Positions 1 through 64,000 of a DNA stretch of 64,000 nt are shown piece after piece. Within the stretch, counting starts at the first letter, position 1; the number at the start of each line of letters is the position of its first letter. The position numbers and the translations under genes were made by a program. Under the pieces are notes generated by a model that saw nothing but the letters and a program-made list of their open reading frames with translations, did not search any database and was not told the origin of the DNA. Source of the stretch: Symploca sp. SIO1C2 (GTDB taxonomy: Bacteria > Cyanobacteriota > Cyanobacteriia > Cyanobacteriales > Coleofasciculaceae); contig JAAHFP010000009.1 of NCBI GenBank assembly GCA_010672925.1, positions 55,615 to 119,614 of the forward strand, written 5' to 3'.

Positions 1-132
1 CTATGCCAACGGCACCAGCGTAGCTGATCGCACTCTAGTCTAATAATGACTCTGACCACTCCTCTCCCAATACTTTCCTAAATCCTAGTCTCTATCACCG
101 TTTCGACTACTTTTGCCTAATGGATAGCTTAT

Positions 133-184
133 TAAGGGGGATTTAGGGGGATCAAATGTACCCCATAGCAGAGCAAAATGCTGT
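133..184. repeat. 52-nt direct repeat, copy 1
   Basis: A 52-base sequence here recurs without change at 5136-5187, about 5 kb away. It contains two GGGGGAT blocks and lies immediately downstream of the small minus-strand ORF at 184-321, ending in its stop codon. The second copy sits inside a larger inverted-repeat element. The rest of positions 1-132 shows no supportable gene. Confidence 0.85.
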
Positions 185-321
185 CAGTCTACCACTTCTC
201 TGCCGCTTTCCGCTTGCTGCTTTTGCAAATCAGCAAAGATGGCTTTCAAATCATGATTGAATGAACGAGAGTATTCTTCACGAATTTTGTGTATTTCTTC
301 AACAATCTCATCCTTAGCCAT
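184..321 (-). CDS. Small antitoxin-like hypothetical protein (45 aa)
   Basis: A complete 45-codon ORF starts MAKDEIVEEIHKIREEYS and ends REVVD. A GGAG motif lies 7 bases before the chosen ATG; the ATG one codon earlier is only 4 bases away. The protein is charged and predicted largely helical. Short proteins with this kind of N-terminus are common in cyanobacteria and are often encoded beside PIN-type toxins, so an antitoxin-like role is possible. No toxin partner is visible on either side, so it is either solitary or its partner lies outside the window. The function is inferred from general resemblance only. Confidence 0.55.
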   Translation of the reverse strand: MAKDEIVEEIHKIREEYSRSFNHDLKAIFADLQKQQAESGREVVD

Positions 322-651
322 CATCAATCTCCAAGCAATTCGTAGGGTGTGTTAGCGCAGCGTAACGCACCAAATTCTGGGTACAATCATTTTTAAAAAT
401 CTCCGTAGCAACAGTTTGGGGTATAATTTTGGTCATACTACAGTTATCGATAGGGCGGGTTTTGTTTGTAGGTTATCGTTAAATGTGTTAACGGCGACCC
501 TAAACCCGCCCCTACAAGTTTACGGAATTTTATGCTCAATTATCAAGATAGCTATCACACTCAATCTGTATGACTATCAAATTCGCTATTTTTCAGCATT
601 TTTCTTGCATATAATGACCGAGAACCATTTGATTTCATCACTACTTAGTAA
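322..651. other. Gene-free stretch with small inverted repeats
   Basis: No convincing gene is present. Positions 343-372 carry a short TAGCGCAGCGTAACGCACC-type repeat. Positions 449-518 form an inverted-repeat element whose ends are GGGCGGGTTT and AAACCCGCCC; a related copy lies at 11617-11687. A plus-strand open frame at 416-655 runs through this element, so I do not call it a gene. Confidence 0.6.
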
Positions 652-876
652 TTAGTCTGTAACATCAAAAGGCAATGAATAATCTATTTTTGCTACACCA
701 CTAATTAAAATAGGTGAAGACAGTTCATTACTAAGAAAATTTGGATTGTCTTCACTAATCAGCAATGTGTCTTCATCAGAAACAAATTCACATTAAAGTA
801 TCACTATTTTTTTACTTTTGGAGGAAATATCTGAAGAAATAATGTAACTTTTTGGTGTATTTTCTTTCTCATTCAT
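652..876 (-). pseudogene. Small ORF interrupted by one in-frame TAA
   Basis: Reading the minus strand from an ATG at 876 gives MNEKENTPKSYIISSDIS and continues to codon 27. Codon 28 is TAA (793-795). The same frame then stays open for 46 more codons, rich in Asp, Glu, Ser and Leu, to a second TAA at 652-654. The 75-codon frame has protein-like composition on both sides of the stop. This suggests a recently inactivated small gene, or two unrelated short ORFs. I do not recognise the family, and with so short a frame chance cannot be excluded. Confidence 0.35.
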
Positions 877-1021
877 TGTGCCATTACTAGTGAAGCACTT
901 TAAGATCTAGACTGATATTATATAACATTTTCCTAAAATCTTAGGCATTACTTTGACTACTTAGTAAATGTTCTGTATCATTTGCTCCAATGGTAGAGTT
1001 AAAAGTTAGTAGCTGAGAACC

Positions 1022-1237
1022 ATGAAAGAAAGATTAGAAAAACGTCTCCAATCTCTCAAAGCGGAATTGGATGCAGGTCAAAAACTTCTTGCTGAGTATG
1101 AAGCCAAGCAAGCGAGTCTGCGAGAAACCTTACTGCGCATTAGTGGTGCTGTTCAGGTTATTGAAGAAGAGTTGAGCCATTCCTCCGAAGAAGAAAATGA
1201 CAGTCAGCCAGCGGAAGCTGTTGTTGTTGAAAGCTGA
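1022..1237 (+). CDS. Small coiled-coil protein, conserved cyanobacterial type
   Basis: A 71-residue protein with a regular Leu/Glu/Lys pattern through residues 1-52 that predicts one long coiled coil, followed by an acidic Ser/Glu-rich tail. There is no signal peptide or membrane segment. Similar short proteins occur in many cyanobacteria with no assigned role. The gene stands alone, with a repeat-element fragment 25 bases downstream. The ATG is preceded only by a weak purine stretch (GAGAACC). It is real by composition and length, but its function is unknown. Confidence 0.6.
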   Translation: MKERLEKRLQSLKAELDAGQKLLAEYEAKQASLRETLLRISGAVQVIEEELSHSSEEENDSQPAEAVVVES

Positions 1238-1260
1238 CCAGATGTATCGCAACCCTAAAT

Positions 1261-1340
1261 AAGGAGGCAGGAGGCAGAAGGCAGGAGGCAGGAGGTTGCA
1301 AGGTAGAAGAGAGTTATAACTGTTGATCCTAACTTGATAT
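1261..1340. repeat. Partial copy of ATATCAAGTTCGG-ended element
   Basis: The right half of a small non-autonomous element also found complete at 16192-16305 and 62873-63001. This copy keeps the AACTTGATAT end and an interior GGAGGCAGGAGGCAG low-complexity tract. The left terminal inverted repeat is missing. Confidence 0.6.
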
Positions 1341-1385
1341 TATCCCTCTATCCCCTTGTAATACCTAACAGCTAACACCTAACAC

Positions 1386-2015
1386 CTAATATATACCTGC
1401 CCTCAACACTTGCTCCGCCGTCAAGTTCAGATCAGGGAAAGTAGTTGAAGTAATGGTTTGATTACCTCGGAGTAATTGAATTTCATACTCGCCATCTACT
1501 AGAGTGCAAATGGAAAGGGTTGGTTGTTTGGGCTTCCCAATGTGTCGGATACCACCGAGTCCTGCGTAGTCTGCAATCCAATATTCGGGAATACCTAAAG
1601 TCGCGTAATCTTCCACCTTACGGGCATAATCATTTTGCCAATTGCTACTAACGACTTCTGCTATAAACTTAATTGAATCACCACGGGTCAAAATTGATTG
1701 CTCAGACCAAAGTGGTTCTCTCCCAAGTTCTGTTCGATCAACAACTGCGACATCAGGGCGAAATGCAGTCATACCAACATTACCAGGGCGAAATAGTCCT
1801 CGTTGTAGAACAAACCAAGGTAAGCCGATGCTGTCTATCTGAACACAAACTTTGGTAGTGATTAAGGCAGCAACTTCTTCATGTTGGCCTGTTGGTTCCA
1901 AATCGAAAACCTCTCCGTCAATCAGTTCATAGCGGTTATCACTACCATAACAAGCAAAAAACTCACCAAAACTTAGAAGCTTCTGTTGTATTGGTTGGTC
2001 GATGCCAATGGTCAT
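1386..2015 (-). CDS. Uma2 family endonuclease (DUF820)
   Basis: The 209-residue protein has the Uma2/DUF820 layout: an N-terminal GxxYELIDGEV-type segment (residues ~25-40), a central FRPDVAVVD strand, FIAEVVSS, then KVEDYATLGIPEYWIADY. These provide the Asp/Glu/Lys residues of a PD-(D/E)XK restriction-like fold. The family is greatly expanded in cyanobacteria and usually of unknown target; several members lie next to mobile elements. A longer reading to 2096 would add 27 residues encoded by a GTTGGGTTA...TAACCCAAC repeat, so I choose the internal ATG (MTIGIDQPIQ). The gene is monocistronic and flanked by repeats on both sides. Confidence 0.85.
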   Translation of the reverse strand: MTIGIDQPIQQKLLSFGEFFACYGSDNRYELIDGEVFDLEPTGQHEEVAALITTKVCVQIDSIGLPWFVLQRGLFRPGNVGMTAFRPDVAVVDRTELGREPLWSEQSILTRGDSIKFIAEVVSSNWQNDYARKVEDYATLGIPEYWIADYAGLGGIRHIGKPKQPTLSICTLVDGEYEIQLLRGNQTITSTTFPDLNLTAEQVLRAGIY

Positions 2016-2039
2016 GGTTTCAGTGCCAATCAATGCTTT

Positions 2040-2152
2040 GATCTTACCAAATTTGGAATAAGTAGGTTGGGTTAGCTTTCTTCGTAACCCAACCATCTTG
2101 GCATATTTTGTTGGGTTTCACTTTGTTACACCCAACCTACTGGCGTGGCACT
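2040..2152. repeat. Paired GTTGGGTT inverted repeats
   Basis: Two adjacent hairpin-forming units lie here: GGTTGGGTTA with TAACCCAACC, then GTTGGGTTTC with ACACCCAACC. A similar GTTGGGTC/GACCCAAC unit lies at 63091-63121. These are dispersed cyanobacterial-type repeats and abut the Uma2 start. Confidence 0.6.
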
Positions 2153-2234
2153 GCTGTGACCCAACTAAAATGATTAATAGTTTCCCCCCATCTCCCCTAG
2201 CTTGTCTTTACCACAACATTAGCTTGACGCCAAT

Positions 2235-3371
2235 TTAATGGTGGTGGTGGTGATGATGGTGAGCAGATGCTTGTACTGCTGCTAACTGAGGATTAACAGT
2301 AACAGCACTTTCTGACAACAATGCCTCAATTTGAGGATTTGCCCAGCCTGCTGCCATCTTCAAGAAATCTGGAGCATCGTTAACACAAGGCATCTCAACA
2401 TAGGTAACCTCAGAGTTACGTCGCTTCAGGGCATGAACAATGTGATGGACATCCAGCAGGGTTTCGTGATTTTCTGTGGCAAAGCCAATAGGCATAAACA
2501 CAATAGCTGTAGCCCCTAAATCAATCAGGTTCTTGGCAGCTAACTCCACATGAGGCTGAGTCCATTTAATCAGAGGTGTCTGGTGATTGAGCCAACCAAC
2601 AGAAACTAGGGGATACTTGTGCATCAGCTTCTGTCGCACTAGCTCATAGAGTGCCTGACTTTCTTCAATACCAGAAACAAAGCCTTTAGCTTCGTGGGGA
2701 CAGCCGTGATTCATCAGCACGATGCCAGTTTGGGAAGGTAAATGAGCTGCTGCTAAATCTGTAGCAATTTTCTCTTCTACCATCCGAGCTGTCAACTTAA
2801 TGTATTCCGGCTCATTGTAGAAGGAAGGGATATAACGTACTCCCTTGATCCAGTGTTCGTTACCCTCAGTTAGCTTAGCCAAAGCTTTGTTCACTTGTTC
2901 AACAGCAATACCACTGGTAAAGATCGAGTCAACTACCAACAAAGGATAAATCAACAGTTTGTCAAAGCCTTGTGCTTTAATTTCTGTTAGGACTTGTTCT
3001 GGTAGAAAAGGAGCACAGAAGTTAAAAGCTTTGAAAACTTGGACACGATCGCCCCATTGAGCTTGTAGGTGCTTTTCAATACCTGCCCGTTGCTGTTCAA
3101 AGATCTTGTTGTGGGGGGAGATAAAATTGTTGTGATCATGTCCCCACTCTCGGTAGTCAAGAATTGCCAAGATTTTCGCCAAAGGTGGATAAACCCAGGT
3201 GGGTACCGGCGCAAATTTGGCAGTGAGTAAATTTAGAGCTTGCTCGTTGTAGTTAGCAAAGTCTTCATAACTTTCGACTTCACCGTAACCCATGAGCAAG
3301 ACAGCAACTCGTTCATTACCGCCAGTTGCAGTAGATGTTACTCGTTGCGTTTTTTCTGGAGTTGCAACCAC
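2235..3371 (-). CDS. Ferrochelatase-family protein with C-terminal octahistidine
   Basis: This 378-residue protein fits the class II chelatase (HemH) fold, in which the enzyme inserts Fe2+ into protoporphyrin. An N-terminal VAVLLMGYG strand is followed by a YPLLVVDSIFTSG segment. NHGCPHE matches the SAHGLP region that carries the catalytic His, and FATENHETL carries the conserved Glu. It differs clearly from canonical cyanobacterial HemH: there is no chlorophyll-binding membrane tail, and it ends in eight consecutive His residues (codons at 2238-2261). His-rich tracts occur in some nickel or cobalt chelatases, so the metal may not be iron. The start is GTG at 3371, with GAGG about 10 bases upstream. 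Substrate and physiological role are not determinable here. Confidence 0.7.
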   Translation of the reverse strand: MVATPEKTQRVTSTATGGNERVAVLLMGYGEVESYEDFANYNEQALNLLTAKFAPVPTWVYPPLAKILAILDYREWGHDHNNFISPHNKIFEQQRAGIEKHLQAQWGDRVQVFKAFNFCAPFLPEQVLTEIKAQGFDKLLIYPLLVVDSIFTSGIAVEQVNKALAKLTEGNEHWIKGVRYIPSFYNEPEYIKLTARMVEEKIATDLAAAHLPSQTGIVLMNHGCPHEAKGFVSGIEESQALYELVRQKLMHKYPLVSVGWLNHQTPLIKWTQPHVELAAKNLIDLGATAIVFMPIGFATENHETLLDVHHIVHALKRRNSEVTYVEMPCVNDAPDFLKMAAGWANPQIEALLSESAVTVNPQLAAVQASAHHHHHHHH

Positions 3372-3477
3372 TTAGTATTACCTCGCCTGGTAAAAATTCA
3401 ACTGCAATCGGCTGGGGCATCTTAAGGATGATCAGAGAAGATGCATTCCTGCCAATCATAGGGTAACACCCCCATAT

Positions 3478-3600
3478 GGGAGGAAGGGGAGCTGAGGGAG
3501 CTGGGGAAGCAGGGGGAGCTGAGGGAGCTGGAGGAGCTGGAGGAGCTGAGGGAGCTGAGGGAGCTGGAGGAGCTGAGGGAGCTGGAGGAGCAAGGAGCTG
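3478..3600. repeat. Nonamer tandem repeat (GGAGCTGAG/GGAGCTGGA)
   Basis: About 12 units of a 9-base repeat lie in the gene-free interval 3372-3709 between the divergent chelatase and hydrolase genes. The Ser-rich open frame on the opposite strand is a by-product of the repeat. Related nonamer arrays occur at 8318-8385, 13640-13820 and 22855-22950. Confidence 0.9.
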
Positions 3601-3709
3601 AGGAAGAGGAATACAATTTTCTGATTACCAATGGGTGAGGAGTGTGGGAAAATGGGAGGCTAAGGAAGACTACATCTGTGCTTCACTGCGTTCTCCTGTC
3701 AACACCAAT

Positions 3710-4258
3710 ATGCACAACATCGTAATTTGCCCAGGTATCCATGAACCTCAGTTGACGCAGGATTTTTTAGCGGGGTTGCGCTGTAATATCTCTAGTGACT
3801 CGATTCATAATGTTTTAATTTTTCCTACTCAGAACTACCCAGCTTACTCAGCTGGACATATCGTAAAATTTTTACAACATCATCTAAGGGTAAAGGAGAC
3901 TAGGGTAGTATTTATTAGCTTCAGTGCTGGGGTTGTTGGTGCTATTGGTGCAGCCTGGATATGGCAACTGTTGGGAGGTAAAGTTGAGGGGTTTTTCGCC
4001 CTTGACGGTTGGGGTGTGCCTCTATATGGCAATTTTCCCATCTATCGACTTAGTCATGATTACTTTACCCACTGGAGTTCGAGACTTTTAGGTGCTGGAA
4101 AAGACAGTTTTTATGCTGAACCACCAATAGCTCATTTAGACATTTGGCGATCGCCTCATCTTTGCTCAGGTTACTGGATTCACCCCAAAGCAAATGGTAT
4201 ACCTGAGCACCGCAAACAGATCACTGCTGCCGAATTTATCAGGTTTCTTATTGTATAG
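3710..4258 (+). CDS. Alpha/beta-hydrolase-like protein
   Basis: A 182-residue protein beginning MHNIVICPGIHEPQL. The first strand, a later VVFISFSAG segment (a G/S-x-S-x-G nucleophile elbow) and FFALDGWGVP fit a small alpha/beta-hydrolase core with Ser and Asp. A C-terminal His is available near SPHLCSGYWIHP. A GTG at 3635 would add 25 residues reaching into repeat-flanking sequence; the internal ATG gives a better family-like N-terminus, though neither has a clear ribosome-binding site. The stop codon lies within the left end of the inverted-repeat element at 4254-4339. The substrate is unknown. Confidence 0.6.
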   Translation: MHNIVICPGIHEPQLTQDFLAGLRCNISSDSIHNVLIFPTQNYPAYSAGHIVKFLQHHLRVKETRVVFISFSAGVVGAIGAAWIWQLLGGKVEGFFALDGWGVPLYGNFPIYRLSHDYFTHWSSRLLGAGKDSFYAEPPIAHLDIWRSPHLCSGYWIHPKANGIPEHRKQITAAEFIRFLIV

Positions 4259-4339
4259 CAGTTGCCAGGGCGGTTAAGACATTCTCAGGTCAACAAGGGG
4301 CTTAAGCCCCTTGTCCTAATCGCCTTGGCGGTTGCTATA
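4254..4339. repeat. 86-bp inverted-repeat (MITE-like) element, copy 1
   Basis: Imperfect 19-bp terminal inverted repeats (TATAGCAGTTGCCAGGGCG and its near complement ending GTTGCTATA) enclose a perfect 22-bp palindrome at 4293-4314 with the core AAGGGGCTTAAGCCCCTT. A second, right-truncated copy lies at 11882-11958. Both copies directly follow a gene's stop codon, so they may serve as 3' hairpins. Confidence 0.75.
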
Positions 4340-4369
4340 AAATCCTCGTCTTAAAGTGAGGAGAACTCA

Positions 4370-4468
4370 ATGGAACGAGAAAGTAACCAAGCAAGATTAC
4401 AATTGAGGAAAATCTTAGCGCAACAGGAAATCAATGGCCAAAATTGTTCATGGGGAACGCATTGGTAA
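4370..4468 (+). CDS. Possible 32-aa upstream ORF overlapping the NUDIX gene
   Basis: An ATG at 4370 lies 4 bases after a good GAGGAGAA ribosome-binding site and opens a 32-codon frame starting MERESNQARLQLRKI. It overlaps the first 35 bases of the NUDIX gene in another frame. It could be a leader that couples translation to the NUDIX gene, whose own start has only AGGAA. No homology is known to me. Confidence 0.25.
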   Translation: MERESNQARLQLRKILAQQEINGQNCSWGTHW

Positions 4469-4901
4469 ACTAGCCAAGGTAATCTTAGGTTGCTGTGCAA
4501 TTATCTTCGATTCAACCAAACAAAAAGTATTACTAACGCGCCGTACAGATAATGGGCGTTGGTGTCTGCCCGGTGGTAGGATTGACCCAGGGGAAAGTTT
4601 TGCTGAAGCTTGTGCTAGGGAAGTACTAGAAGAAACGGGTTTAGAAGTTCGAGTGAAGCGCCTGATTGCCGTTTACAGCGACCCCAATTATATAATTGAA
4701 TATGCAGACGGAGAACGTTGCCATATATTTTCCCTCAACTTTGAAGTGGAGTTGATCGGTGGTACCTTGGGTATCTCTAATGAGACTACGGCATACGGTT
4801 ATTTTTCCCAGGATGAGATGGCAGAGATTGATATTATGGAGAATCAATGGCAGCGTATCCAAGATGCTTTTGCTGGAGAAACGACGACTTTTATTAGGTA
4901 A
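4434..4901 (+). CDS. NUDIX hydrolase
   Basis: This 155-residue protein carries a complete NUDIX box at residues ~48-70 (GGRIDPGES followed by REVLEETGL), matching GX5EX7REUXEEXGU, with the Mg2+-binding glutamates intact. The family hydrolyses nucleoside diphosphates linked to another moiety. An upstream CCAIIFD strand and the QKVLLTRR segment match the usual NUDIX fold. Residues beyond the box do not identify the substrate. The gene lies between two inverted-repeat elements and is preceded by a possible short leader ORF. Translation probably begins at MAKIVHGERIG. Confidence 0.9.
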   Translation: MAKIVHGERIGKLAKVILGCCAIIFDSTKQKVLLTRRTDNGRWCLPGGRIDPGESFAEACAREVLEETGLEVRVKRLIAVYSDPNYIIEYADGERCHIFSLNFEVELIGGTLGISNETTAYGYFSQDEMAEIDIMENQWQRIQDAFAGETTTFIR

Positions 4902-4959
4902 TATAAATCCGCCTATTTTTTCCCAGTTCCTCCAGCATTAGAGGGCGGACTTTGTCGGT

Positions 4960-5277
4960 CATTGGTGTCAACTTAAGCCTAGACATAGCTAACTAACTGG
5001 ATTCCGCAACTCACCTTGGATTCAAATCCAAGGCTAATAGCTCAAGTCCATTAAAATGAACTAAATCCTTCGGTTTCACCTTACAGCGCTTTGCCCTGTA
5101 ATAAAGTACACTAACCAGACAAAAGTCCCCCTTAATAAGGGGGATTTAGGGGGATCAAATGTACCCCATAGCAGAGCAAAATGCTGTATGTTTAGTTATC
5201 TTGAGATGACTTGAGCTATTAGCCGGTCGTTTAAACGACCGGTGAGATAAGGGTTTAACCTTAAGTTGACACCAATG
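4960..5277. repeat. 318-bp nested inverted-repeat element
   Basis: Perfect 18-bp terminal inverted repeats, CATTGGTGTCAACTTAAG at 4960-4977 and its complement at 5260-5277, bound a gene-free stretch. Inside lie a second perfect 17-bp inverted pair (5032-5048 and 5208-5224), a hairpin CCTTGGATTCAAATCCAAGG (5014-5033), the palindrome CCGGTCGTTTAAACGACCGG (5223-5242) and the second copy of the 52-base repeat (5136-5187). It looks like a non-autonomous element into which another repeat has inserted. No transposase gene is present. Confidence 0.75.
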
Positions 5278-5307
5278 CACATCGGTGAGCCTCTACGGTT
5301 AGTTATC

Positions 5308-6153
5308 CTAATTAGAGTTATTACCTATAGACCCATCACTGATGTGAGTGTCTTCCTCCAGTAATTCTCCGACCCCTTCTGATACATCCTTGGGATTCAT
5401 AAAGATGATTTTGGCATTTTTACTTTCACCCAATTTCTGGTTAGCATCCACGAAACGTTGAGCAACCAGATATTTCAATACATCCTTGCTATTAGACTGT
5501 CCCTTAAGAGCCTGAGCAATCATTTCAATGGCTTGCACTGTACCTTCTGCTCGAGAAATAGAAGCTTGTTTTTCTCCTTCTGCCTTGAAAATCGCCGCTT
5601 GTTTCTCACTTTCAGCAGCTCTCTCTTTCTCTAAGGATTCCATAATCGAGTCGGGTAGTTTAATCTCTTGTACTTCAACCCGCAACACCTTAACTCCCCA
5701 ATCGTCAGTGGCTTTATCCAACTCCTCTAACAGAGTTTTATTAATCTCGCTTCTAGAAGAATAAGTTTCATCTAGTTCCTGACGTCCAATTGCTGACCGC
5801 AGAGTTGTGATAACTAGATTGCCAATGGCATCTTCAACATCCTCAACTTCATAATAGGCTTTTACCCAATCGAAAACTCGCCAGTAGATGACAGCATCAA
5901 CTTCAACAGAAATATTATCTTTAGTGATGGCTGGCTGAGGTGCAATGTCTAAAATTTGTTCGCGAGTGGTTTTCTCTATGGCAATCTTTTCTACAAAAGG
6001 CACAATAAAGTTAAGACCAGGATCTAGTTTTCTGTTATATTTACCTAATCGCTCTACCAGAGCTTCATTGCCCCCAGTAATAATTCTGGTTGAACCGATG
6101 GTGTAGCCGAATAACACTAAGATCATCGGAGCAATAATGGAAATGATGTCCAT
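5308..6153 (-). CDS. SPFH/Band 7 (stomatin/paraslipin-like) protein
   Basis: A 281-residue stomatin-type protein: an N-terminal membrane anchor (residues ~4-20), the PHB/SPFH domain (~22-185, including GNEALVERLGKY and LDPGLNFIVPF), and an Ala/Glu coiled coil (~175-220, ERAAESEKQAA and KAEGEKQA). A C-terminal helix and acidic tail follow. Such proteins form ring oligomers that organise membrane microdomains and often regulate proteases. Bacterial stomatin operons normally include an NfeD partner; none is seen here. A GGAG lies 10 bases before the ATG. The gene directly downstream of its truncated paralogue in transcription order is this one, and the two are separated by 471 bases. Confidence 0.88.
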   Translation of the reverse strand: MDIISIIAPMILVLFGYTIGSTRIITGGNEALVERLGKYNRKLDPGLNFIVPFVEKIAIEKTTREQILDIAPQPAITKDNISVEVDAVIYWRVFDWVKAYYEVEDVEDAIGNLVITTLRSAIGRQELDETYSSRSEINKTLLEELDKATDDWGVKVLRVEVQEIKLPDSIMESLEKERAAESEKQAAIFKAEGEKQASISRAEGTVQAIEMIAQALKGQSNSKDVLKYLVAQRFVDANQKLGESKNAKIIFMNPKDVSEGVGELLEEDTHISDGSIGNNSN

Positions 6154-6624
6154 AGTATCTTTTCTCCAGATAGGAAGTTAATTAGAGTTGATTGGTGGGG
6201 AATAGGGAATGGGAGCATCAAGATTGGATGTACCTCACGGATGTGAAAACCGCTATAAGTTCATTATTGGTTGTTCATGGTGGAGCAAGCATCTCCCCTA
6301 CTAGGAGAAAACAACTAGTGCAGCGGGCGAAGTAACCCAAAGTGTGAAAACGTTCCTTGGACTTTCTACCTCGGAGCCTCGGAGCCTCGGAGCACTAGCA
6401 ATAATCCCCACCGCTTTTGCCAACAGGGGTTACTCCCGATTAGCATTACGGATTTAAACAGTGATCAATTACTCTAGATTAACATTCCCCGCCTAAAGAT
6501 ATGGGGATTCTCAGTAGATTCCTCCGAAGTTGCTTTCCCCCTTGTCGATACTAAGGGGGTTTGCCTGTTTCCAACTCATGCCTAAACTTTCGAGGTTTAT
6601 TTCCCAGTTTCGGCAGAAATCACC
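6154..6624. other. Intergenic region between SPFH paralogues
   Basis: No gene is seen. Positions 6370-6394 hold three CTCGGAGC direct repeats. Positions 6481-6514 contain CATTCCCC...GGGGATTCTCAG, a hairpin resembling right ends of IS200/IS605-type elements. A similar unit, ACTCCCC...GGGGATTCTTAG, follows the upstream side of the second SPFH gene at about 7289-7323. The matching flanks suggest that gene plus leader were duplicated together. Confidence 0.4.
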
Positions 6625-7176
6625 TTACCGTTTCTCTAAGAACTCGACAAGGGACTCAGGCTGTTTAATCTCTTGCACCTTAATCCGTTGCACCATTATT
6701 CCCCAACCGTCAGTGCTCCGAGCCAATTTTTCCAATAGAGTTTGATTCATTTGATCTCTGGAAGCATAAATTTCACTGAGTCTATGATGAGCAATCATCG
6801 AGTGCAAAGTGTCTACAACTAAACTCCTCATCGCATCTTCAATATCCTCAATCTCATCGACATCTTCAACTTTGTAATGAGCTCTTTGCAAGTCCAATAT
6901 TCGCCAATAGACGACAACATCCACATCTACAGAAATATCGTCTTTCGTGACGGCTGACTCAGGTTTAATATCCAAAATCCGTCCGCGAGTAGTTTCCTCT
7001 ACTGCAATCTGGTCGATCAAGGGTATAATAAAGTTAAGGCCGGGATCTAATTTTTTTTGGTATTTACCCAATCGCTCTACTAAAGCTTGGTTGCCTTGAG
7101 TAATAATTTTGGTTGAACTGACTGAGAAGCCAAAAATCCCTAAAATTGTTGGGGCAATGATATAAATAAGGTCCAT
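6625..7176 (-). CDS. Truncated SPFH/stomatin paralogue
   Basis: This 183-residue protein aligns along its whole length with the N-terminal 175 residues of the neighbouring SPFH protein: anchor, NQALVERLGKY, LDPGLNFIIPL, VYWRILD, VQEIKQPES. It stops at LEKR exactly where the other copy continues LEKERAAESEK. The whole coiled-coil and C-terminal oligomerisation part is missing. It also has a four-residue acidic insert (DEIE) near residue 105. A strong AGGAG lies 9 bases before the ATG, so it may still be translated and act as a short modifier of the full-length form, or it may be a decaying duplicate. Confidence 0.75.
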   Translation of the reverse strand: MDLIYIIAPTILGIFGFSVSSTKIITQGNQALVERLGKYQKKLDPGLNFIIPLIDQIAVEETTRGRILDIKPESAVTKDDISVDVDVVVYWRILDLQRAHYKVEDVDEIEDIEDAMRSLVVDTLHSMIAHHRLSEIYASRDQMNQTLLEKLARSTDGWGIMVQRIKVQEIKQPESLVEFLEKR

Positions 7177-7566
7177 GGTAGTTTGCTCCTGATAAGAAGT
7201 TATTGAGTTGACTGGTATCGCCGATTTAACTAGCGATCGCTCACTCTACTTAGCTTTGCTTTGTGAACTATCGGGTTAGTACCCAGTTAACACTCCCCAT
7301 GGCTAGAAGCTAGGGGATTCTTAGTTCCTCTCCACCTGAAGAGGAATATTAATTAATATTACTTTATATTTGGACTTTTAGATTTAATCGCTTCTGCCCA
7401 CCTTGTAACCTCAGTCTTTCAGGAAAGCTTGGAGTCAAATAGCTGCATAAATTTCAGAATTTTAATGTATAAAATATTACTGCATTACTATTGAAAATTA
7501 CGGAAATACCGATAGTACCAGCTAAGCCGTTGTGTATTGAAATTATCAACTGAAATGCCCGCTCGC
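7177..7566. other. Intergenic region, no gene seen
   Basis: Positions 7177-7330 duplicate features of the interval after the other SPFH gene, including a GATTTAAC...ACTCT segment and an ACTCCCC...GGGGATTCTTAG hairpin. The remainder is AT-rich with no open frame I can support. Confidence 0.4.
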
Positions 7567-8217
7567 TTACTCTTCAGTATCAGAGGATTCTTTTTCTGTA
7601 TCCAAGGACTCTTCATCAGTTGTAGACTCTTCAGAATCCTCAGTATCTTCCTTAGACTCTTCCCATTCTGACATAGGACGGTTTATTGCATATTTAAAGT
7701 CTATTGGTACTAACAGAACCGACAGTTCCTCAGACTTCTGCTTCGATGGATCTACCTGAGCATATAAGAAACTTTCATTAAAGTCTGGTTTACCTAAAGC
7801 TAGTTTATATACTTTTTCCCCTTCGAGCTCAACTTCTATCGTGGCAGATGGTTGGTCTAAACCATACTCCTTAAGCTTATCAGCAGTAGCAGAGATAGTG
7901 CGATCGCTTTCTCCCTTGGCTAGCAAGTTCAACAAAAAGGAGACAGCAGCATCATTAGCTAGAGTATTTTTGGGCTTTTTCATCTGCCAACCCAACTCTG
8001 GATTACTGAACCGGTCAAATTGCAAAGTTTCGTCATCGGTATAGATAATTACCGATTGAATCTCGTCTTCTTCAAAAGCAAAAATTGGTTGCTTCGTACT
8101 TTTCGCAGCTTCTCGCTGAGGAGCACCCTTAATTTCGTAGAAATAAACAAAACTCCCTAGTAAGATAGCTGAGATAAATAAAATTAGAGTTGTTCGCTGT
8201 AGTTTGAGAATTGGCAT
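7567..8217 (-). CDS. DUF4340 domain membrane-anchored protein
   Basis: A 216-residue protein with one N-terminal membrane helix (residues ~7-24), then a DUF4340-type soluble domain (DEIQSVIIYTDDETLQFDR, LGWQMKKPKNTLAND, LKEYGLDQPSATIEV, YKLALGK) and a very acidic Ser/Glu/Asp tail from residue ~185. DUF4340 proteins are usually encoded with GldG-type proteins and an ABC ATPase and permease, as here with the upstream GldG gene. A longer start at 8301 would add residues translated from GGGAATT repeats, so MPILKLQRTTLILF is chosen. It probably works with GldG on the cell envelope; the molecular activity is unknown. Confidence 0.75.
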   Translation of the reverse strand: MPILKLQRTTLILFISAILLGSFVYFYEIKGAPQREAAKSTKQPIFAFEEDEIQSVIIYTDDETLQFDRFSNPELGWQMKKPKNTLANDAAVSFLLNLLAKGESDRTISATADKLKEYGLDQPSATIEVELEGEKVYKLALGKPDFNESFLYAQVDPSKQKSEELSVLLVPIDFKYAINRPMSEWEESKEDTEDSEESTTDEESLDTEKESSDTEE

Positions 8218-8220
8218 TTG

Positions 8221-8393
8221 GCATTTGTTGTTTGTTGTTTGTTGTTTGAGGATCGAGAATTGGGAATTGGGAATCGGGAATTGGGAATTGAGAATTGTCA
8301 ATATCTCCCTTGTCTCCCCATCTCCTCAGCTCCCTCAGCTTCCCCAGCTCCCCCAGCTCCCTCAGCTCCCTCAGCTCCCACACTCTCCAAACC
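8221..8393. repeat. Heptamer and nonamer tandem repeats
   Basis: The gap between the GldG and DUF4340 genes holds TTTGTTGTTTGTTG repeats, GGGAATT heptamers (about 8250-8295) and CAGCTCCCT nonamers (8318-8385). Confidence 0.85.
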
Positions 8394-10115
8394 CTACCGG
8401 CGTCGCCACCAAATTAACCCTGCTGTGGTAAATCCAAATAAGGGTACAAACAATAGTGCACTCCAAGCTAGTGCTGCTGTTTGTCCCTGAGATAGGTTAA
8501 TACGACGATTTTTCTGTTCTTTGGGACGAATGGAAAAAGCTTCTTCTTCTTGATTGCTTAACCAAGCAACAGAATTGAGAAATACATCACTATTGAGTTG
8601 TTGCTCAAACCAACCATTAGTAGCGAAATCAGAATTACCAAAAACCACTAATCGCGATTCAGCATCCTTTTCTTGATCATTAGTTTCGGCAGATGTTTCT
8701 GCATCCTCCTCAATAAAAGCTTCCGGTTCTTCCGGCTGATCAGGCGTTTCTTCCTCTTCAGCTTCCCCATCACTAGGCTTTGGTTCTGATTCCCCCTCTT
8801 GGGAGTTGGGTGAGTCAGGAACAGCATTTTTTGGCTCTGCTTTCTTAGAATTAGGAGCGGCATCTGTGGCTGGACGACTTAAGGCTACACCTAAATTGAG
8901 AGGACCCTGGCTATCGCTTTCAGGGTTAAAATCTAATGGTTGTTTTTCTGGCTCACTTTCTGCCCAAGTTTCCTCATTGGTAATAACTAAAGGCGTTTTT
9001 TCTACACCTTCGACAGGTATTGTCTCTACAGAACGAGCCAGAGGATATAAAGAAAACTGTTGAAGAAAATCTTGGGTGATGGGATGAGCACCATAGTTGT
9101 AAACAATGGATGTTGCTAAGCCAAAACCATTCAGCTGACCAGAAGGGTCGATGACTATTCTATCATCCAATCCTACACCCCAGTCTGCTAGTAAGTCATC
9201 TAGTCCAGGATTAGTATCTGGATTTAACATGACCAACAAGCTACCACCCTGGGAAAGATAAGCTTCTAAAGTTTGTATTTCTGCCTCAAACAATGGTTCC
9301 TTGGGACTAGCAATAACTACCACTGAAGCATCTTGGGGAATTTCCGACTGCTGAGCTAAGTTGAGGATTTCTACCGTAAAATTTTTGTTCTTGAGGGCAT
9401 CTACTGCTTGTAAGAGCCCCCCTTCTCCAGGCTCTATGGGGTTTTCTCCGTGACCTTGAAGAAAATATACTGTATCAGAGCGATCGCTTGTTAGTTTGGC
9501 AATGCCATTCGTCAGATTGATTTCTGAGAGGCGTTCGACTTCATTAACGGTTTGCAATAACTGTCGCTCGGAGCCATACTCTAGGTACACTTCTCCTATG
9601 GACTGAGCGTCAAATTTTTGAGCTAGGTCTAGTTCTTCCTGAAGATCAACAAACTCAAACTCTAAATTGTCACTATACTTACGGTAATTTTCTAGTAATC
9701 TGCGGTCAGCTGGGTTAGGATTAGGGTTAAATACCACAACATTTAGGGGCTGCTCTAAACTTTCCACCATCCGCTGAGAAAGAGGGGAAAGAGTGAACAG
9801 CTGATTATCGGTTAAGTCTACCTGTACTCCAGAACGAACTGCTAGAAAGTTAACTAGTCCTAGAATTACTAATACTGAAAAAGTCGCAATAAAGGCGTTT
9901 GTCCCTACTTGAGTGGACCGGCGTCCCCAAAAACCTGGTGCGAAGCTACCTAAAAATAGCAACAACAAGCCCATTAACACCATTCCTGCAATCAGTAAAC
10001 CCAAAGCTATGGATGACCAGCTACCAGACACGGCTCTAGCACCGATACCCATCAGGCTAAGCATGGGACCTAGCAACAATAGATATTTTAAATATTGCCA
10101 GTATTTCTTAATCAT
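8394..10115 (-). CDS. GldG family membrane protein
   Basis: A 573-residue protein with three N-terminal membrane helices (within residues 10-100), a large extracytoplasmic domain of the GldG/ABC_transp_aux type (LTDNQLFTLSPLSQRMVESL, VVFNPNPNP, YFLQGHGE, VVVIASPKEPL, GGSLLVMLNPDT), and a C-terminal helix followed by WWRRR. Between residues ~410 and 480 lies a highly acidic, Pro/Glu/Ser-rich insertion of likely disorder. GldG proteins partner with ABC ATPase/permease subunits in gliding and secretion systems of Bacteroidota and in uncharacterised exporters elsewhere. Neither partner is adjacent here: the upstream neighbour is a divergent peptidoglycan-binding gene. The DUF4340 gene follows 176 bases downstream and is probably co-transcribed. 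Confidence 0.82.
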   Translation of the reverse strand: MIKKYWQYLKYLLLLGPMLSLMGIGARAVSGSWSSIALGLLIAGMVLMGLLLLFLGSFAPGFWGRRSTQVGTNAFIATFSVLVILGLVNFLAVRSGVQVDLTDNQLFTLSPLSQRMVESLEQPLNVVVFNPNPNPADRRLLENYRKYSDNLEFEFVDLQEELDLAQKFDAQSIGEVYLEYGSERQLLQTVNEVERLSEINLTNGIAKLTSDRSDTVYFLQGHGENPIEPGEGGLLQAVDALKNKNFTVEILNLAQQSEIPQDASVVVIASPKEPLFEAEIQTLEAYLSQGGSLLVMLNPDTNPGLDDLLADWGVGLDDRIVIDPSGQLNGFGLATSIVYNYGAHPITQDFLQQFSLYPLARSVETIPVEGVEKTPLVITNEETWAESEPEKQPLDFNPESDSQGPLNLGVALSRPATDAAPNSKKAEPKNAVPDSPNSQEGESEPKPSDGEAEEEETPDQPEEPEAFIEEDAETSAETNDQEKDAESRLVVFGNSDFATNGWFEQQLNSDVFLNSVAWLSNQEEEAFSIRPKEQKNRRINLSQGQTAALAWSALLFVPLFGFTTAGLIWWRRR

Positions 10116-10432
10116 TTTTCACTAGTTATGGGTTACCATGATTGTTCAGCTAATAAGCAATTTTCCAATAACTTCAGATCTACAGAAGTAGTAACTATCT
10201 GAGTTCTCTAGAAGTGGACTACTGATCTAAGAACCTAGTGCAGCAGGCATGAAAATAACCCACCAGTTGAAAAAGAAAGCTTGCTACAAAAGCTTTCTTC
10301 CCTCCTGCCTCCAGTCCCCCTCCTGGGAGGGGTTAGGGGTGGGTTTGCCTCCTGCCTTCTTGCACTAGTGTATCGGTATTTTGTCACGCTCTCAGCCAGA
10401 CTAGCCAGAAAAAGTCACAGCGGTAAAAAATT
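10116..10432. other. Divergent intergenic region with a 42-nt repeat
   Basis: The region between the divergent GldG and peptidoglycan-binding genes must hold both promoters; none stands out. Positions 10304-10345 are a 42-base GC-rich repeat (containing CCCCCTCCTGGGAGGGG) that recurs identically inside the coding sequence of the NRPS-PKS gene at 36187-36228. Confidence 0.7.
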
Positions 10433-11521
10433 ATGGAAACTCTTGCGTATATTCATCTTGCTTTAGCCGATGAGGTTCTCACCGGTGTTGGCTTACCTGA
10501 GAAGGTAGACTGGCGCAAGTTTTCCAGTCAAGCTTTGATTTATCTACTGCCGGTGATTGCTGTGACTGTTGGTATCCTGGGGATGGCGAGGGATACCTTG
10601 GCACAACAGGCTAGTCGAGGGGATAGTGGTGTTGAGGTAAGGCTAATTCAACAGCGTTTACAGAAACTTCAATACTTCAATCCGGAACCAACTGGTTTTT
10701 TTGGTGGAACAACGGAGAGTGCAGTTAAGGAGTTTCAAAGAATTAACGGATTAGCAGTAGATGGTATTGTTGGTCAAGAAACAGAAGCAGTACTGTTCGG
10801 GCAAGTATTGCCACCTAAGCCTCCTGATAAGAGAACTATACTACGAAGAGGCGATCGCGGCAGTGATGTTACGCAGCTTCAGGAATGGTTAACAGAGATT
10901 AATCTTAATCCGGGTTCAATTAATGGTTTCTACGGCTCACAAACTGAATCCGCCGTTAGACAGTTTCAGGCAGCAAGGGGGTTACTTGTTACTGGTGTTG
11001 CTAATGAGGGAACTCAGCGAGAATTACAGACAGTCATTAATATCATAAGAGAGCCTAGACCCAATGAAAATGCGGAGATTGTTAATACAGGGAGAACTGG
11101 ACTACGGAAAGGTGATAGGGGTGAGGATGTTGCACAGCTTCAGGAATGGTTAACATACGTTGGCTTTAATCCAGGTTGGATTGATGGTGTCTACGGATCA
11201 CAAACCCAAAGAGCTGTTATTCAGTTTCAGACAGCAAATAATTTACCTGTTACAGGCGTTGCTGATGAATGGACTCTGCGAGAGTTAGAAGAGCGGATTG
11301 ATAGAATAGATCCGCCAGATGAAAGGCGCTATGTGGTAATTGTACCAGGTGATTACAGTACATTGGCACAAGTACAAGACTACTTCCCAAATGCTAGATG
11401 GAATGATGATAGAAGAGGTGGATATGTAGACGCTGGTTCATTTGAAAACCGCAATGAAGCTGAAAGTTGGTCTTACTTTTTGCGAGCGAATGAATTGAAT
11501 GCACGAGTTGCTTATTTTTGA
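10433..11521 (+). CDS. Peptidoglycan-binding protein with C-terminal SPOR-like domain
   Basis: This 362-residue protein has an N-terminal hydrophobic segment (~35-52), then three PG_binding_1 repeats (~63-125, ~135-200, ~222-285). The repeats show patterns such as GDRGSDVTQLQEWL and GFYGSQTESAVRQFQ. The C-terminal ~65 residues (YVVIVPGDYSTLAQVQDYFP to RVAYF) look like a SPOR-type fold. Both domain types bind cell-wall glycans. The product is probably anchored in the inner membrane and binds septal or general peptidoglycan. There is no catalytic domain, so it is a structural or targeting protein. Repeats 2 and 3 are more alike than either is to repeat 1. Confidence 0.82.
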   Translation: METLAYIHLALADEVLTGVGLPEKVDWRKFSSQALIYLLPVIAVTVGILGMARDTLAQQASRGDSGVEVRLIQQRLQKLQYFNPEPTGFFGGTTESAVKEFQRINGLAVDGIVGQETEAVLFGQVLPPKPPDKRTILRRGDRGSDVTQLQEWLTEINLNPGSINGFYGSQTESAVRQFQAARGLLVTGVANEGTQRELQTVINIIREPRPNENAEIVNTGRTGLRKGDRGEDVAQLQEWLTYVGFNPGWIDGVYGSQTQRAVIQFQTANNLPVTGVADEWTLRELEERIDRIDPPDERRYVVIVPGDYSTLAQVQDYFPNARWNDDRRGGYVDAGSFENRNEAESWSYFLRANELNARVAYF

Positions 11522-11728
11522 ACTATGAATTAACCACAAAGACATCAAGGAAGAAATTGTTAGTGCGATCGCAAAAGAATTTATCAGTTAATGCTGTGAA
11601 TAAAATTAGATAAATTTGTAGGGGCGGGTTTTGTATTTAAATCGTATTAACATGCGTCAAAATTCGATATAAACCCGCCCTTACATGAACTGCAACCTTA
11701 GTCATCTAAAGATGGCTGGATCTATTAA

Positions 11729-11836
11729 AGATTTAATTACCAAGACGGCGGAACATTCTTCCACGTCAAAATAAAAGGCATAGTATACCGTGGTACATCT
11801 GGGTATTGGGGATTACAGATAACGCCTGGACATTAG
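11729..11836 (+). pseudogene. Possible 3' remnant of a coding sequence
   Basis: A 35-codon open stretch without a start codon reads RFNYQDGGTFFHVKIK and continues GIVYRGTSGYWGLQ to a TAG. The composition is protein-like (Gly, Tyr, Trp, Val) and unlike the repeat-derived frames nearby. It is closed upstream by a TAA. It may be the tail of a degraded gene; the family is not recognised. Confidence 0.3.
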
Positions 11837-11881
11837 CTATCAAGACGATATTATAGGAGAATTGCGTTCAATTTTTAGAGT

Positions 11882-11958
11882 TATAGCAGTCGCCAGGGCG
11901 GTTAAGACATTTCTCAAGTAAGGCAAGTTAGTTAACAAGGGGCTTAAGCCCCTTGTCT
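11882..11958. repeat. TATAGCAG inverted-repeat element, copy 2 (right-truncated)
   Basis: The left end (TATAGCAGTCGCCAGGGCG) and the central AAGGGGCTTAAGCCCCTT palindrome match the copy at 4254-4339. The right end is absent: the element stops at the stop codon of the minus-strand gene ending at 11959. Confidence 0.7.
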
Positions 11959-14184
11959 TTAGCGTCGCCGCAACCAGCGCCAAACCCGTAGAGCAAACTC
12001 TTCTAATCTCAACATGGTGGAGTCTAGCCATCCTAATATTTGTTCTAGGGGATGCTTAACATATCCTGTGGAAGATGCTTCCGTATCAATCCATTCTGAT
12101 GCTGGTTGTTGATTCTTCTTTGCAAGGTTCTTTTCAGGAGCCTCTATCGGCAGTATTGCTGATGGTGGGTTAACATCTTCATTGCTTAGAGCAAGTTTCT
12201 GTTGAGGAGTTGGAGTGGGAACCTTCTGTTTTTTGTTTTTTGCTTTCTGCCTGCTGGGAACAAAGTAATTTCCTGGTTTCACAGGCATTTTACTGCCGAA
12301 AGCTTCCGGTAATTGAGCTGTAGATGTGGCATTCTCCCCTGAGTCAAAGGGGGTGGGATTGGTGGGAGGTACGTCTTGCTTGCCAAATAAATCTTCTAAA
12401 GTGAGCCAGGGGTCTGGTTCAATTTCTGGTACTACTGAGTTAGGAGAATTTACCACTGGGGGTAGGGAGGTAGCAGAAACTCCTGGAGGATTAACGGAAG
12501 TTGACAGTTGCTGTAGAGTTATCGTCCAAGGTAAATGGGAGCCACTTTTACCAAAAAAGTATTCCACCGCAGCATAAATTAAGGCTTGAATCTTAGCTTT
12601 AATAGTTTGAGGCTCTTCCAAAGCTGGTCCTACTGGAGGTAATAAGTTAGGATCATTCCCTGCTAGGCGATTAGTTTCTCCAGTTGACAGTTGTTGAGTC
12701 GTTTGTGCCTGGGATAAATTCGAGCTTTCTTTACCAAAAAAGTATTCCACCGCAGCGTAAATTAAGGCTTGAATCCTAGCTTTAATAGTTTGAGGCTCTT
12801 CCAGAGTTTGTCCTACTGGAGGTAATAAGTTAGGATCATTCCCTGCTAGGCGATTAGTTTCTCCAGTTGACAGTTGTTGGGTAGTTTGTGTTTGGGATAA
12901 ATTCGGGCTTTCTTTACCAAAAAAGTATTCCAAAGCAGCGTAAATTAGGTCTCTAATCCTAGTTTTGAGAGTTTGAGTCTCTTCAGGAGATACCGGTGAG
13001 TCCCCTAATGTCCTCAATTGCTGTTGTAGCTTTTGCAACAGTTGGTAAGTGCGTTCCCGCAGTACGATAACTACTTCTGTACCAGGTACTAATTGATGTG
13101 ATTCTAGTTCAGCAGCTCTGTGATCAAGGAAAGCTAGTGCTTTTGGTGGTAAGAGTCGTAAAATGATTACTTGTTCATTGGCTTCTGGTAAGGACGAATC
13201 TGGTTGAGGCTGGCTGGGAGAAAGTTGAGTTGGCTCAGGTAAAATAGTGATGCTACAAGCAAGCTGTGATTCTCCGAAAAGATTAGCCGCGATCGCTACA
13301 GGACTAGTTTGTATCCAAGCCATTAACTGCCAGAAAAGTTTCACTGGTGGCAACAGACGAGGTTGAACAAAACTAACGAAGGTACGGGGAGCCAATTGAA
13401 TATTTGATGATAGCTCTAAACGTCGTTGACGTAGTAAGTTAGCTACCTCCCAGCTGATCTTAGCTGAAAGTTTTTGCTGCTGCTCAAGGGTCAACACCTC
13501 CAAAACCTGATTCTGAGCCGCAACTAGCACTAGATTACGGTTAGATAACAGAGTTGCGACTCCTTGAATTGTTGTTTGTTGTTGGTTGTTTGTTGTTGGT
13601 TGTTTGTTGTTGGTTGTTGGTGGTTTGGGAATTGTCTCTTCGTCTTCCTTGTCTCCCTTGTCTTCCTTGTCTTCCTTGTCTCCCTTGTCTTCCTTGTCTC
13701 CCTTGTCTTCCTTGTCTCCCTTGTCTTCCTTGTCTTCCTTGTCTTCCTTGTCTTCCTTGTCTTCCTTGTCTTCCTTGTCTCCCTTGTCTTCCTTGTCTCC
13801 CTTGTCTTCCTTGTCTCTTTTTCCCTGTGTCACCGCTTCTCCTTCTCCCCCCATCTCCCCATCTCCCCATCTCCCCATCTCCCCAACTTCCCCTAGCACT
13901 TGCTGAATCGGAGAATCAGCTGCTGGAAGCGTTTCCTGTGGCTGAGTTTGGGAGCGGGGAAAGGATTTTAATCGAATCTTTGCTGGTGATAAGATTTGGC
14001 GTGCTATTGATAGACTCGCTTGAGTCAGCAGGTAAAAAGGGTAAAGTAAGATTTGCACTCCCCAAACAGCTGCAACTTTTACATTCCTTAATACCCGATT
14101 CGTTTGAGTCGTCAGTCGAAGAGATTGCCGGTTAAGAAAATTGAATAATCTGCTGCGATAGGGACTGTTTGCAGGAGAAGGCAT
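11959..14184 (-). CDS. Large hypothetical protein with tandem 61-aa repeats
   Basis: A 741-residue protein not assignable to a known family. Residues ~1-75 are basic and hydrophobic and could attach to membrane. Residues ~115-185 are a low-complexity KED/GDK tract translated from the nonamer array at 13640-13820. A globular region follows (~190-400). Then come three copies of a segment like QALIYAAVEYFFGK, the first two as 61-residue tandem repeats with nearly identical DNA at 183-base spacing (for example 12550 and 12733). The C-terminus ends VWRWLRRR. I choose ATG at 14184 (MPSPANSPYRSR) over an upstream TTG at 14211. The gene has its own promoter by position. Function unknown. Confidence 0.65.
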   Translation of the reverse strand: MPSPANSPYRSRLFNFLNRQSLRLTTQTNRVLRNVKVAAVWGVQILLYPFYLLTQASLSIARQILSPAKIRLKSFPRSQTQPQETLPAADSPIQQVLGEVGEMGRWGDGEMGGEGEAVTQGKRDKEDKGDKEDKGDKEDKEDKEDKEDKEDKEDKGDKEDKGDKEDKGDKEDKEDKGDKEDEETIPKPPTTNNKQPTTNNQQQTTIQGVATLLSNRNLVLVAAQNQVLEVLTLEQQQKLSAKISWEVANLLRQRRLELSSNIQLAPRTFVSFVQPRLLPPVKLFWQLMAWIQTSPVAIAANLFGESQLACSITILPEPTQLSPSQPQPDSSLPEANEQVIILRLLPPKALAFLDHRAAELESHQLVPGTEVVIVLRERTYQLLQKLQQQLRTLGDSPVSPEETQTLKTRIRDLIYAALEYFFGKESPNLSQTQTTQQLSTGETNRLAGNDPNLLPPVGQTLEEPQTIKARIQALIYAAVEYFFGKESSNLSQAQTTQQLSTGETNRLAGNDPNLLPPVGPALEEPQTIKAKIQALIYAAVEYFFGKSGSHLPWTITLQQLSTSVNPPGVSATSLPPVVNSPNSVVPEIEPDPWLTLEDLFGKQDVPPTNPTPFDSGENATSTAQLPEAFGSKMPVKPGNYFVPSRQKAKNKKQKVPTPTPQQKLALSNEDVNPPSAILPIEAPEKNLAKKNQQPASEWIDTEASSTGYVKHPLEQILGWLDSTMLRLEEFALRVWRWLRRR
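13640..13820. repeat. Coding nonamer tandem repeat
   Basis: About 20 units of CTTCCTTGT/CTCCCTTGT lie in frame inside the gene at 11959-14184 and encode KED and GDK triplets on the minus strand. Open frames on the other strands here are shadows of the array. Confidence 0.9.
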
Positions 14185-14658
14185 AGTCTTCAGGGGGAGC
14201 AGGGGTAACAAGAAAGCTGCAAGGGGTAAGGTTTATAGTATCTGCTTTTTTGTTTATTGTTAACTGGTGGATTATTTTCAATACCGACTGGGCTAAATCG
14301 GATTAGTTGGAAACATCAAGCTAATAGAACCAACTACAGTGAAAGAGTACTTAATTGCCTCCACCAACTAGGCTAAATTGAGACCTTGCATAATTCTCGA
14401 TAACCCGCAAACAAGGGGCTTGAGCCCCTCGTTGCATAGGACTGGGTAGAGAGATGACTGTCCACAAAACATGGACTTGAGCTATTAGCCGTTGAGTTTG
14501 GACTCTGAGCGGGTTTTGGAGCTTGTTGAGAATGGTGCAAGAGACTTAACAAGGGGATGGCAGCCCCCTGTCTAATAGACTGTACAGATATCCCTAATAT
14601 CTAGGGCTTGCTAAGCTTCTCATGCCAAATCCGGTTTTTAGATAAAGTAAAAATTTAT
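14185..14658. other. Intergenic region with degenerate inverted repeats
   Basis: No gene is seen. CAAGGGGCTTGAGCCCCT (about 14411-14428) is a degenerate form of the palindrome in the TATAGCAG elements. GACTTGAGCTATTAGCCG at 14474-14491 matches the inner inverted pair of the element at 4960-5277. Loose inverted ends near 14384 and 14543 suggest another decayed element. Confidence 0.5.
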
Positions 14659-14994
14659 TCAAAGTCCCCCAGGATTGGGAGATTTCGGGGGCGGAAGAAA
14701 GTCAAATAACTCTAACAATCCAATGGTTCCTACAAAAAAAGTATAAGTGCCGTAGACTATTGGTACTTTATTGTAAGCAGAAGCATAATAAGCCGCTACA
14801 ACTCCTTCAATTAAATGAGCACTAATGGCAAAACGCTCAATCCCAAAAATAAACTTGGCAATACTTGGCATATTGCTGTGGGTTAGTATGGCGTAAATAT
14901 TCCCTAACTCCAAGCCAATACCACCGGAAATGAGTAGGACAGAAGTAACTTTGATGAGAAACACCACATATTTAGTTGGAAACCCTAACTTCAT
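14659..14994 (-). CDS. Small membrane protein of unknown function
   Basis: A 111-residue, strongly hydrophobic protein with three or four predicted membrane helices (about residues 8-32, 43-68, 78-97) and a Pro-rich C-terminus (FLPPPKSPNPGGL). It has no signal peptide-like cleavage site and no motif I recognise. It lies alone between a repeat-rich gap and a divergent DUF1400 gene 109 bases away. The ATG follows AATGAA without a clear ribosome-binding site. Likely a real small integral membrane protein. Confidence 0.6.
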   Translation of the reverse strand: MKLGFPTKYVVFLIKVTSVLLISGGIGLELGNIYAILTHSNMPSIAKFIFGIERFAISAHLIEGVVAAYYASAYNKVPIVYGTYTFFVGTIGLLELFDFLPPPKSPNPGGL

Positions 14995-15103
14995 TTCATT
15001 AATTTAACTCAGTAATTAAAATATAGGAATGGAGAATTTAGAATTTAGAATTGATGGGTTTAAATATCTCCTTACTCCCTGTTGCCTTTTTTATTAAACA
15101 AGA

Positions 15104-15688
15104 ATGTCCTACCATCTCTCTTTACCATTACGTTTGCTCTTTACCTTCCTTGCCTCCACCAGTATCTTGGGCATCAGCATTCCGGCTAATGCGGCTCAAT
15201 CAATAGTTTTTAAGTACCTGATTCTACAGGAAACCTTATCAGTTTCGGAATTAACTACCTTTGCTGAAACAGGGGAAGTTTCCCATCACTTACAATTTTA
15301 TCTAGGAGCAACAGAAGATGACCAAGAACAAAACTCAGCACAGGTAAAGTTACGAGATGCTCTGACCCGGAAAGTTAAGATTGATGGAGTTCTCCTCTAT
15401 CGGGCACTAAACAATCCTGCGGGAGAATTGCTCCTGAATAAAGTTTCTCAGATAATTCGTACTCCCAGTAATCGAGCTAATGTACCATCTTTGCGGTCTG
15501 CCTTGGTCACTTCTGCCCTAGAAGATAATCAAATTACCCTGCTGGAAGTTTTGCAGAACTATCCGACCTCAGAAGTCGTGGTTGAGGGGGAGCGGTTAGT
15601 TGAGGCTGTTGAAGAATTGAACAACATGAGCCAAACTATTGAAAAATTAAAAGGTGTTATCGATAATTTACCCGATATTAGTATATAA
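15104..15688 (+). CDS. DUF1400 domain secreted protein
   Basis: A 194-residue protein with a Sec signal peptide (residues 1-30, cleavage after ANA). It carries the DUF1400 domain typical of cyanobacteria: SIVFKYLILQETLSVSELTT, FAETGEVSHHLQFYL, a LRDALTRKV helix, AGELLLNKVSQIIRTP and ITLLEVLQNYP. DUF1400 is often the N-terminal part of larger alpha/beta hydrolases; here it stands alone with no catalytic domain after it. The protein is expected in the periplasm. Role unknown. The gene is monocistronic and divergent from the small membrane protein gene. Confidence 0.8.
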   Translation: MSYHLSLPLRLLFTFLASTSILGISIPANAAQSIVFKYLILQETLSVSELTTFAETGEVSHHLQFYLGATEDDQEQNSAQVKLRDALTRKVKIDGVLLYRALNNPAGELLLNKVSQIIRTPSNRANVPSLRSALVTSALEDNQITLLEVLQNYPTSEVVVEGERLVEAVEELNNMSQTIEKLKGVIDNLPDISI

Positions 15689-15892
15689 TATCCGAAACTC
15701 TGATGTAGGAGCAAAGCATTTGAATTGTATAACTTGGGTTTGAGGCAATTTTCAACAATGATCGTACCTGTCATGTAGTGCGTTACCGAAGGGTATACAC
15801 ACCTTACAATAGGTACATTCTTTCATAGAAAATTACCTTACCAATAAATTATCGCCCAAATGCTTTACTCTCGGACAATTTGAACACACGTC

Positions 15893-16096
15893 CTAGTAAG
15901 CCAAAGTTTCTAAAGTTTCCCTAAGATAACGACGCACCAGGGCATCCAAATTATCGCTTGTCAGTTGGTCCTCGACTGGGTGCTCAATTTGCCAGCGCTC
16001 AAATCCTGAACTAGAAGCGATCGCTTGCTTAAGACTTTCCCAAATTTGGCTGTCTTCAGAAAATGGACTGGATTTGGAAATAGTTGAATTTGTCAT
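15893..16096 (-). CDS. Conserved cyanobacterial small hypothetical protein
   Basis: A 67-residue soluble protein with segments (IWESLKQAIASSSGFERWQ and VRRYLRETLETLAY) of the kind seen in a recurrent family of short cyanobacterial proteins of unknown function. There is no membrane segment and no cysteine. The gene ends 204 bases from the convergent DUF1400 gene. The start is the only ATG, with a weak AGGTCTG upstream. Confidence 0.6.
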   Translation of the reverse strand: MTNSTISKSSPFSEDSQIWESLKQAIASSSGFERWQIEHPVEDQLTSDNLDALVRRYLRETLETLAY

Positions 16097-16191
16097 ACAG
16101 ACCTCTTAGGTTTTTTTACTAGGATAGCTCAGCTAATTTTTACAGACTGTGTTTTACGCAACATCTTAGAAACGGGTCTCTGGTAATACTA

Positions 16192-16305
16192 ATATCAAGC
16201 TCGGTTGAATACTTACAATTTGGTTGCAGCAAGGCAGAGGACAGAAGAGAAGAAAAAAGGTTGTAAGTTAGAAAGGAATTATCACTGTTTATCCGAACTT
16301 GATAT
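16192..16305. repeat. ATATCAAG..CTTGATAT element (114 bp)
   Basis: Terminal inverted repeats ATATCAAGCTCGG and CCGAACTTGATAT bound a purine-rich interior with AAGGCAGAGGACAGAAG. The same ends and interior layout occur at 62873-63001, and a right half at 1261-1340. No coding capacity; non-autonomous. Confidence 0.8.
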
Positions 16306-16368
16306 AAATCCAATAAACTAACTCACAGCTTACCGTTGGCTGTTGCCTAGCGTTACATCTCCTTGAGC

Positions 16369-16950
16369 CTAGGGTAAAATTTGCTTGACTCTAATCCCTG
16401 GTACAGTAAAATCCTGCTGTATTTTGTCTACCGGATAGGCTGGAGTAGTCTGCCACTCTGACTCGCTAGTGAGCAGAACTTGGATGACACTTAATGGTAC
16501 TTGTAAGAATAAATTGCTAGCGAGAAAGGCTAATGCAGCAATGAGCAATCCAACAGTATGCCCTCCAGGAATCCCAGAAGCGGCTGTTACTGCTAAAGGA
16601 GCTACTCGATTAATTTGCCACAGTATCAATAGCATCAAAACGATGCCTGCCACTGTCAGTATCTTACTGGGTTTCGTTTTAAACAAACTTAAGATTTTTT
16701 GCTGTTCTTGAGTTAGTTGCTCTGGTTTGATGGCCACTATCAAAAGGCTGAAAATGTCGAAAGGATAGGTTAATTGCATCCACAACACTGGCCCTATGCC
16801 AATAGTGACCACCAGTAGTAACTCCAGCCACACCGGTAGGATTGGGTCACCAGCGGCCAGTCCCAGCCAAACAAGTTCCAAGGTCAGAGGCAAGGCTGCC
16901 AAACCAGCAAGGTGAATCCACAAGAAAGGTTCAGTCCAGAAAGAGCGCAT
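16369..16950 (-). CDS. Low-complexity-tail type membrane protein
   Basis: A 193-residue protein starting MRSFWTEPFLWIHLAGLAALP, with about four membrane helices (residues ~10-33, 38-62, 95-112, 125-150). It matches a cyanobacterial membrane protein family named for a variable C-terminal tail and commonly encoded next to infB. Here it is the last gene of the rimP-nusA-ylxR-infB run, 164 bases after infB. This copy ends soon after the conserved part (IRVKQILP) without the low-complexity tail. The gap upstream is a heptamer repeat array. Function unknown. Confidence 0.75.
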   Translation of the reverse strand: MRSFWTEPFLWIHLAGLAALPLTLELVWLGLAAGDPILPVWLELLLVVTIGIGPVLWMQLTYPFDIFSLLIVAIKPEQLTQEQQKILSLFKTKPSKILTVAGIVLMLLILWQINRVAPLAVTAASGIPGGHTVGLLIAALAFLASNLFLQVPLSVIQVLLTSESEWQTTPAYPVDKIQQDFTVPGIRVKQILP

Positions 16951-16951
16951 A

Positions 16952-17040
16952 ACAGGTGTTAGGTAGTAGGTGTTAGGTAGTAGGTGGTAGGTGGTAGGTG
17001 GTAGGTGGTAGGTGGTAGGTGTTAGGTGTTAGGTGGTGGT
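16952..17040. repeat. Heptamer tandem repeat (TAGGTGT/TAGGTGG)
   Basis: About 12 units of a 7-base repeat fill most of the gap between infB and the downstream membrane-protein gene. This is the short tandemly repeated type typical of filamentous cyanobacteria. A short TAGGTGG piece also lies at 51486-51500. Confidence 0.9.
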
Positions 17041-17114
17041 AGTACTGTACAACCTTTCTTTCTTGTCTCCTGCTTCCTGCCTCCTGCCTCCTGCCTCCTC
17101 TTGCCTCTTCACTC

Positions 17115-20100
17115 CTAAACTAATGACAGAGTCCGTCGCTTGGTTACCATCTTGAAGGTTTCGATAATGTCACCTTCAACCCAGTCATTGAACTTATCAA
17201 CACCGATACCACATTCAAAGCCAGTGTTGACTTCTTTGACATCATCCTTAACCCGCTTGAGGGAATCAAGGAAACCTTCGTAGATAACTTTGCCTTTACG
17301 CAGCACTCGGATATTGCAATTGCGCATTGCTTTACCCGACTGTACATAGCAACCGGCGACTGCACCACGACCGACAGGGAAAACTGCTCGAACTTCTACT
17401 TGACCTAAGGTTTCCTCTACGAGTTCTGGCTCCAACAGACCTTCCATTGCGCCTTGAATATCGTCTAGGAGTTTGTAGATGATATTGTATTCCCGCACAT
17501 CCACACCTTCTTGGTCGGCAGCTTGTCGAGCAGAAGGAGTCAGATTAGTACTGAAACCAATAATGACAGCACCACTAGCAGCAGCTAAATCAATATCAGT
17601 TTCCGTAATTTCCCCAGCAGTTCCCAGCAGCACTTGGATTTGTACTTCATTCTGAGGCAACTTATCAAGGGAGCCAATAATCGCTTCTACTGAACCTTGA
17701 ACGTCTGCTTTTAAAATCAAGTTGAGCTTTTTGAGTTCACCTTTTTGAGCTTGTTCTGAGAGGCTGGTAAGGGTAACTCTGGTTCCTCCCGTCGCTTTCC
17801 AACGTTTTTCCTGCTCTTCCTTGAGCCTGTCGTTGGCAATGTCGCGAGCTTCTTTTTCACTCTCAAAGACTTCAAACTCATGACCAGCAGCGGGAACATC
17901 ACTTAAGCCTAGTAACTCTACAGCAAAAGAAGGTCCGGCAACTTCGACTCGCTCCCCTCGGTCATCGGTCATAGCTCGCACCTTACCGAAGACTGAACCA
18001 GCAACTAGGGTATCACCAACTCGCAGAGTACCATTTTGTACTAAAAGAGTGGCAACTGGGCCCCTAGCTTTATCCAGGTGAGCTTCAATAACTGTACCTT
18101 TGGCTTCTCTTTCTGGGTTAGCGGAGAGTTCTTCGATGTCTGATACCAACAGAATCATTTCTAGGAGGGTATCAAGATTTTCTCCTTGGATTGCACTCAC
18201 TGGAACCATGATCGTGTCACCGCCCCATTCTTCTGGGACTAAACCCCGTTCCGATAATTCCTGCTTAACCCGATCCGGCTGCGCTCCAGCTTTGTCAATT
18301 TTGTTGATAGCAATCACCATCGGCACTTCAGCTGCTTTAGCATGACTAATTGCTTCAATAGTTTGAGGTCGAACACCATCATCAGCAGCAACTACCAGTA
18401 CAGCAATATCCGTTACCCTGGTTCCTCTGGCTCGCATTGCAGTGAAAGCTTCGTGACCAGGAGTATCTAGGAAAACTACCTGTTGCATTTCCCCTTCATG
18501 CTCAACATCTACATGGTAAGCACCAATGTGTTGAGTAATACCACCAGCTTCTCCTTGAGCGACTTTGGTTTCGCGGATTGCATCCAATAGGGTAGTTTTG
18601 CCGTGATCGACGTGACCCATAATAGTCACTACTGGCGGACGCCGTTGTAGTTTTTCTAGGTCTGTCGCATCCAGCCACTCGGTTTCTTTAATCGCCCTAG
18701 AACTCTCTTCAAGAGTTTCTACTACCACACCCAAATCTTCTGCTACCATCCTAGCCGTCTCCGACTCTAGGGTTTGGGTGATATTAACAGCTATTCCTTT
18801 GAAGAATAGCTTCTTAATAATTTCGGTTTCGGCAATACCTAAAACTGCAGCCAGTTCTCTAATAGTCATAGAGCCAGACAAGGCAATTTTTTCTGGGAGT
18901 TCGGAACCAGCTTTTGATGCTCCTCGACGTCCTTCATACTTATCCCGTTTTAGAGTATGGCTGCTTAACTCCGGCTTTTTCTTCTCTTTAGTCTTGGGTG
19001 TTGAAGCAGAACCGGACTGTCCTGGACGGGATTTCGGCTTGGGAGGACGAGCGACAGAAAGGCTAACTGAAACTGCTGTATCTGTTGAAGTTTTTTCAGT
19101 ATCTAGCTCATCATCATCATCATCCAAGAACCTTTCCGGACGTCGTTTCGATTTAGTACCAGATTTTCCAGGCTTGGCAGCTTCTTCCTCTTCTACTACA
19201 TCTTTTTTCCAATCTTTCTTTTTCGGAGGTCGGGGAGCATTCGGTCGCCTAACTTTTAGCTCTAGAAGCTCTTGTGAATCTTCTATTAAGTTTTCTTCTG
19301 TTTCTTGTGGTTCATCATCCTGAAGGTTTTCCAGATCACTTGCACCTGCTTCAGAAACTTTTCCACTACCTGGTTTGAGTCGAACTGGAGGACCAGTGAG
19401 TTTGGGAACTGGTGGTGTTGCGGGACTACGCTTAGGTGATGGTGAAGATTGAGGTTGAGATTTCTTGGGTTTTTTATTAGTTGGAGTTGGTTTAGCTTTA
19501 CTTGGAGTTGGAGTTGAACTCTTGCTTGAAGTAGGGGCAGGGGCTTCCTGCTGGTCTTTTTTCAAAACTGGTCGCTCAACTTGAGATGGTTGAGGTTTCG
19601 CTGGCGCCGGTCTGACGGGGGGGCCAGTAAGTTTTGGTTTTTCCACCTCAGTCACCACAGCGGTCGGTTCTTTAACCTGAGCTTTAGGCTCTACCACAAC
19701 CTGAGTTTTAGGCTCTACCGCAACTTCAACTTTAGGTTCTACTGCAACCTCAACTTTAGGTTCTACCGCTGGTTGCTGCTCAATAGTCTTCACCTGCGGA
19801 CGTGCAGTTTTGGGTTGCTCGATGCTTGGTCGATTTGGTGGTTTAGGCTGAGGCTTGACGGGGGGTTTAGGCGGAGTTGCCACGGGAGTACCTCCTTGTC
19901 CTGAGCCAGGAGAACGAGGAGCCTTTGGCTTAACAATCCCTACAATTTCCTGCCGTTTTTTGACTCTAGGAGGTTCAATTAATTGGGTAGATACCCCTCC
20001 ACTGCCTTCTTGAGCCGAGGCAGCACTGCCACGACTTTTGGGGGAGCCAGAATATTTTTCTGCTGCTGTGCGAATGCGTTGAGCTTCCGATTCTGTAATT

Positions 20101-20216
20101 GTGCTACTGTGACTTTTAGCTGTAATATTGAGCCCTTCACAAATGCTCAAAATGTCCTTATTATCCAAGTTCAATTCCCGTGATAACTCGTAAATTCTAA
20201 CTTTGCCGTTGTTCAT
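17115..20216 (-). CDS. infB: Translation initiation factor IF-2
   Basis: A 1033-residue IF-2, the GTPase that brings initiator tRNA to the 30S subunit. The N-terminal IF2_N domain (residues 1-50, [18 protein letters not shown]) is followed by a long Pro/Lys/Glu-rich linker with repeated VEVAVEPK units, a second IF2_N (~450-500), the G domain ([17 protein letters not shown] and NKID) and the C1/C2 domains to the end. The length and the long disordered linker are typical for cyanobacteria. The ATG at 20216 is the only sensible start. It lies 185 bases after ylxR in the rimP-nusA-ylxR-infB operon, which couples transcription antitermination with translation factors. Confidence 0.98.
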
Positions 20217-20401
20217 CCACTATTTCCCCGTCTTACATTTGTTGTTAAACCATAGTTGTTACACCTTAGCTAAATGACCGATTCAGAGTCGCTTGTTGAT
20301 TGTAATAGAAATTTACTCACCTCCTTGTTAAAAACCAACAAAACTAGTTACTCTTTCTTCTATCCTAACTATTAGCGCTCTTCACTGAAATTATTTGACC
20401 T

Positions 20402-20698
20402 TTATTTAGGGTGTTCTTTATTGGGACTTTCGGCTTTTGGGCTATCTGCTGTAGCCGCTAAACGCTGCCATAAGGTGTCGTACAGATGATCTGGTACTGA
20501 TGCCCGAAGCGATCGCCCCAGTCGGTTTTTCTTTTGAGCTATCGCGAGACAACTCTCATTAGGACATAGGTAAGCAGAACGCCCCATCCCTTGGTCTAAT
20601 TGTACCTTTCGTGATGGATAGACTCGGACAACTCGCCAGAACGCTTGTTTGGGTGCTACTTTGCGGCAGCTTAAACAACGTCGGTAGTTGGGTTTCAT
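20402..20698 (-). CDS. ylxR: YlxR (RnpM) family RNA-binding protein
   Basis: A 98-residue basic protein with the YlxR signature: RRCLSCRKV near the N-terminus, WRVVR, and a GRSAYLCPNESCLAIAQKKN segment ending LGRSLRA. YlxR proteins bind RNA; some modulate RNase P. Its place between nusA and infB is the standard one. The gene is 54 bases after nusA on the same strand. The tail beyond residue ~75 is variable. Confidence 0.92.
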   Translation of the reverse strand: MKPNYRRCLSCRKVAPKQAFWRVVRVYPSRKVQLDQGMGRSAYLCPNESCLAIAQKKNRLGRSLRASVPDHLYDTLWQRLAATADSPKAESPNKEHPK

Positions 20699-20752
20699 CG
20701 TTGATTAGGTGTTAGATGGTCGGGGAATTTTATTTTCTAGCGTGATGGTTAA

Positions 20753-22069
20753 TTATTCTTCGTCAGTCTCATCCTCCTCCTCTTCTGAAGTAGTTGCTTG
20801 GTCTAATGATGTAACATTATCCACCTTATTTAGCTCTAATGCTTCTTCTTGGGGTTCATCCTGATCCTCCTCCTCTACTTCTGCTAGATCCGGAGAAGCT
20901 ACTTGTAACTTCTCTATTTGGCGTTGTTCCTCTTCGTAGTTGTACTTGGCAACATCTTTAATATCAATCTTCCAACCAGTAAGGCGGGCAGCAAGGCGAA
21001 CATTCTGTCCTTCTTTGCCAATCGCTAAACTCAGCTGATCCTCAGCTACCAAAATGTGAGCTTGACGATCCTCTGGATTCATCAATATAACCTGATCAAC
21101 TCTTGCTGGACTGAGGGCATTGGCAATATAAGTAGAGGGGTCAGGAGACCAGCGAATAACATCAATTTTTTCCCCTCTCAATTCATTCACCACTACTTGA
21201 ATTCTGGAACCTCTAGCACCAATACAAGCCCCAACGGGGTCTACATCTCGATCTAGGGTATCAACAGCAATTTTAGTTCTCGGTCCCACATGACGAGAGG
21301 GAGGATTGGCTTCCCTGGCTACTGCGACAATTCTTACTACTCCATCTTCAATTTCTGGTACTTCGTTAGCAAATAGATAAACTACTAAACCAGCAGATGC
21401 TCTAGATACTATCAATTGAGGCCCCCGGTGTGGACCTTCCCGGACTTTTTTGAGAAAAACCTTAAAAGTGGCATTGATGCGATAGTTGTCGTTGGGTAGC
21501 TGCTCTCGTTTTGGTAACTCAGCTTCTACCTCTGGTTGACCAAAGCCACTGCTAAGAGCCATTATGACCGACTGTCGTTCAAACCTTAGGGCTCTCGCTT
21601 GTAAAACTGTTCCTTCTAATTCTTCAAACTCTTCTTGAATAAGCTTACGCTGTTGATCTCGCAGTTTCTGGGAGAGCACTTGCTTTGTTTGAATCGCCGC
21701 CATCCGACCAAAATCACCTTGATCTGGTGTTACATCTAAAACGACCGAGTCACCTAGCTGTGCCTCCGATGCTACTTCCTGGACTTCTTTGAGAGAAATG
21801 TGATGGTCAGTGTTGCCAACTTCTTCAACAATGGTTTTAGTAGATAGAACCCGGAAACCTTCTTCTTCAATATCGAGATCAACTTCAAAGTTATCGAAGT
21901 AGTCTTCATCAAAATGATGTTGATCTAGGCGTTGAGAACGACGATAACGCTCATATCCTTTTACAAGGGCTTCTCGTAGCGCTTGTTGTACGGCAGACCT
22001 AGGTAAGTTGTGACTTTGACTAATTTCTTCAATCATCTGCTTGAGCCCAGGCAAACTAACTATCGACAT
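20753..22069 (-). CDS. nusA: Transcription termination/antitermination protein NusA
   Basis: A 438-residue NusA with the N-terminal RNA polymerase-binding domain (residues 1-125, MSIVSLPGLKQMIEEIS), S1 domain (~130-200), and two KH domains (~205-350, including GACIGARGSRIQ and LAIGKEGQNVRLAARLTG). An acidic tail of Glu and Asp follows instead of the C-terminal repeats of E. coli NusA. I choose the ATG at 22069: an AAGGAG lies 9 bases upstream, whereas the longer reading to 22096 would place that site inside the gene. The product controls pausing, termination and antitermination. rimP lies 113 bases upstream. Confidence 0.97.
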   Translation of the reverse strand: MSIVSLPGLKQMIEEISQSHNLPRSAVQQALREALVKGYERYRRSQRLDQHHFDEDYFDNFEVDLDIEEEGFRVLSTKTIVEEVGNTDHHISLKEVQEVASEAQLGDSVVLDVTPDQGDFGRMAAIQTKQVLSQKLRDQQRKLIQEEFEELEGTVLQARALRFERQSVIMALSSGFGQPEVEAELPKREQLPNDNYRINATFKVFLKKVREGPHRGPQLIVSRASAGLVVYLFANEVPEIEDGVVRIVAVAREANPPSRHVGPRTKIAVDTLDRDVDPVGACIGARGSRIQVVVNELRGEKIDVIRWSPDPSTYIANALSPARVDQVILMNPEDRQAHILVAEDQLSLAIGKEGQNVRLAARLTGWKIDIKDVAKYNYEEEQRQIEKLQVASPDLAEVEEEDQDEPQEEALELNKVDNVTSLDQATTSEEEEDETDEE

Positions 22070-22182
22070 CAGCATCATCTCCTTAATAAAATGCAAGTGA
22101 GGTTGGTTGTTGGTGGTTAGTTATTGGTCAATTGATGATGGCTAATAACCAATTACCAACAGGGCAGGAACTTTCCCCGATT

Positions 22183-22644
22183 TCAGACTTTATCGTTGAG
22201 TTTTACCCTAGTTACTAGTTGGCGGGGAATGGCGATCGCGCGGCCTTTTTGGTTAAGATAAACCCTGGTCTCATCTCGTCTAATCAACTGCCCTTGCCAC
22301 TGTTTGTGACTTTCGTAGGGCTCAGATGTTTCAATAATGACGGCAAACCCTTTGAAGGCAATAAACTCTCTGTCTGTGGTTAGTTCTCGTGTAATCCCAG
22401 GACTGGAAATTTCCAAAACATAAGCATCTGGAATGATATTCACAGCATCTAACTCTGCTTCTAGGGCTCGACTCATCCGTTCACAGTCAGCCAAACCGGT
22501 GTCACTAGTGAGATTGCGGATATCCACACGCAGAACTGGTGGGCGTTTGTTAGTATAAAAAATCGCCCCGACAACCTCCAATCCCAATTTTTCAGCAACT
22601 GGGGTTGCCAAATCGAGCAGCTGTGGAATTAGAGGATGAGTCAT
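22183..22644 (-). CDS. rimP: Ribosome maturation factor RimP
   Basis: A 153-residue RimP, needed for 30S subunit maturation. The N-terminal alpha/beta domain (LGLEVVGAIFYTNKRPPVLRVDI) and the conserved YVLEISSPGITRELTTDREF segment are clear, followed by the small SH3-like C-terminal domain. It is the first gene of the nusA-infB operon. The promoter must lie in 22645-22840; I could not identify it with confidence. Confidence 0.95.
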   Translation of the reverse strand: MTHPLIPQLLDLATPVAEKLGLEVVGAIFYTNKRPPVLRVDIRNLTSDTGLADCERMSRALEAELDAVNIIPDAYVLEISSPGITRELTTDREFIAFKGFAVIIETSEPYESHKQWQGQLIRRDETRVYLNQKGRAIAIPRQLVTRVKLNDKV

Positions 22645-23057
22645 TGGATTAACTTCAATAAAAAAAGTGGGTTCAACCCACTACATAGGTAATGATTGCT
22701 TCAAAAAAGTGTGACGTACTTCTAGGAGCATCTCACCACCTCCCTCTACTGAGTCGGATACTCGGTGAGCTCTACTACTAGCGGGACGCCCCACCATCAA
22801 GTTTACTATAACGCAATTAGCTCTGTAGTGTGACTACCTTCTTATTGAAGAAGGAGGCTGGGGGAGCTGGGGGAGCTGGGGGAGCTGGGGGAGCTGGGGG
22901 AGCTGGGGGAGCTGGGGGAGCTGAGGGAGCTGGGGAGGCTGGGGAGGGAGGCTGGGGGAGCTGGAAAAGTTGAAGGAAAGAAGGAAGATATTGACCTATT
23001 CCCAAGCAACAAATGACAAACAACAAATGACAAACAACAAACAATAAACAACAATAA
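22645..23057. repeat. Intergenic region with nonamer array
   Basis: Positions 22855-22950 carry about ten units of GGGGGAGCT; positions 23013-23050 carry ACAAATGACAAACA repeats. No gene is supported. Pro- and Ser-rich open frames across the array are artefacts of the repeat. Confidence 0.85.
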
Positions 23058-24581
23058 TTATTGCTCGACTACTTGACGGATGGCTCTCTTTTGATCTAAC
23101 AGTTCCTCAAAGTCTTCATCGTTGTATCCTAATTCCAAACTCTCAACGTAATTGACCTTGACTTCCTCAAGCAAATCTACTAATAAGGATTCAATTTCTG
23201 TTACTGTTGGCTTGTCCTGCATTTCGTTGCCAAAAACTTCTTTAAGATTTTCTAGCAATTGTTGAAATAGTTTTTCCCCCACCGGGTCTTCTTCAATTGC
23301 TAAATTAAGACCATCATAGAGGGACTGGAGAACTTCTTGAGAAATTCTTTTAGTTAGTTGATTCTGTAATTCTTCTAAACCTGGTAGTCGGCTTAGTTGT
23401 TGATAAGCTGGAGATTGGTTAATTGCCCTGTCTAAGTTGTGTTGTAGCAAAGCTTCCAGATCTGGTTTTATTTTGGGAAGAATTTGATAAACTGTGGTTT
23501 TTACGGCTATGTTGGTCAGAGCCGCTATCTCATCAGTGTCATTGAGGTCAATATAAGGTCGTACTTCCTTTTGCATTAGCCACTTGGTCAGTTCCCCTTG
23601 GCGAATAGCTCCTTGCACTTGGTTAATCAATAAAATAGCCACCACTTCTGTCATATCTCCAGCAATTTTGACCACAAATCCCTGACGTGCTAGCTTTTGG
23701 ATGCGGCTGGAGTTCAATAATTTGGCTTGGTCTAAGCGAATCGTGACAGGAATAATCCGCAGCCAGCGCCAAAATGGTAGAAGTAGCAAGATATCATACC
23801 AGCGCCATATCATAGCATCTAGCCAACTAACACCAACACGACGATGGCTGATAAACCAGGTACGAGCCAGAAACTCCACACCAAAAATTACAAAAAAGGG
23901 GAAATCAATGATCCCAAATAAGTCTAAAAAATCGCCATTTTCGCCAATCGGACGGAAATAGTTAGTTTCGATTAAAGGTCTAATTTCATCGTTGAAAAAA
24001 TTAAGTTCTTCTAACGGATCTGTAGCTAATTTTTCTTTACTCCAGAATTGTCTAAATGCATCTTTAGATGAGTCTTGTGGGTTGGGAACGTGCTCGATCA
24101 TCTTATTTTTGATTTTTTCCAAGGTTCCCGTCTTGTTAGCTATCTGAAACGGATTGGTATCAATCATATCTACGCTACGAATGCGTAAACTTTTCAGGAT
24201 GGCTGCTGCTTCTGGAGATTCTAGATCTGTCAAATTATCTTGCAGTTCATCAACCTTGAGTAAATACTGCTCTGTATCTCGGTAGGGTACAATACCTTTA
24301 ACCGGGTCATAAAACTTTGTGATATCAGGAATAGGGATTGGGACTGGAAAGCCTTGAGACTCTACGGGACCTATATTGAAATTAAACACCTGTATTTTGC
24401 GTTGCAGCCAGAAATCTCGCAAGGGAATGTAGGTCAAATCAAACATTACTAGAAGCAGATTCAGCAATGCTAACATCGCCATAGCTCTTTCAAACCAAAG
24501 ATTATGGCGGGTTTTGCCTTTACTCTTAGGCTTGATTGTTTTTGGGATATTTAATTGGTTGAATTTTTGCAAAGATGACAT
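23058..24581 (-). CDS. Membrane protein with voltage-sensor-like segment
   Basis: A 507-residue protein. Membrane segments lie at residues ~32-52 and in ~215-285. The second block (FFVIFGVEFLARTWFISHRR, then WLDAMIWRWYDILLLLPFWRWLRIIPV) has the Glu/Arg pattern of S3-S4 helices in ion-channel-like proteins, but there is no pore loop. The ~70-210 region and the helical C-terminal half are soluble. I do not know a characterised homologue. It is transcribed away from the operon that starts at 22644 and is probably monocistronic. Likely an integral inner-membrane protein; a channel function is not supported without a pore. Confidence 0.6.
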   Translation of the reverse strand: MSSLQKFNQLNIPKTIKPKSKGKTRHNLWFERAMAMLALLNLLLVMFDLTYIPLRDFWLQRKIQVFNFNIGPVESQGFPVPIPIPDITKFYDPVKGIVPYRDTEQYLLKVDELQDNLTDLESPEAAAILKSLRIRSVDMIDTNPFQIANKTGTLEKIKNKMIEHVPNPQDSSKDAFRQFWSKEKLATDPLEELNFFNDEIRPLIETNYFRPIGENGDFLDLFGIIDFPFFVIFGVEFLARTWFISHRRVGVSWLDAMIWRWYDILLLLPFWRWLRIIPVTIRLDQAKLLNSSRIQKLARQGFVVKIAGDMTEVVAILLINQVQGAIRQGELTKWLMQKEVRPYIDLNDTDEIAALTNIAVKTTVYQILPKIKPDLEALLQHNLDRAINQSPAYQQLSRLPGLEELQNQLTKRISQEVLQSLYDGLNLAIEEDPVGEKLFQQLLENLKEVFGNEMQDKPTVTEIESLLVDLLEEVKVNYVESLELGYNDEDFEELLDQKRAIRQVVEQ

Positions 24582-24784
24582 GATTTAGTTAATATTACTT
24601 AATATCAGCTTTATTTCAGACTTAGCTTCAATTAGAGCATCATTCCAAACTACCCGTACATAACCAAACAACTGAGCTAAGTTCTGTCGCTGTTGGTCTG
24701 CTGGATAGAACCTATACTGATATCTAGCTTTTATGGTTTACGCTAGAGTTGGTCAACGAACTCATTATACTGGGTCTACACTGA

Positions 24785-25186
24785 ATGACAACAGAATTAC
24801 GAAAGGAGAGGCATAGCATTTCAGATCTAAAGATACACTTGGTCTGCGTAACCAAGGACCGTAGACCTATTTTCACGTCTGAAAGCTTAGCATTGATTGA
24901 AAAATCATTTACAGAAGTAGCTAGGAAAATGAATTTTAAGATTATTGAATTTAATGGAGAGGTTGACCATGTTCATGCCTTAATTGAATTCCCCCCAAAA
25001 CTCTCCGTTTCACAAATGGTTAATGCATTAAAGGGAGTATCCAGTCGTCGCTATGGTAAAGCAGGATACCCAAAACCTTATGGAAAAGATGCTTTATGGA
25101 GTCCTAGCTACTTCACTTCCAGTGTAGGTGGCGCACCACTTGAAGTATTGAAGCGTTATCTTCAGGAACAAGAAAAGCCGTCCTAG
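24785..25186 (+). mobile_element. tnpA: IS200/IS605 family transposase TnpA
   Basis: A 133-residue Y1 transposase of the HUH class. The HUH motif is in VDHVHALIEFPP (residues ~59-70), and the nucleophile is probably the Tyr of LKRYLQEQ near the C-terminus. These enzymes move single-stranded DNA using subterminal hairpins. The frame is intact and full length for the family. There is no adjacent tnpB. I could not define element ends with confidence. It lies 320 bases from the 3' end of the biosynthetic operon and may have been involved in local rearrangement. Confidence 0.88.
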
Positions 25187-25509
25187 TTCACGTAACGTTG
25201 CCGCAGTGTTGGACGACTTTTGACTCAACAAACTTCCCTTCTACTTTCAACCGGGAATTCCTAATAGACTATTGACCATTTTTTGAATTCAAAATTCAAA
25301 ATGCAAAATTCAAAATGTAGGAAAAGATAATTTTGAATTGATTAATTCTGGGTACAAGCCCCACCAAAATCTTTGATTTGGTGGTCTTCAATTATGAATT
25401 GATAATTTTGTTTGCGTAGCATGGTGAGCAAGGCGTTAGCGTAGCGGGACGGAGTCCGGCAAATTTTGAATTGTTTTGACTTATTACTTATTAATTAAGC
25501 AAGCCCTAG
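25187..25509. other. Intergenic region with dispersed repeats
   Basis: Positions 25285-25320 hold ATTCAAAATTCAAAAT repeats. A hairpin CCACCAAA...GATTTGGTGG lies near 25370-25395, and a GCGTTAGCGTAGCGGGAC-type repeat near 25430-25455. The hairpin is 3' of the methyltransferase gene and could end the biosynthetic transcript, but no run of T follows it. Confidence 0.45.
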
Positions 25510-26313
25510 CTATAGCCTAGCATCCACAATCAGATAAGCATTACGAAAATAGGGAAATTGGGTAAGGAATTGCCACAGTAATCGCAAGTGGAAAGTCCAA
25601 CGTTCAGGATATAACTGATACAGAGAATCAACATTGACTATTTGCAATCCCATAGCTGCTAAGTCTTTTTCATTTTTGACAAACCATTTATGGGGTGATC
25701 CTATTTTAATCGTCACCTTGCGAAATAATTTACCAAAATTGCCCATAAGATCTACCACAAAGCTTGCACCTAGAAATCGAGATTGCATTTGAGTTACTAA
25801 TTGCTGTACTTGATTTTCTTCAAGGTACATTAGTAAGCCTTCTGCTATGAATAGGATATTTTCTGGTGCAACATAAGGGACAGCATTCATCCAGTCAAAA
25901 TCCATCACTGAAGCACTAATAAATTGGTGCTGCTCTGTTTCTGTGTCCAGCTGACGGCGTAAGTCAGTGACCTCAGGTAAATCCAGATCTAGCCAATATT
26001 TAACATCTTGTCCAATGCGGTGAAAGCGAGTAGACAATCCTGAGCCCAATTCCACTACGACAGGATCAGGATGATTAGCAATATGATGGGATGTAATTCG
26101 GTCATAATGATAAGCCCGGGTAGACCAACTAATTTGAGCTAAGTCATTATAAACTGCCTCCATATCTTCATCCATAGGCAAAAGTTTTTGCCATTCCGCA
26201 GCCAAGGGATCTTGGAAAAGAGGATGAGGACGAGCTTGCTCATCTGCTCTGGTTTTCATGGTATAGAGCATAGTGCGAGGTACACCGGTGAGTTTTGTTG
26301 TGATTTGAGACAT
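25510..26313 (-). CDS. LCM/TcmP-type SAM-dependent O-methyltransferase
   Basis: A 267-residue methyltransferase of the leucine carboxyl methyltransferase family. The SAM motif is VVELGSGLSTRFHRIG (residues ~75-90), followed by WLDLDLPEV, FISASVMDFDW and a FIAEGLLMYL post-motif. Family members include the polyketide tailoring enzyme TcmP and protein phosphatase carboxyl methyltransferases; they methylate carboxylates or hydroxyls. It is the last gene of the biosynthetic operon, 161 bases after the C-PCP gene, across a heptamer array. A role in capping the released acid as a methyl ester is attractive, but this is inference; other O-methylations are possible. Confidence 0.8.
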   Translation of the reverse strand: MSQITTKLTGVPRTMLYTMKTRADEQARPHPLFQDPLAAEWQKLLPMDEDMEAVYNDLAQISWSTRAYHYDRITSHHIANHPDPVVVELGSGLSTRFHRIGQDVKYWLDLDLPEVTDLRRQLDTETEQHQFISASVMDFDWMNAVPYVAPENILFIAEGLLMYLEENQVQQLVTQMQSRFLGASFVVDLMGNFGKLFRKVTIKIGSPHKWFVKNEKDLAAMGLQIVNVDSLYQLYPERWTFHLRLLWQFLTQFPYFRNAYLIVDARL

Positions 26314-26337
26314 GGAGTTTAAGAGATTGAGTGATCA

Positions 26338-26462
26338 GTATATAATTGGGAATTGGGAATTGGGAATTGGGAATTGGGAATGAAGAATGGAGAATGAAGA
26401 ATGGAGAATGAAGAATGGAGAATTGGGAATTGGGAATTGGGAATTGGGAATTGGGAATTGAT
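26338..26462. repeat. Heptamer tandem repeat (GGGAATT / GAATGGA)
   Basis: A compound array: about five GGGAATT units, then alternating GAATGAA/GAATGGA, then about six GGGAATT units. It lies between the stand-alone C-PCP gene and the methyltransferase gene of the biosynthetic operon. Confidence 0.92.
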
Positions 26463-26474
26463 TCAATCTAAAAT

Positions 26475-28370
26475 CTAAAATTGTTTCTCAAGAGTAGTTA
26501 GCGATCGCTCTTGACTGAGGATAGCAGCTAGTTGTTCAATAGTAGGAAATTGGAACAGGGTTGATAAGGGTAGAGATTGACCAAATCCCTGTTCAATTTT
26601 GTTCATCAATTGAACTGACATCAAGGAATGTCCCCCTAAGGCAAAGAAGTTATCATAGATGCCTATCTGCGATACCTCTAGTACTTCCTGCCAAATTTGA
26701 GCCATTTGATGCTCTAACTCATTCCTGGGTTTTACCTTTCCTGGAGCTGATAACAGAACTGTTTCTATCTCTGCTGTTTCTAATTGATGCAGATATTGCT
26801 CTGTTAGATATGCTGTTTGGTTTTTGTATCCATCCATAATTTTATGTTGTTCTGTTGCCTTTATTAAGGGTAGTTGTGATAGTTTTTGTTGGGGATTAGC
26901 GACAATAGCTTCTAGCAAGGTTTGGAAATTACCCGCCATGCTGACGATAGTCTCACGCTCAAATAAGTCAGTGTTATATCTCAAAAAGCCACCCAGACAT
27001 GAGCCAATCGGTATCATGTCTAAGGAAAGATCAAATGGACTTTCCTTAATTGGTATTTCGTAAGGCTCTACCTTGATTCCATGCCAATCAGATGAGCAAC
27101 CAAGTTCACCGGATAGTAGTTTTTGCCATTGCTCTATTTTGTGTAAGACAAACAAAACTTGAAAAATTGGAGAACGGCTTGGATCCCTTTCTGGTAGTAA
27201 TTTACCTACTAGTAGGGCAAAGGGATAACCTTGATGATCTAGTGCTCCTAGTACGGTTTGACGTACTTGGACTAGGAACTCCTGAAAACTGAGATCATCT
27301 GACAACTTGGCTCGCATGACAACTGGCTCAACAAAGTAGCCTACAATTGGAGCAAACTCCGGACAACTTCTGCCGGAGGTGGGAGAACCAACCAAGATCT
27401 CTTCTTGAGCTGTGTAACGATACAAGAGTACTTGAAAAGCTGCGAGAAGGGTCGTGTGGAGCGTTGATTTTTCCTTTCGGGTTATTTCCTTAAGTTGCTC
27501 ACTCAGCTTTTCAGATAATTGGAAAAAATAAGCATCACCATTATAGGTTTGTATCGTTGGTCGTGGTCGGTCAGTGGGCAAATTCAATACAGGCAACTTT
27601 CCCGCTAGCTGTTGTTGCCAGTAGTTCCAAAGACGTCTTCCTTCAGTCCCTTCCAACATATCTTTTTGCCAAGCAACATAATCTTGATAGGAGTGCTTGA
27701 GAGGGGTAAGGGATAACTCAGCATCAGTTGTTTGTGCCTGATAGAGTTTGGGCAACTCTTGAAAAATTAGGTTTAATGACCACCCATCAACAGCAATGTG
27801 ATGTATTGTCAGTAAGAGGATATGCTCCTGCTCAGAACGAGTGAACCACCTAATCCGCATTACTGCTTCTCTTTCAAGGTCAAAGGGATGCTGATGAGCT
27901 TCAACTAATCTCTTGTCTAATTCATCTTGACTCCAGGTGGTAGCATCAATCTGCAAAAAATCTAATTCTTGATGTTCCTGTACCAGTTGAATTGGTTTTT
28001 GACCTCGCTGAGTAAAAGTGCTATGCAATATAGGATGGCGTTTTCTTAGTGCTTGAAAAGCCTGACGCCAATGTCCCACATTAACCTGGGAGCGAATGTG
28101 GGTAGTCATAGAGACATTGTAAACACAGCTCTTTGGTGCTAATTTCCACAAAAACCACATTGCCTGCTGACCATAGGATAGGGGATAGACATGGAGCAAC
28201 TCAGGCTGAGTGTTGAGCAATTTTAATACTTCAGTTTTGTGCTGTTTTAGCTGAGATAAAACTAACTGAGTTGACTCTTGGTTAGGAGCACGATAGCCTA
28301 TCTTTTCTCCATTACTCCATAACTGCCAACCTTGGATTGTTAAATCTTGTACAAATTCAACGATATTCAT
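26475..28370 (-). CDS. Stand-alone NRPS protein: TubC docking-C-PCP
   Basis: A 631-residue protein with three parts. Residues ~1-53 form a TubC-type beta-hairpin docking domain (MNIVEFVQDLTIQGWQLWS). A condensation domain covers ~60-510, with YPLSYGQQAMWFL, the catalytic HHIAVDGWS and later GSPTSGR. A peptidyl carrier domain covers ~545-620, with DNFFALGGHSL and its phosphopantetheine Ser. There is no adenylation domain, thioesterase or reductase. Its ATG overlaps the stop of the preceding gene by four bases (ATGA), so translation is coupled. The C domain should accept the chain from the upstream PKS ACP. The nucleophile must be loaded on the PCP in trans, or the C domain releases the chain directly onto a free amine or alcohol. 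Confidence 0.92.
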   Translation of the reverse strand: MNIVEFVQDLTIQGWQLWSNGEKIGYRAPNQESTQLVLSQLKQHKTEVLKLLNTQPELLHVYPLSYGQQAMWFLWKLAPKSCVYNVSMTTHIRSQVNVGHWRQAFQALRKRHPILHSTFTQRGQKPIQLVQEHQELDFLQIDATTWSQDELDKRLVEAHQHPFDLEREAVMRIRWFTRSEQEHILLLTIHHIAVDGWSLNLIFQELPKLYQAQTTDAELSLTPLKHSYQDYVAWQKDMLEGTEGRRLWNYWQQQLAGKLPVLNLPTDRPRPTIQTYNGDAYFFQLSEKLSEQLKEITRKEKSTLHTTLLAAFQVLLYRYTAQEEILVGSPTSGRSCPEFAPIVGYFVEPVVMRAKLSDDLSFQEFLVQVRQTVLGALDHQGYPFALLVGKLLPERDPSRSPIFQVLFVLHKIEQWQKLLSGELGCSSDWHGIKVEPYEIPIKESPFDLSLDMIPIGSCLGGFLRYNTDLFERETIVSMAGNFQTLLEAIVANPQQKLSQLPLIKATEQHKIMDGYKNQTAYLTEQYLHQLETAEIETVLLSAPGKVKPRNELEHQMAQIWQEVLEVSQIGIYDNFFALGGHSLMSVQLMNKIEQGFGQSLPLSTLFQFPTIEQLAAILSQERSLTTLEKQF

Positions 28371-31300
28371 AATTCCCCCTCAAGCCAATCAATATTATTC
28401 CCCTCTGCTGCATTAATTTGTTCTTCGTTTTCTAACTTGTTTCCTTGATTAGTCTCAATCTGTTCTAACTGCTCATTTACTTCAGTAACTAAATCAGAAA
28501 TACTTACCCCTTCTACAAATTTAGACACTTTAAGATCGACTTCTAGATGGGTTTTAATCCGACTTCGCAATTCCAAGGCCATCAATGAGTCAACCCCCAT
28601 GTCGTTGAGAGGTTTTTGTAGATTAACTTGCTCATGATTCATCCCCAATACTTGTACAATTTCACTTTGAAGGTAATCTCTTAAAATATTTTGTCTTTCA
28701 CTGATTGATGCTGTCTTTAATTGTTGTAAAAACTGATACTGCTGAACCGTTAGGGTATTTTGGTTCTGGTGAGAGTCAACCAATTGTGCCACGTAGCGAA
28801 TTCCTTGCCGGAACGCTACTTCATTTTCTTGAGACTCTGACCAAATTTCCCCCATCAGCATTCTGGCTTGCTCTTCAACTGTCTGCTGCGGGTCTAAATC
28901 TATAGCCACACACCTTAGTTCTGGATTTTCCGAGGAGATGGTTTTTACCATCCCCAGAGAAGATTGGGCTACTCCTGACACTACGGGATGACTATCTAAT
29001 GGTTGCGCTCCTTGGGTAACTAACCAGAGGCGTGGCAAGGTCGATAACTCAGCCTTGACTAAGGCTTGCACTAATGACAAAGTACTGCCATATTCAGTCT
29101 CAGATGCCAGTGTTTCTTCTCCATTAAAACTATGTTCGCAGCATTGAACTACCCCATGCCAACTGGTTGACTGGTTTACTAATTGAGCGATCGCTTGTTG
29201 AAAATCCTCTGGTTGCTCTGGATTAATGGTAAAGTCTTCTGGAGTTAGCTGCTGATATTCTTGCCCTAGCTTCACTAAGACACAGATTTCTCCTTGCGAT
29301 CGCAGTTGAGTGGCTAAATTTGCCCCAACTCCTTGTCGATCTGCTAAGATTAACCAACTCTTGGGTTCAGATGAAGCTGGAGTTAAGGTCGTTGCTGCGG
29401 TTTGAGCAACGATTACACTTTGCTGAAATAATTCTTGGTGAGTGCTTTTTGTCCCAGGAAAGACTACTACTTCAGAGAAATTACTTTCTTTGAGGAGTTG
29501 CTGCCATTGAGCATTCTTAAGTAGGGGATGGTTAGGTCTTAAATCAAAATCCTGAAACCTCCACCATCCTTCTAAGAGTCCTGCAAATAAATCCGCCCAA
29601 TAGATACGAGTGGTAATCTCCAGCAATACCAAGATTCCTCCTGGTGCCAACAGTTGTTGCACATTTTCCAGGGTCTGACGCAAATCAGTGGTAGCGTGTA
29701 TTACATTTGCTGCCACAACCAGGTCATATTGATGCTCCTCAAAACCCTGAGTTGTTGGGTCTTGTTCTATATCTAATTGTTCGTAGTGCACAAATGGGTA
29801 ATCTCGGAACTTGTCTTGCGCCTTGCTGGTGAACAAACTGCCAATATCAGTGAACACATATTCTGTTTGGTGCGGATTGAGATGGGGCAAAATAGAGCTA
29901 GTGGTTCCTCCAGTACCAGCACCAATTTCTAGTAACCTTACTCCCCTGTCTTGAGGTAACTTTTCTAAGGCAGTAGCGATTGCCTGCTGCACCAAGGTAT
30001 TCATTACTTGTGCTTCGGATGATTCCTCATATATTTGGGTAGATGCAGTTAAATCTCCTTCTGGGAAAACCACCTGCAGCGGGTCTGCTGTTCCCTGTAA
30101 CACAGCACTCAGTTGAGAACCACAACGATCCAGTAAGTTAAGTTCTGGCTTACCTTGGGGATATTGAGTTTGCAAGGTCTGGTTTTTCAGCTGGGGATTG
30201 GTTTGTTGAGGAGTTTTAATGACTTGCCAATGTTCTGTTGTCCCTTGCAGAATTCCTACTTCAGCTAGAATCTCCAGCAGACGGTTAAATAGTGGCTGCT
30301 GTGGCAATACAATTTCTAACTGTTGGGCAAGAGATTCACTCGAAAAGCATTCTCCTTCTGGGAAGAAACAGTTCATGTTGGCAAAAGTCTGCACGATATA
30401 GTCAACACTCAAGGTTTCTACTTGACTCAATAATTGACTATAGTTTTCTAAGTCAAACTCTGAGACCAATTGGGAGACTAAAGGATGCAGTTTCAGATCT
30501 ATTGCCGCTAGATTCAACAAGTGCTCTGATGGCAGTCGTTTACCAAAACGAGGTTGCACTTTCCATTCCACTTCATGAACAGTATCACTCCCTAGCAGCA
30601 CTTCCCTTGTCACTGGTTTGAGTTGCAAACCCTCCATCGTGGCAATCGTCTCTCCCTGACTACTCAAGAGAGTTATTTCACCACTGAAGCTATCTCCCTT
30701 ACCATTGGTAAGCTTGGCAATAGACCCGATTGCCCAAAGACTAGTATTAGGACGGCGGTATACTTTAAACTGTTCGATGAATACTGGTACATAAGTATTA
30801 TGATTATCCTCTTCCTCAATAGCAGCAGCAATCACTTGCATACCAGCATCTAAGAGTGCCGGATGTAGTTGGTAGTCTGTGAATTCTGCTAGGAGTTCCT
30901 CTGGCAACTTAATTTCGCCGATAGCTTGGTTTTCTCCGCGCCACAACTGTTGGATACCCTGGAAACTGCGACCATAGTCAATGCCGCGATCGCGAAATTT
31001 TTGGTAATGATCTTTTAGTGGTATCTGTTGAGGACAAGCTACTTTCCAGGCTTCTAAGTTCTCAATGGTAGATTCGCTATGGGTGAACGAAATATGAGGT
31101 GAGATTTCCCTTCGACCCGTCCCTTCGTCTCCGCGTCTCCGCGTCTCCGTGTCTCCGTGTCCCTGATGGAGCAGTTTTCCTTCAACATGGAGAGTCCAAC
31201 TAGGCGATTCCTCACTTTCTTTTTGGTGTCGGCTAAAAATCTGAAATTGGTAGCTTCCCTTTGCTAATGGGGTGAAAAAAGTCTGAATAACCTTAAATTG

Positions 31301-34300
31301 ATCTTGCCCTAAAAGCAATCCCCGTTGAATTGACACATCTTCTAGCACCAGGGTTGGGGACTTGAAGAGAGTCACACCCCCAGCTAAGAGCATTTCTAAA
31401 TAACCAGCAGCAGGAAATACTACTTGCTCCCATACTCGATAGTGAGTCAGGTAGGCAGGCTCAGAAACACTCAGTTGGGATTCAAACTGAATGTGCTGTT
31501 GTTGCAGGGCACTGTAGAGTCGTTCACCTAGTAAGGGATGAAAATTACTTTTACTTGACAAAAGCTTGCTTTTGTGTTCCTTATTCTCTGTCTCTAGCCA
31601 ATACCGTTGTCGTTGGAAGGGATAAGTGGGCAAGACTACTTTCTGGCGAGGATAATCTTGGTCAAATCCTAACCAATTTACTGGGAATCCCTGGACATAG
31701 AGTTGTCCTAAACTAGATAGCATTTGTTGCCATTCATCCACTCCTGGGCGCAAGGAAGGTAACCAGACCCCCACTTCTTCTGGTAGACATTGACGCCCCA
31801 TACCCAACAAAATTGTTTTGGGTCCAATTTCTAGGAATAACTCAGCTCCTTCCTGGTGTAAGGTTGTCATGCTATCGGCAAACCTGACAGGTTGGCGCAG
31901 ATGATTTACCCAATATTGAGCTGTAGTGACGCTCTTGTCTGCGATTGTTCCTGTAACGTTAGATATTATTGGTATCTGAGGTGGATGATAGGTGAGTTGA
32001 TTAGCAACTGCTGCAAACTCTGCCAATATTGGTTCCATTAACGGTGAGTGGAAAGCATGGGATACTTGTAGCTGTTTAGTCTTGACTCCCTCTGCTTGTA
32101 ATTGAGTCGCGATCGCTTTTACTGCTTCTGACTCTCCAGAGATAACTGTACTTTCTGGTCCATTAATAGCGGCAATAGCTACTTTGTCTAGGTAAGTCCC
32201 GATAACTTTCCTTACTGTTAATTCTGATGCCATCACTGAAACCATCTCACCACCAGCAGGCAACTGTTGCATTAACCTTCCCCTAGCGGCAATGATTTTC
32301 AATCCATCTTCTAAACTAAAGATTCCCGCTACTGTGGCAGCTACGTATTCACCTACACTATGACCCATGACCACATCTGGTTTAATGCCCCAGGATTGCC
32401 ATAATTTGAACAAAGCGTATTCAATGGCAAATAGGGCTGGCTGGGTATAAGCTGTTTGGTTTAGTAGAGATGAACTATACTCATCGTTGTCCGCTGGATA
32501 GAGAATTTCGAGTAAGGACTTTTCCTGAAATGTTTCTGTACTAAGGAGAATTTGGTTACATTGCTCAAGGGCTTGGCGGAATACCGGTGCTTGTTTATAT
32601 AGCCTTTTTGCCATATTGACATACTGGGAACCTTGACCCGTAAACAAGAAGGCTACTTTCTTGGCAGTAGTATGAGGAAGTAATTCTCCGGAAAATATCC
32701 CTGCTACTTGATCTTCTCCTGGGAATTGATGCAGTTTTTCAACTAAATCTGTTGTGCTCGAAGCGACAACTGCTAATCTGTGGTTAAAGTGAACTCTTCC
32801 GGTATTGGCAGTGTAACAAACATCCCCTAAGTCCAATTTTGGATTACGCTCTAGGTGGTGGTGATAACGACTAACTAAATCTTCAAGAGCTTTTTTTGTT
32901 TTCCCAGATAAGGTTAATATAAGTCGCGATCGCTCTAAGTAATCTTTACTCTTGCCTTCCCCCCTTCCCGGTAAACCGAAGCTGGGGGAGACACGGAGAC
33001 GCGGAGTCAATTCCCCATTCGACCTTCGACCTTCGACCTTCGACCTTCTCGGAGCTTCTTCTAAAACTAGATGAGCATTAGTTCCTCCAATACCAAAAGA
33101 ACTAACAGCAGCCCGACGAGGAGTACCATTGCTGCTCCATTCCGACAGACTGGTATTAACATAAAATGGACTATTGGCAAAATCAATTTGGGGTGATGGT
33201 TGCTCAAAGTGCAAACTTGGGGGTATTAACTCATGTTTGAGAGTCAAGACGGTTTTGATAAGAGAAGCGACCCCTGCTGCTGTATTCAAATGTCCCACAT
33301 TGGTTTTTACCGAACCGATGGCACAAAATTGCTTTTTCTGGGTATGCTCAGCAAAAGTTTTGGTTAAGGCTTCAATTTCAATAGGGTCACCTAACTCTGT
33401 ACCAGTACCATGAGCTTCTATATAGTGAATTGTCTCTGGATTGATACCTGCAACTGCTTGAGCTTGTGAAATAACTCCTATTTGACCTGCTACACTCGGT
33501 GCGGTATAGCCCAATTTGAGAGAGCCATCGTTATTAATAGCTGAACCTTTGATCACCGCCTGAATAGAATCTCCATCTGCGATCGCTTGGGAGAGTGGTT
33601 TGAGTACAACAACGCCCACACCACTACCTAAAATTGTTCCCCTAGCTTTGGCATCAAAAGCTCGACAGTGCCCATCAGGAGATGCAATCATTCCTTCTTG
33701 ATATAAGTATCCTACTTCTTGGGGAACTTGAATAGAGACACCACCGGCAAGAGCCATATCACATTCCCCATTGAGTAAACTTTGGCAAGCTAGATGAACT
33801 GTGACTAAGGATGTGGAACAGGCGGTTTGAACATTGATGGCAGGCCCGGTAAGATTCAGTTTGTAAGCAGTGCGTGTGGCTAAATAATCTTTATCGTTTC
33901 CAATCATTTGCTCAAAGGAACGATGATTGAGCAGGATAAAACCTTGGTTACCGAGGTGAGACATGAGGTAAGTAGGCATTCCGCCACCAGCATAGACTCC
34001 TACGGAACCTTGATAAGTCTGTGGACTATAACCACTACTCTCTATGGCTTCCCAAGCGCATTCTAGGAACAGTCTTTGTTGCGGGTCTATTTCTTTGGCT
34101 TCTCTGGGAGAGTAGTTAAAGAAGTCAGCATCAAACAAGTCGATGTCGGAAAGTAGACCATGAACTTTGACGTAGTTAGGATTATTCAGTAAATCAGTGC
34201 CAATTCCAGATTTTGCTAACTGTTGATCTGATAACTGGGAAATAGATTCCACGCCATTTTTCAAATTCTCCCAAAATTCTTCTAGGTTTTTCGCTCCCGG

Positions 34301-37300
34301 AAAGCGTCCCGCCATACCAATGATGGCAATATCCTGATTTTCTTGATGTTTTTTGGGTTGCTTAGTTGGAAGTTTTTGACTTGGTTCAGCTGGGCTATCA
34401 CCTGTAATCAACTGACTTAAGGAATTGACCGTTGGGTGGGCAAGGAGGTCAACAACTTTCAAATTTAGATCAGCAAATACTTCTTGGAGTTTGCTGTAGA
34501 CCTGGATTAGGAGTATTGATTTACCTCCCAATTCAAAGAAATTATCGTCAATTCCGACTTCTTCTAGCTGTAGCACTTCTCGCCAAATAGCTGCAATTTT
34601 TCGCTGAGTTTCATTGGCGGATGGTACAGCTTGATATCCTGTAGGTTTATCTGGTTCTTGTAACTTTTTACGGTCTATTTTGCCATCCGGCGTTAAAGGA
34701 AGTGCATCTAATTGCACAAAGGCAGTAGGCAGAATATGGCTGGGAGCACCAAAGCGATTACATACTTCCAACCCTTGCAACTGACTAATAGGTAAGTCAT
34801 TGGTTTTCGAGGTAAAATAAACAGTTAACTGTTGTAAACTTTGACAACTCCCTTTGCCATTTTCAGTCGGAGCTGGAGAATAATCAATTGTTTCCAAGCT
34901 ATACTTACCATCTACTCCTTCTGTAGCTACAAATGTCCGGGGTGTTGCTGTCCCATTTCCAGGTATAACGGGCAAGCCTAACCGTTTGGCTAGTCCGATT
35001 CGTGCTGGCTTACCGGTCATTCCTTTGGGAATCGCACTCATCCACACTAAGCATTCTGGTAACCATTGAAGTTCTAGCTCTTTTTGCTTTAAGGCAAACT
35101 GACGTAGGGCTGCTAGCGATGGTCGAGATTGGTTGGTAATATCATTTCCTTCTACTTTGCAACCTTCTTCCTTCCCTTCTGCCTTCTGCCCTCTGCCTTC
35201 AACTGGTACAATCGCTGCTCCTACAACCTCCCCCAAAGATTTATGGGGTGCAGCAAACACAACTACTTGACCTACCCCTGGATGTCGCTGCAACAAATCT
35301 TCCACCAGCATCGGGCTAATTTTTTCTCCTGCCCGATTGATAATTTCCTTGAATCGACCTACCAGATACACATAGCCGTCTTCATCTAAATATCCTTTAT
35401 CCCCAGTCCTTAACCAACCTTCGATAAAGGCTTCTTCGTTAGGGTTGTAATCCATCCAATCCCGCAACTCATAGCCTGCGGTTACACAGGCACCTCTTAC
35501 CATGACTTCCCCTTCTGCATAAGGTGGCAGTACTTTGAGGATTGGTTTGCCCTGCTCGTTTTCTGTGACTTCGCCAATAATCAGTTGGGGGCCAGCTGCT
35601 GGTCCAACCGAACCATGTTTGGCTAATCCTTGCCCTAGTTGGGGGCTGCAAATAGGCATGGATTCCGTCATGGCGTAAGTGGGCAAAATTTCACATTTAA
35701 ATGCCCTAGCCATACGTTCAGCTATCGCTGGGAGTAGTGCTGCTGAACAGTTGCGGATCAAGCGCAGAGAATGATTTGGGGCTGCTCCTGTTTGCGCGAT
35801 CGCATGTTCTGCATATTCTAGAATAGCTTGGTGCATGGTGGGTACAGCGGAGTACCAAGTTACTTTTCTCTTATTTCCTCCTGCACTTGGTTGTAACCAA
35901 CGGAAGAAATCAGCTACACCATTTTCTGTGGCGTATAATCCCGGCGTGCATAGTACACTTGCACCAGCTAGCAAGGAGGCGAGGATATTCACTGATAAAC
36001 CGTGAATATGGAACAGGGGCATAATATTGATACAGGTGTCTTCTGGGGTTAGAGCGATCGTTTGACTAATGGTCAAAGCACCTGCGGTTAAGTTCCCATG
36101 AGTTAAGGGGACTGTTTTGGGTTTTCTGGTTGTACCACTGGTATGTAGTACTAAGGCGACATGATCACGAGTTGGTTTATTCCCTCCCCTGCCTCCAGTC
36201 CCCCTCCTGGGAGGGGTTAGGGGTGGGTTCTGCCTCCAGTCCCCCTCCTGGGAGGGGTTAGGGGTGGGTTTCTGGGAGAGGTTAGGGGTGGATTCTACCT
36301 CCTGCCTTTTGCCTTTTGCCTTTTGCTTTCTGCCTTTTGCCTTTTGTCTTCTGCCTTCTGCTTCCTGCCTCCTGCCTCCTGCCTCCTGACTAGCAGTCAC
36401 TTCCTCCAGAGTAAATAAACCACATACCTCGGTATCCGGTATTAGTTCAATAACACGCACCCCTAAGCTTTCTGCACAGGCTTTCAACTTCGCATTACTA
36501 CTGTTGTTGGCTTCACCTCTTTGTAATACTAGGGCTACTGCACTCAGGTCTTCTAATTCAAAGAGAACTTGCTTTTCTGTTAAAGATAGGCTGATGGGAG
36601 CAAACACACATTGCTGGGCTAGAGATAAAAATGCTACTGCGGCTTCTGGTCCGTTAGGCATCGCAGCACATACCCGTTCAGTAATCTTAATGCCTAAATG
36701 ACTGAGACTAGCATTGTCTGGTGGAGACTGGACAAATTCTTTGAGAGTTCTATGGGTAAGGGGTTTGCGGTTATCTGTACCCAAAATTGCAGGATTATCA
36801 GTGCCTGGTAGTAAATCTGCCCAGGTTTCAAATTCTTTTGATGCGGCAATTTGATCTACCTGGCAAGGTGAGGTGCTTGGTGATAAAACTTTTTCAACAA
36901 ATGAAATTTCAGGTGACATTGCCATTCGACCCGTCCCCGTGTCCCCGCGTCCCCGCGTCTCCGCGTCCTCACGTCCCCGTGTCTCCCTCTCTCTACTCAC
37001 TGGCATCGCAGGGGCTGGATGATACTCGGTAACTACTGCTACTTGTTCAATATCTGGGTGTGATTGTAGTTTTTCTTCCCAACGGGCTATCAAATCTGAG
37101 TCAATAATTTCTAGACTATTTAAAGTGCCTTCATCTACTGTTCCCAATTCCGTTCTCGGTAAAGCAGATACAGGAACATAGGCAGAGGGTAGTAATTCAG
37201 GAGATAAATAGGACTGTAGGTAGGAATGTATTTTCTCTTCAGAAAAATTACCAGAAATTACTAGATAAGCCACCAACTGGTTGTCCTTGGTCAAAGTAGC

Positions 37301-38926
37301 ACATTCTTCAACTTCGGGAAGAGATTTTAAGGCAGTTTCTACCAGATTTTTTGTTCTTGGCTTACTGTGAATCTCTACTTGATGCTGCTTTAGCCTTGCT
37401 GACAACTCCAATTCATTGACCTTAGTCTCTGGAGAATTAAGGCATTGTTCGAGAATCAAGGAGTAGGAATCGATTAAGGCTTTAATCGTATCTTCCTCAA
37501 ATAAATTAGCATTGTAAGTTAACAATCCCTTCAACTCTTGGTTGAGTTTGACTAAAGCAAAGAATAAGTCTATATCTGTAGGTAATTTTCCTGCTATAGT
37601 AGTTGAGGTAAAATTACTGTAATTTTTTGTATTCTCTCCCAGATCAATATAGTCAAATAAAATTTGAAACAAGTTTCTGTATTGTTGATATTTTTGCTGC
37701 TCAACCAATTCCGCCACATAATTAAAAGGAATATGTTGATGGGCATAAGCTTCTACGGTACTTTCTTTAACCTTGTATAGTAATTCTTTGAAGGTCAAAT
37801 TTTCAGGCAGCTTTCCACGTAGTAAAATCAGATCAGCAAAGAAACCAATGGCAGAGTGCAGTTTGTGATTCACCCTACCTGACACAGGAAAACCAATAAC
37901 AATATCCTGTTTGAGGGAGTATTGAGCTATCAAAACATAGAATACTGCGAGCAAAATAACTACAGGAGTAACACTGTATTGATTACTTAACTTTTGAATT
38001 GCCGACAATGTAGTAGCAGGTATTTCAAAAGTTTTTTGTCTGCTTCGGAAACTTGGCTCTAGGGGGAAATTATCAACGGGTACTGGATATAAAGTAGAAA
38101 CACCAGCTAGTTGCTTTTGCCAGTAATTCAATCCCTTTTCTAATACTTCTCCCTGTAACCACTGTCGTTGCCAAACAGCATAATCTCCATATTGAATCTC
38201 TAACTCAGTTAAAGGAGACTGTTTCTTATCCAGAGAAGTATCGTATAACGACAGAAGTTCCTGAATTAATAAATTAATTGACAAACCATCAGTAATAATG
38301 TGATGAAATATTAAGAACAAGACTCCATCTGTATCACTGAATCGTAGCAGTTTTAAATCAAATAGGGGAGCTTGAGATAAATCAAAATATTTGCGAGATT
38401 CTTGGGTGAAATTTTCTTCAATAACAGCTGCTATTTCAGCAGCGCTTAAACCAGGATAATCTTCAACAGAAATAGTGACCTCTAGATGAGGAAGGACAGT
38501 CTGTAGCAAAGAGCCTTCCACTAAAGCAAAACTCGTTCTGAGAATTTCATGGCGACTAACAATTTGATTCCAGCTGGTTTGCAAAACTGGAATATTGATT
38601 ACACCTTGTATACGAACTGATTTTGATATATTTAATGTTCCCTGATCCGGCATTAACTGAGCTACAGACCAAAGGCGCTCTTGTTGGTAGGAAAGAGTAC
38701 AATTATTAGTTCTATAAACAGGAACTAAAGGAATAGAATTAGCAGTTAAATTATTACTTTTTGGTCCTTGGAGTAACTGCACTAATTCAGATTTATTATG
38801 AAGCAAAGCATCTCTGATTTCTGCTGTTAACGAGCCCTTGGGCGCATTAATTTTTAGTTCGCTATCTTCAGCCCATAATTTAATGCCTTGTTTAGAGACT
38901 TGATACAAAACTTGCTTCAGGTTCAT
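28367..38926 (-). CDS. Hybrid NRPS-PKS megasynthase
   Basis: A 3519-residue protein. Approximate layout: TubC docking (1-55); condensation (65-500, HHIITDG); a tail-like A subdomain (500-600, LPRTELGTVD in place of a Lys-containing A10); adenylation (710-1320); PCP (1430-1505, DNFFELGGKSI); KS (1530-1955, TACSTS, EAHGTGT and NVGH); AT (2090-2440, GHSVGEY, HAFH, so malonyl); DH (2460-2775, THYRVW, where Tyr replaces the catalytic His); C-methyltransferase (2950-3170, LEIGAGTGGTTSS); half KR without a Rossmann motif (3185-3365); ACP (3408-3480, MGVDSLMAL). The A domain lacks the Asp of the A4 motif and resembles oxalyl-CoA synthetases. The predicted extension is an alpha-methyl-beta-keto unit. 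The start at 38926 (MNLKQVLYQVSKQG) gives a standard docking N-terminus. Several linkers are translated intergenic-type repeats. Confidence 0.95.
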   Translation of the reverse strand: MNLKQVLYQVSKQGIKLWAEDSELKINAPKGSLTAEIRDALLHNKSELVQLLQGPKSNNLTANSIPLVPVYRTNNCTLSYQQERLWSVAQLMPDQGTLNISKSVRIQGVINIPVLQTSWNQIVSRHEILRTSFALVEGSLLQTVLPHLEVTISVEDYPGLSAAEIAAVIEENFTQESRKYFDLSQAPLFDLKLLRFSDTDGVLFLIFHHIITDGLSINLLIQELLSLYDTSLDKKQSPLTELEIQYGDYAVWQRQWLQGEVLEKGLNYWQKQLAGVSTLYPVPVDNFPLEPSFRSRQKTFEIPATTLSAIQKLSNQYSVTPVVILLAVFYVLIAQYSLKQDIVIGFPVSGRVNHKLHSAIGFFADLILLRGKLPENLTFKELLYKVKESTVEAYAHQHIPFNYVAELVEQQKYQQYRNLFQILFDYIDLGENTKNYSNFTSTTIAGKLPTDIDLFFALVKLNQELKGLLTYNANLFEEDTIKALIDSYSLILEQCLNSPETKVNELELSARLKQHQVEIHSKPRTKNLVETALKSLPEVEECATLTKDNQLVAYLVISGNFSEEKIHSYLQSYLSPELLPSAYVPVSALPRTELGTVDEGTLNSLEIIDSDLIARWEEKLQSHPDIEQVAVVTEYHPAPAMPVSRERETRGREDAETRGRGDTGTGRMAMSPEISFVEKVLSPSTSPCQVDQIAASKEFETWADLLPGTDNPAILGTDNRKPLTHRTLKEFVQSPPDNASLSHLGIKITERVCAAMPNGPEAAVAFLSLAQQCVFAPISLSLTEKQVLFELEDLSAVALVLQRGEANNSSNAKLKACAESLGVRVIELIPDTEVCGLFTLEEVTASQEAGGRRQEAEGRRQKAKGRKQKAKGKRQEVESTPNLSQKPTPNPSQEGDWRQNPPLTPPRRGTGGRGGNKPTRDHVALVLHTSGTTRKPKTVPLTHGNLTAGALTISQTIALTPEDTCINIMPLFHIHGLSVNILASLLAGASVLCTPGLYATENGVADFFRWLQPSAGGNKRKVTWYSAVPTMHQAILEYAEHAIAQTGAAPNHSLRLIRNCSAALLPAIAERMARAFKCEILPTYAMTESMPICSPQLGQGLAKHGSVGPAAGPQLIIGEVTENEQGKPILKVLPPYAEGEVMVRGACVTAGYELRDWMDYNPNEEAFIEGWLRTGDKGYLDEDGYVYLVGRFKEIINRAGEKISPMLVEDLLQRHPGVGQVVVFAAPHKSLGEVVGAAIVPVEGRGQKAEGKEEGCKVEGNDITNQSRPSLAALRQFALKQKELELQWLPECLVWMSAIPKGMTGKPARIGLAKRLGLPVIPGNGTATPRTFVATEGVDGKYSLETIDYSPAPTENGKGSCQSLQQLTVYFTSKTNDLPISQLQGLEVCNRFGAPSHILPTAFVQLDALPLTPDGKIDRKKLQEPDKPTGYQAVPSANETQRKIAAIWREVLQLEEVGIDDNFFELGGKSILLIQVYSKLQEVFADLNLKVVDLLAHPTVNSLSQLITGDSPAEPSQKLPTKQPKKHQENQDIAIIGMAGRFPGAKNLEEFWENLKNGVESISQLSDQQLAKSGIGTDLLNNPNYVKVHGLLSDIDLFDADFFNYSPREAKEIDPQQRLFLECAWEAIESSGYSPQTYQGSVGVYAGGGMPTYLMSHLGNQGFILLNHRSFEQMIGNDKDYLATRTAYKLNLTGPAINVQTACSTSLVTVHLACQSLLNGECDMALAGGVSIQVPQEVGYLYQEGMIASPDGHCRAFDAKARGTILGSGVGVVVLKPLSQAIADGDSIQAVIKGSAINNDGSLKLGYTAPSVAGQIGVISQAQAVAGINPETIHYIEAHGTGTELGDPIEIEALTKTFAEHTQKKQFCAIGSVKTNVGHLNTAAGVASLIKTVLTLKHELIPPSLHFEQPSPQIDFANSPFYVNTSLSEWSSNGTPRRAAVSSFGIGGTNAHLVLEEAPRRSKVEGRRSNGELTPRLRVSPSFGLPGRGEGKSKDYLERSRLILTLSGKTKKALEDLVSRYHHHLERNPKLDLGDVCYTANTGRVHFNHRLAVVASSTTDLVEKLHQFPGEDQVAGIFSGELLPHTTAKKVAFLFTGQGSQYVNMAKRLYKQAPVFRQALEQCNQILLSTETFQEKSLLEILYPADNDEYSSSLLNQTAYTQPALFAIEYALFKLWQSWGIKPDVVMGHSVGEYVAATVAGIFSLEDGLKIIAARGRLMQQLPAGGEMVSVMASELTVRKVIGTYLDKVAIAAINGPESTVISGESEAVKAIATQLQAEGVKTKQLQVSHAFHSPLMEPILAEFAAVANQLTYHPPQIPIISNVTGTIADKSVTTAQYWVNHLRQPVRFADSMTTLHQEGAELFLEIGPKTILLGMGRQCLPEEVGVWLPSLRPGVDEWQQMLSSLGQLYVQGFPVNWLGFDQDYPRQKVVLPTYPFQRQRYWLETENKEHKSKLLSSKSNFHPLLGERLYSALQQQHIQFESQLSVSEPAYLTHYRVWEQVVFPAAGYLEMLLAGGVTLFKSPTLVLEDVSIQRGLLLGQDQFKVIQTFFTPLAKGSYQFQIFSRHQKESEESPSWTLHVEGKLLHQGHGDTETRRRGDEGTGRREISPHISFTHSESTIENLEAWKVACPQQIPLKDHYQKFRDRGIDYGRSFQGIQQLWRGENQAIGEIKLPEELLAEFTDYQLHPALLDAGMQVIAAAIEEEDNHNTYVPVFIEQFKVYRRPNTSLWAIGSIAKLTNGKGDSFSGEITLLSSQGETIATMEGLQLKPVTREVLLGSDTVHEVEWKVQPRFGKRLPSEHLLNLAAIDLKLHPLVSQLVSEFDLENYSQLLSQVETLSVDYIVQTFANMNCFFPEGECFSSESLAQQLEIVLPQQPLFNRLLEILAEVGILQGTTEHWQVIKTPQQTNPQLKNQTLQTQYPQGKPELNLLDRCGSQLSAVLQGTADPLQVVFPEGDLTASTQIYEESSEAQVMNTLVQQAIATALEKLPQDRGVRLLEIGAGTGGTTSSILPHLNPHQTEYVFTDIGSLFTSKAQDKFRDYPFVHYEQLDIEQDPTTQGFEEHQYDLVVAANVIHATTDLRQTLENVQQLLAPGGILVLLEITTRIYWADLFAGLLEGWWRFQDFDLRPNHPLLKNAQWQQLLKESNFSEVVVFPGTKSTHQELFQQSVIVAQTAATTLTPASSEPKSWLILADRQGVGANLATQLRSQGEICVLVKLGQEYQQLTPEDFTINPEQPEDFQQAIAQLVNQSTSWHGVVQCCEHSFNGEETLASETEYGSTLSLVQALVKAELSTLPRLWLVTQGAQPLDSHPVVSGVAQSSLGMVKTISSENPELRCVAIDLDPQQTVEEQARMLMGEIWSESQENEVAFRQGIRYVAQLVDSHQNQNTLTVQQYQFLQQLKTASISERQNILRDYLQSEIVQVLGMNHEQVNLQKPLNDMGVDSLMALELRSRIKTHLEVDLKVSKFVEGVSISDLVTEVNEQLEQIETNQGNKLENEEQINAAEGNNIDWLEGEL

Positions 38927-39022
38927 GATTAATTTACACCCTATCTTCAATAATGCTTTATTTGTGGAGTTTTAGAGAAATAGTTCAGCACGGAGAGTTG
39001 TCTTAATCGCTGTATTATTTTG

Positions 39023-42000
39023 TCATAAAGTAATTTCTTCCCGTTCTTCAATATTTTGAGTTGGCACATGATGGGAGTGACTTATTTGTTCTAGCAAAAT
39101 CTTCTCGACTAACAAATCTGCTATCTCCACAATACTAATGCCTTCAATAATCCTTTCCATAGGAAGATCAAATTTTATTTCCCTTTGTACCAAATTACGC
39201 AATTCAACTGCCACTAAAGAATCAAGCCCCATACTAGTTAAAGGTTGATCAATTTTTATTTGAGAGTCATTCATTCCCAAAAGGCCAGAGATTTTAATTT
39301 TGAGGTAATCGATTAAAAACTTTTCTCCCTCCTCTGGTGAAGCTGCTTTGAGCTGTTGTAAAAGCTGTTCATTCTTAGTTTCAGTTTCTACTACTGCTGA
39401 AGTCAAAGCCTCCAAAAACAACGGCTTCTGTTGATTCGGTAGCTGCTGAACAAACTTAGACCAATTAATCGGCAAAACCCCAACTTGGCTGGAAGAACCC
39501 GATAACAATAAACCTAATGCCTGCATTCCTTGTTTTGGTTCGATGGCACTGATACCACTGCTCTCCAACCGCTTTTGATTGGGTCTATCTAAACTAGCTG
39601 CCATGCCTGCTGATGCCCAAGCCCCCCAGTTGATACTCAATCCCGGTAATCCCATACCGCGACGATAGTGGGCGATTGCATCCATAAAAGCATTAGCTGC
39701 GGCGTAATTTCCTTGCCCCGGATTTCCTAACATCGCAGCCATCGACGAGAAACAGACAAAGAAATCTAAGGATAAATTTTGGGTAAGCTGATGCAAATAC
39801 CAAGTCCCTTGTACCTTGGGTGCCATCACTTTGGTAAACTGCTGCCAACTCAGCTTTTGCAATACTCCGTCATCTAATACTCCGGCAGCATGAATTACTC
39901 CTTTGAGTGGGGGTAATGATGCTTCTATCTGTTGGAATATTTTAACTACATCTTCTTTAAGAGAAATATCTCCTAACAAAACCGTGACTGAGGCTCCTGC
40001 TGTTTCCAACTCCTTGATGATTTTTTGTGCCGTTTCCTTGGGGGCTTGACGCCCAGTTAAGACAATATTTCTCGCTCCTTCAGTTACCAGCCATTGGGCT
40101 ACTTGCAATCCTAAGGCTCCTAATCCTCCTGTGATCAAATAACTTGCTTGTGGTTGGATGGACTTGGGCTCACCTGTAGTTTCTGGCATCGACACCACTA
40201 CCTTGCCTATATGCTTAGCTTGCTGCATATATCGGAAGGCAGCGGTAATTTGTGTACTTGGGAATACTTTATAAGGTAAAGGTTTGAGTTGTCCTTGGAG
40301 GTAAGTGAAATTTTGGGTGGCATTTCCATTCTCCCCGTCCCCGTGTCCCCGTGTCCCCGCGTCTCCGCGTCCCCCCCCCTTTCCTTGGTTCCATAGCTGG
40401 GTTAATTCTTCTGACAATTGAGCCATAACACCTGGTTGTTGTTGGACTACTTCGCCTAAATCAAAGGGGAAATAGCTAACATCTGCTCGTTTTTGATGTA
40501 CTTGCTTTTTTTCCCAGATCCCAATTTTGCCGATTTCCACAAATTTACCTCCAGGAGCTAATATTTCCAAACTCTGGGGAATATATTCTCCATTGAGGCT
40601 ATTGAGGACTATATCTACCCCCTTTCCTCCAGTACACTCCCTGATTTCTTGGGCAAAATCTAGGGTGCGGGAGTTCATAATGTGTTTAATGCCCAGGGAT
40701 TGGAGAAATTCCCATTTACTGGGACTAGCGGTGGCAAAGATTTCTGCTCCTGCAAGTTGTGCTATTTGTACTGCGGCTTGCCCGACACCACCAGCAGCGG
40801 CATGAATTAATACTCGCTCTCCTGGTTGGATTTTGGCTAAGTGTTGCAATCCGTAGTAGGCGGTAAAGAATGTCAGGGGTAGGGTCGCCGCTTCCGTAAA
40901 ACTCATTAGTTTGGGCTTGGCTATCACATATTCAGCGGGAGCCGTGATAAAACTGCTGAAGGCATCTTGGAGCATAGTTGCCATTACTTCGTCTCCTACT
41001 TGCCAATGGGAGACTTCGGTTCCAACCGCAGAAATTTTCCCAGCACATTCAAATCCAAAGGTAAGTTGCTCAGCACTAGTGATCCCTAGATGTTCGGCAT
41101 AGTAATCTTGGAGTAATCCGAGGGCATTGAGCACGTCTCGGAAGTTGAGTCCAACTGCGGCTACTTCAATTTCTACTTCGTTGGGCTTGGGAACTTTTCG
41201 CTGTATTGGTTGCCAGTTGAGGTTGTCGATCATTCCGTATGCTGGCAGTTTTAATTGCACTGGTTGGGCTGCTGAAGCAATTTGCTTTAGTTGAGGTTTT
41301 TGTACTAGTCTGGCGACATAACGATTTCCCTGACGCAGAGCTATTTGGTCTTCTGCATCTTCTGATAATAGTTCTGCTACTAAAGCCTTGAGGGTTTGGT
41401 TATTCTCTAATTCTGAGTCACAGTCGAGGCGTTTACACTTTAACTCTGGGTGTTCTTGGGAAATGACTCGTCCTAGTCCCCATAGAGTTCCGTACTCAGG
41501 ATTGATTACTTCTGTTGCTGAGATGACACTTTGAGTTCCTTGGGTTACTAACCAGAGTTGCGGAATTTTTTCTAGTTTGCTGTTGGTGATTGCTTGCACC
41601 AAATGTAGTACAGAAGCACAACTTTGGGCTTGGATGGTTGCTAATTCGAGGTTGTCTTTACTGGCGACTGACTCTAGGCTCCACAGATGCACAATCCCTG
41701 TAATACCTGGGTTTTCTGCCAGCAGTTGGGTAAATTCTTCAGCACTGGTGGGATTGATTTGGTAATGTCGCGGACTTAGTTGCTGATACTTGTCTCCTGG
41801 TGATACTCTGATGCAATCGTGACCTTGGTTTTTTAGCGCTTCTACTAGTTGGTTATCTTGTGCCAAAACTAACCATTTACGATTCCAGGACTTATGCAAG
41901 AGGTCTGTTGATGCTAAAAGTTGGCTTTGCCAATGAATTTCATACAACCAATGGTTGATATCTGAAGGTAAACTACTCAATAGGGCTGAGGCAGTGGTTG

Positions 42001-45000
42001 CCGTTAATCTTAATCCCTCAATTTCCGCTAGTAGAGTTCCCTGATTGTCTACTAATTTGATGTTTCCCTTTAAGCCGGTTTCCTGTACTTCTGCGATCGC
42101 CCATACCTGGCTGATAGTCTGACGATATAATTTGCATCTTTCTATTCCTACTGGGAGATAGATCTGGTCAGTTTCTGGTTTCTCTATAGCCTGAACTATA
42201 ATTTGTAAGGCAGCATCTAATAGAGCGGGATGTAGCTGGTAGTCAGTTAATTGTGGGGCTAATTCCTCCGGTAAGACTATTTCTCCTAGAGCTTTACCTT
42301 GACCTTTCCACAACTGTTTTAGTCCTTGGAAACTACTGCCGTAGTTAAAACCTATAGACTGACATTGCTGATAATGCTCTTTGATGTCTATCTCTTGACT
42401 ACACTCTCTTTGGTATTGTTCTAGGTCGATTTTGTCTTTCGTGTTGCTAGTCTGTTTGGTATAGATCTTTCCTTGACTGTGCAACACCCATTGCTCTACT
42501 GTAGTATCTTCTGTTTCTGATGTGCTGAAGATCTCGAACTTATAGCTGTTGTTTTCTAGGATGCTAACTACTGTTTGTACTGCTTTGATTTCGTCTTCTG
42601 GTAGGACTAATCCTCTTGCTATAACTACATCTCCTACTTCTACTTCTAATAATTGAAGAATTTTAGCAGCTGCCATTGCTATTTCGAGGTAGCCGGTAGC
42701 TGGAAATAGTACTTTGTCAACCACTTGGTGGTGACTCAGGTAGGCTGGTGAACTTTCTGTTAGGTATGACTGAAAACGATATTGATTCTCTATCCCGGCT
42801 AGGTTAATTTTTTCGCCTAGTAAGGGATGCCTATTTTTAGTTGTTGAGTAATACGGTTTTGGCTGGTAGTCTTTTTTTCTTTCTAACCAATAACTTTTCC
42901 TTTGGAAGGGATAAGTGGGCAGTGCTACCTTCCGACGAGCATAATGTTGGTCAAAACCTAACCAGTCTACTTGAGAGCCCTGTACATACAACTGTCCTAA
43001 ACTAGACAGCATCAACTGCCATTCTTCGTTCATCAAAAGCGTAGCATCCTCTGGCTTCCCCTTTTCCAAGGGGGACGGGAGGGGGATTCCCGGACGCAAC
43101 GATGGTAACCATACACCAATCCCTTCCGGTAAACATTGACGCCCCATTCCTAACAATACTGGTTTAGGACCAATTTCCAGGAATAATTTATATCCTTGTT
43201 GATGCAAAGTTGCCATGCTATCAGCAAATCGCACTGGTTGACGCACATGATCTACCCAATATTCAGCTTTAGTAACCTCTGCACCTACCTGTTGACCAGT
43301 AACATTGGAAATCAATGGTATCCGAGGTCTATGATAGGTAATTTGATTGGCTACTGCTGCAAATTCTGCCAGCATTGGTTCCATCAAAGGAGAATGGAAA
43401 GCATGGGATACTTGTAGGGGTTTAGTCTTCACTCCCGTTGCTTCTAGCTGGCGACAAATCTTGGCTATGGCTTCCCTCTCACCAGAAATTACCACACTTT
43501 CTGGTCCATTAATTGCTGCAATTGCCACTTGTGAACTATAGTTAGCGATCGCTTCTGTTACCTGAGACTCTGATGCGAGTAAAGACACCATCTCTCCCTC
43601 CGCAGGCAACTGTTGCATTAACCTGCCCCGAAGAGCAATTAACTTCAAGCCATCTTCGAGACTGAAAACTCCTGCCACACAAGCTGCCACATATTCTCCC
43701 ACACTGTGACCCATAACTACATCTGGTTTAATACCCCAAGATTCCCATAACTTGACTAGGGCATATTCCAGAGCAAACAAAGCCGGTTGAGTATAAGCAG
43801 TTTGGTCTAGTAGAGGTGAAATTTCTGAGTTTTCTGTTTCCTTTGACTTTTGACTATGATCTGGATATAGTACTTTTAATAGAGGAACTTCTAGGTATGG
43901 TTCCAAAATTTCCTGGCATTGGTTAAGTGTCTGATTAAAAGTGGGTTGAGTCTCGTATAACTGCCTTCCCATCTGTACATATTGAGAGCCCTGACCTGTA
44001 AACAGAAAAGCGATCGCGCAACTTTCAGTTTTCCCTCTAATCACTCCATTGGTTTCATGAGCTTGGAGAAAATTTCCTAACTTTTTTTGTAACTCATCCC
44101 TAGAGTTAGCTACTACTGCCAGTCTTTCTGCCCAATGGGTACGCCCTGTATTAGCACTGAAGCAAATATCTGATATTGGTACTTCTAAGTTCGAGTGCAA
44201 ATAACGTTTATATTTTGTTGCTAGTTCTTTTAGGGTTGTCTCCGTCTGGGCTGAGATTGTTAAAATTTGTAATGGACGTTCTACCTCTGTCCTCTGAGTT
44301 TCCAACAGGTGAACAAAATATGAGGTGGAATTTCCATTCGACCTGTCTCCGAGTCTCCGAGTCTCCGAGTCTCTAAGTCCCCGCGTCCCCGTGTCTGCTA
44401 ACTCTGGTGGTTCTTCCAAAACAATATGAGCATTAACTCCACCAACCCCAAAAGAACTAACTCCAGCCCGCCGTGGAATTGTTTCCCCTGCTTCTGTCTT
44501 TAACTGTTGCCATTCCTGGGTTTCCTTGACAATATAAAACGGACTCCCCTCAAGTTCTATGCGGGGATTTAACTCCTGAAAGTTAACAATCTTAGGCAAC
44601 TGCCGATGTTTCATTGCCAACAAGACTTTAATTACTCCTGCCATACCAGCAGATATTTCCAAATGTCCAATATTGGTTTTTACTGTCCCTAAACCACAAT
44701 AGGATTGCTTAGACATCTTTAATCCATACTGTTGGTGTAGTTGTCTAAAGCTTCGTTTGAGGGCATTAATTTCAATTGGGTCTCCCAAAGGTGTGCCAGT
44801 ACCATGAGCTTCAATATAAGATACTGTATTGGGAGCAATATTTGCTTTAGTATAAGCGGCTCGCAGCACTTGAGCTTGGGCGTATAGATTGGGAGAAGTT
44901 AAGGTTCGAGCTTTACCTCCGTGATTAATCGCACTTCCCCGAATCACTCCGTAAATGCGATCGCCATTTTCTATCGCTTTCTCCAAAGGTTTGAGTAAAA

Positions 45001-45733
45001 TTAATCCAGCTCCTTCTCCCCTAACATAGCCATCCGCTTTACTGTCAAAAGTTTTACATTGTCCTGTGGGGGATAACATTCCCAGTTTACTCATTTGAAT
45101 ATATGGGGTTGGAGTCATCAACGCACTAATCCCACCCACAAGTGCCATTTCACATTCAGATTTGGATATGGCGTCAATACCGTAATGAATAGCTACTAGT
45201 GAGCTGGAGCAAGCTGTATCTATAGGGATGCTCGGACCACGAAAATTGAAGAAAGAGGAAAGGCGGTTGGGAATCATACTCGTCCAAGTTCCTGTTCCAC
45301 AATGCCCATCAATGTCATCTTCACTTTTGTTGATCAAGAAGAGAAGAGAATCGTAACAAGAGGCTCCGATGAAAACACCTACCTGATTAGTTGCTAATTG
45401 AGATGGGGAATAACCAGCATCTTCCAAGCAAGACCAACTCAACTCCAGCATAATTCTTTGTTGAGGATCCATTCTTTGGGCTTCTCTAGGAGAAATTCCG
45501 AAAAATTGAGCATCAAATTGATCAATACCAGCCATTACCCCTCCCCATTTACTAATGGTTTTATGAGGTGTTTCTGGATTAGGAGAATAATAATCTTGTA
45601 CTTGCCACCTCTGTTGAGGAATTTCAGTAATACTGTTTACACCTTGAGCTAGATTGTCCCAAAACTGATGGTGGTCTTTTGCTCCAGGAAATTTACAAGC
45701 TATACCAACAATGGCTACAGGTTTTTTACTCAT
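39023..45733 (-). CDS. Type I PKS, fully reducing single module
   Basis: A 2236-residue protein with one module. Approximate layout: KS (5-430, DTACSSS, EAHGTGT and NIGH all intact); AT (560-870, GHSVGEY, HAFH, hence malonyl-CoA); DH (965-1260, catalytic His kept in LSHHQVV, Asp in HPALLDAA); KR structural half (1265-1490); ER (1495-1845, AAAGGVGQAA); KR catalytic half (1860-2085, TGGLGALG, SSM, NYAAANAF, LDD motif of B-type); ACP (2128-2200, MGLDSLVAV). It adds one saturated two-carbon unit, or acts iteratively. There is no loading domain, so the starter comes from elsewhere. First gene of the operon; the next gene is 96 bases on. ATG at 45733 is preferred to TTG at 45739. Confidence 0.96.
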   Translation of the reverse strand: MSKKPVAIVGIACKFPGAKDHHQFWDNLAQGVNSITEIPQQRWQVQDYYSPNPETPHKTISKWGGVMAGIDQFDAQFFGISPREAQRMDPQQRIMLELSWSCLEDAGYSPSQLATNQVGVFIGASCYDSLLFLINKSEDDIDGHCGTGTWTSMIPNRLSSFFNFRGPSIPIDTACSSSLVAIHYGIDAISKSECEMALVGGISALMTPTPYIQMSKLGMLSPTGQCKTFDSKADGYVRGEGAGLILLKPLEKAIENGDRIYGVIRGSAINHGGKARTLTSPNLYAQAQVLRAAYTKANIAPNTVSYIEAHGTGTPLGDPIEINALKRSFRQLHQQYGLKMSKQSYCGLGTVKTNIGHLEISAGMAGVIKVLLAMKHRQLPKIVNFQELNPRIELEGSPFYIVKETQEWQQLKTEAGETIPRRAGVSSFGVGGVNAHIVLEEPPELADTGTRGLRDSETRRLGDRSNGNSTSYFVHLLETQRTEVERPLQILTISAQTETTLKELATKYKRYLHSNLEVPISDICFSANTGRTHWAERLAVVANSRDELQKKLGNFLQAHETNGVIRGKTESCAIAFLFTGQGSQYVQMGRQLYETQPTFNQTLNQCQEILEPYLEVPLLKVLYPDHSQKSKETENSEISPLLDQTAYTQPALFALEYALVKLWESWGIKPDVVMGHSVGEYVAACVAGVFSLEDGLKLIALRGRLMQQLPAEGEMVSLLASESQVTEAIANYSSQVAIAAINGPESVVISGEREAIAKICRQLEATGVKTKPLQVSHAFHSPLMEPMLAEFAAVANQITYHRPRIPLISNVTGQQVGAEVTKAEYWVDHVRQPVRFADSMATLHQQGYKLFLEIGPKPVLLGMGRQCLPEGIGVWLPSLRPGIPLPSPLEKGKPEDATLLMNEEWQLMLSSLGQLYVQGSQVDWLGFDQHYARRKVALPTYPFQRKSYWLERKKDYQPKPYYSTTKNRHPLLGEKINLAGIENQYRFQSYLTESSPAYLSHHQVVDKVLFPATGYLEIAMAAAKILQLLEVEVGDVVIARGLVLPEDEIKAVQTVVSILENNSYKFEIFSTSETEDTTVEQWVLHSQGKIYTKQTSNTKDKIDLEQYQRECSQEIDIKEHYQQCQSIGFNYGSSFQGLKQLWKGQGKALGEIVLPEELAPQLTDYQLHPALLDAALQIIVQAIEKPETDQIYLPVGIERCKLYRQTISQVWAIAEVQETGLKGNIKLVDNQGTLLAEIEGLRLTATTASALLSSLPSDINHWLYEIHWQSQLLASTDLLHKSWNRKWLVLAQDNQLVEALKNQGHDCIRVSPGDKYQQLSPRHYQINPTSAEEFTQLLAENPGITGIVHLWSLESVASKDNLELATIQAQSCASVLHLVQAITNSKLEKIPQLWLVTQGTQSVISATEVINPEYGTLWGLGRVISQEHPELKCKRLDCDSELENNQTLKALVAELLSEDAEDQIALRQGNRYVARLVQKPQLKQIASAAQPVQLKLPAYGMIDNLNWQPIQRKVPKPNEVEIEVAAVGLNFRDVLNALGLLQDYYAEHLGITSAEQLTFGFECAGKISAVGTEVSHWQVGDEVMATMLQDAFSSFITAPAEYVIAKPKLMSFTEAATLPLTFFTAYYGLQHLAKIQPGERVLIHAAAGGVGQAAVQIAQLAGAEIFATASPSKWEFLQSLGIKHIMNSRTLDFAQEIRECTGGKGVDIVLNSLNGEYIPQSLEILAPGGKFVEIGKIGIWEKKQVHQKRADVSYFPFDLGEVVQQQPGVMAQLSEELTQLWNQGKGGGRGDAGTRGHGDGENGNATQNFTYLQGQLKPLPYKVFPSTQITAAFRYMQQAKHIGKVVVSMPETTGEPKSIQPQASYLITGGLGALGLQVAQWLVTEGARNIVLTGRQAPKETAQKIIKELETAGASVTVLLGDISLKEDVVKIFQQIEASLPPLKGVIHAAGVLDDGVLQKLSWQQFTKVMAPKVQGTWYLHQLTQNLSLDFFVCFSSMAAMLGNPGQGNYAAANAFMDAIAHYRRGMGLPGLSINWGAWASAGMAASLDRPNQKRLESSGISAIEPKQGMQALGLLLSGSSSQVGVLPINWSKFVQQLPNQQKPLFLEALTSAVVETETKNEQLLQQLKAASPEEGEKFLIDYLKIKISGLLGMNDSQIKIDQPLTSMGLDSLVAVELRNLVQREIKFDLPMERIIEGISIVEIADLLVEKILLEQISHSHHVPTQNIEEREEITL

Positions 45734-46141
45734 TAACAATATAGTCTCTGTTTTTTATCGATTAGCAATTTATTTTGTGATGACAAATAATAGTTGGGCG
45801 ACTACAAAATAGTCAAATCATTAGATTTGATTGAGTAAAAATCGAAGGTAAGTAGATCAGTTGTTATATATTTAATTTGTGAATTATTTTTAACACAGGA
45901 ACCTAATATTGGTACAAACCAATTTAAATGGGTTTTAGCTTAGAACGTTGTCAAAAACCTATTTTTTTTTCACCGCTTAATATACTGACTAACACATAAT
46001 GCTATCTCTGTCAATAGCCAGTAAGTAGATTGTTAACGTTGCCGGGGAAGACTGAGATAAGACGATTCCTACCGAATATTGGATAATTGAGGACACATCA
46101 GAATTATCTATGCTACAAATTTCTTATTCCCGGTGATAATA
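45734..46141. other. Divergent promoter region of the biosynthetic operon
   Basis: This AT-rich region separates the divergent PKS and kinase-phosphatase genes. It must contain both promoters. I find no tandem repeats of the kind that fill other gaps here, and no small gene. Confidence 0.6.
45787..45816 (-). promoter_or_regulatory. Candidate sigma-70 promoter for the PKS operon
   Basis: On the minus strand, TTGACT (45811-45816) and TATTAT (45787-45792) are spaced by 18 bases and lie about 54 bases before the PKS start codon. The match to consensus is good for this AT-rich context, but this is a sequence match only. Confidence 0.4.
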
Positions 46142-49100
46142 ATGCTTAATTTATCTCACTATCAAGAAACTGACCAACTCTATGCTGGAAGCCGCACCCT
46201 AGTTTATCGAGCCACTAGCTCGACGACAGAGGAACCCGTAATCATCAAAGTTCTAAGAAATCCTCACCCCAACTTCGATGAGTTAGTTCAGTTCCGCAAC
46301 CAATACGTCATTACCTGTAATCTGGAACATCCTACCATTGTTCGCCCCCTCGCTCTCGAACGCTACGGAAATGGTTATGCCCTGGTGATGCCCGATGGAG
46401 GGGCGGTCTCTTTGTGGGAATATTGGCAGCAGTCAGAGCAATCCCTCGCTGAATTTCTCTCCATTGCCATTCAACTGGCTGAATCTCTTCACTATCTCAC
46501 TCAACAACGCATCATCCACAAAGATATCAAACCGGCGAACATTCTAATTCACCCGGAAACCGGTAAAGTCCAAATCATTGACTTCAGCATCTCCAGCTTA
46601 CTCCCCAAAGAACAGCAACAACTAATTAACCCCAATGTTTTGGAAGGAACTCTTGCCTACATTTCCCCGGAACAAACCGGACGGATGAACCGAGGCATCG
46701 ACTACCGCACAGATTTCTATTCTTTGGGTGTTACCTTCTTTGAACTTCTTAATGGCAAGTTACCTTTTGAAACTAACGATCCCATGGAGTTGGTGCATTG
46801 CCATATTGCCCAAGAGGTCAAGTTTCCTACAAGCATTAAGCAGGAAACAGTGCCGGAGATGGTGCAGGCAATTGTATTGAAGTTGATGGCCAAGAATGCT
46901 GAAGACCGGTATCAGAGTAGCTTGGGGCTAAAGTATGATCTAGAGCGATGTCTGCAACAGTTAGAAGAAAATACAGGAGAAATTACCTCCTTTGTGCTGG
47001 GGGAGCGAGATGCTTGCGATCGCTTTTTGATTCAAGAAAAGCTCTATGGAAGGGAAGCGGAAGTACAAAGCTTGCTAGATGCCTTCAACCGGGTAGCTAA
47101 TGGCACAACGGAAATGATGTTGGTGGCAGGGTTTTCCGGGATTGGGAAAACTGCTGTTGTTAATGAAGTGCATAAGCCAATTGTCAAGAAAAGAGGCTAC
47201 TTCATTAAAGGAAAATATGACCAATTCAATCGCAATCTGCCCTTTAGTGCTTTCTTGCAAGCATTTCGAGACTTGATGAGACAATTGCTGGGGGAATCAG
47301 ATGCGGATTTAGCCAACTGGAAAGCGAAAATCACCGCAGCCCTAGGGCCAAATGGAAGCGTGATTATTGATGTGATTCCGGAACTAGAACAGATTATTGG
47401 CAAACAGCCCCCAGTGCCAGAACTATCAGGAAGTGCAGCCCAAAACCGGTTTAACTTGGTTTTTGGCCAATTCATTGCCTCCTTGACAAGTCCAGAACAT
47501 CCCCTGGTGATGTTTTTAGACGATTTGCAATGGGCAGATTTAGCTTCCCTCAATTTGATGGAAGTATTAATGAGTGATAGTAGTATAGATTACTTATTGT
47601 TTCTGGGAGCTTATCGAGACAATGAAGTATTTCCTGCCCATCCCTTGATGCTGAGTTTGGCAGAATTGAGGAAAACTCAAGCTGTAATTTCCACCATAAC
47701 CCTAGAGCCATTGGCTCAAAATCATATCAATCAATTAGTGGCAGACGCTCTCAATTGTAGTCAACAGCTTGCCCAACCCCTAACTGAGTTGGTCTATCAA
47801 AAAACCAAAGGAAATCCCTTCTTTACCACTCAGTTCTTGAAAGGGTTACAGGTGGATGGGCTAATTAAGTTTAATCTAGAGCTGGGCTACTGGGAATGCG
47901 ATTTAGTGCAAGTGCGGGATGCGGCACTCACTGATGATGTTGTAGAATTTATGGCTGGACGCTTGCGGAAATTACCCAGTGCCACCCAGAATGTATTGAA
48001 ATTGGCTGCATGTATTGGCAACCAGTTTCAACTAGAAACCTTGGCAGTGATTTGTGAGGAATCTTCTGAAGGGGTAGCTGCTGATATTTGGAGAGCTTTG
48101 CAAGAAGGTCTAATTCTACCGGTTAGTGAAGCCTATAAGTTTTTTCAAGGGGATGTAGAAGAGGCTACAGATCAAACAGTAACGGTAGGTTATCGTTTCC
48201 TCCATGACCGGGTTCAACAAGCAGCCTACTTCCTGATTCCAGAAGATCAAAAACAGAAAACCCACTTAAAGATTGGTCGATTGCTTCTGGAAAATACATC
48301 ACAAGCAGATTGGGAAGAGCAACTGTTTGATATTGCTAATCACCTCAATCTGGGGGTTAGCTTGATTGTCAATCCCCAAGAGAAAAAACAGCTGTGCGAA
48401 CTGAATTTAGAAGCAGGAATTAAGGCGCAACATGCTACTGCTTTCGCCGCATCCATCGAATATTTATTGTTGGGTATAGAATTGTTGCCGGAAAATAGCT
48501 GGGAGCAGGAGTATGAGGTGACTTTATCCTTGTACCAGTCCGCCACGGAGTCCGCCTATCTTAATGGCAACCTGCAACAGATGGAACAACTAGCCAATGT
48601 GGGGTTAGAAAATTCCCGCAATTTACTCGATACTATTAAAATTTATGAAGTCCAAATCCAGGCATTACAAGCTCAAAGCCGCTTTCATGAAGCCATTGAT
48701 ACCGCAATGGTGATTCTGGGGAAACTAGGCATTCGTCAGTTCCCTGAAGAGCCGGATAGTTCTGATGTTGAGCTGTGGTTGCATGAGGTGAGAGAAAACT
48801 TGGGTGATCGCCATCCTAGTAGCTTAATCGAGCTACCTGCGATGACTGACCCGAAAGCCCTAGCAGCCATCAATATTCTGATCAATGTCCTCCCTTCTAC
48901 TTATAAATCTAAGCCCAATTTGGCAGCATTAGTTTGTTTTGAACAAGTCAATTTATCCCTTCAATATGGGAACTCACCGGTTGCAGCTTATTCCTACTCT
49001 TTACATGGTTTAGCATTATGTGGTGTTTGTAATGATATTGAAGTTGGTGCTCAATTTGGTGAACTGGCACTGCAACTCTTAGAAATGGGTAATACCGCTA

Positions 49101-51469
49101 GTGCAGCCCGAGCTCTGCAAATTATTTATGGTCATACTAAACATGGCAAAGAACACCTCAGAAATACTTTAAAAGGCTTTAAACAAGGTTATTCTGTTGC
49201 TCTTGAAACTGGAGATCTGGAATTTGCCGGTTATACCCTCTCATTTTACTCAGTATATAGCTATTTATGTGGCAAAGAATTATCGGAGCTCTCTAGAGAA
49301 CTTTCTGCCAATAGCAAAGCTTTAGAGCGAATCAAAAGAAAGATTACCAAGAACTGGATTGATATAGTTCTTCAGGCAATTAATAATTTGTTGGGACAAT
49401 CTGAAGATCCTTGTGTCATGGTGGGTGAGGCTTATGATGAAAGGGAAATGGTACCTTTTCACCAGGAAGCTAACGATGTAACGACCTTATCTTATTTTTA
49501 TATTGCTCGCTCAGTGCTTTGCTATTTATTGCAAAACGATAGCCAAGCATCCCAGGATATGGTCAATGCAGAAAAATCCCTAGGAGGAGCAGCGGGAACA
49601 CCATGGGAGAGCGTTTTTTACTTCTATTCATCGTTGGTGATACTAACAGAAATAGCTTCCCGCACCAAAACTGAGTGGCAGGAAGGACTAGAAAAAATTG
49701 CAGCCAATCAGCAAATATTGAGCAATGCGGCGGTTCATGCACCGGAAAATAACTTACACAAATGGCATTTAGTAGAAGCAGAAAAACATCGGGTGTTGGG
49801 TGAGAAAATGGCAGCAATGGAGCTATATGACCAAGCCATTTCCGGAGCCAAAGAACAAAAATATATCCAAGAAGAAGCCCTCGCCAACGAACTAGCAGCT
49901 AAATTTTATCTTGACTGGGGTAAAGATAAAGTTGCCGCTGGTTATATGCAAGAAGCTTACTATTGTTATGCCCAATGGGGAGCCAAAGTGAAAACGGAAC
50001 AACTAGAAGAGCAATATCCCCAACTCCTGAGACCGATTCTCCAGCAACCCGAACCGCTTCTGACTCCTAGCAACCTTCAATCCGATACTAAAACTTTAGG
50101 CAAAGTCACCGGTGTAACTTCCGCCCTTGATCTAACTTCCGCAATCAAAGCTTCCCAAGCCCTCTCTGAGGAAATAGCCCTTGATACCTTGCTCTCGAAA
50201 TTGATGGGCATTGTCCTCGAAAATGCTGGGGCTGATGCCGGAAGCTTAATTTTAGACAACTCCGGCACTTGGGAAATTGTCGCCCAGTGCATCAGCAGCA
50301 GCTGTTCCCTATCCACCATTTCCCTGGAGCAAACTGACAATCTACCCAGTAGCATTATTAATACTGTTAAAAGGACGCAACAAGTCCTGCTGATCAACGA
50401 TGTTGAACAAGATACAACTTTTGCTAGAGACTCCTATCTGATCCAAAAATCACCCCAAAGTCTCTGTTGCACCCCCATCCTCAACCAAGGAAAATTAATT
50501 GGTATCCTTTACCTGGAAAATAATCTTACCGCAGAAGCTTTCACCTCAGATCGTATTGAAGTTCTCAAACTTCTCACTGCCCAAGCTGCCATCTCGATTG
50601 AAAATGCTCGTCTTTATCAAACTCTAGAAGACAAAGTAAAAGAACGTACCGCCCAACTTGCAAGAGCAAACCAGGAAATTAGTGCCCTCAATGAAAAACT
50701 CCAAGAGGAAAATCTCCGTCTGAGTGCGGAGTTAGAAGTAACCAAACAACTGCAACAGATGGTCTTACCCAAACAATCGGAATTAGAGTCAATTGAAGGG
50801 TTAGAAATTGCCGGATTTATGGAACCGGCGGATGAAGTCGGCGGCGACTACTACGATGTGATGCATCAGGATGGTAAAGTCAAAATTAGCATTGGTGATG
50901 TTACTGGACATGGGTTAGAAAGTGGAGTAGTGATGCTTATGGCACAAACTGCTGTCCGCACTTTACAAGAAAGTAAGGAAACTGACCCCATACAATTTTT
51001 AGATATTCTCAACCGTACTATTTATCGTAATGTCCAGCGTATCAATCCCTATAAAAATCTGACCCTTTCTCTACTAGAATATAATGAGGGAAAGTTAACT
51101 GTCAGCGGTCAACACGAGGAAATAATCTTAGTACGTGCTGAAGGTCAAGTAGAGTGTCTTGATACCAGCGAACTTGGCTTTCCTCTGGGTTTAGAGGAAG
51201 AGATTAGAGATTTTATTGATCAAGAACAGGTACAACTCAATCCAGGGGATGTGGTGGTATTGTATACCGATGGCATTACAGAAGCTTTTAATATCAATCA
51301 AGAGCAATACGGATTGGAGAAATTATGTGAGGTCATCAGGGCTAACTCTTCCCTATCTGCAGAGGCAATTAAACAAGCAGTAATTGATGATGTACGACGA
51401 CATATTGGCTCTCAAAAAGTTTTCGATGATATTACTTTGGTGGTGCTAAAGCAGAAGGATAATTCATGA
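46142..51469 (+). CDS. Ser/Thr kinase-AAA ATPase-GAF-PP2C (SpoIIE) signalling protein
   Basis: A 1775-residue protein. The N-terminal kinase domain (1-265) has IIKVL, the HKDIKPAN catalytic loop and DFS, with an activation segment GTLAYISPEQTGR. A large AAA/STAND ATPase follows (~300-700, P-loop GFSGIGKTA, Walker B LVMFLDDLQWAD), then helical repeats (~700-1310), a GAF domain (~1325-1500), a coiled coil (~1500-1545) and a SpoIIE/PP2C phosphatase (~1560-1770, GGDYYDV, GDVTGHG, DGITEA with the metal-binding Asp residues). Related cyanobacterial proteins usually end in a histidine kinase; this one ends in a Ser/Thr phosphatase. The chosen ATG (MLNLSHYQETDQL) is nine bases inside an alternative GTG. 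It is divergent from the PKS operon, so a regulatory link is possible but unproven. Confidence 0.93.
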   Translation: MLNLSHYQETDQLYAGSRTLVYRATSSTTEEPVIIKVLRNPHPNFDELVQFRNQYVITCNLEHPTIVRPLALERYGNGYALVMPDGGAVSLWEYWQQSEQSLAEFLSIAIQLAESLHYLTQQRIIHKDIKPANILIHPETGKVQIIDFSISSLLPKEQQQLINPNVLEGTLAYISPEQTGRMNRGIDYRTDFYSLGVTFFELLNGKLPFETNDPMELVHCHIAQEVKFPTSIKQETVPEMVQAIVLKLMAKNAEDRYQSSLGLKYDLERCLQQLEENTGEITSFVLGERDACDRFLIQEKLYGREAEVQSLLDAFNRVANGTTEMMLVAGFSGIGKTAVVNEVHKPIVKKRGYFIKGKYDQFNRNLPFSAFLQAFRDLMRQLLGESDADLANWKAKITAALGPNGSVIIDVIPELEQIIGKQPPVPELSGSAAQNRFNLVFGQFIASLTSPEHPLVMFLDDLQWADLASLNLMEVLMSDSSIDYLLFLGAYRDNEVFPAHPLMLSLAELRKTQAVISTITLEPLAQNHINQLVADALNCSQQLAQPLTELVYQKTKGNPFFTTQFLKGLQVDGLIKFNLELGYWECDLVQVRDAALTDDVVEFMAGRLRKLPSATQNVLKLAACIGNQFQLETLAVICEESSEGVAADIWRALQEGLILPVSEAYKFFQGDVEEATDQTVTVGYRFLHDRVQQAAYFLIPEDQKQKTHLKIGRLLLENTSQADWEEQLFDIANHLNLGVSLIVNPQEKKQLCELNLEAGIKAQHATAFAASIEYLLLGIELLPENSWEQEYEVTLSLYQSATESAYLNGNLQQMEQLANVGLENSRNLLDTIKIYEVQIQALQAQSRFHEAIDTAMVILGKLGIRQFPEEPDSSDVELWLHEVRENLGDRHPSSLIELPAMTDPKALAAINILINVLPSTYKSKPNLAALVCFEQVNLSLQYGNSPVAAYSYSLHGLALCGVCNDIEVGAQFGELALQLLEMGNTASAARALQIIYGHTKHGKEHLRNTLKGFKQGYSVALETGDLEFAGYTLSFYSVYSYLCGKELSELSRELSANSKALERIKRKITKNWIDIVLQAINNLLGQSEDPCVMVGEAYDEREMVPFHQEANDVTTLSYFYIARSVLCYLLQNDSQASQDMVNAEKSLGGAAGTPWESVFYFYSSLVILTEIASRTKTEWQEGLEKIAANQQILSNAAVHAPENNLHKWHLVEAEKHRVLGEKMAAMELYDQAISGAKEQKYIQEEALANELAAKFYLDWGKDKVAAGYMQEAYYCYAQWGAKVKTEQLEEQYPQLLRPILQQPEPLLTPSNLQSDTKTLGKVTGVTSALDLTSAIKASQALSEEIALDTLLSKLMGIVLENAGADAGSLILDNSGTWEIVAQCISSSCSLSTISLEQTDNLPSSIINTVKRTQQVLLINDVEQDTTFARDSYLIQKSPQSLCCTPILNQGKLIGILYLENNLTAEAFTSDRIEVLKLLTAQAAISIENARLYQTLEDKVKERTAQLARANQEISALNEKLQEENLRLSAELEVTKQLQQMVLPKQSELESIEGLEIAGFMEPADEVGGDYYDVMHQDGKVKISIGDVTGHGLESGVVMLMAQTAVRTLQESKETDPIQFLDILNRTIYRNVQRINPYKNLTLSLLEYNEGKLTVSGQHEEIILVRAEGQVECLDTSELGFPLGLEEEIRDFIDQEQVQLNPGDVVVLYTDGITEAFNINQEQYGLEKLCEVIRANSSLSAEAIKQAVIDDVRRHIGSQKVFDDITLVVLKQKDNS

Positions 51470-51552
51470 ATTATCCCTACATTTAGTGGTAGGTGGTAGG
51501 TGAGGTTTTATGCAATTTTCCCTGGAGGTGCAAGAAAATTGAGTTAAAAGCT

Positions 51553-51582
51553 TCAATTCTAAATTCTAAATTCTAAATTCTC
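51553..51582. repeat. Heptamer repeat (ATTCTAA)
   Basis: Four ATTCTAA-type units lie just past the convergent stop codons of the kinase-phosphatase and glycosyltransferase genes. Confidence 0.8.
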
Positions 51583-51590
51583 CATTCTCA

Positions 51591-53153
51591 CTACCTCCGG
51601 CGAACCAAAGTAAAACCTTCGGCACTACCCAAGGTAATGCTATTGGGTAACTCTAATGTATCCAATGCTGACTGATCTAATAATAAGTAAGGTTGAGTTG
51701 ACCACAACTGTTGCAAAGCTGTAAGATCTTGGGCAATTACTTGGCGATCGCTATAGAAATCCAAACTGGGACGTCCGTAGGCAAAAGAAGTATAGACAGC
51801 GACCCCTGGCTTTGCTTTCTCCCGAATCAAAGCTGCCACTGGTTTAACAGGAAAGGCTTCATTCAGTTCCCAAACCCAGGATTGGGAGATCATCAACAAG
51901 CTTAAAGCTAAGTAGCTTCCTACTAATAGTATAGGTATGAATCCTCGGTTGTGTTGAGTTACGAGCCAAGCAGCTAAACCCATAGTTAGTGCCACAACTA
52001 CACCCATGATAATTAATACTAATTGCCGTTCTACCAAATAAAAGTAAGCCAAACCCCCCAAACTAGCAGCAGAGAATAAGCTAAAGATACCAGCGATGAT
52101 TCCTGGATAACGACGGGAGCTTTCCCAAAATTCCGCTAGTTGAGCTGCCACTGCCAGGGCAAAGAAAGGATACAAGGGCATAATATACCAGGGTAGCTTG
52201 GTTCTCATCACCGAAATTGCTCCCAGATAGATGAGAGTACCAAGCAGTACCAGCATTCCCCAGGGAGTATGGCGTTTTTGCCAAGTTAAATACAAGCCTC
52301 CAGGCCAAAACAACAGCCAAGGCCAACCATATTTGAGTAACTCTAGGAAATAATACCAGTAGGAACCACTATTACCCCAAACGGCTTGAGAAATGCGATC
52401 GAAACCTTGAGCCTGGAAATGTACCTGTAAAAAAACTTCTCCATATTTTTGCCACTGAGCATCATACCAAGCAAAAACAGGGACACCACCTAAGAGTAAG
52501 CCTAGCCAAAAATAGAGATTCTTCAATATCGCCAGTTGTCGGTTAGCTAGGGTAAATGCAGCTGCGATCGCTCCTAATAAAAGTACAACTATTCCCTTAG
52601 TTAGAGCAATTAGCCCTAAACAAATACCGATACCAACAGCCCAATACTGACGCCAACGGGTTCTGAGTAAACAGAGCAATAGTAGCAGTAGTAGGGTAAT
52701 AATCGTACCATCCAGCATTGCTAGGCGAGTATGACGTACTACTGGTAGTAGGGTTAAGTAAACCAAAGCTGCCAGCAGTGAAGGTAAGCGGTGAGGAAAA
52801 ATTTCTCGTCCTAGCAGGTAAAGTAGGGGAACTCCCGCAGCAGAAAACAGAGCAAGGGGCAGGCGTGTAGTCAATTCGCTGATACCTCCCCAATGGTAGC
52901 TCAGGGCTACTAACCAGTACATCAGTGGTGGTTTGAGGAGAAAAGGTTGCCCTAGGTAAGTCAGATAAAGCCAATTACCGCTGCGGTACATATCTCTGGA
53001 AACAATGGCGTAGTAGCCTTCATCCCAGTCTCTTAAGGGCAAATCTCCCAGAGAAATACACCACAAGAAAAGGGCTGCTACTAACAAGCCCAAAAACCAG
53101 AATAATTCTCTCGTAGGGGAGCGATTGAAGGTTAACGCTAATTTACCCATCAT
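51591..53153 (-). CDS. GT39/ArnT-like glycosyltransferase
   Basis: A 520-residue polytopic protein with about 11-12 membrane helices. The first extracytoplasmic loop has RDWDEGYYA, the Asp-Glu pair typical of GT-C enzymes such as ArnT and protein O-mannosyltransferases, followed by LLKPPLMYWL. A soluble C-terminal portion (~410-520) follows. These enzymes use polyprenyl-phosphate sugars to glycosylate lipids or proteins outside the membrane. The acceptor is unknown. The gene is convergent with the kinase-phosphatase gene; no other envelope gene is adjacent. ATG codons at 53153 and 53150 are equivalent candidates. Confidence 0.85.
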   Translation of the reverse strand: MMGKLALTFNRSPTRELFWFLGLLVAALFLWCISLGDLPLRDWDEGYYAIVSRDMYRSGNWLYLTYLGQPFLLKPPLMYWLVALSYHWGGISELTTRLPLALFSAAGVPLLYLLGREIFPHRLPSLLAALVYLTLLPVVRHTRLAMLDGTIITLLLLLLLCLLRTRWRQYWAVGIGICLGLIALTKGIVVLLLGAIAAAFTLANRQLAILKNLYFWLGLLLGGVPVFAWYDAQWQKYGEVFLQVHFQAQGFDRISQAVWGNSGSYWYYFLELLKYGWPWLLFWPGGLYLTWQKRHTPWGMLVLLGTLIYLGAISVMRTKLPWYIMPLYPFFALAVAAQLAEFWESSRRYPGIIAGIFSLFSAASLGGLAYFYLVERQLVLIIMGVVVALTMGLAAWLVTQHNRGFIPILLVGSYLALSLLMISQSWVWELNEAFPVKPVAALIREKAKPGVAVYTSFAYGRPSLDFYSDRQVIAQDLTALQQLWSTQPYLLLDQSALDTLELPNSITLGSAEGFTLVRRR

Positions 53154-53446
53154 TTATTTGAAGAGGGAGTAGGGAGCAGACGAAATGACTACTTGTTTAA
53201 GTTATGCTTCGTCTTACTTTATATATAAGCGCACACCTTTCCCATTGTAAAATCATAGCAGAAAATAACAGAGGACGAATTCACCTTGCATATTTCTGAT
53301 TACAGATCACAGGCAAGATGTCTGTTCCACAGGAAACTGATTATTGAGTTAGGTGCATCTTAGCTTAACAACTTAGCTGAGTTAAATCCCTAATTGGCAC
53401 TTATGTTAAACTACTATCCATTGAATAGTACAAAATTGAGAACCCC

Positions 53447-54763
53447 GTGCCTACCTCAGAGTTTGGTTCCCTTTTAGACCAGTATCGCCGTGAAATAATC
53501 CACCTACAAACTAATCCAACTTATCCTGATAATTACGTTACCTTAGAAGATGTTCTTCGTGTTCTCAACCTGCGCGAGTCTATTCATCAGCATTTAACTC
53601 AAAATTCTAATTATCCTGGCTCTAGCATTTACGAACTCCTCCAGCTTGATAAGCAACTTCAAGCTGCCGCAGATACCATCAATACTATTCTTGAGAGCAA
53701 TAAAACTACTCTAAATCAAGTACGTGACAGCAGCCCTCACCTATCCAATGAATGGTGGTGGCATCTGGAAAAATACACCACTACCACTCTTCATCCTTTG
53801 GATCGCTATGATAATCTATGGAAAAATTCAGCAATCATAATTTGGCTGTTCAACAGCATACTGGTTGTCATCATCATTGTACGTCTATTTAGTGCCGGGG
53901 CTGATATTTTTGGTGCTATTGCTAGTGCTATTTCTGGTTCTCTGGGCTTCCCTAAGAGTAGAAACAGTATTTATGAAAAAATTAAGGGAGTATTTCAAGT
54001 AATTCCTTTTATTAAACGGACTCCTGGTCATTTAGAGGCTGAAGTTCAGTTTATTTTATCTGTCGTCGTATCTATCGCATTGTCAATGACATGGGGATTA
54101 GGCATTCCTTTTATATCGCGCATTTATAACTCTTTCGGTATTCTTGCCTACGAAAGAAAAAACCTCATATCTGCTGAGCAAAATTACCAACGAGCGATTA
54201 ACCTCAACCCCAAGAACAAGTTAGCATATTATAACCTTGGTAATCTCTATGAAGACCTCAAGGAAACTAAAAAAGCTGAGAGTGCTTATCTGGTGGCTGT
54301 TCGCTCTCAAAAATTTCCCAGAGCTTACAACAACCTAGGAAGACTTTACATTCTTAAGAAAGACTATGCTAGTGCTATTGCCTTTCTTAGTCGGGGTGTA
54401 GAGCAAGTTCAATCGCAGGCAGGAGCAGCAACCATTGATGCCAAGGTACAGTATGCTCTCTACAAAAATCTAGGATGGTTAGAATTAGAACAAAATAATG
54501 CAGAGTTTGCCTTGAAGCATATTGAGAAAGCACTCGATATTGTTAACCAAGCTGAAGAAGATGTCAATAGTGGAGCAGCTCATTGCATAATGGCTCAGAT
54601 TGATACTAAGATGGATAAAGAGAGCCAAGCTGGTTATCATTGGGAACAATGTTGTGAGCAAGCTTCACTGGATAAGCCTGAAGAATATAAATGGCTTACT
54701 AAAGCTCGTGAGCACCTTACCAAGGAAAAGAAGAAATGTCCAGCATTTGTAAATGGAGTCTAA
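53447..54763 (+). CDS. TPR membrane protein, first gene of CHAT operon
   Basis: A 438-residue protein with a GTG start (MPTSEFGSLLDQYRRE). Residues ~1-120 are helical and soluble. Two membrane helices lie at ~127-150 and ~205-230. From ~250 to 420 are tetratricopeptide repeats (SAEQNYQRAINLNPKNKLAY, KKAESAYLVAV, YASAIAFLSRG). Orientation is not certain; both ends could be on the same side. It overlaps the next gene by 28 bases and so is translationally coupled. With its partners it is likely to form a TPR scaffold for the CHAT protease encoded third. The family function is unknown. Confidence 0.75.
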   Translation: MPTSEFGSLLDQYRREIIHLQTNPTYPDNYVTLEDVLRVLNLRESIHQHLTQNSNYPGSSIYELLQLDKQLQAAADTINTILESNKTTLNQVRDSSPHLSNEWWWHLEKYTTTTLHPLDRYDNLWKNSAIIIWLFNSILVVIIIVRLFSAGADIFGAIASAISGSLGFPKSRNSIYEKIKGVFQVIPFIKRTPGHLEAEVQFILSVVVSIALSMTWGLGIPFISRIYNSFGILAYERKNLISAEQNYQRAINLNPKNKLAYYNLGNLYEDLKETKKAESAYLVAVRSQKFPRAYNNLGRLYILKKDYASAIAFLSRGVEQVQSQAGAATIDAKVQYALYKNLGWLELEQNNAEFALKHIEKALDIVNQAEEDVNSGAAHCIMAQIDTKMDKESQAGYHWEQCCEQASLDKPEEYKWLTKAREHLTKEKKKCPAFVNGV

Positions 54764-55665
54764 GTCTTGTTTTAACTCTACTCACTGGAACAGAGTTGGC
54801 TCTTGCTACTACATCTTTGACTCCTAGTGAAGAGGAGTTAAATTATTCAGATGCGCCTATATATTTGGCTAGCTGTAGATGGTGGCAAATTTTTACGGAT
54901 GAATGCAATGCTGCTGATCCCAGGAGTGGTATCAAACGCAATACTCCGTACATAATTACTCCCGATAGAACTAAAATACGACAGCAACCTCCCTTGGTAC
55001 GATGGAATGCCGTTGAAGGTATTACCCAATACAAAATACAAGTTAAGGGGCCAGATGTTCAATATACCTCAGATATAGTTACAGATAATGCGTGGCAATA
55101 TCCTGCTGATTTACCCTTGGAGCCAGGAATAACCTATACCATTATGGTCATCCCCCAAGGACAAAGCTGCATGCAGGTGGGTTCAGAATTACCTTGTGAA
55201 GGGAAGTTCACCGTACTTACCAATCAACAATCAGCACAACTAGAAGAGGATTTAGTAGCTTTGCCTCTATTTGAGCGTAGCAATCCCCTTAAGATAGCCA
55301 GTATATATCAAAAATATGAACTCTACGCTGATGCCATCGATGCTTTAGAAAAGGCAATCTCAGCAGGAAGTAACTCAAGAGAATATAACCAATTTTTGGG
55401 AGAGTTGTATGAACAAGTAGGTCTCTATGATCTAGCATTGGATAAATATCAGGAAGCTTTGAGGGTGGCTGAAGAGGAAAAAGATGTGTTAGTACAAGCA
55501 AAATTGTCAGCTGCAATGGGTGAATTAAACTTCACAAGGACTGATTATAAAGAAGCAGCGCGGTGGTTTGAGCAAGCAAAAACTCACTTAGAGCAGCTAG
55601 TTTACGATGAAGAGATTGAGGGATTAGAGCAGCGTATTAACGATGCTTTGGAGAGGGTAGATTGA
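54736..55665 (+). CDS. Secreted TPR protein, second gene of CHAT operon
   Basis: A 309-residue protein with a Sec signal peptide (residues 1-24, cleavage after ALA). A beta-rich domain follows (~45-165) with four Cys residues and PPLVRWNAVEGITQYKIQV, which resembles a fibronectin type III-like strand pattern. The C-terminal half carries TPR helices (YQKYELYADAIDALEKA, YDLALDKYQEALRVA, YKEAARWFEQA). It is therefore expected outside the cytoplasmic membrane. It overlaps the preceding gene by 28 bases and is 35 bases from the CHAT gene. Proteins of this layout recur beside TPR-CHAT genes in cyanobacteria; their role is not established. Confidence 0.75.
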   Translation: MSSICKWSLSLVLTLLTGTELALATTSLTPSEEELNYSDAPIYLASCRWWQIFTDECNAADPRSGIKRNTPYIITPDRTKIRQQPPLVRWNAVEGITQYKIQVKGPDVQYTSDIVTDNAWQYPADLPLEPGITYTIMVIPQGQSCMQVGSELPCEGKFTVLTNQQSAQLEEDLVALPLFERSNPLKIASIYQKYELYADAIDALEKAISAGSNSREYNQFLGELYEQVGLYDLALDKYQEALRVAEEEKDVLVQAKLSAAMGELNFTRTDYKEAARWFEQAKTHLEQLVYDEEIEGLEQRINDALERVD

Positions 55666-55700
55666 TTGACTGTTGATGCTTGGGAAGGGAGGAAGAGCAA

Positions 55701-58700
55701 ATGCGTTGGTGGCGTTTATTATTCAATCTAGATACCCTATTTGCACCAAGGCGGCGTTTATTATTCAATCTAGCAACCTTATTTGCACTAATACTCGGAA
55801 TATACATATTAATATCTTTGATTTTAGCACATCCAAAAAAATATAACGAAGCTGAGCAAGTCCTTAACTCACAACTAGATAAAGCTATGGAGCGATGTGG
55901 TAAGGGTAGCGAGAAGGTTGCGCAAATTTTAAACAAATTATTGCTTTTATATGACTTTCAGGGAAGATATGATGAAGCCAAAATATTGATTACTGAATGG
56001 CTAAAACAAGCAGAAAACAAATTAGGAGATAGCCATCCAACAACTGTTTACTTTATAAATGCCTTAGCTCTTTTGTATGAATCTCAAGAGCAGTACAAAG
56101 AAGCGGAAGAATATTTAAATTTGACACTTCAGAGAGTGAGCGAGAATTACCCTAATAAGATTGAATATTCAGAAAACTTAGCAACCTTATACCTTAAACA
56201 AGGAAAATATCAAAAAGCAGAAAATATTTTTATTTCAGTGATAGAACAAAGTAAGGCAACATTTGGAGACGAACATCCCAAAACCATCCAATCTTTGAAT
56301 AATTTAGCAAATCTATATATTAAACAGGATAAGCGGCAAAAAGCAGAAGACATATTACGTACAGTTCTAGAAAAGACAAATAAATTAGAAGATGAGCTTT
56401 GGGGTTATCAAAATAGCATTAATAGCTATTCTATCTCAAAAGAATTGACTAGCATAGATGATTATGTGTGCGAAAAAAAGATTGTATTTGAGTCATTTGG
56501 CAAAAGCAATAGAGGGCTGGGAGAAAAATATGAAAATCTTGTCGCCTATTTTAATAGTTTTGCGTCTTTATACAAATTACAAGAGAAAAATCAAGAAGCT
56601 GAAAAATTGTACAGAAAAGTGCTGAATATACTGGAAAATACAGTAGGTAAAAAGCACCACCGGATGATTGAGCCTCTGAATAATCTCGCTAGTTTATATC
56701 AGTTCCAGAAGAAATATCAACAAGCTGAAGAGTTACATCTTCAGGCAGAGAAGATAATCAGAAAGGAGTTGGGAGAACATCATCCTCAATTGGCTAACTC
56801 CCTAAATAATCTTGCTTTACTGTACTTAGCACAGAATCAAGAAGCTTTAGCTATTCAAAACTTGCAAGAGGCTCTAGAGATTGAAGAGAAAAATTTGGAA
56901 CGAGATCTAACCAATGTTTCAGGAGAGTATGAGCAAACCACCTATGCCAGAAAACTATGGTCTAGTGGTTACAATACTATCTCTTTCCACTTAAACTTCT
57001 TCCCAGAAAATCAGGATGCTGCTGATTTAGCTTTGGAAACAATTCTGCGGCGTAAAGGCAGAGTACTTGATGCTACTGCCAAAAGATTTGACCTCCTTCG
57101 TTCTTCACTACCCGTTCACCTTAAAGAAAAATTTAATGATTGGCAAAGCAAGCGGACTCAGTTTTCCAATTTACACCATCGTAATGCTTTAGAAGGAGAA
57201 AAATCTGAAAACCATCTTCAAGAAATTGAAGCACTCAAACGCGAAATAAAAGATCTTGAAAATGAATTGGCTCGTCAAAGCTCTCAATTTCGTAAATTTA
57301 ATCGCTTACGAAACTCTTTAGGCGGTGATCAGAAAAAACAGTTTGATAACCTAAACTCAAAAAAATCACAGCTTGCCAATCTCTATAAACGTGGCTTTAT
57401 AGCAACAGGCACTTCTGCCGGTTATCTTCAAGAGGTTCAATCTCTAGAAAATGAAATTACCAGACTGGAAGAGGAACTTGTTAGTCAAAGTGAGCAATTT
57501 CGTCAAGAATCTCAAAGTATCAGCATCGAAAATATTCAACAACTTTTAACCAACGACACAAGTCTGATTGAAATTGTTCGTTACTTTCCTTACGATTTCG
57601 AGAAAGAGCAACAGCTAGAGCCACGCTATGCTGTGTATATTTTAAACCAAAAGGGTAATCCTATTGGAATTGACCTTGGTGTCACCAAAGATATTGATGT
57701 ACTTGTTGAGGAGCATTGGACTAATCTGCGTTCTCGTCAGACATCTCAAGAACAGATTAAGGAATTAGCACGTAAACTGGATGCCAAAATTATGGCTCCG
57801 ATTCGTCAACATCTTGGCAAGAGAGAACATATACTCATTGCTCCAGATAGTATTCTTAACCTGATTCCTTTTGAAACCCTGGTAGATGAGAAAAATGAAT
57901 ATTTGATTGAAGACTACAGGTTTACTTATTTAACGTCAGGTGGAGATTTGCTGCGACTACAGAATACTTTCCCTAGTAAACAAAATCCTCTCGTACTTGG
58001 TGACCCCTATACTAAAAAAAATCCCTCTCTTGTAGCGATAGATCCTAGTCGTACTCGAACTGTTAATGTAAGAGAATATGATTTTATTCCAATTCCTGAA
58101 GCAGCAGAAGAAGCTAGATTCATCGCAGAGAAACTTGATGTCGAGGCTATAATTGGTGACAAGGCAAGTGAAGAAATAGTTAAACAGGTAAATAGCCCAG
58201 AAATTCTGCACATTGCCAGTCATGGTTGGTTTACTGATGCTCCCCAAGAGACGTTAGATCAGTCGGAGCCTTTTCAAAATCCCATGTTTTCGTCTGCCTT
58301 AGTATTGGCAGGAGCACAACTAGAAGACAAAGAGAGCCAGGAAGATGGTTTCTTAACAGCTTATGAAATTGCCAGTCTTGACTTGAGTGGTACCAAACTT
58401 GTAGTCCTTTCTGCTTGTGATACTGGTATTGGTGGATTGAGTGCAGGCGATGGAATTTACGGGTTACGGCGTGCCTTGGTTTTAGCTAGCGCCGAGAGTC
58501 AGGTGATTAGTCTATGGCGAGTGAGCGATAAAGGCACAAAAAAATTGATGGAAAAATACTATACTCATCTTCTCGATCATAAGGAGGGACGGAGTGAATC
58601 TTTGAGAAAAGCACAACTAGAAATGCTTAACAATGAAGATACTAGTCATCCATACTACTGGGGTGCATTTATAAATTCTGGCAATTGGAAGCCTCTAGAC

Positions 58701-58709
58701 ATTGATTAG
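55701..58709 (+). CDS. Membrane-anchored TPR-CHAT caspase-like protease
   Basis: A 1002-residue protein. A basic N-terminus and one membrane helix (~25-43) make it a probable signal-anchored protein with most of its mass outside the cytoplasm. TPR repeats cover ~50-400 (DEAKILITEWLKQ, KYQKAENIF, NNLANLYIKQ, NNLALLYLAQNQ). A charged helical linker with coiled coils follows (~430-620). The C-terminal ~350 residues form a CHAT domain with the caspase-like dyad His841 (LHIASHGWF) and Cys906 (VLSACDTG). I choose ATG at 55701, eight bases after GGAGG, over a TTG at 55680. An in-frame 42-base tandem duplication (55711 and 55753) precedes the membrane helix. The natural substrate is unknown. Confidence 0.9.
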   Translation: MRWWRLLFNLDTLFAPRRRLLFNLATLFALILGIYILISLILAHPKKYNEAEQVLNSQLDKAMERCGKGSEKVAQILNKLLLLYDFQGRYDEAKILITEWLKQAENKLGDSHPTTVYFINALALLYESQEQYKEAEEYLNLTLQRVSENYPNKIEYSENLATLYLKQGKYQKAENIFISVIEQSKATFGDEHPKTIQSLNNLANLYIKQDKRQKAEDILRTVLEKTNKLEDELWGYQNSINSYSISKELTSIDDYVCEKKIVFESFGKSNRGLGEKYENLVAYFNSFASLYKLQEKNQEAEKLYRKVLNILENTVGKKHHRMIEPLNNLASLYQFQKKYQQAEELHLQAEKIIRKELGEHHPQLANSLNNLALLYLAQNQEALAIQNLQEALEIEEKNLERDLTNVSGEYEQTTYARKLWSSGYNTISFHLNFFPENQDAADLALETILRRKGRVLDATAKRFDLLRSSLPVHLKEKFNDWQSKRTQFSNLHHRNALEGEKSENHLQEIEALKREIKDLENELARQSSQFRKFNRLRNSLGGDQKKQFDNLNSKKSQLANLYKRGFIATGTSAGYLQEVQSLENEITRLEEELVSQSEQFRQESQSISIENIQQLLTNDTSLIEIVRYFPYDFEKEQQLEPRYAVYILNQKGNPIGIDLGVTKDIDVLVEEHWTNLRSRQTSQEQIKELARKLDAKIMAPIRQHLGKREHILIAPDSILNLIPFETLVDEKNEYLIEDYRFTYLTSGGDLLRLQNTFPSKQNPLVLGDPYTKKNPSLVAIDPSRTRTVNVREYDFIPIPEAAEEARFIAEKLDVEAIIGDKASEEIVKQVNSPEILHIASHGWFTDAPQETLDQSEPFQNPMFSSALVLAGAQLEDKESQEDGFLTAYEIASLDLSGTKLVVLSACDTGIGGLSAGDGIYGLRRALVLASAESQVISLWRVSDKGTKKLMEKYYTHLLDHKEGRSESLRKAQLEMLNNEDTSHPYYWGAFINSGNWKPLDID

Positions 58710-58722
58710 TACTAATGAACTG

Positions 58723-59251
58723 TAATTAGGGCTTGCTGAATAAGTGGGTCAGCCATGCGGTGACAGTGATTTCCAGCATTTATTTTCGGAAAAAGTGCAA
58801 GGTTTTTATATCAAGAGGCTCAAAAACCTTGTACTCTCGTAGGAGAACACCTGGTTAAATTAATAATTTTAGGGGTTTTATTCACCGGTAGTAAAAACAG
58901 TCAAACTTGCCTAAAATCCTTATGCAGCAAGTGATAATGAACTCTTAACTTATTACTTATTACTTATTACTCACCGTTCGCTTATTTTGTCTAGTGGTTA
59001 GCAAAAATTGCCATACGCTATATATAGTGTATTTCACCGATTTCCAAAACAAATCCAGATTAAGCGATCGCATATAATTGCATATACACATTTTAGATGA
59101 TTTGTCAAGCAACTTGACCGTAACCTGGAATCCCCATTCCGTCGTAGAGAATTTCTCTAACTCGTTTTAAAATGAGCGAACGGTGAGTTATTACTTATTA
59201 CTTATTACTTCAAAACCTGAGTCAATCGACTTATTCAGCAGACCCTAATTA
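58723..59251. mobile_element. 529-bp inverted-repeat element, no transposase
   Basis: Outer 23-bp inverted repeats (58723-58745 and 59229-59251) share the core TGCTGAATAAGT and differ at two positions. This resembles ends of transposase-encoding cyanobacterial insertion sequences, so the element is probably a deletion derivative or MITE. A second inverted pair, ACTCACCGTTCGCT and complement, bounds an inner 220-bp unit at 58969-59188. Confidence 0.65.
58969..59188. repeat. Inner 220-bp inverted-repeat unit
   Basis: Terminal inverted repeats of 20 bp with one mismatch (ACTCACCGTTCGCTTATTTT and its complement). The flanks on both sides carry TTATTACTTATTACTTATTA, either a long target duplication or a pre-existing heptamer array into which the unit inserted. 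Confidence 0.65.
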
Positions 59252-59331
59252 GGGCTTGCTTCTTTTTGGACTGAAGTCCTACTACTGCTTATTACTTCAA
59301 AACCCGAATCAATCGACTTATACCGCAAGCC

Positions 59332-60975
59332 CTAATTATCGTCATTTCCGAAACCTTCAGAGAAACCCCGGAAAATATCAAATATGTTAAATAAGGAGTC
59401 TAGGGGACTTAAGACTTGGCCTACTGTATCTGTAAAAGAAGTTAGACCAGAGCGATTGATCACAACGATATCATCGGGGCGCAGGGGAGGATTGGTTTCC
59501 TCATTGACCCCTGATTCAAAATCTACTGAGATTTTCCGCGTTTGCACTGTACCATTGCGGTTGAGGCGAATTAATTCTACAGAACTTCGGTTGGCACGAA
59601 CCTTATCAAATCCCCCAGCAGCTAAAATGGCGTCATTCAATGGGGCATTGGGTCTAACTTCTACCACCCCAGGATTGTCTACTTCCCCAACTACATTCAC
59701 TTGAATAACATCAGGAGCTAGACTCGAACTAGCTAATTCAGTTAGTTCATCGGCAAAAGGCTCTTGGGCTGTGGGTATCATCACCAAGTCTCCTTCCTGC
59801 AACAGAATATTTTGAGAGAAGTCCCCTCCCTTCAATAACTGCCACAAATCAACATTAATCACTTGTTGGAAACCACTTTTAGTGAGACGTTGTACCTGGA
59901 TATTGCGCAAATCCGCTAATTGGGTAATACCCCCAGCAGCTTGGAGGGCTTGAGCTACTCTTGGTGGATCCCCCGGTCCTCCACCTTCAGCGACAGCATT
60001 AGTGGTTCCTGAAACGATATAGGGTCCTGGGCGTTCTACTTCTCCCACCACCGCAATTTTAACTGGTCTGGTTTCTTCTGGAGAAAAGCTGGCAGTGGCT
60101 AGCAAGGTGTCTTCTACTGTGTCTAAAGTAGTAGTAGTAGGGATAAAAATTTCGTCTCCATCCCTCAAACTAATATCTTGACTGAGATTACCATTTTGGA
60201 ACAAGTCCCAAAGGTTGACATTACAAGGCTCAGCATTACGACGTCGGATGCGCACCTCTCGGACGGCTGCGGCACGGGTAATACCCCCAGCTAAGTTAAT
60301 TGCTTCGGTTACCTTAGGAAAATTGTTCTCCTCGGTTAGGGGTACAGTGTAAGAGCCAGGACGATTGATTTCCCCAGCTAGGGCAATAGTCATGGGACGG
60401 GCTATCACCAGTGATAGAGTAACTAGAGGTCGTTTGATATAGCGAGCATAGCGGCGGGTAATTTCTGCATTAGCCGCTGGAACGGTTAATCCTTGAACAG
60501 AAATATTACCAATTACTGGTAAGTTGATGCTACCGTCTACCAATACTTGAAATTCACCACTGTATTCCGGGACATCAAAAACATTGACACTAACTTGATC
60601 CCCTGCTCCCAGGAGATAAGCCTCTTCTAGAGGTACTGTATTGATGCCAGTGGAGTTGACAGATGCACAAGCAGGCAATTGTCTCAGTGGTACAGTATTA
60701 ATTCCCGTTGCAGATGCAGGGTCAGGAAGTGGTAATACTGAGGGTGAGAAGATATCGACCCCATCAGGAGAGTTAGATTCAGGAATGGATAATTGTATCG
60801 GTGGCTCTGTATTAACTTCCGCAGCAGGGGCTGGGATAAAAGTAGGTAATTGCGCTCTTACGGTTGTAGGTATAACAGTAATAATACTTAGTAAAATTAA
60901 ACGAGTAAGCGGTTGAGTTAAGTGTTTCTTAGAATTGTCTTGATTAAATACTGTATAATAGAATTTATTATTCAT
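59332..60975 (-). CDS. Wza-like polysaccharide export protein (Poly_export and SLBB)
   Basis: A 547-residue protein with a signal peptide (cleavage after VRA, residue ~42). A Pro-rich spacer contains two TGINTVPL copies. A Poly_export domain follows (~115-200, LLGAGDQVSVNVFDVPEYSG and DGSINLPVIG), then three SLBB-type domains (about 200-300, 305-420, 430-520; IALAGEINRPGSY, IAVVGEVERPGPY and VNVVGEVDNPGVV). It is expected to form an outer-membrane/periplasmic channel for exopolysaccharide. No Wzc, Wzx or Wzy gene is adjacent. ATG at 60975 is preferred: GGAG lies 13 bases upstream, and the longer frame begins within that leader. Confidence 0.9.
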   Translation of the reverse strand: MNNKFYYTVFNQDNSKKHLTQPLTRLILLSIITVIPTTVRAQLPTFIPAPAAEVNTEPPIQLSIPESNSPDGVDIFSPSVLPLPDPASATGINTVPLRQLPACASVNSTGINTVPLEEAYLLGAGDQVSVNVFDVPEYSGEFQVLVDGSINLPVIGNISVQGLTVPAANAEITRRYARYIKRPLVTLSLVIARPMTIALAGEINRPGSYTVPLTEENNFPKVTEAINLAGGITRAAAVREVRIRRRNAEPCNVNLWDLFQNGNLSQDISLRDGDEIFIPTTTTLDTVEDTLLATASFSPEETRPVKIAVVGEVERPGPYIVSGTTNAVAEGGGPGDPPRVAQALQAAGGITQLADLRNIQVQRLTKSGFQQVINVDLWQLLKGGDFSQNILLQEGDLVMIPTAQEPFADELTELASSSLAPDVIQVNVVGEVDNPGVVEVRPNAPLNDAILAAGGFDKVRANRSSVELIRLNRNGTVQTRKISVDFESGVNEETNPPLRPDDIVVINRSGLTSFTDTVGQVLSPLDSLFNIFDIFRGFSEGFGNDDN

Positions 60976-61318
60976 CTGTTTTTTAATTCTCCCTAAGCTA
61001 AGACGCATTTAAATTAGTTTCTCCTAATCTCCGCGTCGGTCGCGTCAGTACCAATTCACAATTTAAATGCACAACAGCTTACTCCTTCGCATTCAGAGCA
61101 ATGGGTTGATTTTTTACGGGTAAGCCCCTAAGTAACTATACAAAGATAGAGATTAAAACTCAGGATATTTTGAACAATTTATCAGCAATAGACCTCTTGT
61201 ATAAATACCGGAGGGTGAAGCATTGGCGAACAAAAACCTTGGTTTTATCGGCAATATGGTAGCACCAATGCTTCACCCCTACAGATACCGGACTTCTAAT
61301 CTTTGCTCTGAGGCTGTA
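60976..61318. other. Intergenic region with a small inverted-repeat insertion
   Basis: Positions 61213-61278 form an inverted repeat (GGGTGAAGCATTGG with CCAATGCTTCACCC). ATACCGGA occurs directly on both sides (61205-61212 and 61285-61292), like a target-site duplication. It lies 3' of thiS and could act as its transcript end. The remainder shows nothing I can assign. Confidence 0.6.
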
Positions 61319-61540
61319 CTAACCGCCACCAACAATGGTGACAATTTCAATTTTGTCCCCCTCCTGAATCTTAGTCTGGGGCCAAAATTGCCGATGGAGA
61401 ATTTCACCATTGTATTCCACTGCTACAAGGCGTGGATTTAAGCCTAGCTGTTCTAGTAGTTGGGGTAACTGAGTTGAGCTAGAGCAGCTGTGAGCTTCCC
61501 CATTGACTTGAAGGGTAATTTGGTTAGAGTGGTTATTCAT
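61319..61540 (-). CDS. thiS: Thiamine sulfur-carrier protein ThiS
   Basis: A 73-residue ubiquitin-like protein. ITLQVNGEAHSC, LPQLLEQLGL, VAVEYNGEIL and the C-terminal IEIVTIVGGG match ThiS, which carries sulfur as a thiocarboxylate for thiazole synthesis. It ends in Gly-Gly as needed; a third Gly precedes. I choose the ATG at 61540 rather than 61591 because the longer reading lies inside thiE. It overlaps the end of thiE by 8 bases, so the two are translationally coupled. ThiG is not in the window. Confidence 0.9.
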   Translation of the reverse strand: MNNHSNQITLQVNGEAHSCSSSTQLPQLLEQLGLNPRLVAVEYNGEILHRQFWPQTKIQEGDKIEIVTIVGGG

Positions 61541-62621
61541 CCGATGGGTAAACGCGAACTTCAAGGCGACGGAGAGTTTGTTCCTTAGCAAGCTGAGATA
61601 AAAAATATTGGGTAACTAAAGTAGGTTGTTCTGCTTGCATAATCGCACGGACAATAGCTACCCGTTGTGCACCAGCATTCAGGACTTCTTGTAAGTTACT
61701 AGGGTCAATGCCCCCGATCGCAAACCAAGGAACAGTTGCATTTTGGGTAGCATACTTCACATATTCTAAACCAGCGGCAGCTTTACCTGGTTTGGTTGGA
61801 GTATCGTATACTGGTCCAACGCCAACGTAATCAGCACCTTCTGCGATCGCACTGTGCAGCTCATCTGGGTTGGTAGTAGAACGACCAATAAGGCGCTGTG
61901 GTCCGAGAAGCTGCCGTGCTAGATTTATAGGCACATCATGTTGACCTAAATGAACCCCATCTGCATCAACTGCCAAGGCTAAATCTACTCGGTCGTTCAT
62001 AATAAAGAGGGCACCATAGTGATGACAAAGTTGGCGTAGTTTTTGACCATGAGAGATCTTCACCGTATCATCTGCCGTTTTTTCTCGATACTGTACCATC
62101 GTAATTCCCCCTTGTAGAGCAGCCTCGACAGTGGAAAACAGCTGTTCATTAGTAGCAGTAACTAGATAGAGTTGCGATCGCTGGAGTAGCTGATAACGGT
62201 GAGATGTTAGCAAATTGCTCTCTAAGGTATAAACCCGATAGCGCATCTGCTTACACAAACCTCCCATCACTGGACTGTTCAGTTTGCCATATTCCTCCAA
62301 GACTCGTAGTGCTTCTTGCACCCGGCAAAAATTGGCTTGCAACACCTGCTGAATGCTCAAGCGTTGTTCTTCTCCAGGATGAGTCAGTTCCGTACCAACA
62401 TCTCCAGGGGTATCCCGCCAGTCTCTAAGATCCTGGGTATGCCAGCTGGCTAATTCCTGGCGCATTTGCTTGCACTCACCGGCAAACTCGAGATTGTTGA
62501 TTCCAAAGCGACACCACTCTTCTACAATACGCAGCCCTTCTCTGGCTCGATCTAAATTGGCATCTAGAATGCGGCAAATAGCTGGCTGCTGCCATTTACG
62601 ATCTATATATTGCTCGCTCAT
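61533..62621 (-). CDS. thiE: Thiamine-phosphate synthase, cyanobacterial two-domain form
   Basis: A 362-residue ThiE, which joins HMP-pyrophosphate and thiazole phosphate to make thiamine phosphate. The N-terminal ~140 residues are a helical domain (CRILDANLDRAREGLRIVEEW) found in cyanobacterial ThiE. The TIM-barrel enzyme covers ~145-350 with MVQYREK, FIMNDRVDLA, VHLGQHD, GRSTTN and the phosphate-binding GVGPVYDTPTKPG. ATG at 62621 (MSEQYIDRKW) has GGAG about 10 bases upstream; a GTG at 62636 is the alternative. No TPP riboswitch was recognised upstream. It overlaps thiS. Confidence 0.95.
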   Translation of the reverse strand: MSEQYIDRKWQQPAICRILDANLDRAREGLRIVEEWCRFGINNLEFAGECKQMRQELASWHTQDLRDWRDTPGDVGTELTHPGEEQRLSIQQVLQANFCRVQEALRVLEEYGKLNSPVMGGLCKQMRYRVYTLESNLLTSHRYQLLQRSQLYLVTATNEQLFSTVEAALQGGITMVQYREKTADDTVKISHGQKLRQLCHHYGALFIMNDRVDLALAVDADGVHLGQHDVPINLARQLLGPQRLIGRSTTNPDELHSAIAEGADYVGVGPVYDTPTKPGKAAAGLEYVKYATQNATVPWFAIGGIDPSNLQEVLNAGAQRVAIVRAIMQAEQPTLVTQYFLSQLAKEQTLRRLEVRVYPSDE

Positions 62622-63144
62622 CGCGAACCACTCCACTACTGTTTATGCTAAAAGGACTTTTTTAACTTCTTCCGGCAGGAATGCACCGCCGTTGATTTGC
62701 CGCAAAATTAGGACTAAACCAAACGTCATAACCACTTATCAGTGACCAGGTTTCACCCAGTTACCAGTTCTTACTGCTCACTGTGGAAATCTGTTAGTGC
62801 CACCAACAATTATTTTAAACTGCAAATTATACACTAAAAAAGTATCACAAACAACTTCTCTAAATTAGATTTATATCAAGTTCGGTTGAATACTTACACT
62901 TTGGTGACAAGAAGGCAGAGGGCAAAAGGCAGAGGGCTCCAAGGGAAGAAAGAAGTTTGCAAGGTAGAAGGGAATTATAAGTGATTATCCGAACTTGATA
63001 TTATCCATCTTCTTGTCTCATTAGCGGCAGAGAGGGTTGTGATGGTCATTTTTTGTAGTACCGTGGCACACCTAAAAATGTGTAACAGATGTAGGTTGGG
63101 TCTCATTGCCTCGACCCAACACAGTCCTCTAAGAGAACTCACAG
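62622..63144. other. Intergenic region with repeats
   Basis: Positions 62873-63001 are a complete ATATCAAG-ended element (listed separately). Positions 63091-63121 carry GTTGGGTC...GACCCAAC. The 235 bases upstream of thiE show no hairpin that I recognise as a riboswitch. No gene is supported. Confidence 0.6.
62873..63001. repeat. ATATCAAGTTCGG-ended element (129 bp)
   Basis: The most complete copy of this family: 13-bp perfect terminal inverted repeats (ATATCAAGTTCGG) extending imperfectly to about 24 bp, with a purine-rich AGGCAGAGGGCAAAAGGCAG interior. Related copies lie at 16192-16305 and 1261-1340. Non-autonomous. Confidence 0.85.
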
Positions 63145-63852
63145 CTAAGATGACACTTCGGAGTAAGCCTGCTGTACCCGCTCTAATTCCAAATCATTCA
63201 AATTATCCACAGTCCAGTTGGTTTGACGTTGGAGCATATGAAAAGGATAGGTATTCGCCACACCTACTACCTGCATTCCAGCTCTCTTGGCTGCTTCAAT
63301 TCCTGCTGGAGTATCTTCTATTGCTAGACATTCATGGCTGTGGAGGTTGAGGGTGGGATATTGTTGATTGATCTTCTCCACTGCTAGAAGATAGCCATCG
63401 GGTTCAGGTTTACTCACTTTAATGTCGTCACCAGCAACAATTACACAAAAGTATTGTGCTAAATTGGCACGATTGATTACTAGTTCTACCTCTCGATGTT
63501 GTGCCCCACTCACCACACCCATCGGTAACTGAGCAACACGGAGTTTGAAAATCAAGTCTTCCAAACCTGGAAAAATAGGTAACTTCTCCATTTCCTCTAG
63601 CTGGTGTTGGTAGGCTTGAGATTTTTGGGCAATGAGCTGGGTTAAGTACTCTGGGGTAACTACACGACCCCTACGTTTAAGTATCTCCTGTAGACAGGAG
63701 CGATCGCTTCTACCTAAACATACCTCCCGAAACTCACTGGCGTCGGGACGCAGATTTTCTCCTGTAATAATTTCTTCAATTAGCTGTTCGTGAATGGCCT
63801 CATCATTAATAATGACGCCATTGAAGTCAAAGAGAACTGCCTTTAAACTCAT
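63145..63852 (-). CDS. HAD superfamily hydrolase (beta-phosphoglucomutase-like)
   Basis: A 235-residue HAD protein with a helical cap after motif I. Motif I is FDFNGVIIND: the nucleophile Asp is present, but the second Asp of DxD is Asn. Motif II is the Ser of VVSGA. The Lys is in KVSKPEPDGY and motif IV is IEDTPAGIEAA. The layout is that of sugar-phosphate phosphatases and beta-phosphoglucomutases. The Asn may lower phosphatase activity or mark a subgroup; the substrate is not predictable. It lies 9 bases after the stop of the preceding gene on the same strand, so probably in an operon. Confidence 0.87.
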   Translation of the reverse strand: MSLKAVLFDFNGVIINDEAIHEQLIEEIITGENLRPDASEFREVCLGRSDRSCLQEILKRRGRVVTPEYLTQLIAQKSQAYQHQLEEMEKLPIFPGLEDLIFKLRVAQLPMGVVSGAQHREVELVINRANLAQYFCVIVAGDDIKVSKPEPDGYLLAVEKINQQYPTLNLHSHECLAIEDTPAGIEAAKRAGMQVVGVANTYPFHMLQRQTNWTVDNLNDLELERVQQAYSEVSS

Positions 63853-63861
63853 GCTATTTTG

Positions 63862-64000
63862 CTAAAAAGCTGGGGCAGGAATACCCTGGGAATCTAAGTC
63901 TTCAATTATACTACTTGTGGTAGCTTGATCTCCAGAAGTTGTCGGCTTATCTACTGGCAGAGGTTTCATACCCTTTGTTACCTGATGTACCCACCATAAC
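63862..64000 (-). CDS. 3' end of an unidentified gene (cut by window edge)
   Basis: The minus strand is open from the window edge for 45 codons to a TAG at 63862-63864. The visible C-terminus reads WWVHQVTKGMKPLPVDKP and ends GIPAPAF, Ser/Thr-rich in between. It is co-directional with the HAD gene and ends 9 bases before it. Too little is visible to name a family. Confidence 0.5.
   Translation of the reverse strand, partial: LWWVHQVTKGMKPLPVDKPTTSGDQATTSSIIEDLDSQGIPAPAF

Follow-up and report, generated by a model that had tools for sequence, protein, structure and literature searches.

The stretch of DNA analyzed here, referred to as the window, comprises 64,000 nucleotides of contig JAAHFP010000009.1 from Symploca sp. 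SIO1C2. It carries three plus-strand open reading frames whose TPR and CHAT domains, together with a His841/Cys906 dyad, were all recovered as an earlier note on the sequence had described them. The genes are also as tightly packed as that note proposed, with gene 2 overlapping gene 1 by 28 bases. The features of the locus are as follows:

53447..54763, + strand: gene 1, a membrane TPR protein resembling a receptor (438 aa, start codon GTG)
53447..53761, + strand: N-terminal helical domain of gene 1, ~105 aa, predicted to be cytoplasmic (family alignment)
53828..53887, + strand: hydrophobic segment 1 of gene 1, ~aa 128-147 (family average; AF2 helix 119-149)
53903..53956, + strand: hydrophobic segment 2 of gene 1, ~aa 153-170 (family average; AF2 helix 154-166)
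54053..54109, + strand: hydrophobic segment 3 of gene 1, ~aa 203-221, immediately preceding the TPRs (family average; AF2)
54110..54736, + strand: TPR domain of gene 1, predicted to be extracytoplasmic, with conserved Cys380 and Cys402 (Pfam, family comparison)
54736..55665, + strand: gene 2, an exported-looking Ig/Fn3-like and TPR protein (309 aa)
54736..54807, + strand: signal-peptide-like N-terminus of gene 2, ~24 aa (by eye; family export test)
54943..55218, + strand: Ig/Fn3-like beta sandwich of gene 2 (AlphaFold2 model, family motif)
55222..55659, + strand: eight TPR-type helices of gene 2 (Pfam, AlphaFold2 model)
55701..58709, + strand: gene 3, a TPR-CHAT protein predicted to be exported or held by a signal anchor (1002 aa, counted from the ATG)
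55758..55829, + strand: hydrophobic segment near the N-terminus of gene 3, either a signal peptide or a signal anchor
55842..56906, + strand: TPR region of gene 3 (kinesin light chains are its best relatives of solved structure)
57762..58685, + strand: CHAT domain (PF12770) of gene 3 (Pfam)
58221..58223, + strand: codon for catalytic His841 of gene 3, in HIASHG (numbered from ATG)
58416..58418, + strand: codon for catalytic Cys906 of gene 3, in SACDTG (numbered from ATG)

Pfam detects TPRs in the products of all three genes. The six proteins scanned between 46133 and 61008 consist of a kinase-AAA-GAF-SpoIIE protein, a PMT-like protein, the trio itself, and an SLBB polysaccharide export protein. 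No tRNA gene was found between 44 and 64 kb of the window, and promoter and terminator scans of the locus returned sites no more frequently than did scans of shuffled sequence.

Gene 3 could begin either at the ATG at 55701 (1002 aa) or at the TTG at 55680 (1009 aa). The ATG, with a GGGAGG sequence eight bases upstream, is the more likely start codon, and with this start the dyad described as intact in the earlier note falls at exactly residues 841 and 906. The CHAT domain (aa 695-1002, numbered from the TTG) scores 242.8 bits against the PF12770 cut-off of 24, which, with the dyad present, makes gene 3 a member of the CHAT protease family whose protease activity is predicted. Among relatives, the His-Cys dyad is retained in 76 of the 77 CHAT domains from gene 2 loci, a count from which one CHAT was excluded for the shortness of its domain, and in all 45 other CHATs of the window genome.

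The earlier note had also assigned a signal peptide and a beta domain to gene 2. Its N-terminus is signal-peptide-like by eye, and the AlphaFold2 model contains a beta sandwich carrying a family motif, which reads PYIITP in the window and IPYIISPR in the consensus. Most relatives possess an extra N-terminal domain that is absent from the window protein. By eye this domain resembles FecR, but no FecR match occurs among the families listed (in one search 25 of 48), and we do not make this assignment. Membership of gene 2 in DUF928 (PF06051) was likewise rejected because its score of 14.0 bits, confined to the TPR part, lies under the cut-off of 26; nine of 72 gene 2 relatives match DUF928 at E up to 0.05.

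The description of gene 1 as a membrane TPR protein is borne out by its Pfam TPRs and its hydrophobic segments, two of which exceed the threshold in the window protein alone and three in the average of 39 family members; segment 2 is below threshold in the former and clear in the latter. Two transmembrane helices would place the head and the TPRs on the same side of the membrane, and 25 of 49 window-type proteins, including that of the window, do show two segments. This arrangement was rejected because the family average gives three segments and seven window-type proteins pass the threshold at three. The remaining window-type proteins have one segment (11) or none (6), the 49 including fragments: the class is defined by the failure to find a kinase or CHAT head, 42 members align with the beginning of the family profile, and the others are fragments or doubtful. 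In the family average of the window class, the loop between segments 1 and 2 averages 0.03 K/R and that between segments 2 and 3 averages 4.6, although net charge hardly separates the loops (+0.33 for loop 2-3, +0.69 after segment 3). Of 29 kinase-headed relatives, 20 show a single segment above the threshold and nine show none; of 29 CHAT-headed relatives, 17 show one and 12 none. Neither class ever has two, and the lone segment nearly always lies right before the TPRs.

The cytoplasmic head of gene 1 is swapped among relatives, being an unknown helical domain in the window, which occurs in one to five tandem copies in relatives, and elsewhere a Ser/Thr kinase or a CHAT-like domain. With this interchangeable head and with TPRs predicted to lie outside the cytoplasm, gene 1 looks like a receptor. 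Within the TPR domain, Cys380 is present in 101 of the 102 TPR domains compared and Cys402 in 79, and this pair would fit a disulphide. A fold search with gene 1 returned, among the 50 matches listed, generic TPR proteins, TPR-containing assemblies, and one designed membrane protein.

To place the set in a comparative context, 127 loci were examined, consisting of the window, a first set of 72, and a further 54. The first set was taken from at least 74 gene 2 matches that cover the sandwich, with TPR-only matches left out. Removal of 13 duplicates, in which gene 2 equals another over its whole length or its last 200 residues, left 114 non-redundant loci; one removed locus (L082) has a CHAT gene that its retained twin (L081) does not. 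Gene 1 lies on the same strand as gene 2 in 107 of the 114 loci and adjoins it (gap of up to 60 or overlap of up to 130 bases) in 82. A CHAT gene occurs within 1.6 kb of gene 2 in 48 of 72 loci, drawn from 37 genomes, against 2.8 expected from CHAT density. Gene 1, gene 2, and CHAT follow one another in this order on one strand in 46 of 114 loci, or in 38 when no more than 200 bases may separate gene 1 from gene 2; in 18 more, a CHAT gene within 1.6 kb of gene 2 faces the other way. Where at least 3 kb of sequence follows gene 2, 79 of 94 loci contain a CHAT or TPS (two-partner secretion) gene. Neither was present within the sequence examined in 28 of the 114 loci, 13 of which have under 2 kb after gene 2 and 15 of which have more. 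Gene 1 relatives are also found without a full gene 2 or CHAT. Beyond the window genome, sister sets occur repeatedly among cyanobacteria, and a few Chloroflexota have them too.

In the CHAT tree, from which one further row was left out in addition to the short domain noted above, CHATs from gene 2 loci occupy scattered positions (15 label changes), as repeated coupling of gene 2 sets to different CHATs would produce. The window's own clade of 12 CHATs includes 11 from gene 2 loci. The three genes, which the earlier note expected to co-occur elsewhere, therefore do so in a recurring order, but they belong to a modular family of which the window set is one version, and the notion of a fixed trio does not hold. 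We consider it very probable that they form a functional module. Comparison among relatives supports the genes and their repeated linkage, as well as the dyad, the order of the domains, and export as predicted.

Export was assessed with a home-made test of N-terminal hydrophobicity that included controls; the rules used are stricter than those first applied, and proteins whose start is truncated by a contig end were excluded. Export-like N-termini were called for 42 of 51 neighbouring CHAT proteins and for 90 of 114 gene 2 proteins. Among controls, calls were made for none of 28 DUF1822 proteins, none of 29 kinase-headed gene 1 proteins, and one of 29 CHAT-headed gene 1 proteins, and other open reading frames were called in 107 of 506 cases. 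The test is insensitive, calling four of 10 ShlB, nine of 20 TPS, and seven of 15 TPS-CHAT proteins; the first, looser version called five of 28 DUF1822 and 43 of 59 CHAT proteins. Exported-looking CHATs are common in the window genome, as 30 of 43 other C-terminal CHAT proteins tested received a call.

Some relatives are fused to TPS exoproteins or have them as neighbours. TPS is present in 35 of 114 loci and ShlB in 10, and in 15 loci TPS is fused to CHAT, one such fusion having been checked in Pfam. In another locus (L091), an Ig-like stretch resembling gene 2 is fused to TPR-CHAT; this protein received no export call in the looser test. The N-terminal segment of gene 3 (aa 27-50 from the TTG) has a best 14-residue Kyte-Doolittle mean of 2.91. 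This segment, the export-like CHAT neighbours, and the fusion of CHAT to a TPS secretion domain all point to a location outside the cytoplasm, as the earlier note had suggested. On these predictions, the CHAT domain of gene 3 is likely to be extracytoplasmic, whether in the periplasm, at the cell surface, or in the thylakoid lumen. Neither result that the earlier note named as refuting its view, a cytoplasmic CHAT domain or a lack of co-occurrence elsewhere, was obtained. The main text of an Anabaena exoproteome paper (PMC4390845) contains no mention of CHAT, TPR, tetratricopeptide, hemagglutin, or DUF928 and so lends no support for export, and the CHAT peptide that appears in a water extract in portions of a Nostoc study (PMC9895726) is uninformative on location.

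The best explanation of these observations, and one on which we are evenly divided, is that the three genes encode a single receptor-adaptor-protease device of the cell envelope. Gene 1 would be the receptor, crossing the membrane with three helices and having its helical head on the cytoplasmic side and its TPR domain outside; gene 2 would be an exported adaptor composed of an Ig/Fn3-like sandwich and TPRs; and gene 3 would be a membrane-anchored or secreted TPR-CHAT cysteine protease with its active site outside the cytoplasm. An envelope cue would be sensed by the TPR and Ig parts of genes 1 and 2, the protease might then be switched on via its own TPRs, by analogy with the TPR changes of Csx29, and the activated enzyme would cleave a small number of proteins of the envelope or surface, perhaps a single one. 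As substrates or carriers in relatives, the likely candidates are the FhaB-like (TPS) exoproteins located beside or fused to CHAT. We infer the complex and its allosteric control, as well as the cue and the substrate, and the full mechanism is held with less confidence than either the module or the extracytoplasmic CHAT.

Alternatively, signalling could be directed inward, with the exported CHAT cleaving gene 1 in its outer part and the cytoplasmic head providing the output, as in receptors controlled by regulated proteolysis; nearby surface proteins would then be targets of regulation rather than substrates. The swapping of the head while the TPR part and gene 2 stay, reminiscent of receptors with interchangeable outputs, fits this scheme, as does the DUF1822 gene in 25 of the 29 loci with a CHAT-headed gene 1. 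However, gene 1 also exists without a neighbouring CHAT gene, and the TPS-CHAT fusions point outward and not at gene 1; we regard this reading as doubtful. It is unlikely, too, that the set is a conflict or self-killing device in which envelope damage or phage activates the exported CHAT and envelope proteins of the cell itself or of a neighbour are destroyed. CHAT is named as an effector domain of other bacterial conflict systems in parts of one published account (PMC10907252), and the many divergent copies in the window genome (83 CHAT matches) resemble conflict repertoires. Against this, no PADLOC-DB 2.0.0 model matches gene 1 or gene 3 and gene 2 matches only a generic TPR model (E 0.0028), on which basis the trio was rejected as a known anti-phage system, and the Pfam scan of the neighbouring proteins brought no immunity gene to light. 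Sections of a Nostoc phage-resistance study (PMC10811720) list, among many changes, a CHAT gene in one strain and a filamentous hemagglutinin gene in another.

A further possibility, which we judge quite improbable, is that the N-terminal segment of gene 3 adopts the opposite orientation, leaving CHAT in the cytoplasm as part of an ordinary TPR-CHAT system. Csx29, after all, acts in a cytoplasmic CRISPR complex; the HPKKY sequence that follows the segment places two positive charges beyond it, on the far side; and 13 of the 43 other C-terminal CHAT proteins of the window genome drew no export call. The RWWR and PRRR motifs before the segment nevertheless favour an N-in/C-out topology, and both the export-like character of CHATs next to gene 2 and the existence of TPS-CHAT fusions argue the same way. 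That three unrelated TPR genes lie together by chance is scarcely credible, even with TPR and CHAT genes so numerous in the window genome, and was rejected on the neighbourhood counts given above and the conserved gene order.

Returning to the receptor-adaptor-protease device, we tentatively suggest that filamentous cyanobacteria and some Chloroflexota use an outward-facing form of caspase-like signalling that combines a swappable-head receptor, an Ig-TPR adaptor, and varied exported CHATs and TPS proteins, with CHAT-family proteolysis taking place outside the cytoplasm. Such a system would possibly serve in cell-cell contact or in filament or biofilm behaviour, and for CHAT-family enzymes the usual place of action may frequently be outside the cytoplasm and not within it. 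The studied CHAT proteins that we met in the literature belong to CRISPR complexes, conflict systems, and cell division. If the predicted topology is true, many of the dozens of CHATs in one filamentous cyanobacterium act in the envelope or on the surface, served by a dedicated receptor and adaptor and having a role in surface biology, not in cell death or defence. The reason why these bacteria have so many caspase-like proteins would then become experimentally approachable.

Among known systems, Craspase of type III-E CRISPR offers a close counterpart to gene 3, as Csx29 shares with it TPRs followed by a caspase-like CHAT with a His-Cys dyad. According to portions of one report (PMC10028731), changes in the TPRs of Csx29 order the CHAT active site, and a single partner protein is cleaved. 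Csx29 is, however, an RNA-guided partner of Cas7-11, whereas gene 3 has an N-terminal membrane segment. The trio was rejected as a Craspase because no Cas7-11/gRAMP occurs among the same six Pfam-scanned proteins (46133-61008, trio included). The gene 3 CHAT part and Csx29 of solved complexes match at ~12 bits (E 0.59-0.69, ~70 residues). In two-partner secretion, an FhaB/TPS exoprotein is paired with FhaC/ShlB; relatives carry such exoproteins beside or fused to CHAT, but the open reading frames starting at 44-63 kb of the window include no TPS or ShlB gene. The cassette and the TPS-CHAT fusions found no description in the open-access PubMed Central literature searched.

The earlier note presented a periplasmic caspase-like module with TPR partners as little studied. 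Filamentous cyanobacteria are already known to have a membrane CHAT protein: HetF of Anabaena, involved in cell division and heterocysts, is a CHAT-TM-TPR protein with one predicted transmembrane segment in the sections of its description that we cite (PMC8406250), which name no gene 2-type partner. None of the three window proteins matches the HetF model NF045509 at E up to 0.1, and window gene 1 has no CHAT domain, so membership was rejected. The CHAT-TM-TPR layout of HetF is nonetheless common to CHAT-headed relatives of gene 1, and the two scanned score 22-28 bits over their CHAT part against a cut-off of 1200. For gene 2, the best fold match is the C-terminal domain of MtxA (4z29; E 1.2e-6, TM 0.69 on the target), which has the same Ig-like-then-TPR order at 12% identity. 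Excerpts of the MtxA paper (PMC4439547) name no CHAT partner, and in them its authors suggest signalling at the periplasm.

The trio consists of consecutive genes on the plus strand, and Pfam searches place TPRs in all three products and a CHAT domain in the third, in agreement with the earlier note. The trio and its surroundings comprise the following features.

53447-54763, plus strand: gene 1, receptor-like membrane protein, TPR (Pfam)
54736-55665, plus strand, overlapping gene 1: gene 2, exported-looking Ig/Fn3-like and TPR protein, TPR (Pfam)
55701 (ATG, probable start) to 58709, plus strand: gene 3, TPR and CHAT (Pfam)
46133-51469, upstream of the trio: 1778-aa protein with Ser/Thr kinase, AAA ATPase, GAF and SpoIIE phosphatase domains (Pfam)
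Upstream of the trio, opposite strand: PMT-like glycosyltransferase (Pfam)
Downstream of the trio, opposite strand: SLBB polysaccharide export protein (Pfam)
58723-59251, just downstream of gene 3: 23-nt inverted repeat, 91% complementary, with arms 483 nt apart
59283-59338: second copy of one end region of this repeat, 86% similar

The CHAT domain of gene 3 scores 242.8 bits against a Pfam cut-off of 24. The host, a cyanobacterium judging from its relatives, has an 8.67-Mb assembly with 83 CHAT matches. The sequence GGGAGG occurs eight bases upstream of the ATG at 55701, and the dyad residues named previously, His841 and Cys906, are recovered when the protein is counted from this codon. The inverted repeat looks like a small mobile-element remnant.

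Recurrence of the set was assessed by a gene 2 search of 97 genomes (the host and its relatives), in which 72 of the 74 sandwich-covering matches among those listed were fetched, and by a scan with the gene 2 alignment of one genome per species for 84,980 species, which added 54 loci, including three Chloroflexota loci (L151, L153 and L184). Removal of 13 duplicates from the resulting 127 loci left 114. A same-strand gene 1 is present in 107 of these and adjoins gene 2 (gap of at most 60 or overlap of at most 130 bases) in 82, and 46 carry an ordered, same-strand set of gene 1, gene 2 and CHAT gene, 38 of them with no more than 200 bases between gene 1 and gene 2. Nineteen of the 46 combine a gene 1 of the window type, which has no recognised head domain, with a CHAT domain unfused to a two-partner-secretion (TPS, FhaB-like) exoprotein. 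Eighteen further loci have an oppositely oriented CHAT gene no more than 1.6 kb from gene 2. For the 72 loci (37 genomes) with first-look candidate counts, from which CHAT density was taken, a CHAT gene occurs within 1.6 kb of gene 2 in 48, compared with 2.8 expected. The neighbourhood analysis proposed in the earlier note thus reveals that the gene trio recurs elsewhere. The host genome itself carries five such sets, including that of the window; in two of the five, gene 1 is 0.7 and 3.9 kb away. Of the 94 loci whose sequence extends 3 kb or more beyond gene 2, CHAT is found in 73, TPS in 33, and one or both in 79. In three of the 15 loci with neither (L106, L108 and L179), a giant exported-looking protein of more than 3,000 aa follows a kinase-headed gene 1 and gene 2 in their place; in others, nothing downstream of gene 2 was recognised.

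The set is modular. Gene 1 is of the window type in 49 loci (in 42 of these proteins, the match to the family profile includes its start), carries a Ser/Thr kinase head in 29 and a CHAT-like head in 29, and was unrecognised in seven; Pfam confirmed kinase, CHAT and TPR domains in representative relatives. A DUF1822 gene accompanies 25 of the 29 CHAT-headed forms. The partner at the far end varies as well, being a TPR-CHAT protein, a TPS-CHAT fusion (15/114) or a TPS exoprotein, with separate CHAT and TPS genes in 12 loci and ShlB, the TPS partner, in 10 of the 114. The fusions are FhaB-like exoproteins, mostly of approximately 1,400-2,500 aa, with CHAT at the end (L078, L079, L105, L111, L129 and others), and that of L105 was checked with Pfam. 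At L091, an Ig-like stretch resembling gene 2 is joined to TPR-CHAT in one protein, for which no export call was obtained. In some relatives, the N-terminal domain of gene 1 occurs in two to five tandem copies (L285 5900-8686, L286 5925-8216, L287 7279-9282 and L080 10446-12266).

In a rapidly built tree of 121 CHAT domains, for which all rows unlinked to gene 2 were taken from the host genome, the window CHAT falls in a clade of 12 (SH-aLRT 100), 11 of which derive from gene 2 loci; the twelfth is a host-genome protein with no adjoining gene 2. CHAT domains of gene 2 loci are nevertheless scattered over the whole tree, with 15 label changes, and several CHAT subfamilies therefore seem to have become partners of the gene 1-gene 2 pair.

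Export was evaluated with a home-made test that seeks a hydrophobic stretch devoid of acidic residues after positive charge, with alternative starts allowed. Export-like N termini were called for 42 of the 51 CHAT proteins within 1.6 kb of gene 2 (TPS fusions excluded) and for 90 of the 114 gene 2 proteins. Among controls, the test called 0/28 DUF1822 proteins, 0/29 kinase-headed and 1/29 CHAT-headed gene 1 proteins; the values for window-type gene 1 and for other ORFs longer than 250 aa were 7/47 and 107/506. The test is insensitive, as judged from ShlB (4/10), TPS (9/20) and TPS-CHAT (7/15) proteins. A first, looser version gave 43/59 for CHAT, 89/114 for gene 2, 5/28 for DUF1822 and 135/609 for other ORFs. 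Because 30 of the 43 best-scoring host proteins with a C-terminal CHAT domain outside gene 2 sets are export-like, and four of the other 13 contain a TPS domain, export seems to be common for the CHAT family in this genome. The predicted compartment would be the periplasm, the cell surface or the thylakoid lumen. A term search of the main text of an Anabaena exoproteome paper (PMC4390845) found no mention of such proteins.

For gene 1, one hydrophobic segment exceeds the threshold in 20 of 29 kinase-headed and 17 of 29 CHAT-headed proteins and almost always immediately precedes the TPRs; the remainder show none, and no protein has two. As a kinase head should be cytoplasmic, a single crossing would place the TPRs of kinase-headed proteins outside. 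Of the 49 window-type proteins, fragments counted, 6 have no segment, 11 have one, 25 have two and 7 have three, and the average over 39 members displays three (approximately aa 128-147, 153-170 and 203-221). The AlphaFold2 model of gene 1 has helices at 119-149, 154-166 and 194-236 (mean pLDDT 80.5, with lower values for the membrane part). On family average, Lys/Arg content is 0.03 in the first loop and 4.6 in the second, which hints at an inside head and outside TPRs; the support is weak because 2.4 such residues also follow segment 3 and the loops differ very little in net charge. Within the TPR domain, Cys380 is conserved in 101/102 proteins and Cys402 in 79/102 (44/45 window-type, 28/28 kinase-headed and 7/29 CHAT-headed). 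A disulphide bond between these residues is possible and would be consistent with an oxidising compartment.

The AlphaFold2 model of gene 2 (mean pLDDT 80.7; aa 13-66 unreliable) comprises a beta sandwich, built from eight short strands, and a TPR part with eight helices. Of the solved structures, the MtxA C-terminal domain matches it best; this too has TPRs after an Ig-like domain, and its authors associate it with signalling at the periplasm (PMC4439547). Two cysteine columns preceding the sandwich are conserved (56/63 and 66/69 filled rows). The window protein has the second (Cys57) without the first, and its Cys47 falls in a cysteine column of another alignment. Matches to the family profile begin within its first 40 positions in 85 of 114 relatives, indicating an extra domain in front, and at position 84 in the window protein. 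Near gene 1, where full gene 2 is absent, four loci encode short proteins of exported appearance that have two or more cysteines and match only this extra domain:

L289, 9138-9452
L290, 7638-8030
L291, 8397-8804
L303, 9885-10196

Gene 1 is not confined to the trio. Nineteen additional loci with gene 1 or its head domain were fetched where full gene 2 was unlisted and, having been chosen for that, provide no rate; none contained a full gene 2 or CHAT match, although the L294 contig ends just after gene 1. These loci show that gene 1 also works, or once worked, without gene 2 and CHAT. Relatives of approximately 450-560 aa lacking both (L292, L295, L296, L297, L298, L300 and L301) suggest that stand-alone forms have their own role.

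Overall, prediction and comparison support the proposal that the trio is an extracytoplasmic system, and the underlying three-gene observation is confirmed. The open-access papers searched (PubMed Central) contained no description of a recurring set of receptor, adaptor and exported CHAT protease in which heads are exchanged and TPS proteins are partners. CHAT proteases, TPR-controlled CHAT and a membrane CHAT-TM-TPR protein, HetF (PMC8406250), are already known. Both dyad residues are retained by 76 of 77 CHAT domains from gene 2 loci, the exception (L087) being cut by the contig end, and by 45/45 other host-genome CHAT domains. The TPR region of gene 3 is most like kinesin light chains, and Csx29-type entries are the only solved CHAT proteins matched by its CHAT part, weakly (approximately 12 bits). 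In Csx29, target RNA binding moves a TPR segment, which brings the catalytic site into order, and a single partner protein is cleaved (PMC10028731). Csx29 offers a precedent, rather than proof, for control of CHAT activity by TPRs.
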